From: Candidatus Acidiferrales bacterium
GTDB lineage: Bacteria > Acidobacteriota > Terriglobia > Acidiferrales > UBA7541
Direction of reading: 5' to 3'
Assembly: GCA_035934015.1 (NCBI GenBank)
Contig: DASYYH010000010.1
Span: 1 to 35,776 of the forward strand
Length of the DNA stretch: 35,776 nt
In this document: positions 1 to 35,776 of the stretch, piece by piece
Numbering within the stretch: position 1 is the stretch's first letter
How the letters are laid out: every line of letters begins with the position of its first letter
Notes under the pieces: model-generated
What the model saw: only the letters and a program-made list of their open reading frames with translations
What the model was told of the DNA's origin: nothing
Database searches by the model: none
Position numbers and translations under genes: made by a program

Positions 1-1
1 T

Positions 2-1966
2 CAGCCAATGTCGCCTCCGGCTTTGGACCGCACGGCGAAGATTTGCTTGGCAAAAGATCCGGATGAGCGCTTTCAGTCGGCGCACGACGTGAAGCTGCAG
101 CTGGAATGGATACGCGACGCGGGTTCGCAGGCAGGAGTACCCGCGCCGGTTGTTGCACACCGGAAAACGCGTGAGCGAATTGCGTGGGCGGCGGCAGCAC
201 TGTTGTTGGTCGTCGCTGGGATTTTCGCTGCAGGGTTTTTCTTGCGCATGCCTCAGCAACTCTCGTTTGAGGCCTACGTTCTCCCGCCGAACCAAAGCAA
301 CTTCACTCTAGGGGAAGACGATGCGGCGGGTCCAGTAGTCCTCTCCAAAGACGGGAAGCACATCGCATTTGTCGCGGCGGACGCTCAAGGGAAAACACAT
401 CTTTTCGTGCGCGCACTCGATGACAAGGACGCGCAGATGATCTCAGGTACGGAGGGAGCAGAATATCCGTTCTGGTCTCCTGACGGGGAATCGCTGGGTT
501 TCTTCAGCAACGGAAAGCTGCGGCGCGTCCCAGCAAATGGTGGTCCTGTTCTGGACATTTGCGACGTGGTGCGGCCTCGCGGAGGCACCTGGGGCACAGA
601 CGACACCATCCTGATTGCACCGGATATAACCGCAGGCCTTTCCCGCGTGCACGCCGGCCCGGGCTCTGTTCCAGTTGAAGTCACAAAACTTTCACCGGAG
701 CACACCACGAATCGCTGGCCAGTGCTGCTGCCCGACGGAAAGCATTTCATCTATCTTGCAATCAGCCATTCCGATCCGTACGCCAGCGCGCAGAACGGAA
801 TCTATTTTGCATCACTCGACGGCAAAGAAAATCGCTTCGTGGTGGCGGCGGAATCGAATGCGGTGTACGCACACGGCCAATTGCTCCGTGTTCAGAATGG
901 CTCTTTGCTCGCAACCGCTTTTGATCCGAGCACAGGACGGACCAGCGGAGAGACAGCCGCCTTAGCTGCGGACGTGGGCTTTAATGTTTCCACATGGCGC
1001 GCCGCTTTTGACGCCAGCGATAACGGCGTACTGGTATATCAGCCGGCCATGGGGGCGGGAAGCTCGAAATTGATTATCTTCAACCGGGATGGCAAACCGG
1101 AACAAACCATCAGTGAAACAGGGCGCGCGATAGATGTGCGGCTCTCGCCGGATGGCCATAGAGTGGCAGTCTACGAAGGAGGAGGTGCGGAAGGATTCAG
1201 CGCGTGGAATCTGGACTTGGACAAGAACACGCGCATGCGCCTTACCTTCGGATTGATTACGCAGGGGATGGCGTGGTCAGCGGATGGGCGCGCACTCTAT
1301 TACGCCTCATTCATCCCCAATTCGGCAACTGACTCCAAAGGGTCTTACCGGATCGTGCGCAAGGCTGTGGATGGCACGGGCAAGGAGGAAACACTGCTGG
1401 AGTCGGAAGACCGCATCAACTTGTCGGACGTTTCTCCAGACGGTCAGAACTTCTTGTTTGAAAAGGTATACAAAGCTCTGCCTGCCACGACGACGTGGAT
1501 TACTTCTCTGTCCCCCGGAGCCAAGGCTCGACCGCTGATCGAGGAGCCGATCGGCACCTACTGTGGCGGCTTTTCTCCGGATGGCAAATGGGTGCTCTAT
1601 GACTCGTCAGAAACCGGCCGCTACGAACTGTACGCCATGTCACTCAGCCGGGGCGGCAGGCAGCAACTGACGAGCACCGGCGCATTGTTCTGGCGATGGC
1701 GCGGCGACGGCAAGGCCATCGATTACACCAGGGATGACGGAACAGTCTTTGAACTGCCGGTCAGCGAAACCGCCAGCCAGCTCGTCGCCGGAGCGCCGCA
1801 TATGCTTTTTAAGATGGGCGCGCCGGTCACCACGTCCTTCTTCGGGCGCAGTTGGGATGCCACGAAGGACGGGCAGCACTTCATCGTCGTAACCAGTGGC
1901 GAGCAAGCAAACGGCGCGACGGCCGTGCTCGTGACCAACTGGCCAGCGCTGCTAAAGAAGCAATGA
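2..1966 (+). CDS. Ser/Thr protein kinase with C-terminal PD40 propeller, 5' truncated
   Basis: The reading frame is open from the first bases, so the gene starts upstream of the window. The first ~30 residues match the end of a Hanks-type kinase domain (subdomain XI, CLAKDPDERFQSA). A basic juxtamembrane stretch follows, then one transmembrane helix encoded at about 179-245. The remaining ~570 residues are a presumed periplasmic beta-propeller with repeated PD40/TolB-like blades; SPDG or similar motifs recur (WSPDGESLGF, LSPDGHRVAV, FSPDGKWVLY). The protein ends NWPALLKKQ, exactly as the next gene does. Such kinases phosphorylate proteins on Ser/Thr, and the propeller probably senses or binds an extracytoplasmic ligand (inference). 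The catalytic motifs lie outside the window, so activity cannot be judged. It is followed after 39 nt by a paralogous kinase on the same strand. Confidence 0.85.
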   Translation, partial: QPMSPPALDRTAKICLAKDPDERFQSAHDVKLQLEWIRDAGSQAGVPAPVVAHRKTRERIAWAAAALLLVVAGIFAAGFFLRMPQQLSFEAYVLPPNQSNFTLGEDDAAGPVVLSKDGKHIAFVAADAQGKTHLFVRALDDKDAQMISGTEGAEYPFWSPDGESLGFFSNGKLRRVPANGGPVLDICDVVRPRGGTWGTDDTILIAPDITAGLSRVHAGPGSVPVEVTKLSPEHTTNRWPVLLPDGKHFIYLAISHSDPYASAQNGIYFASLDGKENRFVVAAESNAVYAHGQLLRVQNGSLLATAFDPSTGRTSGETAALAADVGFNVSTWRAAFDASDNGVLVYQPAMGAGSSKLIIFNRDGKPEQTISETGRAIDVRLSPDGHRVAVYEGGGAEGFSAWNLDLDKNTRMRLTFGLITQGMAWSADGRALYYASFIPNSATDSKGSYRIVRKAVDGTGKEETLLESEDRINLSDVSPDGQNFLFEKVYKALPATTTWITSLSPGAKARPLIEEPIGTYCGGFSPDGKWVLYDSSETGRYELYAMSLSRGGRQQLTSTGALFWRWRGDGKAIDYTRDDGTVFELPVSETASQLVAGAPHMLFKMGAPVTTSFFGRSWDATKDGQHFIVVTSGEQANGATAVLVTNWPALLKKQ

Positions 1967-2005
1967 TGAGTAAGGAGCTAAAAAGAAACCGAGTGTGATA
2001 ATTCA

Positions 2006-4642
2006 ATGAGCATCGCGAACGGGACAAAACTCGGGCCGTATGAAATTGTCGCGCCGCTGGGCGCGGGTGGAATGGGAGAAGTGTATCGCGCGAGGGATAC
2101 GCGGCTCGGACGCGACGTGGCGATCAAGGTTTTGCCGGAAGCGTTTGCACGCGACGCGGAACGCATGGCGCGGCTGCGGCGCGAAGCGCAGGTGCTGGCG
2201 TCGCTCAATCATCCGAACATTGCGGCGATTTATGGATTCGAGGATTCCGGCGGGACGCACGCGCTGGTGATGGAATTGGTTGAAGGGCCGACACTGGCCG
2301 AGCGCATCAAAGCGGGAGCCATTCCTCTCGATGAAGCGCTGGCGATGGCCAAGCAAATCGCGGATGGATTGGAATACGCGCACGAGCGCGGAATTGTGCA
2401 TCGCGATTTGAAACCGGCAAATATAAAAATCACAAACAGCGATGCGGTGAAGATTCTGGACTTTGGATTGGCGAAGGCGCTGGAGAACGATCCTGCCGCA
2501 GTGGACATTTCGAGTTCGCCGACGATCAGCCGGATGGCGACGCAGGCGGGAATCATTCTGGGTACCGCGGCATATATGTCGCCGGAGCAAGCGAAAGGCA
2601 AGACGGTAGACCGGCGAACGGATATTTGGGCGTTTGGGTGCGTGCTATATGAAATGCTGACGGGCAAGATGGCGTTCAGCGGCGAGACGGTGACGGACAC
2701 GCTGGCGGCGGTGATTAAGAGCGAGCCGGAATGGAACGCGTTGCCTGCGACGACGCCGGCGCGGATTTGCGAACTGCTGGTGCGTTGCTTGAAGAAAGAG
2801 GCGCGGCAGCGAGTGCAATCGATCGGCGACGCCCGTATCGCCATCGAGGAAGTTCTCACCGGCGGAACTGGGCAATACGAATCGGCGGAATCGGGCGGCG
2901 TAAAACCGCCCCTACAAAATGCGCGGCGGCGCGCGCTGCCGTGGGCAACGGCGGGCGTGCTCGCGATTGGGATGATTGCGCTTGCAGTGGCATACGTGCA
3001 GAAACTGCGAACGCGCGCCCCGCATGTGATCGCGCTTAATATGCCGCTCACAGATATGGCTTCACTTCCCTTGATGGCGCTCTCACACGATGGGCGTGGC
3101 TTCGCATACTTAGCCCAGAAGAACGATCGGTGGGTGCTGGCGATTCGTTCGATGGAAACGGGTGCAGTTCATTACTACGGCGCCGCCGGGCCAGTCGCCC
3201 TTGCGTGGTCTCCAGACGACCGCTTTGTGTTCTTTGAAACGACTGGGGAATGCTTAACGTTGGATGTGATCAGCGGCGTAACCAGCGATTTCGCTCTAAA
3301 CGAGGAGCGGATCCTCGGAGCGGCATGGATGCCAAACGGACGCGGTTTGCTGGCAGGAGGCGGCCCGAGAGGCATCCTGGAGATCAATAGCTCAAACAAA
3401 GAAACGCAGACGTTAATCAAGGCTGACGACGGTTCTGACTACGTTAGTCCCATGATGGTGGATTCCGGGCATTTCTTGTTCAGCGCCAAGAAGGTTGGGG
3501 CGGACACGTTCCATGTGATGCTCAGCACGCTGGATGGAAAATCAGTCCGCGAGCTTCCGATCACCTCCCACAGACCGGCCGATTATGCAAATGGCTACGT
3601 GTTCTTCACCAACGGCGACGCTTTGATGGCACAAGCTTTGCAGACAGACGGAACTCTCGGGGAATCTGTCCAGATTGCTAATCACCTGGCCATTGAAGTC
3701 GAATGGTTGCCAGCTTTTACAGTTTCGCAAGACGGGGCCATTGTCTACGAAGACGGAACTGGGGGAGCCGAAGAGCTCCACCTGTTGGACCGAACTGGCA
3801 AAGCCTCGGAACTGCCTCTGGGCGATGGCGCGTTCAACAACCCGCGCTTCTCGCCCGATGGCAAGTTTATTGCTTATGATCAAAGCGACACCAAGGGAAA
3901 TCGAGACGTGTGGATTTACAACCTTGCGCTCCGGCAGGCCACGCGTTTTTCACTTGGCGGACAGAACAGCGATGCTATCTGGTCGCCGGACGGAAAGCAA
4001 ATCGCATACAGCATAGTGAGCAATGGTGACTTTGAGATTGTAGCGCGGCCTGCCAACGGAGCATCTGGCGAGCGTGTACTCGTTCGTAGATCGCGGTGGA
4101 TGTTTCCGCGCGATTGGTCGCCGGATGGGAAATTCCTCGTTTACGACCAGTACGCCGCGGACAACTCCTCCGTCTGGAGGATTGCCGTTGCCGCGGCCAG
4201 CACACCATCGGAATACATCCCCGGTAATGGGTTTAGCAAAGCGGCAGAGCGAATTTCACCGGATGGGAAGTGGATTGTTTACGAGTCCACGGAATCCGGC
4301 GAAACTCAAGTTTACTTGGAGTCATTTCCTGAACGCAGCGGTAAGTGGCAAGTGTCCACCGGAGGGGGAATGCAGCCGCGCTGGTCGGGCGACGGGCGGA
4401 AGGTTTATTTCCTTTCGCCAGATAACAAAATAATGGCCGCGGATATGGCATTTACGGCATCCGGGCCGCAAGTGACGAAGATCAGCGAATTGTTTTCCGT
4501 GCCGCCTTCGCTCATCGCCGGCGGGAATCCCATGGATGTGACACGTGACGGCTCGCATTTTGTGCTGAATGCTCGTCACGGGGACGCCAGCCACAGCCTA
4601 AAGGTGCTGCTAAATTGGCCGGCGCTGCTGAAGAAACAGTAA
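2006..4642 (+). CDS. Transmembrane Ser/Thr protein kinase with PD40 propeller
   Basis: This is an 878-residue receptor-like kinase. The kinase domain (about residues 12-285) is complete: Gly-rich loop GAGGMGEV at 19-26, VAIK Lys41, alpha-C Glu60, HRDLKPAN from 132, DFG at 152-154, and SPEQ in the APE position. A hydrophobic helix at about 311-331 follows. The rest is a predicted extracytoplasmic PD40 beta-propeller with repeated SPDGK motifs (FSPDGKFIAY, WSPDGKQIAY, ISPDGKWIVY). The linker just before the helix (about 297-305) contains a short palindrome-encoded segment that looks inserted. The C-terminus NWPALLKKQ matches the upstream kinase, so the pair is a tandem duplication, probably co-transcribed. 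The substrate and signal are unknown. The ATG start puts the Gly-loop at the usual distance from the N-terminus. Confidence 0.93.
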   Translation: MSIANGTKLGPYEIVAPLGAGGMGEVYRARDTRLGRDVAIKVLPEAFARDAERMARLRREAQVLASLNHPNIAAIYGFEDSGGTHALVMELVEGPTLAERIKAGAIPLDEALAMAKQIADGLEYAHERGIVHRDLKPANIKITNSDAVKILDFGLAKALENDPAAVDISSSPTISRMATQAGIILGTAAYMSPEQAKGKTVDRRTDIWAFGCVLYEMLTGKMAFSGETVTDTLAAVIKSEPEWNALPATTPARICELLVRCLKKEARQRVQSIGDARIAIEEVLTGGTGQYESAESGGVKPPLQNARRRALPWATAGVLAIGMIALAVAYVQKLRTRAPHVIALNMPLTDMASLPLMALSHDGRGFAYLAQKNDRWVLAIRSMETGAVHYYGAAGPVALAWSPDDRFVFFETTGECLTLDVISGVTSDFALNEERILGAAWMPNGRGLLAGGGPRGILEINSSNKETQTLIKADDGSDYVSPMMVDSGHFLFSAKKVGADTFHVMLSTLDGKSVRELPITSHRPADYANGYVFFTNGDALMAQALQTDGTLGESVQIANHLAIEVEWLPAFTVSQDGAIVYEDGTGGAEELHLLDRTGKASELPLGDGAFNNPRFSPDGKFIAYDQSDTKGNRDVWIYNLALRQATRFSLGGQNSDAIWSPDGKQIAYSIVSNGDFEIVARPANGASGERVLVRRSRWMFPRDWSPDGKFLVYDQYAADNSSVWRIAVAAASTPSEYIPGNGFSKAAERISPDGKWIVYESTESGETQVYLESFPERSGKWQVSTGGGMQPRWSGDGRKVYFLSPDNKIMAADMAFTASGPQVTKISELFSVPPSLIAGGNPMDVTRDGSHFVLNARHGDASHSLKVLLNWPALLKKQ
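2893..2911. repeat. Small palindrome inside the kinase linker
   Basis: GGGCGG (2893-2898) and CCGCCC (2906-2911) form a perfect 6-bp inverted repeat around a 7-nt loop. It lies in frame in the linker between the kinase domain and the transmembrane helix and encodes SGGVKPPLQ. The flanking sequence (GTAAAACC...CCTACAAAAT) resembles a mobile intergenic palindrome rather than kinase linker sequence. That reading is an inference from its form and its placement in an unstructured region. Confidence 0.45.
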
Positions 4643-4709
4643 TCACTCGCGCATTCGAATGTGAAGGGCACGCTCCATTCGGGATGTCTGTTTGGACCGA
4701 AACGAAAGG

Positions 4710-4767
4710 CAGACTTCTCGTCGTCCCAGGAAGAGCAACCGACCGCAGGCTTCTCGGAATGACTAAA
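4710..4767. repeat. Dispersed intergenic repeat, copy A
   Basis: This non-coding stretch contains CTTCTCGGAATGACTAAA (4750-4767), preceded by CTTCTCGTCGTCC. A related arrangement occurs at 7909-7978, where a CGTC..CC block is followed by CTCCTCGGGATGACAAA. Both copies sit next to a related terminator hairpin. Divergence between the copies is substantial, so the relationship is suggestive only. Confidence 0.4.
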
Positions 4768-4810
4768 GAGCAAGATATTCGGCGCGTGCCACCAGTACAT
4801 GCAGATAAGA

Positions 4811-4845
4811 AAAAGGCGCTCCAGGAAGATTCCGGAGTGCCTTTT
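4811..4845. terminator. Bidirectional rho-independent terminator
   Basis: AAAAGGCGCTCC (4811-4822) pairs with GGAGTGCCTTTT (4834-4845), giving a 12-bp stem with one G-T wobble and an 11-nt loop. Both ends of the stem are A/T runs, so a U-tract follows the hairpin on either strand. It lies between the convergent kinase and TonB-receptor genes, where a shared terminator is expected. Confidence 0.8.
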
Positions 4846-4903
4846 GTGTTTTCCAGGCAAGCAGAACGATCAGCACACACCGTCCGCCGCGAAGACTCTC
4901 GAA

Positions 4904-7600
4904 TCAGAACTGAAAACTTATGGTGCCATAAGTCGAAAGCGGCTCGCCGGGATAAGCGAGGATGTAATTCGCTCCCGTCAATCCGCCGTTTGCAGCCGTG
5001 CCGAAATAGCCGCCGCTGGAGATGTACTCATATTCGTTAAATTTCCTGTTGAAAATATTCTGGAAGGAAATGCTCAGATTCACGAACTTCATGGGCGAGC
5101 CCGTGAAAGAGACGTTTGTAGTGGTGTAAGACGGCATGGTGGTGTTGCTTGGCCCCGGCTGGCTGCAGCCAACGTTGGCGATGAAGCCGCAATTGTCGAA
5201 GAGGTGTTGGGAACCCATTCTGTCGAACCAGAGCCGGGGCTCGACGATGAGACGGTCGTTGTGCATGATTCCGTAGTACACGCCAGCGTTGAGGGTTGAG
5301 TTAGGGACGTAAGCGACGGGAAGATTGTTGTAGATCGCGCACGGCGGGGCGGACCCTGTTGGCGTACTCTGAATCAGCTGCTGGCAGGCTGCGGTATTGG
5401 GCGCGCCGGTTACGTAGGTGGTGAAATGCGACGTCTCGGTGGTGAAATTGGCGAATATATGCAGGTTTTGCAACGGGTCATCGTCGAAGTAGGCGTTCAT
5501 CCCATGATAGGTTGAATCGCCGCCAGCGGAGATTTCAACAAGGCCGGCAGTTTCGAAATCGATTTCCTGATTGGTGTAGTCGAGGTGGTAGTAATCGGCG
5601 CCAAAGATGAAATTCTTGAGCGCAGGCGCGTCCTGGAAATGAATTTTGGCTCCGCCCTGGCTGTAGGCGCCTTTGGCAAGAAGGTAATAATTAGGATCAA
5701 CGGCCTGGAACTGACCGCCGCCACCGCCAAGAGAAGGCGAGTGATATTCCGTCGAATAGCCACCGTAAAAAGTCAGCCAAGGCGTGGCGATATAGCCCGC
5801 GCTGACGGAAGGCTCGACGCCACCCTTCCCCTGGTGGCCACCGCAGATCGAGCCTTGATTGGTGGCGTTCGGCGGGCCGAAGAGGTTGAGGTAAGGGTCA
5901 GCGTTGGCAGGATAGTACGCGCAATGCGTGCTCATCACGACGCCGGGCGCGAAATTGAAGTCGCGCGCGGCCTGGTCGGAGTAGCCGGTGCGGAAGCCAA
6001 CGAACCTGAGGCCAGGAGTGATGTGAAGCTTGGCGATGGGATGAAAATCATCCATGACATAGACAGAGGCGTCGTCCTGGTCGAAATAGCCGGAACGGAA
6101 TTTTCCGCCGATGTTTACGGTCGCTGTGGCACCGTCTCCGCCCAGAGCCGGGTCAAAGAAATTATTGTGGGCATTATAGAGTTCGTGGATGTAGTAAGCG
6201 CCGGCTGTGACCGTGTTCATAGGCAACACCTTGGAGATAGCGACCTGGTCGCCGAAAGCGTCGCTATAGGGGTTGTTCCACTCATCTACTTGGCCCGCGG
6301 GAGCGAACTGATCGGCGAGCCGCCGGTGGAAGCGACGAATGTGCATATACCAAGTCATATTCGTAAGCGTTGTTGTGGGATTTAGCTGTAGATTCTCGCG
6401 ACCATAAAGATTCCAGATCTCGTTTGTGTCGTATTTGTTGTAATCGTCGAAGGGGAGGGTGCTATAGAAGCCGCTCGTGGTCTCGCTGTAGTGGACTCCG
6501 TTTCCGCTCTCGATGATGCCCTGATCGGTCAGAGGAATCACCTGGGGACGGTAGCCACCAGCTTTGGCGTAATAGCTGCCGAGCTCAAAACTTCCTGCTG
6601 AAAACATGCGGATGGTTTTCACGAAGATGGCGCCATCTTGGGCGTGGTTCACAAATCCGTCGGGCGCGGAGCGGAAACTGTCGCCATTGCCGACGCCGCC
6701 TCCAACGACCGTAGACCAGCCGTGGAAGTCGCCGGTGTTCCCGACGAACGCAATGTTCTTTTGATTGAAGCTGCCGTAGCTGGCCTGCACGCTCATGTGC
6801 ATGCCTACGGTGGGTTGAATTGGCGTGAACTCAACCTGTCCGCCGATATTGTCGTAGAAACGGTCGTCCGGAGATCCTGGGCCATAAGTAACGGCCACGT
6901 CCTGCATGAGAAGATTTTGCGGCAAAGTGGCGGACTGCCAGAGGCCGGTGGCGACGTCGGTGACAGGGACGCCGTCGAATGTGATCCCGAGAGAGCCAGG
7001 CGCCGTAAAGCCAGTGTTTTCGCCGGCCCAACCCTGATGAATTCCATTGAGCTGAATCGTATATTTCGTGGCGCCTGTATTTCCGTAGCCGATCACATTG
7101 GCGCCGGGAGTGTAGGAAATCATTTGCGCGCCGCCGGCCACAGGTCCAGCTGCGTCCAATTGCTTACGGTCCAACACACGAGTGGATTCGTCGGAGAGTG
7201 CGACCTCTTCGCGAGTGGGCATGGGTCTGGCACCGGGCATGACGGTGCCACGGACGACGACGGACTGACCCAAAGTCTCGACCTGCAACTTGGCATTGAC
7301 ACTGAGCGGTTGGTCCGCGGACAAAGAGACCACTTGATTGAAGGACTGGAATCCGGATTTTTCGACTGTGACCAGGTATCGATCCGCAGAAAGGTTGCTG
7401 GCGACAAAGCGGCCGTCGGCTCCGGTGGTGGCGTGCGTGACCGTGCCGGAAGTGAGGTTGGTGATTGTGACCGTCGCCGCGCGAAGCGCCGCGCCGGATG
7501 CATCCAATACCTGGCCACTAATTGTGCCAGGGCTTTGAGCCAGAGCGAAGGCAGCGCAAAAAGAGAAAATGAAAAGGGATAAGCCTAGTAGCTTGCGCAC
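4904..7600 (-). CDS. TonB-dependent outer-membrane receptor with carboxypeptidase-regulatory-like N-terminal domain
   Basis: This is an 898-residue protein. It begins with a signal peptide (MRKLLGLSLFIFSFCAAFALAQ), followed by a CarboxypepD_reg-like Ig fold at about 24-105 (GTISGQVLDASGAALRAATV), a TonB-receptor plug at about 120-245 (including ITFDGVPVTDV and NIGGQVEF) and a long beta-barrel. It ends in SFQF, with the terminal aromatic residue expected for BAM recognition. It should sit in the outer membrane and import a ligand using TonB energy. No exporter, siderophore or SusD-like gene is adjacent, so the substrate cannot be named. It is shorter than the ~1,100-residue Oar-like receptors common in Acidobacteriota. 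The start is GTG at 7598-7600 with AAGGA seven bases upstream. It stands alone, bounded by terminators. Confidence 0.9.
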   Translation of the reverse strand: MRKLLGLSLFIFSFCAAFALAQSPGTISGQVLDASGAALRAATVTITNLTSGTVTHATTGADGRFVASNLSADRYLVTVEKSGFQSFNQVVSLSADQPLSVNAKLQVETLGQSVVVRGTVMPGARPMPTREEVALSDESTRVLDRKQLDAAGPVAGGAQMISYTPGANVIGYGNTGATKYTIQLNGIHQGWAGENTGFTAPGSLGITFDGVPVTDVATGLWQSATLPQNLLMQDVAVTYGPGSPDDRFYDNIGGQVEFTPIQPTVGMHMSVQASYGSFNQKNIAFVGNTGDFHGWSTVVGGGVGNGDSFRSAPDGFVNHAQDGAIFVKTIRMFSAGSFELGSYYAKAGGYRPQVIPLTDQGIIESGNGVHYSETTSGFYSTLPFDDYNKYDTNEIWNLYGRENLQLNPTTTLTNMTWYMHIRRFHRRLADQFAPAGQVDEWNNPYSDAFGDQVAISKVLPMNTVTAGAYYIHELYNAHNNFFDPALGGDGATATVNIGGKFRSGYFDQDDASVYVMDDFHPIAKLHITPGLRFVGFRTGYSDQAARDFNFAPGVVMSTHCAYYPANADPYLNLFGPPNATNQGSICGGHQGKGGVEPSVSAGYIATPWLTFYGGYSTEYHSPSLGGGGGQFQAVDPNYYLLAKGAYSQGGAKIHFQDAPALKNFIFGADYYHLDYTNQEIDFETAGLVEISAGGDSTYHGMNAYFDDDPLQNLHIFANFTTETSHFTTYVTGAPNTAACQQLIQSTPTGSAPPCAIYNNLPVAYVPNSTLNAGVYYGIMHNDRLIVEPRLWFDRMGSQHLFDNCGFIANVGCSQPGPSNTTMPSYTTTNVSFTGSPMKFVNLSISFQNIFNRKFNEYEYISSGGYFGTAANGGLTGANYILAYPGEPLSTYGTISFQF

Positions 7601-7857
7601 AGAGAAGTCCTTTCAGAAGGATTGGTGGTCATTCGATACCTGTATATGCTTGTTTCTCTTCGCCGACCGCACGTCTCCAACGGAGAAAAACGAACGGGCG
7701 TAAAACTAGGTTGGGTGGATTACAGGGGTGCTACAGGACGGTGAATTCTGGATGACAAGTCGGTTTTGAGCGGGCGGACCGAGGGGCGGGACGAAATTGG
7801 CTGAGATTGTGCGGCGACGAGGCGCGTTTAGCAGCTTTGGAAATCGGAGAAGAAAAA
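7601..7857. other. Intergenic leader of the TonB receptor
   Basis: No gene is seen here. The stretch holds the receptor's ribosome binding site near its 3' edge (read on the minus strand) and, at 7744-7757, a short TTCTGGATGACAA motif that resembles the end of the neighbouring dispersed repeats. I could not identify a convincing -35/-10 pair for the receptor. Confidence 0.4.
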
Positions 7858-7885
7858 AGGCGCTCCGAAGAAGTTCGGAGCGCCT
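7858..7885 (-). terminator. Rho-independent terminator of groES-groEL
   Basis: AGGCGCTCCGAA (7858-7869) and TTCGGAGCGCCT (7874-7885) form a perfect 12-bp stem with a GAAG loop. On the minus strand the hairpin is followed by a run of six T residues (A-run at 7853-7858). It lies about 100 nt beyond the groEL stop. The stem core matches the hairpin at 4811-4845, so the two look related. Confidence 0.85.
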
Positions 7886-7908
7886 CTTGTATTCTGAAAA
7901 CGACTACA

Positions 7909-7978
7909 GATCCCCGCCACGGCGGGCAAGCCTCGTCACCCTCGCTGAAAAACGCTCGGGACTCCTCGGGATGACAAA
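7909..7978. repeat. Dispersed intergenic repeat, copy B, with palindrome
   Basis: The block starts with a GC palindrome, CCCGCC (7913-7918) and GGCGGG (7921-7926). It continues with CCTCGTCACC and ends with CTCCTCGGGATGACAAA. The end motif is shared, with differences, with 4750-4767. It lies between the groEL stop and the terminator, so it would be transcribed as part of the groEL 3' UTR. Confidence 0.45.
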
Positions 7979-7983
7979 CTACG

Positions 7984-9633
<1,650 letters not shown>

Positions 9634-9685
9634 TCAAAATTTCCTCGGATAAAAATGCCCGCCGGATCGCTCCGAAGCGGGGTGG

Positions 9686-10006
9686 TTATCTTTTGCCAGA
9701 GGCAGCCTTTGCCGCGCCACCGATTTTTGCCAGAATTTCGTCTTCCTTCAGGATGAGATACTCCTGGTCGTCGATCTTGATTTCGTTGCCGCTATACTTG
9801 CCGAAAAGAATGCGGTCGCCGACTTTCACATCGAGAGGAATCAGCTCGCCCTTCTCGCGCCTGCCGGAGCCAACGGCAACAACTTCGCCTTCCTGGGGTT
9901 TCTCTTTTGCACTGTCGGGGATGATGATGCCTCCCTTGACAGTTTCCTTCTCTTCGAGCCGCTTCACGATCACACGGTCGTGGAGCGGGGTGATGTTCAC
10001 TGCCAT
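9686..10006 (-). CDS. groES: Co-chaperonin GroES (10 kDa)
   Basis: This is a 106-residue protein beginning [38 protein letters not shown], as in typical GroES with its mobile loop ([11 protein letters not shown]). It ends with a slightly extended Ala/Lys-rich tail. It forms the heptameric lid of the GroEL chamber. GGAGG lies about nine bases before the ATG. It is the first gene of the groES-groEL operon; the CIRCE element lies 55 nt upstream of the start codon, so heat-shock control by HrcA is expected. No hrcA gene is in this window. Confidence 0.98.
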
Positions 10007-10060
10007 ATCTCGTAACCTCCGCTTGAAGACTTCGAATGGCCGCAGGGGAGGCGGGTATGG

Positions 10061-10087
10061 TTAGCACTCCTCTTTGGCGAGTGCTAA
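10061..10087 (-). promoter_or_regulatory. CIRCE operator (HrcA binding site)
   Basis: TTAGCACTC (10061-10069), a 9-nt spacer and GAGTGCTAA (10079-10087) match the CIRCE consensus perfectly. The element overlaps the -10 end and the expected transcription start of the groES promoter, so HrcA binding there would block initiation. This is a textbook arrangement and strongly implies an hrcA gene elsewhere in the genome. Confidence 0.98.
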
Positions 10088-10113
10088 TATAGCAAAAATG
10101 GGGATAGCGTCAA
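10086..10113 (-). promoter_or_regulatory. Sigma70-type promoter of groES-groEL
   Basis: On the minus strand, TTGACG (10108-10113) and TATATT (10086-10091) are separated by 16 nt. The -10 hexamer abuts CIRCE, so transcription would start inside the operator. The position relative to CIRCE makes this assignment strong despite the short spacer. Confidence 0.75.
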
Positions 10114-10347
10114 GTTAATTTATGGAGAAAGGGAGGCACGCCAAGATCTTCTGTCCTTATGTAAGTATTTTATTTGTAATATATTACAAGACAGTCGCTC
10201 GATTTCAACGTGCTCTGGTGTTAGAGGCCAAGTCATGAGCAAAGGCAGGCAGCGGAAGGATTTGCTGTAGAGTCGGGATGATCCATAGCAGGCTGCACGA
10301 AGAGGGACGATACCGAGGTATGGAATCCGAGAGTTGAAAGTCTAAAG
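10114..10347. other. Intergenic region between groES and mobA
   Basis: No gene is seen. It holds an AT-rich patch with a perfect palindrome (10174-10189). The rest is featureless sequence up to mobA. I found no convincing promoter for mobA. Confidence 0.4.
10174..10189. promoter_or_regulatory. 16-bp perfect palindrome, putative operator
   Basis: TTGTAATATATTACAA reads identically on both strands. It lies in an AT-rich patch between the divergent groES and mobA transcription units, about 160 nt upstream of mobA. Its form fits a binding site for a dimeric transcription factor. The factor is not identifiable from sequence. Confidence 0.45.
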
Positions 10348-10956
10348 ATGCGCAACCGGGAGCCGATCGGAGGGTTCGTTCTTGCGGGAGGCAAAAGCTC
10401 GCGAATGGGGCGGCCAAAAGGATTGCTGACATTCGATAGAAAACCTCTGCTGGTGCGGATGGCGCGGCTTGTTGAGTTCGTGAGCGAACCAGCAATTATT
10501 ATCGGGCCGCCCGCGGATTATGGCGGAATGGGATTTCGAGTCGTGCCAGACGACCGCCGCGAGTTGGGGCCGCTTGGCGGGATTGCAACGGCATTGCGCG
10601 TGACCGCGTGCGGATGGAATTTGATTGTCGGCTGCGATTTGCCGTTTTTGACGCACGAATGGCTGGAATTTCTGGCGAGCCGGGCGATGGCGTCCGAAGC
10701 CGATGTGGTGATGCCCGTGAGCGAACGAGGGTATGAGCCGTTGTGCGGGATGTATCGGCAGCGCGTACAGACCGAAATTGCCGGGGCGCTTGAGCGCGGG
10801 GTACGAAAAGTGATGGACGGGCTTGCGGGCCTGACGCTTTCCACTATCGAACCGAACGAATGGAAAGGCTTTGACCCGCGTGGCCGACTGTTCAAGAATG
10901 TGAACACGCCAGAGGATTACGACGAGGCGCGAACAGGCGAGGCAAGCGAAACGTGA
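10348..10956 (+). CDS. mobA: Molybdenum cofactor guanylyltransferase MobA
   Basis: This 202-residue nucleotidyltransferase has the MobA signature LAGGKSSRMGRPK at 12-24, which binds GTP, and a downstream metal-binding GCDLPFL motif. MobA transfers GMP from GTP to molybdopterin to make the guanine dinucleotide form of the cofactor, in the cytoplasm. No other moa, mob or moe genes are nearby. Its stop overlaps the GTG of the following ABC ATPase gene by four bases (GTGA), indicating translational coupling. The ATG has only a weak purine-rich leader. Related NTP-transferases such as CTP:molybdopterin cytidylyltransferase (MocA) are an alternative, but the motif spacing fits MobA better. Confidence 0.85.
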   Translation: MRNREPIGGFVLAGGKSSRMGRPKGLLTFDRKPLLVRMARLVEFVSEPAIIIGPPADYGGMGFRVVPDDRRELGPLGGIATALRVTACGWNLIVGCDLPFLTHEWLEFLASRAMASEADVVMPVSERGYEPLCGMYRQRVQTEIAGALERGVRKVMDGLAGLTLSTIEPNEWKGFDPRGRLFKNVNTPEDYDEARTGEASET

Positions 10957-11717
10957 GCGAGCACTTCTTCGAATTCCGGGGAGTGTCAAAGTCGTTTGAT
11001 ACGCAGGACGTGTTGCGCAACGTGAGCTTCCACATGGATCGCGGCGAGACGAGCGTAATCATGGGGCGCAGCGGGGTGGGTAAGTCCGTATCGCTGAAGC
11101 TAATCCTGGGATTTTTGAAAGCGGATGCGGGGCGAGTCATCGTCGATGGGCAAGACGTGACGGAAATGAGTGAGGAGCAACTGGCGCCGATCCGGCGGCG
11201 CGCGACGATGGTTTTCCAGGCGGGAGCGCTTTTTGATTCGCTGACCATCGCGGAAAACGTAGCCTTTCCGATGAAGGCTCTGGGCAACGTGAAAGGAGAG
11301 GAAGTAGACCAGCGCGTGACAGAGCTGCTCGACATGCTGGAGGTGGCGCAGTTTGCCGACCGGCTGCCTTCGGAATTGAGCACCGGCACGAAGCGCGCCG
11401 TGGCGATTGCGCGCGCACTGGCGCAAGACCCCGATGCGATTCTCTACGACGAACCAACGACGATGGTCGATCCGCTGATGGCCGCGCACACGGGCGGCTT
11501 GATTTTGAAGCTGAAGGAAGCGTTTCACAAAACGTCGGTCGTGGTGACGCACGACACGCATCTGGCGAAACGGCTGGCGGACAAAATGATATTTCTGCAC
11601 GAAGGCGAGGTCGGATTTTTCGGGACCTGGGACGAATTCGAGAAATCGAAGGAACATTTCCTGCGAAATTTCCGATTGCAAGACGAATTGATTCCTGCGC
11701 TGGACGTGACCGGGTGA
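10953..11717 (+). CDS. MlaF-like ABC transporter ATP-binding protein
   Basis: This is a 254-residue ATPase. Walker A GRSGVGKS is at 38-45 and the Q-loop context FQAGALFDSLTIAENVAFPM is typical of MlaF/Ttg2A phospholipid-trafficking ATPases. Walker B is AILYDEPTTMVDP and the H-loop is VTHD. The ABC signature is LSTGTKR instead of LSGGQ, so two of the five consensus positions differ. MlaF normally energises an inner-membrane MlaE permease with an MlaD MCE partner in lipid transport, but neither is beside it here. The GTG start overlaps the mobA stop by four bases, and the gene ends 10 nt before the APC permease. The partner is therefore presumably encoded elsewhere. Confidence 0.82.
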   Translation: MSEHFFEFRGVSKSFDTQDVLRNVSFHMDRGETSVIMGRSGVGKSVSLKLILGFLKADAGRVIVDGQDVTEMSEEQLAPIRRRATMVFQAGALFDSLTIAENVAFPMKALGNVKGEEVDQRVTELLDMLEVAQFADRLPSELSTGTKRAVAIARALAQDPDAILYDEPTTMVDPLMAAHTGGLILKLKEAFHKTSVVVTHDTHLAKRLADKMIFLHEGEVGFFGTWDEFEKSKEHFLRNFRLQDELIPALDVTG

Positions 11718-11727
11718 GCGCGCGCCG

Positions 11728-13164
11728 ATGAGTTCCAGGGAGTCTGCTGATCCGAAGCTGCAACTGCGGCGTGTCCTCGGATTTTGGGACATCCTGCTCT
11801 TCAATGTTGTGACGGTGCTGGGGCCGCGATGGCTGGCCGCAGCGGGACACAACGGCACTTCTTCCATAAGCCTGTGGATTCTCGCGGCGTTGCTGTTTTT
11901 CGTTCCGAGCGCATTCGTCATCAATGAGCTTTCGACGCGCTACCCGAACGAAGGCGGATTGTACTCGTGGTCGAAGGAAGCGTTTGGCGATTTCCACGGA
12001 TTCGTGGCGGGGTGGACGTACTGGATTTACACGGTGTTTTATTTTCCGGGGCTGTTGATGGCGAGCGCGTCCATGGCGGCGTACATCGGCGGAGAAGGGC
12101 ATGCGTCCCTCGCGACCAACCGGGAATTTCTGGTGATGGGCAGCTTCGTGTTGCTGTTTGTCGCCGTGTTTTTCAATCTCATCGGCGTGAACATCGGAAA
12201 GTGGCTGCAAAACGCGGGCGGAATGGCGACCTACCTTCCTTTGCTAATGCTTGTGGGAATCAGCGCATGGATTTGGCACGTTCACGGTTCGCTGACGCAT
12301 TTCACGTGGCGAAACGTGATGCCGGTGTGGAACCAGGCGACGGTGAACTTCTGGCCGCAGATGGTTTTCGGTTTTGCGGGTTTCGAGCTTGCGGCGACGA
12401 TGAGCGAGGAAGTGCGCGACCCGCAAAGGACGCTGCCGCGCGCGGTTTGGGGAGCGGGAGCAGCGGTCGTGTTTATGTATACTGCCGGCACGATGGCTGT
12501 GCTGGGGCTGGTTCAGGCACCGCAGGTGGATCCACTGAGCGGAGTTTTCCAAGCGATTACCGCAGGTTCGGCGGTTTTGAAAATTGGATTCTTTGGTATC
12601 CTCGCGGCGGCGCTAGTGACGATTGGAAATGCTGGTGGAGTTGGCTCTACGGTCGCAGGAATTGCGCGGGTGCCATTTGTTGCGGGAATTGACCGGTATT
12701 TGCCAAAGGCATTCGGCAAAGTTCATCCGAAATGGCGCACGCCGTATGTTTCGATTCTGGTGCAGGCGATTCTTTCGGGAGCGATTTTGCTGCTGGCGCA
12801 AATCAACGAGACGACGCAATCCTCGTATCAGGTGCTGGTGGATATCTGCGACATTCTGTATTTCATTCCCTTTTTGTACATGTACGCGTCGGCGATCCGG
12901 CTGGCCTATCGCGCGGACCGCAAGGCGAATCCACGCGCAGTGCTGATTCCCGGAGGCAAATTGGGCGTGTGGGTCGCGGCGATGCTGGGGTTCAGCGTGA
13001 CGGCCCTGGGCATCGTGCTTTCCTTCATCCCTCCGGGCGATTCAGCGGACAAATTGCTATTTGTGACGAAACTTGTGGTGGGAACGCTGGTCACGATCCT
13101 GTTTGGGTTGATTCTTTACTGGCGCGGGGCGCGCGAGAAGTCCAGAAAAGTTTTGATGACGTGA
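11728..13164 (+). CDS. APC-superfamily amino acid permease
   Basis: This is a 478-residue, highly hydrophobic protein with about 12 predicted transmembrane helices. The N-terminal pattern (FWDILLFNVVTVLGPRW, then INELSTRYPNEGGLYSW in the second helix/loop) fits amino acid-polyamine-organocation permeases of the glutamate/GABA-antiporter-like groups. The substrate is not predictable. The YPNEGGLYSWSKEAFG stretch, the usual re-entrant signature of the family, is intact. It follows the MlaF-like gene by 10 nt and is probably co-transcribed. It converges with a sarcosine-oxidase-like flavoenzyme, which could act on imported N-methyl amino acids (inference). Confidence 0.85.
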   Translation: MSSRESADPKLQLRRVLGFWDILLFNVVTVLGPRWLAAAGHNGTSSISLWILAALLFFVPSAFVINELSTRYPNEGGLYSWSKEAFGDFHGFVAGWTYWIYTVFYFPGLLMASASMAAYIGGEGHASLATNREFLVMGSFVLLFVAVFFNLIGVNIGKWLQNAGGMATYLPLLMLVGISAWIWHVHGSLTHFTWRNVMPVWNQATVNFWPQMVFGFAGFELAATMSEEVRDPQRTLPRAVWGAGAAVVFMYTAGTMAVLGLVQAPQVDPLSGVFQAITAGSAVLKIGFFGILAAALVTIGNAGGVGSTVAGIARVPFVAGIDRYLPKAFGKVHPKWRTPYVSILVQAILSGAILLLAQINETTQSSYQVLVDICDILYFIPFLYMYASAIRLAYRADRKANPRAVLIPGGKLGVWVAAMLGFSVTALGIVLSFIPPGDSADKLLFVTKLVVGTLVTILFGLILYWRGAREKSRKVLMT

Positions 13165-13188
13165 AGCAAATCACGCACGGCCTGCCGC

Positions 13189-13222
13189 GCGGATGCTTTT
13201 CCCTTTTGACGATTCCATCCGC
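13189..13222. terminator. Possible weak terminator between convergent genes
   Basis: GCGGATG (13189-13195) and CATCCGC (13216-13222) are a perfect 7-bp inverted repeat around a 20-nt, T-rich loop, lying exactly between two convergent genes. There is no clear U-tract after the stem, so the call is tentative. Confidence 0.25.
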
Positions 13223-13226
13223 CATT

Positions 13227-14378
13227 TCAGTAAACAGCGCGTTTCTGAACAGTTTGCTTCGAGGCAAGGGAAAAGCGCGCATCGGTTTCGCCGCCTTCGA
13301 GAACGAGACGCGAGACATATTCGCCAAGAGCAGGGCCATGCTTGAAGCCGTGGCCTGAGCCACCGCCCACCAGCCAAACATTTTCGAAATCCGGATGACG
13401 ATCAATCAGAAAATCGCCGCTCGAGGTGTTTTCATACTGGCAGACACGCGATTCGATGACCGGAGCGTCGCGTAAAGAGGGGAAACGGCGGCGGACATAA
13501 TCGCGAACGAGCGGCAAAGTTTCGCCCGCGACACGTTCGAGTGTGTTGGGATCGACGGCGGGGCCATGCGCGTCGCTAGCGACTTTGAAGCCGCGGCCTT
13601 CGATGTCTGGGATGCCGTACATCAGGCTGCCGACGTCGAGCCACGTGGGGAAATTGCCGAGGGAGTAGCTGCGATCTCCGGGTGGGACGCCGAAGAAATA
13701 AATTTCCTGACGCGACGGGAAAATGCGCTGGCCGAGAAGCGCGGGGAAGATTTTCGGGAGCCAAGGGCCGCAGGCGAAGACGTAATTGCCCGCGCGGAGC
13801 GATTCGCCGCTCCACGTGGTGAGCGCGGCAGCGTGCCCGCTGCCGCTGGGCGCTTCGACTTCGGCGATTTGGTACGTGCCGCCATATTTTTGGAATTCTT
13901 CGACGACGGTCTGCACTGCGCGACGAGCCATCAGCGCGCCGCTTTCGGGTTCGTAAATGGCGCACTCGGAATCCTGGCTGGCGATCATGGGAAATCGCTT
14001 GGAAATTTCGTCGTGGGAAAGTTTTTTGTGAGGCACGCCGAGTTTGGCGAAGGTTGCGAGAGTCGCAAGAGCCATAGGATCGGTCTCGCGAGTCAGCCAA
14101 AGAACGCCGGTGCGATGGAAGAGGCGTGCGCCGGTTTCCTCGCAGAACTGACGCCAGAGGTCGAGGGAACGCATCGACCAGCGCGTATAAATTTCGTCGG
14201 CGCCGTAGCTCATGCGAATAATGCGCGATTCGCCGGCGGAGCTGGCGCGGCTGTTAGCGGTGCCAAAAGCGTCGGCGAGGAATACTCGCGAGCCTTGACG
14301 CGCGAGGTTGTAGGCCGTCCAAGCGCCGAAGACTCCTGCGCCGACGACTACGACATCATAGGTGCGTGCGTCGCTCAT
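13227..14378 (-). CDS. FAD-dependent oxidoreductase, monomeric sarcosine oxidase/N-methyltryptophan oxidase-like
   Basis: The ATG start at 14378 gives 383 residues. The N-terminus has the dinucleotide-binding fold YDVVVVGAGVFGAWTAYNLA (GAGVFG at 13-18), followed by the SSAGESRIIR segment typical of this family. Near the C-terminus, CQYENTSSGDFLIDRHP places Cys313 where monomeric sarcosine oxidases attach FAD covalently, followed by GGGSGHGFKHGPALGE. Family members oxidise N-methyl amino acids with O2 to release formaldehyde and H2O2; the true substrate is unknown. A GTG nine codons upstream (14405) is possible, but the ATG sits at the family's usual distance from the Rossmann motif. It lies 37 nt after ribE, also a flavin gene, and may be co-transcribed with it. 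Confidence 0.82.
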   Translation of the reverse strand: MSDARTYDVVVVGAGVFGAWTAYNLARQGSRVFLADAFGTANSRASSAGESRIIRMSYGADEIYTRWSMRSLDLWRQFCEETGARLFHRTGVLWLTRETDPMALATLATFAKLGVPHKKLSHDEISKRFPMIASQDSECAIYEPESGALMARRAVQTVVEEFQKYGGTYQIAEVEAPSGSGHAAALTTWSGESLRAGNYVFACGPWLPKIFPALLGQRIFPSRQEIYFFGVPPGDRSYSLGNFPTWLDVGSLMYGIPDIEGRGFKVASDAHGPAVDPNTLERVAGETLPLVRDYVRRRFPSLRDAPVIESRVCQYENTSSGDFLIDRHPDFENVWLVGGGSGHGFKHGPALGEYVSRLVLEGGETDARFSLASKQTVQKRAVY

Positions 14379-14415
14379 AACGGGCTCGCCGAATCGAAAT
14401 TGCACCGTGCGGGTA

Positions 14416-15069
14416 TCAAAATCCCTCGTCGATGAGCTTTTCGACTGTCCATCGCTCCGCAGCGAATTCGGCGCGGTTGTTCATCAGGCTTTCGACGTAT
14501 TTCGCGAGAATGTCGCATTCGAGATTTACAGGGTCGCCTTCGGAAATTTCGATCAGATTCGTATGCGCGCGCGTGTGAGGAATAATGGCGAAATCGGCGA
14601 CGCCGTTGCGCCAGCGCGCCACTGTCAGGCTGACGCCGTCGACGGCGAGCGAACCTTTTTCGGCTATATATTTTTGCAAATCCTCCGGAACCCTCACAGC
14701 AAGCCACCAATTTTCGCCTTCGGGCTCCATGCGCGCCACACGGCCGACGCCGTCCACGTGGCCTTGAACGAAATGGCCGCCGAGACGATCGCCAGCGCGA
14801 AGGGGTAGTTCCAGATTGACGATATGACCGGCTTCGAACTTCGAGAAGGCCGTGCGACGCAGGGTCTCGGCGGAAAGATCGGCGGAGAAAGAAGCCTTGT
14901 CCAATTCCACGACGGTGAGGCAACAACCGTTCACGGAAATGCTCGAGCCGATGCGAAGGTCGCCTTCGGCCGGCGGATTTTTGGCGAAGCGCACTTTCAG
15001 ACGGCCGCCCTCATCGGTTCGCGCCAGTTTTTCGATTTTTCCGAGATGCTCAATGATGCCGGTAAACAT
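14416..15069 (-). CDS. ribE: Riboflavin synthase alpha subunit
   Basis: This 217-residue protein starts MFTGIIEHLGKIEKL and has two lumazine-binding repeats: the first contains SISVNGCCLTV, the second begins near LGGHFVQGHVDGVG and contains GSLAVDGVSLTV. It dismutates two molecules of 6,7-dimethyl-8-ribityllumazine to riboflavin as a cytoplasmic trimer. Its start overlaps the 3' end of ribD by 20 nt, implying coupled translation. ribBA and ribH are not in the window. The length is normal (about 200-220). Some nomenclatures call the gene ribC. Confidence 0.96.
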   Translation of the reverse strand: MFTGIIEHLGKIEKLARTDEGGRLKVRFAKNPPAEGDLRIGSSISVNGCCLTVVELDKASFSADLSAETLRRTAFSKFEAGHIVNLELPLRAGDRLGGHFVQGHVDGVGRVARMEPEGENWWLAVRVPEDLQKYIAEKGSLAVDGVSLTVARWRNGVADFAIIPHTRAHTNLIEISEGDPVNLECDILAKYVESLMNNRAEFAAERWTVEKLIDEGF

Positions 15070-16171
15070 CGTGAAAATAGCCTTCGACCATGAAATCAGG
15101 ACCGAACTGCCGAAATGATAGATTCGTGAGCGGCGAGAACTTTGCGAGAGGCCGCGACGGAAACGCGGCCATAGGAACTCCGCCGCCCAGAACCTTGGGA
15201 GCGTAAAACAAAATCATCTTATCCACAATTCCCGAGGAAAGAACGGCGCCGTTAAGCTGCGCGCCGGCCTCGACGAGAAGAGAGAGGATTTCGCGATGGC
15301 CCAATTCGCGGAGGACGCGGCGGAGATCGAGACCGCCTGCGCGAGAGGGGATTTGAACCACTTCGATGCCAGCTTTTTGCAAGGCGCGCGCTTTGGAAGA
15401 GGTCGCAGAACTAGCGGTGAAAATCAAGACGTCGCCCTTCGCGGCCTTCACGATTTGCGAACTGATCGGCATGCGGAGCTTCGAATCCAAGATGACGCGC
15501 AGAAGCGGTCTGCGGCGAGGCAAACCGCTGCGGTCCGACATGCGCGGGTCGTCGATGAGCACGGTACCGATGCCAGTGAGGAGCGCATCGGAGGCGTGGC
15601 GGATGCGCTGCACTTCTTCGCGGGACTCGGGAGACGTGAGCCACGTGGCGCTGCCGGTGCGCGCGGCGATGCGGCCATCAAGAGTGAGCGCGGTTTTCAG
15701 CATGACGAAGGGAAGTTTCGAGCGAATCCATTTGGCAAAGGCCTCATTCAGGCGCCGGGCTTCGGCTTCGTGCACACCCACGCGCACTTCGATTCCCGCT
15801 TTCTGCAATTCGCGAATGCCCCGGCCGGCAACGGCAGGGTTGGGATCGTTCATTGCAATGACCACGCGCTTCAGGCGCGACTGGAGAATCGCCTGCGTGC
15901 ACGGGCCGGTGCGGCCAGTGTGGCAGCAGGGTTCGAGATTGACGTACAGAGTTGCGCCGCGGGCATCGCCTTGCGCGCGATCAAGAGCTATGACCTCGGC
16001 GTGGTGCCGACCATCGTAAGCGTGAAAACCTTCGCCTACGATGCGATCGTTTTTCACGATGACGGCGCCAACCAGCGGATTCGGATGGGCCTGCGCGACG
16101 CCGCGATGAGCGAGAATCAGCGCGCGGGCCATCCAGGTAGCGTCGGCGAGTTGTTGCGCGTGTTCAGTCAA
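15050..16171 (-). CDS. ribD: Bifunctional riboflavin deaminase/reductase RibD
   Basis: The N-terminal deaminase domain carries the zinc site HAE (His57) and PCCHTGRTGPC (Cys82, Cys91); the C-terminal reductase domain (from about residue 150, FVMLKTALTLDGRIA) reduces the ribosyl side chain. The enzyme performs the second and third steps of riboflavin synthesis. I place the start at TTG 16171-16169, giving 373 residues. This is the first start that avoids a large overlap with ftsY (overlap then 8 nt) and it leaves the usual short segment before MARALILAHRG. An ATG at 16132 would begin within the first helix. No Shine-Dalgarno is visible before the TTG, consistent with translation coupled to ftsY termination. 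It overlaps ribE by 20 nt. Confidence 0.92.
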   Translation of the reverse strand: MTEHAQQLADATWMARALILAHRGVAQAHPNPLVGAVIVKNDRIVGEGFHAYDGRHHAEVIALDRAQGDARGATLYVNLEPCCHTGRTGPCTQAILQSRLKRVVIAMNDPNPAVAGRGIRELQKAGIEVRVGVHEAEARRLNEAFAKWIRSKLPFVMLKTALTLDGRIAARTGSATWLTSPESREEVQRIRHASDALLTGIGTVLIDDPRMSDRSGLPRRRPLLRVILDSKLRMPISSQIVKAAKGDVLIFTASSATSSKARALQKAGIEVVQIPSRAGGLDLRRVLRELGHREILSLLVEAGAQLNGAVLSSGIVDKMILFYAPKVLGGGVPMAAFPSRPLAKFSPLTNLSFRQFGPDFMVEGYFHDVYRHH

Positions 16172-17111
16172 AGAGAGAGTTGACGTAGGTTTGGGCGTCA
16201 AAGGGCACCAAATCGTCCCGTTGCTCGCCGGTGCCGACAAATCGAATTGGCAGACCGAGCTCGCGTGAAATGGCCACGACAATGCCGCCTTTGGCGGTGC
16301 CGTCGAGTTTCGTCAGGACAATTCCAGTGACACCGACGTGGCCGGTGAATTCGCGCGCCTGCGCAAGGCCGTTCTGACCGGTGGTGGCGTCCATGACGAG
16401 CAAAACTTCGTGAGGCGCGCCGGGAACAATTTTTGACGCGGTGCGCTTCATTTTTTCGAGCTCGGCCATCAGGTTGGATTTTGTGTGCAGGCGGCCAGCG
16501 GTGTCGACGATCACGGTGTCGATATTTTTCGCTTTCGCTGCAGAAACCCCGTCGAACACAACGGCAGCGGGATCCGCGCCGGCCTTTTGCCGGACCATTT
16601 CGACGCCGGAGCGTTTGGCCCAGACGTCGAGCTGCTCGATGGCTGCGGCGCGAAACGTATCCGCGGCGCAGAGCATCACGGAGCGGCCCTGGGAGTGGAG
16701 GCGATGCGCGAGCTTGCCGATGGTTGTGGTCTTGCCCGTGCCGTTGACTCCGACGACGAAAATCACTTCGGGAGGCAGCGGAGGCTGCGTACCGTTCGTG
16801 GGCCCTGGCGTAGAGAGAATGCTAACGATTTGATTTTTCAGCTCGGCTTTCAGCGCGGCGGAGCCGGAAAGCTTGTGCTCGGTGACCTGCCGCCGGAGCG
16901 TGGCGAGAACTTCTTTGGTGGTACTCACACCGATGTCCGCGCTGAGCAGAGTAGCCTCGAGCTGCGCCAGAAGGGCGGGGTCAACAGGGCGATCGCCGGT
17001 GAACAACTGCTCGAGGCGCGCGGAAAACTCCGAGCGCGTGCGGGCGACGGAATTCTTGAAGCGCTCGAAGAGCGATTCACCTTTTTCGGATTTTCCGAAG
17101 AGGGAAACCAT
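16164..17111 (-). CDS. ftsY: Signal recognition particle receptor FtsY
   Basis: This is a 315-residue SRP-type GTPase made of an N domain (about 15-95) and a G domain. Visible motifs are the P-loop GVNGTGKTT, the ADTFRAAAIEQL insertion box, DTAGRL, and TKLDGTAKGG, followed by GTGEQRDDLVPF at the C-terminus, typical of FtsY. It docks ribosome-SRP complexes at the inner membrane for co-translational insertion. The acidic A domain of E. coli FtsY is absent, as in many bacteria. It heads the ftsY-ribD-ribE run. Its AUG follows a TAGGA-type Shine-Dalgarno. Confidence 0.97.
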   Translation of the reverse strand: MVSLFGKSEKGESLFERFKNSVARTRSEFSARLEQLFTGDRPVDPALLAQLEATLLSADIGVSTTKEVLATLRRQVTEHKLSGSAALKAELKNQIVSILSTPGPTNGTQPPLPPEVIFVVGVNGTGKTTTIGKLAHRLHSQGRSVMLCAADTFRAAAIEQLDVWAKRSGVEMVRQKAGADPAAVVFDGVSAAKAKNIDTVIVDTAGRLHTKSNLMAELEKMKRTASKIVPGAPHEVLLVMDATTGQNGLAQAREFTGHVGVTGIVLTKLDGTAKGGIVVAISRELGLPIRFVGTGEQRDDLVPFDAQTYVNSLFD

Positions 17112-17172
17112 AATGTCCTACCGGCGATACCGAAATGAACATTCTAGCAGAGGAGGGTTTGGGAAAGGGCAG

Positions 17173-17200
17173 TTGTCAAAGTGCAGGGTAAGAGTAAATT
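17173..17200 (+). promoter_or_regulatory. Putative promoter of the SnoaL-like gene
   Basis: TTGTCA (17173-17178) and TAAATT (17195-17200) with a 16-nt spacer lie about 70 nt upstream of the start codon on the plus strand. Both hexamers are imperfect matches to sigma70 consensus, so the call is moderate at best. Confidence 0.35.
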
Positions 17201-17268
17201 GGAAGAGGCGTGATCAGAACCGGCGCAGGCGGATTAGGGCGGCCGCAAATCCGAAAAGGGAGAAAAGC

Positions 17269-17739
17269 ATGGGGATGAAGCGCGTCAAGAAGACGATGGC
17301 GATAGTGATTTTCATGGCTGCCGCGGCGACTGCGTTTGCCCAAGATCGAGTAGCAGCGAAAAATGCAGCGCCGGACGCGCAACAGGCGGTCATCCGGTTG
17401 GAGCACCGCTGGCTCGCGAATGAAAACAAACCCGCTGTACTGGAGTCGATTCTGGGAGACGATTTTGTTCATGTCGTGCCGGAGGGAATGATTTCCAAGC
17501 GGGAGCATATTGATTATGTGAAGGCGCATCCAAACGCTTTTCCGGGCGTGCACAAGTTTGAGCAACTGGAAGTTCGCGTTTATGGGAGTACGGCAATTGC
17601 GAATGGAGTTGTCCTGGCTCTGCCACCCGGCGGCCCTCCGCACCGGGCGCTCTTCACGGACGTATTTACATTTCGGCAAGGGCGCTGGCAGGCTGTGAAT
17701 GCGCAGGAGACGCCGATGGCTTCGGGTGACGGGAATTGA
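17269..17739 (+). CDS. Secreted SnoaL/DUF4440-like protein
   Basis: The ATG at 17269 has GGGAG six to seven bases upstream. It gives a 156-residue protein with a cleavable signal peptide (basic MKRVKK, hydrophobic core, AFAQ cleavage context). The mature part resembles the DUF4440/NTF2-like fold: an initial helix (QQAVIRLEHRWLANENK), then a strand-rich core with HVVPEGMISKREHIDYVK and ending FRQGRWQAVNAQETPM. Such proteins are small cone-shaped folds with diverse, mostly unknown, functions. A longer open frame extends upstream across the ftsY 5' region but lacks a plausible start. It is the only plus-strand gene in a long minus-strand block and converges with the HD-GYP gene, six bases apart. 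Confidence 0.75.
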   Translation: MGMKRVKKTMAIVIFMAAAATAFAQDRVAAKNAAPDAQQAVIRLEHRWLANENKPAVLESILGDDFVHVVPEGMISKREHIDYVKAHPNAFPGVHKFEQLEVRVYGSTAIANGVVLALPPGGPPHRALFTDVFTFRQGRWQAVNAQETPMASGDGN

Positions 17740-17745
17740 GCTGAA

Positions 17746-19515
17746 TCAGACTTCGACTTCGACGAGCGAGGGACTGAGCTTTAGTTTGCCGGTTCTCACC
17801 GCATTTTGAATGGCGCCGACGACGTCCACGTCGAACTTCGAACCGGCAAGTTGCTGAATGCGATTCATGGCGTAATCCAAATCCATGGCTGATTGGTAGG
17901 GACGATTGGTGGTGATGGCGTCAAAGGTGTCGGCGACGGCAATGATGCGCGCCATCATGGGAATTTGATCTCCCGCAAGACCATAGGGATAGCCGTTGCC
18001 GTCCATGCGCTCGTGGTGAAGCTCGATGCCCGGGAGCATTTCCTTCAATTGCGCGACGGGCCGCATGATGTTGGCGCCCTTTACCGGATGCTGCTTCATC
18101 AGGGTGAATTCTTCATCAGTCAGCTTGCCGGGCTTTTTCAGGACGTGGTCGTCGACGCCGATCTTGCCGACGTCATGCAATAGGGCGGAGATGCGGATCT
18201 TATCGAGAGCTTCGGCGTCGAGGCCCAATTCCTTGCCGATGATCAGAGAATACTTCGCGACGCGGCCAGAATGGCCCCGGGTATAGGGATCCTTCTCGTC
18301 AATGGCCGCGGCGAGCATGCGGATGGAGCCCATGAACAAATCGCGATTGGCGTTTGCGGCCATTTGCAGGCGATCGACGTACTTCTCGATGTCGTCAGCC
18401 ATGCTGTTGAAGGTTTCAGCCAGTTCGGTGATTTCTGCTGCGCCTTCCACCGGCGCTCGCTCATGGAATTCGGCGCGTGCAATGGCTCTCGTGGAGTGAA
18501 CGAGACCCTGGATGGGACGGGTGATGCCAAGAGCGGACAGATAGCCAACCAGCAAGGCGATGAGCGTAACGGCAATGACGAAGCGCAGAGCCTCGGTGGT
18601 CAATTCCTGCACGCCGGCATCGACACGCGCTTGAGCCATGTCGCGTTCCGCGATGACGGCCCAGTGGAGTTCGGGAATTGTGCTGTACGTGCCGATCATT
18701 TCGACCGGCTTGTTGTTCTGTTCTTGAGTGAATTGCGTCGTTTCCGTGGTTCGCAACTCCTGGGGAGTGTGTTTGAATTGGCCGACGACCGCGTTGGAGC
18801 TGAGGTCGCGGCCGGGAACCATGTTCATTGTGTCCGGATGGACGACGATGCGGCCTTCGCCGTTGACTACGAACACAGTCCGATAGCGCACGCTCGCATC
18901 CTTCAGGCGTGCCACGACGCGATCCAGCGAGACAACCGCGGCGAGCATTCCGGTGAAGCGGCCGTCGGACATCAGGGGCATGGAAATCACCATGGCAGGA
19001 CGGTTATTCTGCCCGAGCGCGAACGTTCCGCTGACCCAGTTCACACCCTGAACGCTGGCTGTGAATGCGCGCTTGAGCGCGGCGTCTACAAAGGGATCCT
19101 TATCAGCACCAGGAACGCTTTCGGCAGCCTGGCCCTTGGAGTCCTGGCCGATGGCAGTGACGTAAAGGATGTCGTGGTTGTTTTGCAGAATGTTCTGCAG
19201 CATGCGGCTTAGCTGCGGGCCGTGGGTTGGGTCGCTGACGTTCTGAATCCAGCCGGTCAGGGCCAGCATTTGTCGCTGGCTTTCCAACTGCTCGCTCAAA
19301 TTCGACTCAAACTGCAGGGTCTCGCTGGCGAGGGACCGCGTGATTTCTGACTGTTGCAGGCGCTCGGTATCCTGGAGCTTGTCTTCGCTAAGACGAAGCA
19401 CTTCCCGATGATAGAGATAGAGTGGTAGTGCGCTGGTGAGCAGCAATGCGGCCAGGACGATCCACAGAATGCGCACGCGGCGCATGCCCGTGGTTGCAAG
19501 TGGTTTTTGAGACAC
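17746..19515 (-). CDS. Membrane HD-GYP domain sensor (putative c-di-GMP phosphodiesterase)
   Basis: This is a 589-residue protein: an N-terminal transmembrane helix (about 13-33), a Cache-like periplasmic sensor (about 40-305), a second helix (about 310-332), a HAMP linker (ITRPIQGLVHSTRAIARAEF) and a C-terminal HD-GYP domain. His447-Asp448 begin HDVGKIGVDD, and HHERMDGNGYPYGL (500-513) supplies the GYP triad with DGxGYP intact. HD-GYP enzymes hydrolyse cyclic di-GMP to pGpG or GMP, so this is probably a ligand-responsive regulator of c-di-GMP. The start is GTG 19515 preceded by AGGTAGG. No diguanylate cyclase or response regulator is adjacent. Confidence 0.9.
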   Translation of the reverse strand: MSQKPLATTGMRRVRILWIVLAALLLTSALPLYLYHREVLRLSEDKLQDTERLQQSEITRSLASETLQFESNLSEQLESQRQMLALTGWIQNVSDPTHGPQLSRMLQNILQNNHDILYVTAIGQDSKGQAAESVPGADKDPFVDAALKRAFTASVQGVNWVSGTFALGQNNRPAMVISMPLMSDGRFTGMLAAVVSLDRVVARLKDASVRYRTVFVVNGEGRIVVHPDTMNMVPGRDLSSNAVVGQFKHTPQELRTTETTQFTQEQNNKPVEMIGTYSTIPELHWAVIAERDMAQARVDAGVQELTTEALRFVIAVTLIALLVGYLSALGITRPIQGLVHSTRAIARAEFHERAPVEGAAEITELAETFNSMADDIEKYVDRLQMAANANRDLFMGSIRMLAAAIDEKDPYTRGHSGRVAKYSLIIGKELGLDAEALDKIRISALLHDVGKIGVDDHVLKKPGKLTDEEFTLMKQHPVKGANIMRPVAQLKEMLPGIELHHERMDGNGYPYGLAGDQIPMMARIIAVADTFDAITTNRPYQSAMDLDYAMNRIQQLAGSKFDVDVVGAIQNAVRTGKLKLSPSLVEVEV

Positions 19516-19615
19516 GAATGTACCTACCTGAAAATCCTACGGAATGCTGCACCCGGGAACAACTGGCCTAAAGTACTACCTATTGACGCATTGGAACGGA
19601 CAGGGAGGCGCTGGC

Positions 19616-20641
19616 CTATTCGGCCTTGAGGGGCCGGTGCATCAGTTCGCGGATGGCGTCATGGGGAGAACGGCCCTGGTACAAGAGGCCGTGCATCTGG
19701 GCCGCAATGGGCATTTCGATTTTGGCTTTTCGCGCGAGGGCCAGAGCAGCTGCCGTGGTTCCTACGCCTTCGGCGACTGTGGATGTGGAGGCGAGAATCT
19801 CGTCGAGTCTCTTTCCATGGCCGAGTTCGATGCCGACGCGGCGGTTACGGCTCAGTTCGCCTGTACATGTCAGGACGAGGTCGCCCAAGCCGGCAAGCCC
19901 CGCGAGAGTCTCGCGCCGCGCGCCGAGAGCCGTGCCGAGGCGCATGATTTCGGCAAGGCCGCGCGTGATGAGAGCGGCGATGGTGTTGTGGCCGAGTCCA
20001 AGACCTTCGGCGACTCCAGCCGCGATGGCAATGACGTTCTTCACCGCGCCGCCGATTTCGACGCCCGTGACATCTGCGTTTGTATAAAGCCGCAGCGCCG
20101 GGCCCGAGAATTCCTGCTGAATTTCGCGGGCTGCCGGTGAGTTCGCGGATGCCACGACAATAGCGGTGGGATCGCCTTGCGCGACTTCCTTGGCGAAGGA
20201 AGGGCCGGAAATAGCAGCGATAGGATGGCGGGATTTCGGGGGGAGAAGGTCCGCGATTACCTGCGTCATGCGAAGGTAAGATTTAGGTTCGAGACCCTTC
20301 GTTGCGCTGACGACGACAGCTCGGGGCGAAGCGTGCGAAAGAATTTGGGAATAGAGCGCACGGGCATGAGCCGAGGGCATTGCGCCGATGATGAAGTCCG
20401 CATCCTGCACGGCTTCGGGGATTGCAGAGGCCACTTCGACTTGTTCGGGAATCGCGAATCCCGGGAGAAAGACCGGGTTCTTGCGCTCCTTTCGCAGCGA
20501 TTCGCGGACATCCTCTTCACGTGCCCAAAGCGCAATGCGATGGGCAACAGAGCTTTGCGACAGAACGATGGAAAGAGCCGTTCCCCAGCCGCCAGCGCCG
20601 ATAATGGCAATCTTTTTCATCGAACTTTTGTTTTTTGTCAT
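19616..20641 (-). CDS. gpsA: Glycerol-3-phosphate dehydrogenase [NAD(P)+]
   Basis: This is a 341-residue protein with N-terminal NAD(P)-binding GAGGWGTALS, PSAHARALYSQ, the ISGPSFAKEVAQGDPTAIV active-site segment, and C-terminal NRRVGIELGHG. It reduces dihydroxyacetone phosphate to sn-glycerol-3-phosphate for phospholipid synthesis. The start is ATG 20641, 14 nt after the plsY stop; a second ATG at 20620 directly before KKIAIIGAGG is also possible. Earlier in-frame codons would overlap plsY and are not homologous. It pairs with plsY, which uses its product, in one transcription unit. Confidence 0.96.
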   Translation of the reverse strand: MTKNKSSMKKIAIIGAGGWGTALSIVLSQSSVAHRIALWAREEDVRESLRKERKNPVFLPGFAIPEQVEVASAIPEAVQDADFIIGAMPSAHARALYSQILSHASPRAVVVSATKGLEPKSYLRMTQVIADLLPPKSRHPIAAISGPSFAKEVAQGDPTAIVVASANSPAAREIQQEFSGPALRLYTNADVTGVEIGGAVKNVIAIAAGVAEGLGLGHNTIAALITRGLAEIMRLGTALGARRETLAGLAGLGDLVLTCTGELSRNRRVGIELGHGKRLDEILASTSTVAEGVGTTAAALALARKAKIEMPIAAQMHGLLYQGRSPHDAIRELMHRPLKAE

Positions 20642-20655
20642 GAGCGTCGAAGAAA

Positions 20656-21267
20656 TCAATTCTTGCGCGTCAACTTGTTTTCGGTTCCGGCGATGAGTCG
20701 GGCGATGTTTTCGCGATGTTTCCAGATAATGAGGGCGGCGATCGCGACACTCGTCAAGGACACGACTCGCGGCGGCGCGTGGCCCGGCGCATAAAAAAGA
20801 TAAACCAGAAAAGGCAAGGCGACCGCAGTAGCGATAGAGCCAAGCGAAACATACCGCCAGAAGGCAATCACGACAATCCACAGCAAGATCGCCGCGGCCA
20901 TCGCCTCCCAGGAAATCGCCAGGAAAACGCCCAAACCCGTGGCGACGCCTTTACCTCCGCGAAAGCCGAGCCAGCAGCAAAACATGTGGCCGACAATGGC
21001 CGCCAAAGCCGCGGCCATTACCCAGCGGATATTGGAATGCGGCCAACGGAGCGCGAGCCAGACGGCGAGGTAACCCTTGCCTGCATCGAGCAAGAGCGTA
21101 GCGATTCCAGCACCGATCCCCGCAATACGCGAAACATTCGTTGCACCGATATTCCCGCTGCCGGAGGCGCGGACGTCGGAGCCGCTCCCCAGCTTGACGA
21201 TCAAGTAGCCGAAGGGGATCGAGCCAAGAAGATAGGCGGCGACAGGGATTGGCCAGAGCGTCGTCAC
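20656..21267 (-). CDS. plsY: Acyl-phosphate:glycerol-3-phosphate acyltransferase PlsY
   Basis: This is a 203-residue, multi-pass membrane protein with the three PlsY motifs: GSIPFGYLI near the start, SGNIGATNV, and FRGGKGVATGLG. It transfers an acyl group from acyl-phosphate to sn-glycerol-3-phosphate, the first step of membrane phospholipid synthesis. It lies directly upstream of gpsA, which makes the acceptor. Its start overlaps the end of thpR by four bases (ATGA). No plsX is in the window. Confidence 0.95.
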   Translation of the reverse strand: MTTLWPIPVAAYLLGSIPFGYLIVKLGSGSDVRASGSGNIGATNVSRIAGIGAGIATLLLDAGKGYLAVWLALRWPHSNIRWVMAAALAAIVGHMFCCWLGFRGGKGVATGLGVFLAISWEAMAAAILLWIVVIAFWRYVSLGSIATAVALPFLVYLFYAPGHAPPRVVSLTSVAIAALIIWKHRENIARLIAGTENKLTRKN

Positions 21268-21830
21268 GAAGATGCGCTTTCGACGAAAGAATAGCTCGCG
21301 AGCTTGTTATACACGGCGCCGCTGGACTTTAGCACACTTTGATAGAGATGGAATTGCACAGCGGAAGTCTGGCCGAAATCCCGGGAGGGAAGCGAAGCCA
21401 CGGCTTCCTTCAATTTCGCGAGCCCTTCCAGCGTTTTGAAACGAGCGAGCGTCAAATGCGGAGAGAAAGTCCTTTTCTCCTGCGGAAAACCGAAGGGTTC
21501 GAGGCTTGCTCCGACTTTCGCAGCCAGAGCGGCGAGTTCAGGCCCCGATTCAATGCCAGCCCAGAACACACGAGGGTGATGGTCATTGGGAAAATAGCCA
21601 AAATCGCGGAAAACGATGGGAACGGATTTATCTTGGCGCACGGATGAGAGAGCACTTTGAATCTCGGGCCCTTGCGCGTCGTCAACCTCGCCGAGGAATT
21701 TCAAAGTGATGTGGACGCCTTCGAGGCGAACCCACCGTGCGTCCCCGCAGATTTTCTCAAAGCGGCGGACGAGAGGATCGAGGGCCGCGCGGGTCTCGTG
21801 AGGCACGTCGAGGGCCACGAACAGGCGCAC
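21264..21830 (-). CDS. thpR: RNA 2',3'-cyclic phosphodiesterase (ThpR, 2H family)
   Basis: This is a 188-residue protein of the 2H phosphoesterase family with two HxT motifs: HITLKFLGE (His40) and HLTLARF near residue 128. The N-terminal MRLFVALDVP is typical. Members hydrolyse 2',3'-cyclic phosphates at RNA ends; the older name is 2'-5' RNA ligase (LigT). It is packed between cinA (2-nt gap) and plsY (4-nt overlap), so it is part of the cinA-thpR-plsY-gpsA run. The physiological substrate is not evident. Confidence 0.92.
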   Translation of the reverse strand: MRLFVALDVPHETRAALDPLVRRFEKICGDARWVRLEGVHITLKFLGEVDDAQGPEIQSALSSVRQDKSVPIVFRDFGYFPNDHHPRVFWAGIESGPELAALAAKVGASLEPFGFPQEKRTFSPHLTLARFKTLEGLAKLKEAVASLPSRDFGQTSAVQFHLYQSVLKSSGAVYNKLASYSFVESASS

Positions 21831-21832
21831 GG

Positions 21833-23086
21833 CTATGCCTTCGCCGCGGGAGTATAGAGGAAATAACGGCGCACCGTGTCGAGAGCGGTTTGCGTGGCCG
21901 ACGCGCGAATACGGTCGCGATCTCCCAGGAAGCGGTAACCACGCTCCTTGTGGCTCTTTTCGTCGGCGATGGCGATATGCACGAGACCGACAGGCTTTTC
22001 GGCGCTGCCGCCGCCGGGGCCGGCGATCCCCGTGATGCCCACGCCGAGCGTCGAGCCGGCACGGCGGCGTATCCCGTCGGCCATCGCCAGCGCAACCTCG
22101 GAGCTGACCGCGCCCTTGGACTCGAGCAATTCTCTGGAGACATCTACCCAGGCGGATTTCAAATCGTTGCTATAGGAAACGACGCCGCCAAGGAAATACG
22201 CGGAACTGCCGGCGACGTTAGTTAGTCGCGCCGCGAGCATTCCGCCTGTGCAGCTTTCGGCCACGGCGATCGTTGCTTGATGCTCTTGAAGCTCCCGGGC
22301 AACAACCTCTTCAAGAGTTTCACCGGATGTGGTGAACAAGTGTTCGCCGAGGGCCAGAGCGAATCCCTTGATGATCTGGTCGAGGAGTTTTAGCGCGGCC
22401 TGCTCATCTTCGGACCACAGGCGCGGGTGCAACTGAATTTCGCCGGCGGAAAAGAGGATGGTCGTTTCAGCGCCGGGATACTGCGCGCAAATCGGAGCGA
22501 TGCGTTGATCGACTTCGGATTCCGGCAAGCCGGTGATGCGAAGTTCGCGCGTATAGAGCCGAAGCTTGCCGCCGCGGCGCGCGAGGCGAGGCTTCACTTC
22601 GTTTGCAAACATGGGCTGCAATTCGGCTGGGGGGCCGGGGAGAAGTACGAGAATTTTTCCACCGGCGTCGAGCCAGAGGCCGGGGGCGGTGCCGCGCGCA
22701 TTTTCAAGCGGCTCGGTGCCTTCGGGCACCATGGCCTGTCGCATGTTTACCTCCGGCATGGTGCGGCCCAGCTTTCGGAATCGCTCTTGGATGTGGCGAA
22801 GGATGGCGTCGTTGAGTTTCAACTTGCGACCGAGCAATTCGGCGACGATTTCGCGCGTGCGGTCGTCGGCTGTGGGACCCAGGCCGCCGGAGGAAACGAC
22901 AACATCGGCGCGGTCGAGAGCGCAACGGAAAGCGTCCTTTAGGTCTTCGTCGTAATCGCCGACAACGACTTTGCGGCGAACCTGGAATCCGAGGCGATTA
23001 AGTTCGGCGGTGAGGAAAAGGGAATTCGTGTCCAGGCGATATGGAGTGAGCAGTTCAGAACCGACAGCGATAATCTCCGCATCCAT
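21833..23086 (-). CDS. cinA: CinA family protein (nucleotide deamidase/pyrophosphatase-like)
   Basis: This is a 417-residue two-domain protein. The N-terminal molybdopterin-binding-like domain starts MDAEIIAVGSELLTPYRLDTNS and contains SSGGLGPTADD. The C-terminal CinA domain carries AVAESCTGGMLAARLTNVAGSS and GITGIAGPGGGSAEKPVGLV. CinA proteins combine ADP-ribose pyrophosphatase and NMN deamidase activities in pyridine nucleotide salvage and were first linked to competence. It heads a run with thpR, plsY and gpsA. The length is normal. Confidence 0.94.
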   Translation of the reverse strand: MDAEIIAVGSELLTPYRLDTNSLFLTAELNRLGFQVRRKVVVGDYDEDLKDAFRCALDRADVVVSSGGLGPTADDRTREIVAELLGRKLKLNDAILRHIQERFRKLGRTMPEVNMRQAMVPEGTEPLENARGTAPGLWLDAGGKILVLLPGPPAELQPMFANEVKPRLARRGGKLRLYTRELRITGLPESEVDQRIAPICAQYPGAETTILFSAGEIQLHPRLWSEDEQAALKLLDQIIKGFALALGEHLFTTSGETLEEVVARELQEHQATIAVAESCTGGMLAARLTNVAGSSAYFLGGVVSYSNDLKSAWVDVSRELLESKGAVSSEVALAMADGIRRRAGSTLGVGITGIAGPGGGSAEKPVGLVHIAIADEKSHKERGYRFLGDRDRIRASATQTALDTVRRYFLYTPAAKA

Positions 23087-23339
23087 CGGAATTGTTGTAA
23101 CCGAACATGTGCACGGCTCGCAAGAGGCACATTTTGGGGACCGATATCAAGAACAGCTCAACTTAAATTGCTCCGGCGATTCCGAACCAGCACTTCTGAT
23201 GGTACGGCAACGTTTTCAGCGTCGGAGGGCAATTCGCGGAAGCGATCACGCATGATTTCCTCCACTCACCGGAATTGCATCGTCCCGCAAATTATAGACG
23301 CAGGAACAGAAAATTCGTCTCAGTGATTCGTGCGGTAAA

Positions 23340-24365
23340 TCAAGAATTCAAAGACAAACCTTCGACATTCCAGTCGAGAGAATAGAGCGCATTGTTGGTG
23401 GCGATCAGCGCGCGGCCAGAATGTTCGAGCGCCAGGCCAACGATGCCATTTCCGCTGAGCGCGATCTCTGCGTTGCCATCAGGAGTGATGCAAGCGACGC
23501 CGCGCCGGCCCGCAAGCGAAGCGGCAACGTACAAATTACCGGCGCGGTCGAAGGCAAGTCCTTGCGGCCTGCCCAGACCGCGAAAAAAAACTTCGACTTC
23601 ACCAGCGGGCGTGATGCGATGCACGCGGTCGAAACTCGAAGTCGTCGGCCCGGTCACGTACAAATCGCCATTGGGATGAAACGCGAGATGATACGCAGAC
23701 ATGGACGGTTCCAGTGTGGCGAAAACGAAAATCTGGCGGTCGGCGCCGATTTTGAAAATCGTGCCGCTGCGGTCGCCGACGTATAAATTTCCGGCGCGAT
23801 CAAACGCCAATCCCGTGGCGATACCCATGCCTTCGACCCACTGTTCGGCCCGGCCATCGGGCATGACGCGGTGAATCGTGCCGTCGTTGCGGCAAGAGAC
23901 ATAGAGCACGCCGTCGCGATCCATGGCCAGTCCCGTGGGATTCATCAACTGCGTGACAAATGGTTTTACGGTGCGGTCGCGCGTCACCTTGTAAAGAGAC
24001 ACGGGAACTTTCTGCCCGCGCTGGCCGCTGAACGTGACGTAGACGTTTCCTTCGCGATCCACAGCAGGATTCGCGACGGGGTGCAGATTGTCACCAATCA
24101 ACTCGCCAAGCGCGATAGGGAAGGGCTGGCTGGCGGCGTGGTTCGATTTAATGCGGACGGAGCCGCCTTCAGCGCCATCGGGAACGCGCGCGACAAGAAT
24201 ATTTTCGGAAGCGAGAACGAGACTGCCGGCCGTTGCACCGAAGTGAACCTCCGGGCGCAAATGGTTTCCGTTAACGAATCCCGCGCCCCGAATGGTAACT
24301 TCGCCGCCCGGAATCGCCGCAGCCGGCTGAACGCTTTCAATGCGCGGAATGCTGTTCGTGTTCAT
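23340..24365 (-). CDS. IPT/TIG plus NHL-type beta-propeller protein
   Basis: The ATG at 24365 has GGAAAAG about six bases upstream; a TTG five codons earlier is possible. The 341-residue product starts with an IPT/TIG Ig-like domain (about 8-90; IESVQPAAAIPGGEVTIRGAGF). An NHL/SMP-30-like propeller follows, with repeats of the form PTGLAMDRDGVLYVS, ATGLAFDRAGNLYVG, and PQGLAFDRAGNLYVA. No signal peptide or membrane segment is visible, so it may stay in the cytoplasm or use a non-classical route. It is probably a binding or scaffold protein; lactonase residues cannot be assigned. It begins 20 nt after pgpA. Confidence 0.78.
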   Translation of the reverse strand: MNTNSIPRIESVQPAAAIPGGEVTIRGAGFVNGNHLRPEVHFGATAGSLVLASENILVARVPDGAEGGSVRIKSNHAASQPFPIALGELIGDNLHPVANPAVDREGNVYVTFSGQRGQKVPVSLYKVTRDRTVKPFVTQLMNPTGLAMDRDGVLYVSCRNDGTIHRVMPDGRAEQWVEGMGIATGLAFDRAGNLYVGDRSGTIFKIGADRQIFVFATLEPSMSAYHLAFHPNGDLYVTGPTTSSFDRVHRITPAGEVEVFFRGLGRPQGLAFDRAGNLYVAASLAGRRGVACITPDGNAEIALSGNGIVGLALEHSGRALIATNNALYSLDWNVEGLSLNS

Positions 24366-24384
24366 GAAAAACTTTTCCAAGGTT

Positions 24385-24948
24385 TCATAGGCCCAGTATT
24401 CTAGCGATCCAAATTCCTATCGCTGCATAGATACCCGCGACCCAATCATCCGCCATGATGCCCCAGCCACCCGATAACGACTCCGCTTGCCGCGCGGGGA
24501 AAGGCTTCCAAATATCGAATAACCGGAAAAGTATAAAACCCAAAGCGAGATATTTCCAGTTCAGCGGCACGAGAGCGAGAAAATACGCGAGAGATTGTCC
24601 CGAAACTTCGTCGATGACGACGAATTGCGGGTCTTTTTTGCCGGTGGACTTCGCGACCCGGCTCGCGGTCACAACGCCGAAAAGTGCGAGCACCAGCGCG
24701 ACGATGGGGACAACAGGCCAGCCGTAAATGACGTAATCAACGCCGTGCAAGTAAAAGTCGAGTGCAATTCGCGTAGGAATACTGATCAGCATGCAATAAA
24801 TCGCGACGCCGACAAGCGAGCCCCATGTCCCCGGCGCCTTTGGAATGTAACCGACCCCGCACGCGGTGGCGAAAAATAACGAGAGGCGCGGTTTTCGCGG
24901 CGGCTGCGCGGACCCGGATTCAGTTTCTGCGGCCATTTGTTTGACCAT
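24385..24948 (-). CDS. pgpA: Phosphatidylglycerophosphatase A
   Basis: With ATG 24948 the product has 187 residues. It is a multi-pass membrane enzyme that dephosphorylates phosphatidylglycerophosphate to phosphatidylglycerol. Motifs seen are GYIPKAPGTWGSL, VIDEVSGQSLAYF, FDIWKPFPA and IMADDWVAGIYA, all typical of PgpA. A TTG at 25011 would add 21 residues with no family similarity. The chosen start overlaps yacG by 29 nt; an ATG at 24936 is an alternative. It joins gpsA and plsY as a third phospholipid gene in this region. Confidence 0.92.
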   Translation of the reverse strand: MVKQMAAETESGSAQPPRKPRLSLFFATACGVGYIPKAPGTWGSLVGVAIYCMLISIPTRIALDFYLHGVDYVIYGWPVVPIVALVLALFGVVTASRVAKSTGKKDPQFVVIDEVSGQSLAYFLALVPLNWKYLALGFILFRLFDIWKPFPARQAESLSGGWGIMADDWVAGIYAAIGIWIARILGL

Positions 24949-25183
24949 GCGAGGGGCAAGGTTCTTGTGAATCCGAGAGTGAGTGTGTCGCCGACTCGGT
25001 CGTCTGGCCAATCGCCGATTCAGACGCCGATTCGGATTCGTCGTGTGCGGGCTCGGAGATCTCGTATTTTTCGCGGGCCCAGTTTCCCAGACCGTTCAGG
25101 CGGCAACGTTCGCTGCAAAACGGAAAATCCTTATCGGTTTCTGAATTCGTGGTTTTGCGGCAGATAGGACAGTGCCATTCCAT
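24920..25183 (-). CDS. yacG: YacG-like zinc-ribbon protein (DNA gyrase inhibitor family)
   Basis: This is an 87-residue protein with four cysteines in zinc-ribbon spacing (Cys5, Cys8, Cys23, Cys27: CPIC...FCSERC), then LNGLGNWAREKYEI, which matches YacG/DUF329. E. coli YacG binds GyrB and inhibits gyrase. The C-terminal ~45 residues are an unusual Ser/Glu/Thr-rich hydrophilic tail without a known domain. It overlaps pgpA and lies 74 nt after rimO on the same strand. Confidence 0.88.
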   Translation of the reverse strand: MEWHCPICRKTTNSETDKDFPFCSERCRLNGLGNWAREKYEISEPAHDESESASESAIGQTTESATHSLSDSQEPCPSHGQTNGRRN

Positions 25184-25257
25184 GGGCGTCGCGCTTAGAC
25201 TAGCACGCCATTTCGTTGTGCAGTAGAGGGCAGTCTTCCGTAATCAACATTTCGAGC

Positions 25258-26679
25258 TTAGGCGAGGATGGGGAATGGTTGTGACGAAACCGTCGCCGGT
25301 TCGGGATCGCCATTCGGACGCACGGGGCGAGCGAAAACTTCCACGGCTCGTCCAATCAAATCATAATCGCGCGTTTCCGTGATTTCGACGCGTGCCATCG
25401 TGCCCGGCAGAGGCAATTCGGAAGAGTCGTTTACGCCGGCGATTTCCGTGACATAAATCTTCCCGTCAATGTCCGGCGCCATGCCTTCGAGCCGCGCGGT
25501 CCAGACGAATTCGGTTTCCGCCGATGGGCCTTCGAGCATCGCGGTGAAGGTCTTCCCAATTTTCTTGCGCAATTGTCGCTGAGATATTTTCTGCTGAATG
25601 GCCATCAACTCGTCGCGGCGGCGCGCGACGGTGTCGGCGTCAATTTTTGCTTCGCAGGCGTAGCTCTTCGCGGTTTCTTCATCGGAATATGCGAAGACGC
25701 CCATCCAATCGAATTCTGCTTCGCGCACAAAGTCACACAATTCGCGAAAATCGGCTTCCGTTTCGCCGGGGAAACCAACGATGAACGAAGTGCGCAGGGA
25801 TACGCCGGGAATCGTGCGCCGAATTCGCGCGAGCGTTTTCAAAAAAGCGTCCGCATTCGAGCCGCGCTTCATGCGCGCCAGGACGCTACGGCTGGCGTGC
25901 TGCAGGGGAATGTCCATATATTTCACGAGGCGCTCGTGCGCGGCGATGGTATCGAGCAATTTCTGCGTGATGCGATTGGGGTAGCAATAAAGAAAGCGGA
26001 TCCAGTCGAGATCTTCGATTTCAGCGAGGCGTTCGAGCAGTAGCGGCAATCCATTGCGCAAACCGAGGTCTTCGCCATAGAACGTGGTGTCCTGCCCGAT
26101 CAGATTGATTTCGCGCACGCCCGCCGCTGCGAGATTTTCTGCTTCGTGAATCACAGATTCGAACCGGCGGCTGCGAAATCGCCCGCGCAGTTGCGGAATG
26201 ATGCAGAATGAGCAGGGATGATCGCAGCCTTCGTTGATTTTTACGTACGCTGTGTGGCGCGGCGTAGCCAAAATGCGCGGCGTCAAATCGTGATAAAGAA
26301 ACGTCGGCGAAGGCTCAGAATCGCGAACGATCTCGCCTTCGCACGCAGCGAAAATCTTCTCGACCTCGCCTGTGCCGATCACAGCGTCCACTTCGGGAAT
26401 CTGTTCGCGAATTTCGTTGCGATAGCGCTCGACCAGGCACCCCGCGACGATCAGCTTCTGAGCGCGGCCGAATTTCTTGTATTCGGCCATTTCCAGAATC
26501 GAATCCACGGATTCCTTGCGTGCAGGCTCGATAAAGCTGCATGTGTTTACGACGATTACATCCGCATCAGCAGCGCGCGGCGTGATTTCGTAGCCCGAAC
26601 GCGCAAGAATACCCATCATCACCTCGCTGTCGACGAGGTTCTTGGGGCATCCGAGGCTCACGAAACCGACTTTTGGCAT
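25258..26679 (-). CDS. rimO: Ribosomal protein S12 methylthiotransferase RimO
   Basis: ATG 26679 gives 473 residues beginning PKVGFVSLGCPKNLVDSE. The N-terminal MTTase domain has Cys11, Cys47 and Cys81; the radical SAM motif CDHPCSFC has Cys152, Cys156 and Cys159; a TRAM-like domain ends the protein. The LGCPKN start with NTCSFIEPARKES separates it from MiaB. It adds a methylthio group to the conserved Asp of ribosomal protein S12, whose gene is at 32269. Upstream in-frame codons would overlap dacB and show no homology. The gap to dacB is 70 nt. Confidence 0.95.
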   Translation of the reverse strand: MPKVGFVSLGCPKNLVDSEVMMGILARSGYEITPRAADADVIVVNTCSFIEPARKESVDSILEMAEYKKFGRAQKLIVAGCLVERYRNEIREQIPEVDAVIGTGEVEKIFAACEGEIVRDSEPSPTFLYHDLTPRILATPRHTAYVKINEGCDHPCSFCIIPQLRGRFRSRRFESVIHEAENLAAAGVREINLIGQDTTFYGEDLGLRNGLPLLLERLAEIEDLDWIRFLYCYPNRITQKLLDTIAAHERLVKYMDIPLQHASRSVLARMKRGSNADAFLKTLARIRRTIPGVSLRTSFIVGFPGETEADFRELCDFVREAEFDWMGVFAYSDEETAKSYACEAKIDADTVARRRDELMAIQQKISQRQLRKKIGKTFTAMLEGPSAETEFVWTARLEGMAPDIDGKIYVTEIAGVNDSSELPLPGTMARVEITETRDYDLIGRAVEVFARPVRPNGDPEPATVSSQPFPILA

Positions 26680-26749
26680 ATTGCGGCGCGTTCCCTGCGT
26701 TTGTCCGTTGCGATGAATTGCGCGGAGAGGCAATCTTAGCACAGTCGCG

Positions 26750-28354
26750 TCAGTGGGCGGATTGTGCCGGAGCCGCATACGCCGCCGCAGCGATTTCCGC
26801 GAGCGCATTTCCCACTTTTTCGACGGCTTCGAAATTCGGCGGCGCGCTGACGTTATTTACGTAGGCAGCGATGATGAGATGGCTGCCATCCGCGGCGTCG
26901 ATATATCCCGCGAATCCTTTTCCGGTAACCATGAGCGTGTGATTCAAGGCATTGTACTCCGCAAACGTGCCGGTCTTGGCATGAACGTGTCCAACGGCGG
27001 GAGAATCCGGCAACAAATTGTAGAGCGTGCCGTCGCGGCCCAAAATCGGCAGCGCGCGGTAGAAAATATCGAAATTCTTCTGGCGCGAGATAAACGCAAG
27101 GTAGTGAACCATGAAATCGGGCGTGAAGAACGCGCCTGGGCCGCCGGCGCCTTCGGCTTGTGAAGCCTGCGTCAGATCAAGTCCTGCCTTTTGCAGAAAA
27201 TCATGCTCTTCGTCGAGGCCGGCCTGTTCGGCTTCGTCGTGATTGCCGGCGAGCACGGCGCCAAGAATATAAGGCGTCAAAGTCGCGTGCAGGTTCTGGC
27301 TGACTTTCAGCGTGACTTTAATGTCTTCCGAAAGCGGCGTGGAGACGTGCTCAGCAATAAGATTTGCGGGCGTGTAGAACTTCGTGAGTGTCGCGGTTTG
27401 TTCCGGCTGCGAATTATCAATTCCGGAGTTCCCGACTGTTACACCAGCGCGCTGGAGCGCCTCGGTGAGAACGATTTCAGCGAAGCGGCTCGGCGTGGGA
27501 ACATCATACGGAAACAGCGATGGCAGTTGGCCGAGCGGCACAGTTCCTTCGAGCACGGCCGTATGCGTGCCATCAGATGCGACAGTGTCTGCGCCCCATC
27601 CGAGCTGGCGCTCAGAACCTGCTTGGCTCGTCGCGACGTGATTCACGATTTGCGCATAAGCTGTTTGTGGAGAAATTTGAAGTGTCGCCGCATCGCCGAC
27701 ATGCGCGCCGGGCGTGATGGTGATGTCGATGATGTTGTCATTCACAACGATGGGCGAAACGATTGCGCCGGAACCCGCCTCCGGTTTCCCTTCCGCGAAC
27801 ATACTGATGTCCACCAGAACTCGCCCAGCGATTTTGCGGATTCCGCGTGCGGCAATTTGCCGGGCAAAATCGTTGATGACGGCCAGCGGATCGCCGGGAA
27901 CAACTCTTGCATCGAGCATGTCGGCGGCATAGGCATGGTCGGAATTCTCAAACGCCAACGCGCCATCGGCTTGCATACGGCCGGAGAGATTCGGGTCGCC
28001 GCTGGCGACGAGAACGATATCGCCATCGAGCGTGCCCTCGGCACCGATGATGCCGGTGCGGTAAATCTTCGTATGGAAGCGATAGTCCGAACCGAGAAGC
28101 GCCAGCTCGGTACCCTCCGTCAATGTCTTCGTGGTCGAACCGGGAACGAAGAGCTTGCCGGCATTGTAGGCATAGAGCGTTCTGCCCGAATCGAGCGAAT
28201 AGATCTCGACGCCGAAAATGGCGTGCGCAAATTCAGGGCGGCTCATGATTTTCTGGATGTCGTTTGCGAGGGCGTTCGGCGTTTGTGCATGGATGGCAAA
28301 CGTCAAAAGCAGCAGAAAACAAGGAACCGCCGGCCAGCGCATCAATTTGAGCAT
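26750..28354 (-). CDS. dacB: D-alanyl-D-alanine carboxypeptidase/endopeptidase (PBP4, S13 family)
   Basis: This is a 534-residue periplasmic protein with an N-terminal signal sequence ending near AIHAQ. Penicillin-binding motifs are present: GSTTK (Ser73, Lys76), SQN (Ser352, Asn354) and KTG at 460-462. It trims stem-peptide D-Ala and cleaves cross-links in peptidoglycan. Two ATG codons are adjacent; GGAGG sits only one base before the first (28357) and four before the second, so I choose 28354. It lies 18-21 nt downstream of the DUF3857/TPR gene and is probably co-transcribed. Confidence 0.92.
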   Translation of the reverse strand: MLKLMRWPAVPCFLLLLTFAIHAQTPNALANDIQKIMSRPEFAHAIFGVEIYSLDSGRTLYAYNAGKLFVPGSTTKTLTEGTELALLGSDYRFHTKIYRTGIIGAEGTLDGDIVLVASGDPNLSGRMQADGALAFENSDHAYAADMLDARVVPGDPLAVINDFARQIAARGIRKIAGRVLVDISMFAEGKPEAGSGAIVSPIVVNDNIIDITITPGAHVGDAATLQISPQTAYAQIVNHVATSQAGSERQLGWGADTVASDGTHTAVLEGTVPLGQLPSLFPYDVPTPSRFAEIVLTEALQRAGVTVGNSGIDNSQPEQTATLTKFYTPANLIAEHVSTPLSEDIKVTLKVSQNLHATLTPYILGAVLAGNHDEAEQAGLDEEHDFLQKAGLDLTQASQAEGAGGPGAFFTPDFMVHYLAFISRQKNFDIFYRALPILGRDGTLYNLLPDSPAVGHVHAKTGTFAEYNALNHTLMVTGKGFAGYIDAADGSHLIIAAYVNNVSAPPNFEAVEKVGNALAEIAAAAYAAPAQSAH

Positions 28355-28375
28355 CATGCCTCCCGAAATTTGAAG

Positions 28376-31300
28376 CTACCGTTGCAGCAGAAGATCGTGC
28401 GGCGGATCGAAGACGAAAGAGCAGGCCTTGGTCTTCGCCGCGCAGGTCAAGACTCCCCGCAATATGACGCGAGCGTTGCTTCCGGAAGGAAAGATATCAG
28501 GGAATTGCGCTTCGTGAATACGGTCGCCGTACGGTGAGAGCGCATCATCGCCGCGAAGAAACCTGGCCGTGATTACGGAGGGTTGGGGAGCGCCGGACTG
28601 CATCAAAATCAAAAACGCGGCTTTTCCCGTCACCGCGTCAGCATTTCGCACGGAGACCGTGTGCATCGCAAGAAGTTCGCCGCCTGCGCGCTTAACGCGT
28701 TGGTCGATCCCTATATTGCTGCCGAGCAAGCGGATCAAGCGAGCGCGCGTACCCGGTGGTGCTCCACCGGCGGCAAGGGCAAGGACGTAGGTCTGAATCG
28801 CGCGGTCCTTTTCTCCCTGCTTTTCGTAAATCTGCGCGAGATGGTCGCCGACATCGCCACGCTCGTCGAGAACCCATGCTGCGTGAATCAAAGCCAGACC
28901 GTCCTGCAACTTGCCTTGCTGAAAACGCACCCACCCCAGCGTGTCCCAGACGGCTGGAAGCGCCGCGGCGTCGCCAAAGATTTCCCCGGTAAGGTGTCCG
29001 AGATCTGCGGTAGCCATTTGCGACTCAACGGCCTTCACGGCAGACAATGCAAATGTCGCGGCCTGTTCAAGAGCAACGCTGTGTGTGGCGAGTTGATACG
29101 CAGCTTCGTTGGCGATCAGCGGCGAAGAGGAGAGCGACATCGCTTTCGTGAATGCGCCCAGCGCTTCCGTATTCTTGTTTTCGCCGAGATAGGCCGCGCC
29201 GAGACGCAGCCGGACCGCGGCGCTGCTGGGAGCCAGCACGGCCGCCTTTTCGAGTTCCGATACGGCCTCCGGAAACTTCTTCTGGTCGACGTAGACGGTT
29301 CCCAGGTATTCGTATGCGTTGGGATCCAAAGGCTTTATGGCGATTTCCTTCTTGAAGGCGACGACAGCCTCGTCGTACTTTTTCAAGTTGTAAAGGGCAA
29401 TGCCCAGCAAAGTATTCGCCGATTCGTCGGCAGGATTCGCTTGCAAGTGCTTTTGCAGAGACGTTGCCGCATCTTCGTATTTTCCCGTTTGAAGCTGAGC
29501 GACTCCGATATCGAGCCAGAGGTCTTTTTGGTTTGGCGCCAGTTGCGCCACTTGCTCGAATAGCAGTAGTGCATTCGCATAACTTCCAGACTTTAGTTCC
29601 GCATTGCCGGCTTCCATCAACTGGCTCGTTGTGGCGTCGGCGGGCACTCCTGGAATGATGTTCGCAACCTGGAGCGGCTGGCTTTCATCCTGCTCGATCG
29701 CGTGCGTAAATGCGAGATAGTCAGAGCGGCGAGCAGCGGGAATTTCATGCGCGAGAAAGCGAAGCGTCCGCTGCGCGGTCAGCGAATGTTCTTGCGCGTC
29801 ATAATGAGATTGGTAGTCTGCATAGTCGCGCGTGATCGCCGCGCCCACGGGCATCTGGCAAGAAATATTCGCCGGGAATGACAAAGTGAGCTTCGTAGTG
29901 ACGTCCAAAGGACTTCCAAGCGGAAGGGATTTGGCCGGGTCCTGCGGCGCGTCCGGCAGGCCGAACGTCGGCAGCGGAAGCGCAATCGCAGCCTTCGCCT
30001 GCGACCAATCGAGGAAGTTCTCGTTGACGATGGTGAACGACACAGTAAATGGGTCCTTTGTTGCCGTGGGGTCCATCGCGTTGACGTCGATCACCTGCCC
30101 GTGAAAGCCATCGAGCTCGGCCATGGTTTGCGCGATGCTTTTCCAATGGTCTTGCGGTGTGCCATGGAACGCGACTCGCAGCGCGAATTCGTTGTCGCCG
30201 CGCATCGTATAGCGAACCACCGCGCTGAGTTTGCCAAGCGAACTGACGCGGCCATTGACTTCGACCTGCTGGGTCGAAGGGAATGGCGGGTCCACGGGCG
30301 TTTTGTCGAAGGTTGCCGGCGCAGCGGTAGAAATAACGAGAACTTCTTTGTTTCGATCCGCCGGCGGCAGCATGCGAAATGGGAGAACATCAGAGGAGGG
30401 ATCGAGCCAGTACACATCTTTCGCCGCAGTGACCTTGAGGATAGCGTGATCGAATGCGCTCGGGGTCGGCAGGTTTTTATCAAAATTTCCTGCAGAGGGC
30501 AGCAGAATCAGATCGGATTGAAAACCGGTTGATGTGAGCAGGGAGGCGAGCAGCGCGCACAGATCAATATCGTCGCCAACGCCCGCGCTCAAAACGTTGC
30601 TTGCGCCGCGCGGCTGAAAGTTGGCCTGCCGCATAGGCATGCGGACATACGTGACTTGTTTCGCGGCGAAGTCGTATAAGGCCTCGATCTTGCCAGAATG
30701 AGTTTCTTGATTTGCGACGAGTGCAGCGGCCTTATCGCGGATTTCCTGTCCGGGCCTCTCTGCGGCGCTTTCGAGTGCCCCCATCCATTTTCCGAGTGCC
30801 TGCCAATCTGCGAAACTGCTCAGCTCGACATCGGGAGTTTTATTCTTCGCCGCCGCGCTGTCGCTTGAGGAATTCGGAACCGGAGTCGCCGCGGCGCTTG
30901 TTCGTTTCCAAAAATAAATTTTGCGCGCGCCCTGGGTCGTGACGGCTGGCACAAATTGCGGAGCATACTTGATGTGAATCGCGCGATCAGCCGGCACGCT
31001 GACCTGCAGCTCTTCGTCGTTCGCCGAGATGTCCGATAGAAAACTATGCTCGTACCAGAATTCGCCGGGAGCAGGAGGCGTGACTGTTTTCAAGATCACT
31101 TCGTAACTGAGCGCGTCTCCGGGCGCAAGCGTGGGGATGTGAAGTTGCGCTTCGCGAATGTCGGTGATGGCCGGGGCGGTTTTCACAACCGGCGCGGGTT
31201 GGTCGCTCACGATGTCGGGCTTCGCTTCCGTGCTTGTTCCGTCAGATTTCGTGATGCGCAGAAAAGCGAGCGCGAAGGTTTCGTTCGAAGCGTCGTAATC

Positions 31301-31573
31301 GAATGCCAGCGTGTGCAGCGATTGATTTGCTTCCGCACTTTGGACTTTGAGCCGCAGATCGATCTGGCGCTCGCTCGTCCCGTCATTTTGGAAACTGATT
31401 TTGTTGGAGAAAAGTTCGATGACGAACGGAGCCGACGGGTTTGCGGCCGCAGCTACGGCATTTGACTTCGCCGCGGAGGCCGATTGGGCGCGCGCCATGG
31501 AAGACGAAAAAATCGAAAAAGCGAGCAGTGCAACAAGTGCCCAAAACATCGAGTAAATATAGTGCGGTTTCAT
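28376..31573 (-). CDS. DUF3857/transglutaminase-like/TPR envelope protein with altered catalytic site
   Basis: ATG 31573 gives 1065 residues with an N-terminal hydrophobic signal sequence (FWALVALLAFSIFSSSMARAQ). A DUF3857-like beta domain (about 40-260) precedes a transglutaminase-like core (about 290-400) and a further beta-rich domain. At least five TPRs follow (about 640-830). In the core, His376 and Asp391 of the triad are kept (FDHAILKV, YWLDPSS), but the family's GDCKD box reads GDDID, so the catalytic Cys is Asp335; Cys339 lies four residues on. It is probably non-catalytic, perhaps a scaffold for peptidoglycan or protein assemblies (inference). It is the first gene of a unit with dacB. 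Confidence 0.82.
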   Translation of the reverse strand: MKPHYIYSMFWALVALLAFSIFSSSMARAQSASAAKSNAVAAAANPSAPFVIELFSNKISFQNDGTSERQIDLRLKVQSAEANQSLHTLAFDYDASNETFALAFLRITKSDGTSTEAKPDIVSDQPAPVVKTAPAITDIREAQLHIPTLAPGDALSYEVILKTVTPPAPGEFWYEHSFLSDISANDEELQVSVPADRAIHIKYAPQFVPAVTTQGARKIYFWKRTSAAATPVPNSSSDSAAAKNKTPDVELSSFADWQALGKWMGALESAAERPGQEIRDKAAALVANQETHSGKIEALYDFAAKQVTYVRMPMRQANFQPRGASNVLSAGVGDDIDLCALLASLLTSTGFQSDLILLPSAGNFDKNLPTPSAFDHAILKVTAAKDVYWLDPSSDVLPFRMLPPADRNKEVLVISTAAPATFDKTPVDPPFPSTQQVEVNGRVSSLGKLSAVVRYTMRGDNEFALRVAFHGTPQDHWKSIAQTMAELDGFHGQVIDVNAMDPTATKDPFTVSFTIVNENFLDWSQAKAAIALPLPTFGLPDAPQDPAKSLPLGSPLDVTTKLTLSFPANISCQMPVGAAITRDYADYQSHYDAQEHSLTAQRTLRFLAHEIPAARRSDYLAFTHAIEQDESQPLQVANIIPGVPADATTSQLMEAGNAELKSGSYANALLLFEQVAQLAPNQKDLWLDIGVAQLQTGKYEDAATSLQKHLQANPADESANTLLGIALYNLKKYDEAVVAFKKEIAIKPLDPNAYEYLGTVYVDQKKFPEAVSELEKAAVLAPSSAAVRLRLGAAYLGENKNTEALGAFTKAMSLSSSPLIANEAAYQLATHSVALEQAATFALSAVKAVESQMATADLGHLTGEIFGDAAALPAVWDTLGWVRFQQGKLQDGLALIHAAWVLDERGDVGDHLAQIYEKQGEKDRAIQTYVLALAAGGAPPGTRARLIRLLGSNIGIDQRVKRAGGELLAMHTVSVRNADAVTGKAAFLILMQSGAPQPSVITARFLRGDDALSPYGDRIHEAQFPDIFPSGSNARVILRGVLTCAAKTKACSFVFDPPHDLLLQR

Positions 31574-31928
31574 GAGTGCAAAGAAGTCTAGTGAGCTTTT
31601 ATCGTTGCGTAAAGTAGGAGGAATGAAAAATTTCCAGAATTTAGGTCCTGCGCAGATTTCTACCGTAGACGATTTTTGTAAATGGCTCGTTTGCGGTATG
31701 ATCTGGACCTGTGACACGGTCCGATTTGAACGAAGCCTTGTAAATAATTGCTAGCGCGTGACTTAGCAAGTTGCGAGGCGGTCTCTACGGAAGCCTGTGG
31801 CCCTAAAGACCTATGGAAAACGATCAAAACATGCTGGCTTAGAGCGCAAGATCGTGGTAGAATTTTGCTAGTTTCGAGTTCCATCGGCAGGCATACGGCT
31901 CCCCTCCAAATCTTTCTTCTGTTTGGGG
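31574..31928. other. Intergenic region between the divergent TPR gene and str operon
   Basis: I see no gene I can support. An open frame (31572-31754) could encode a small Cys-containing peptide, but an AGGAGG lies only one base before its internal ATG (31623). The stretch is more AT-rich than its surroundings, as expected for regulatory DNA. No clear promoter was found for the TPR gene. Confidence 0.4.
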
Positions 31929-31957
31929 TTGACAGTCGGAGGTCCTTTCTTTATACT
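31929..31957 (+). promoter_or_regulatory. Sigma70-type promoter of the str operon
   Basis: TTGACA (31929-31934) and TATACT (31952-31957) are separated by the ideal 17 nt. This gives a transcription start near 31964 and a 5' leader of about 305 nt before rpsL. It is the best-scoring promoter in the window. Confidence 0.88.
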
Positions 31958-32151
31958 CGCCGGTTTGTAGGTGGACTTGTTGCTGGAATTGTGCTGAAAG
32001 GGTTTCTTCCCGCCCCGGAACAGAGAAGGAAGGAACGGGGTTTGGGAGGACGGCCGAAATGGGGCGCCTGCCCCGCAAAGCCGTTTGAAGCTCTCCGCTG
32101 TAGAAGTGGATGTGTTCCGGATGTTGTGAGCACGCCCGCGCGGAGTACCTT

Positions 32152-32178
32152 GCCGGTTCCTTCGGGGTCTTGACCGGC
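32152..32178 (+). promoter_or_regulatory. UUCG-capped hairpin, possible attenuator
   Basis: GCCGGT (32152-32157) pairs with ACCGGC (73-78 of the same hundred, i.e. 32173-32178). An inner TCC-TTCG-GGG forms a UUCG tetraloop; five unpaired bases sit on the 3' side. CCTTTCTGTTCT follows, which is T-rich but interrupted. It could act as an attenuator or as a folding nucleus in the leader. Confidence 0.35.
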
Positions 32179-32235
32179 CCTTTCTGTTCTACACCTGTCT
32201 GCATCTGCCTGGGCTTTGTACGCCCTGCGGAAAAA

Positions 32236-32257
32236 CGAAATCGGGTTACCCGTTTCG
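32236..32257 (+). promoter_or_regulatory. Hairpin abutting the rpsL Shine-Dalgarno
   Basis: CGAAA (32236-32240) pairs with TTTCG (32253-32257) and CGGG (32242-32245) with CCCG (32249-32252), with a single bulged T and a TTA loop. Its 3' end touches the GGAGG of rpsL (32257-32261), so the fold could tune ribosome access. A role in S12/S7 feedback control is speculative. Confidence 0.4.
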
Positions 32258-32268
32258 GAGGGAGAAGC

Positions 32269-32652
32269 GTGCCGACGTTTGCACAACTGGTTCGATATGG
32301 CCGCGAGAAATTGCGGACGAAAACGAAATCGCCAGCGCTCGAAGGCTGCCCGGAAAAGCGCGGAGTTTGCGTGAGGGTCTATACGCAGACGCCGAAGAAG
32401 CCAAATTCGGCGCTGCGCAAGGTGGCCCGCGCGCGGCTCACGAATTCGGCCGAAGTGACCACATACATTCCCGGCATCGGCCACAATTTGCAGGAGCACT
32501 CGATCGTGCTGGTTCGCGGCGGCCGCGTGAAAGATTTGCCTGGCGTTCGTTATCACGTGATTCGCGGAACGCTGGATGCCGCCGGTGTTGAAAATCGCAA
32601 GCAGGGGCGCTCGAAATACGGCGCCAAGCGGCCCAAAGCCGCTCAGAAGTAG
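32269..32652 (+). CDS. rpsL: 30S ribosomal protein S12
   Basis: This is a 127-residue protein with GTG start (GGAGG seven bases upstream), [13 protein letters not shown] at the N-terminus and the universal core [47 protein letters not shown]12 lies in the decoding centre of the 30S subunit. Lysines in PKKPNS and RVKDLPG are the wild-type residues associated with streptomycin sensitivity. The Asp in KDLPG is the site RimO modifies. An in-frame open stretch upstream to 32110 is not part of the gene. It is the first gene of the str operon. Confidence 0.98.
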
Positions 32653-32664
32653 GGGAGCAGCGGA

Positions 32665-33135
32665 ATGCCACGCAAAGGATTTGTCATTCGCCGGAAGATC
32701 CCCGGCGACGCGGTCTACGGAAGCGATCTGGTGCAGAAGTTCGTTTCCAGCATGATGTACGACGGCAAGCGCGCCACGGCGCAGGCGATTTTCTATAAGG
32801 CGATGGAGAACGTGGCGCAAAAGACGAACTCCGATGCCCTGACGGTTTTCAAGAAAGCCATCGAGAACGTCAAGCCGCTGCTGGAAGTGAAAACGCGGCG
32901 CGTTGGCGGCGCGAACTATCAGGTTCCCGTAGAGGTAAATCAGTTCCGGCGGCAATCGCTGGCGATTCACTGGCTGATTCTTTATGCGCGGGAACGTTCG
33001 GGAAAAAACATGACTGACAAATTGGCTGAGGAAATCATGGACGCAGCCAATAGCAAGGGCGGAGCAGTGAAGAAGAAGGAGGATGTGCACCGCATGGCCG
33101 AGGCCAACAAGGCCTTTGCCCACTATCGCTGGTAA
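32665..33135 (+). CDS. rpsG: 30S ribosomal protein S7
   Basis: This is a 156-residue protein of standard length starting [21 protein letters not shown], with [11 protein letters not shown] and [11 protein letters not shown] in the core and [15 protein letters not shown] at the end. S7 nucleates the 30S head by binding the 3' domain of 16S rRNA and contacts E-site tRNA. The gap from rpsL is only 12 nt and contains GGGGAG as ribosome binding site. There is no room for the long S12-S7 intergenic control structure known from E. coli. Confidence 0.98.
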
Positions 33136-33149
33136 GCGGCGAAATTTTC

Positions 33150-35410
<2,261 letters not shown>

Positions 35411-35414
<4 letters not shown>

Positions 35415-35602
35415 ACGGGCCGCGGGGTATGTGGTGGTTTCGCACGAATATGCGCGAGTGGCAGGAAAAGTTGAAGTATGTTGCGCGCGCGGAGCGCGAT
35501 TCTGTGGCGCGTAGGCAGCACTTGCGGGAGATGATGGAGCGCATCGAGTCGCAGGAAGAAATTGGTTTTCTGAAGGGCGAGTTTCCGGGGGTTTTCAACT
35601 AG
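35411..35602 (+). CDS. Small hypothetical protein between fusA and tuf
   Basis: A GTG overlapping the fusA stop (GTGA) opens a 63-codon frame; an internal ATG at 35429 would give 57 residues ([15 protein letters not shown]...). The product is highly charged and mostly helical in appearance ([30 protein letters not shown]), ending FPGVFN. Codon choice in the frame looks like that of neighbouring genes. I recognise no family. The gap between fusA and tuf would otherwise be about 220 nt, unusual within a str operon. It is either a small real gene or a chance frame. Confidence 0.5.
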
Positions 35603-35635
35603 GCGTCAAGCACACGCTGAGGAGCTGAGCGACAC

Positions 35636-35776
35636 ATGGCGAAGGAAAAATTTGAGCGGAGCAAACCGCACTTAAATATTGGGACGATCGGGCACATCGA
35701 TCACGGGAAGACGACGCTGACGGCGGCGATCACCAAAGTGCTTTCGAAGCACAACCCCAAGGTGCAATTCCGGGCG
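35636..35776 (+). CDS. tuf: Elongation factor Tu, 3' truncated
   Basis: The 47 codons before the window edge read [20 protein letters not shown] followed by [20 protein letters not shown], the N-terminus of EF-Tu with its P-loop GHIDHGKT. It delivers aminoacyl-tRNA to the ribosome. GGAG lies 11 nt before the ATG. It continues the rpsL-rpsG-fusA order of the str operon and runs off the window. Confidence 0.96.

Follow-up and report, generated by a model that had tools for sequence, protein, structure and literature searches.

The window (the whole stretch of 35,776 nucleotides that was analysed) encodes on its reverse strand a DUF3857 – transglutaminase-like – TPR protein, P0001, of 1065 aa (28376..31573; numbered from the ATG at 31573 on that strand, and recognised from its open frame, Pfam domains and dN/dS), which has lost the nucleophile of its transglutaminase-like domain while selection keeps the domain. 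Its status as a pseudoenzyme is supported by sequence, because the nucleophile is absent in all five aligned congeners, the replacing residue varies by clade, the triad histidine changes and selection persists. We consider it likely that the gene product is a secreted pseudo-transglutaminase, which would serve as a binding or scaffold module. Sequence comparison shows that the cysteine disappeared in the ancestor of the genus or earlier, with several further losses among the orthologues.

P0001 exceeds the curated profile cut-off for DUF3857 at residues 63–229 (30887..31387, minus strand; PF12969, E 3.3e-25, 89.5 bits against a cut-off of 24.6). The transglutaminase-like domain without catalytic cysteine occupies residues ~255–420 (30314..30811, minus strand), with limits set by hand, and is recognised by PF01841 and by the fold match to 3kd4_A; the Pfam Transglut_core match is weak, spanning residues 281–353 and scoring 18.9 bits in the protein scan and 23.2 bits in the six-frame genome scan against a cut-off of 23. 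TPR repeats follow at residues ~641–865 (28979..29653, minus strand; TPR_2 E 2.7e-23 over five stretches, with TPR-protein models matching between 645 and 865). The protein is probably secreted, judging by eye from a signal-peptide-like N-terminus ending in ARAQS. In the window the gene is divergent from rpsL, rpsG and fusA (32110..35414, plus strand; named from translations), a layout that recurs in other genera, where these neighbours mark the locus. Downstream of it lie rimO (named by hand) and a PBP4-type dacB (25258–28357), whose listed open frames overlap. At the other end of the window (8–4642) are two adjacent genes whose translations resemble, by eye, serine/threonine-kinase plus beta-propeller-repeat proteins.

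The transglutaminase core was modelled with moderate confidence (pLDDT 60, pTM 0.59), and a model of residues 41–640 from a 3-row alignment was discarded (pLDDT 40). In the core model residue 335 lies near the start of a helix (332–348) with residue 339 one turn on in the same helix, His376 lies in a strand (374–383) and Asp391 comes right after the next strand. Among solved structures the closest is 3kd4_A (Z 10.4, rmsd 3.5, 143 aligned); factor XIII and TG3 (both at Z 8.0), XPC, PNGase and protein 4.2 come next, at Z 7.7–8.0. Foldseek likewise puts 3kd4_A at the top (E 2.3e-03, prob 1.00) and gave no match with E <0.001 for this model. A Z of about 8 would be weak by itself; 3kd4_A scores clear of the other matches and is consistent with the sequence match, and the transglutaminase fold appears to be retained in P0001.

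An earlier note on this DNA had placed an aspartate at the nucleophile position, and this was borne out by an alignment of P0001 with 69 homologues, in which the nucleophile column is occupied by Asp335 (GAT, 30569–30571) within the box G333-D334-D335-I336-D337-L338-C339 (GVGDDIDLC from residue 331) and none of the other cysteines of P0001 falls in that column. His376 (CAC, 30446–30448) and Asp391 (GAT, 30401–30403) of the triad are retained in the same alignment, and Cys339 (TGC, 30557–30559) lies four residues downstream of Asp335, both as described in that note (all four codons are on the minus strand and were read by eye from the sequence). Measured against an active transglutaminase-like enzyme, P0001 therefore has the histidine and aspartate of the triad and lacks the catalytic cysteine. 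The nearest relative, G045, which is 79% identical over the compared part and comes from a separate assembly, shares Asp335, Cys339, His376 and Asp391 with P0001 (row L073). The cysteine-less state is therefore not a sequencing error, in keeping with the note's own expectation, and this agreement at four positions together with dN/dS rules out both sequencing error and a pseudogene.

All of the 95 genomes of the order that were searched with the protein contain a match, which in some is only weak or to the TPR part. Loci for the alignment came from this search plus 40 fetched stretches and do not represent every match; before counting we dropped rows L005 and L006 (copies of the window), L002 (the same as L057), L036 (the same as L007), L008 (a C-terminal fragment of G045) and L038 (distant). 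The aligned orthologues number 53, the window included, of which 12 have the cysteine and 41 have D, E, A, S, G, P or Q in its place; the replacing residues, as aligned, are not of any one specific chemistry. The intact GDCKD orthologues that the earlier note had named as counting against its reading thus exist (the same 12 of 53), in other genera, where the nucleophile column is Cys in some members and A, S, G, D, P, Q or E elsewhere, but they do not undo the observation and instead show that the loss is derived. Among the five aligned congeners residue 335 is D, D, E, E and E, Cys339 is present in all, and His376 is replaced by R in G043 and by Q in G046.

By hand count, and again with the window included, rpsL lies within the stretch read for 10 of the 12 cysteine-bearing and 27 of the 41 cysteine-less aligned orthologues, and the remaining 16 orthologues were assigned by tree. 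The latter include two of the loss lineages described below, L021 (G079), whose fetched stretch contains no rpsL, and L035 (G058), which lies on a short contig without rpsL. For G035 and G032 the orthologues served for synteny alone and are absent from the tree. Two rows of genus g3, L055 and L056, were grouped as paralogues and possibly represent the rpsL-linked gene, since L055 is ~5 kb away from rpsL (in L122); both keep the cysteine and their grouping therefore does not affect the count of losses. In genus g2 the protein-search matches stop near residue 630–654, and the TPR part therefore seems to be absent from the g2 protein. One or two extra genes of ~500 residues can sit between the target and rpsL in g2 loci (L130, L141, L150). 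No conserved functional neighbour of the target emerged from the open frames of 11 loci, and a functional link to dacB is not supported, since dacB adjoins the target in the window and in G045 and no dacB was detected next to it in G043, G044 or G046. In G068, a relative outside the alignment, two or more open frames together make up the copy. Among the 43 matching records of a plasmid search none covers 80% and there is no full-length relative, and in a separate set of 19 loci the sole full-length relative is L036 (the G043 gene), L038 matching the transglutaminase part and the rest mostly the TPR part.

We estimated the number of losses on a careful tree of 69 rows and 571 columns, from which the nucleophile and histidine columns had been removed and L004 left out for its long branch. 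The Cys/non-Cys label changes six times on this tree (six to six over the 5–95% bootstrap range), and at least five changes are forced by well supported branches. Since all 16 rows grouped as paralogues keep Cys-His-Asp, six losses with no regain is the economical reading. One loss covers the window genus together with g2 (weakly joined), another a clade of ten, and L035, L020, L021 and L034 account for one each; on a quick tree the window genus is a separate loss and L035 joins g2, the total again being six.

The genome that carries the window has four DUF3857 genes. Besides the target these are a paralogue, G000:C11:452402-455617 (L057), which aligns to P0001 over nearly its whole length (residues 16–1057, 34% identical) and differs from it in having GDCKD, His and Asp intact, and an adjacent pair on contig C16 (L240:2717-6674, G000:C16), in both members of which Pfam finds both domains; one member is intact and the other has Ala/Thr at the Cys/His positions. 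The arrangement of the C16 pair proved common. We hand-picked 40 regions across the phylum (L201–L239 and L240), mostly neighbouring DUF3857 hits among the matches listed, with some neighbours not taken. At least two members are present in 38 of the 40, and among these 38 exactly one member has both Cys and His in 34, none in three and two in one; by cysteine alone, exactly one is intact in 33 of 38. Histidine is present in 36 of the 37 members with the cysteine and in one of the 46 without it. One member's box had been seen beforehand in several regions, and seven regions in which more had been seen were excluded from a test of the remaining 28 two-member regions, of which 25 have exactly one cysteine gene (P ~1.3e-5 assuming independence, which relatives violate). 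Regions that run against the pattern are L214, L234 and the three-member L230, which have no intact member, and L208, with two intact and one dead; in L211 and L238 one member was found, and in L216 the second member has Cys but lacks His. Twelve further regions (L247–L258), picked as neighbouring hits, came from the order of the Flavobacterium genome that contains L038; Flavobacterium belongs to another phylum, Bacteroidota. Exactly one member is intact in all 12, with histidine in 12 of 12 members that have Cys and in one of 16 that lack it; L256 has a further long open frame unmatched by the profile. A quick tree of the pair members, with long branches and used descriptively alone, appears to have similar intact/dead branching in several clades, which suggests old, co-inherited pairs.

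The pairing pattern was observed directly in the regions read, and as a by-product of this work it strikes us as more surprising than the pseudoenzyme of the window. We see about an even chance that DUF3857 transglutaminases, in two phyla, are built on the pairing of an enzyme with a pseudoenzyme, probably as heteromers in which the dead copy would bind or present the substrate, and that the rpsL-linked gene took another route, with the dead domain fused to TPRs and the cysteine lost repeatedly. The dead copies of pairs usually lack both Cys and His, whereas most rpsL-linked orthologues without the cysteine keep the histidine (34 of 41), which points to two kinds of pseudoenzyme in one family.

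It could be asked whether the cysteine-less protein also works with a partner, regulating in a prozyme-like way an intact DUF3857-transglutaminase paralogue of the cell as its obligate subunit. Such an arrangement would accord with the frequency of neighbouring enzymes and pseudoenzymes among other DUF3857 members, and at least one intact GDCKDK box occurs elsewhere in 34 of the 41 genomes with a cysteine-less orthologue (hand count). However, the target has no neighbouring DUF3857-transglutaminase gene of the opposite state and is not in tandem with a paralogue, its neighbours being rpsL and dacB. Seven of the 41 genomes, all of them drafts that are 86–97% complete, have no GDCKDK box under a strict pattern; six of them yielded a single DUF3857 gene, the cysteine-less one, and G041 yielded two, neither with the cysteine. 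An obligate intact DUF3857 partner is unsupported in these seven draft genomes, and we therefore regard this explanation as unlikely.

After the loss of its cysteine the transglutaminase domain of P0001 is under purifying selection (dN/dS ~0.13). Over three stretches of residues 49–632, dN/dS between the window and G045 is 0.09 (DUF3857), 0.13 (transglutaminase) and 0.10 (the next stretch); the gene has therefore not decayed. Values for the transglutaminase region are 0.07–0.20 in eight cysteine-less pairs, 0.04–0.23 in six cysteine-bearing pairs and 0.26 in one mixed pair, by a simple method (Nei-Gojobori with Jukes-Cantor) and with high dS (0.4–2.7) in the pairs. Residue 335 itself falls at the 25th–36th percentile of conservation in each of three cysteine-less groups. 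His376 is lost in 7 of 41 cysteine-less rows against 0 of 29 cysteine-bearing rows (Fisher p 0.036, relatedness ignored), and Asp391 is kept in all 41 cysteine-less rows. This pattern of constraint fits a domain in which catalysis has been lost and the fold retained, and the joint retention of His and Asp in 34 of the 41 cysteine-less orthologues could reflect residual or different chemistry.

These data also bear on neutral decay, in which catalysis would have become dispensable and the domain be on its way out, as the six changes on the tree and the varying replacement residue might suggest. Against this, dN/dS of the cysteine-less members lies in the same low range as that of their cysteine-bearing relatives, and none of the aligned orthologues is listed with an internal stop. 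All 22 aligned members of genus g2 are cysteine-less and deeply diverged, and they still share invariant residues (Y300, K338, L341, P371, D391 and V396–P398). Decay of this kind seems to us very improbable.

The earlier note had offered a shifted nucleophile as the alternative to a pseudoenzyme, and of these two the evidence supports the latter. We give hardly any credence to replacement of the catalytic cysteine at 335 by Cys339, one helical turn on and working with His376 and Asp391, and reject it on conservation: Cys339 is invariant in the five congeners and is the sole cysteine of the DUF3857-transglutaminase part common to all five, but 43 of 166 transglutaminase-region columns are invariant in the genus, so this is unremarkable; it stays where His376 has become Arg (G043) or Gln (G046); outside the genus it is found in just 4 of 36 cysteine-less orthologues (L086, L088, L092 and L093), the others having F, H, Q, A, Y, M or V; and in 11 of 12 cysteine-bearing orthologues residue 339 is His.

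Under the favoured reading of a secreted pseudo-transglutaminase, P0001 would form no cysteine acyl-enzyme and hence would not use one to cross-link or cleave proteins. A ligand, either peptide or protein, may instead bind to DUF3857 and the transglutaminase cleft, with the TPRs recruiting partners, making P0001 a non-catalytic scaffold or regulator. Within the genus, the acidic residue at 335 (D or E) may pair with residue 376 (H, H, R and H, with Q in one member), and from the alignment this pair may stand in structurally for the thiolate-imidazolium pair.

In the open-licence literature, judged by titles and the starts of abstracts, we found no paper on inactive DUF3857 proteins or on intact/dead pairs, and none in which 'DUF3857' occurs together with 'transglutaminase'; the term 'DUF3857' itself turned up in a single paper, PMC6341742, where a passage uses it for a gene adjoining lolA. 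One intact gene with one or more dead neighbours offers a concrete hypothesis for an uncharacterised family.

Several known proteins resemble P0001 in part. Rad4/XPC is a catalytically inactive transglutaminase-fold protein; it and EPB42 (erythrocyte protein 4.2) share with P0001 an inactive transglutaminase fold and are both among its fold matches, but they are eukaryotic, are 7–12% identical to it over the structural match and are not known to contain DUF3857. EPB42 is given, with FBX21, as an inactive transglutaminase-fold protein in passages of PMC10318531, which also mention DUF1175, a bacterial family that is inactive and belongs to the papain-like group in the wider sense. The transglutaminase-like domain of fungal Cyk3, as described in passages of PMC4758748, is without the catalytic cysteine, keeps the His and Asp, mutation of which gives phenotypes, and is important for stimulating the chitin synthase Chs2. 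Cyk3 is a eukaryotic cytokinesis protein with an SH3 domain, and its likeness to P0001 lies in the absent cysteine; the conservation of His and Asp described for it is seen in P0001 itself, but the histidine is R or Q in two of the five congeners and so the pattern does not extend to the genus. Another is PDB 3kd4 (BDI_1141 of Parabacteroides distasonis), which is named once as a superfamily match in PMC4866520; no other DUF3857-type relative turned up when solved chains were searched by sequence. It aligns with P0001 over DUF3857 and the transglutaminase domain, matches it in fold and likewise appears to have no nucleophilic cysteine, the aligned position being Pro in a weak phmmer match (E 0.0052); unlike P0001 it is 506 residues long, too short for the TPR part, is 17–18% identical and is titled 'putative protease'. 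That the one solved relative found also appears to be without the nucleophile counsels caution in naming DUF3857 proteins transglutaminases or proteases on domain hits alone. The inactive transglutaminase domains of known role met in these literature passages are eukaryotic, and the bacterial rpsL-linked orthologue, in which the nucleophile was lost about six times against 16 aligned paralogues that keep it, provides a natural series on a non-catalytic role.
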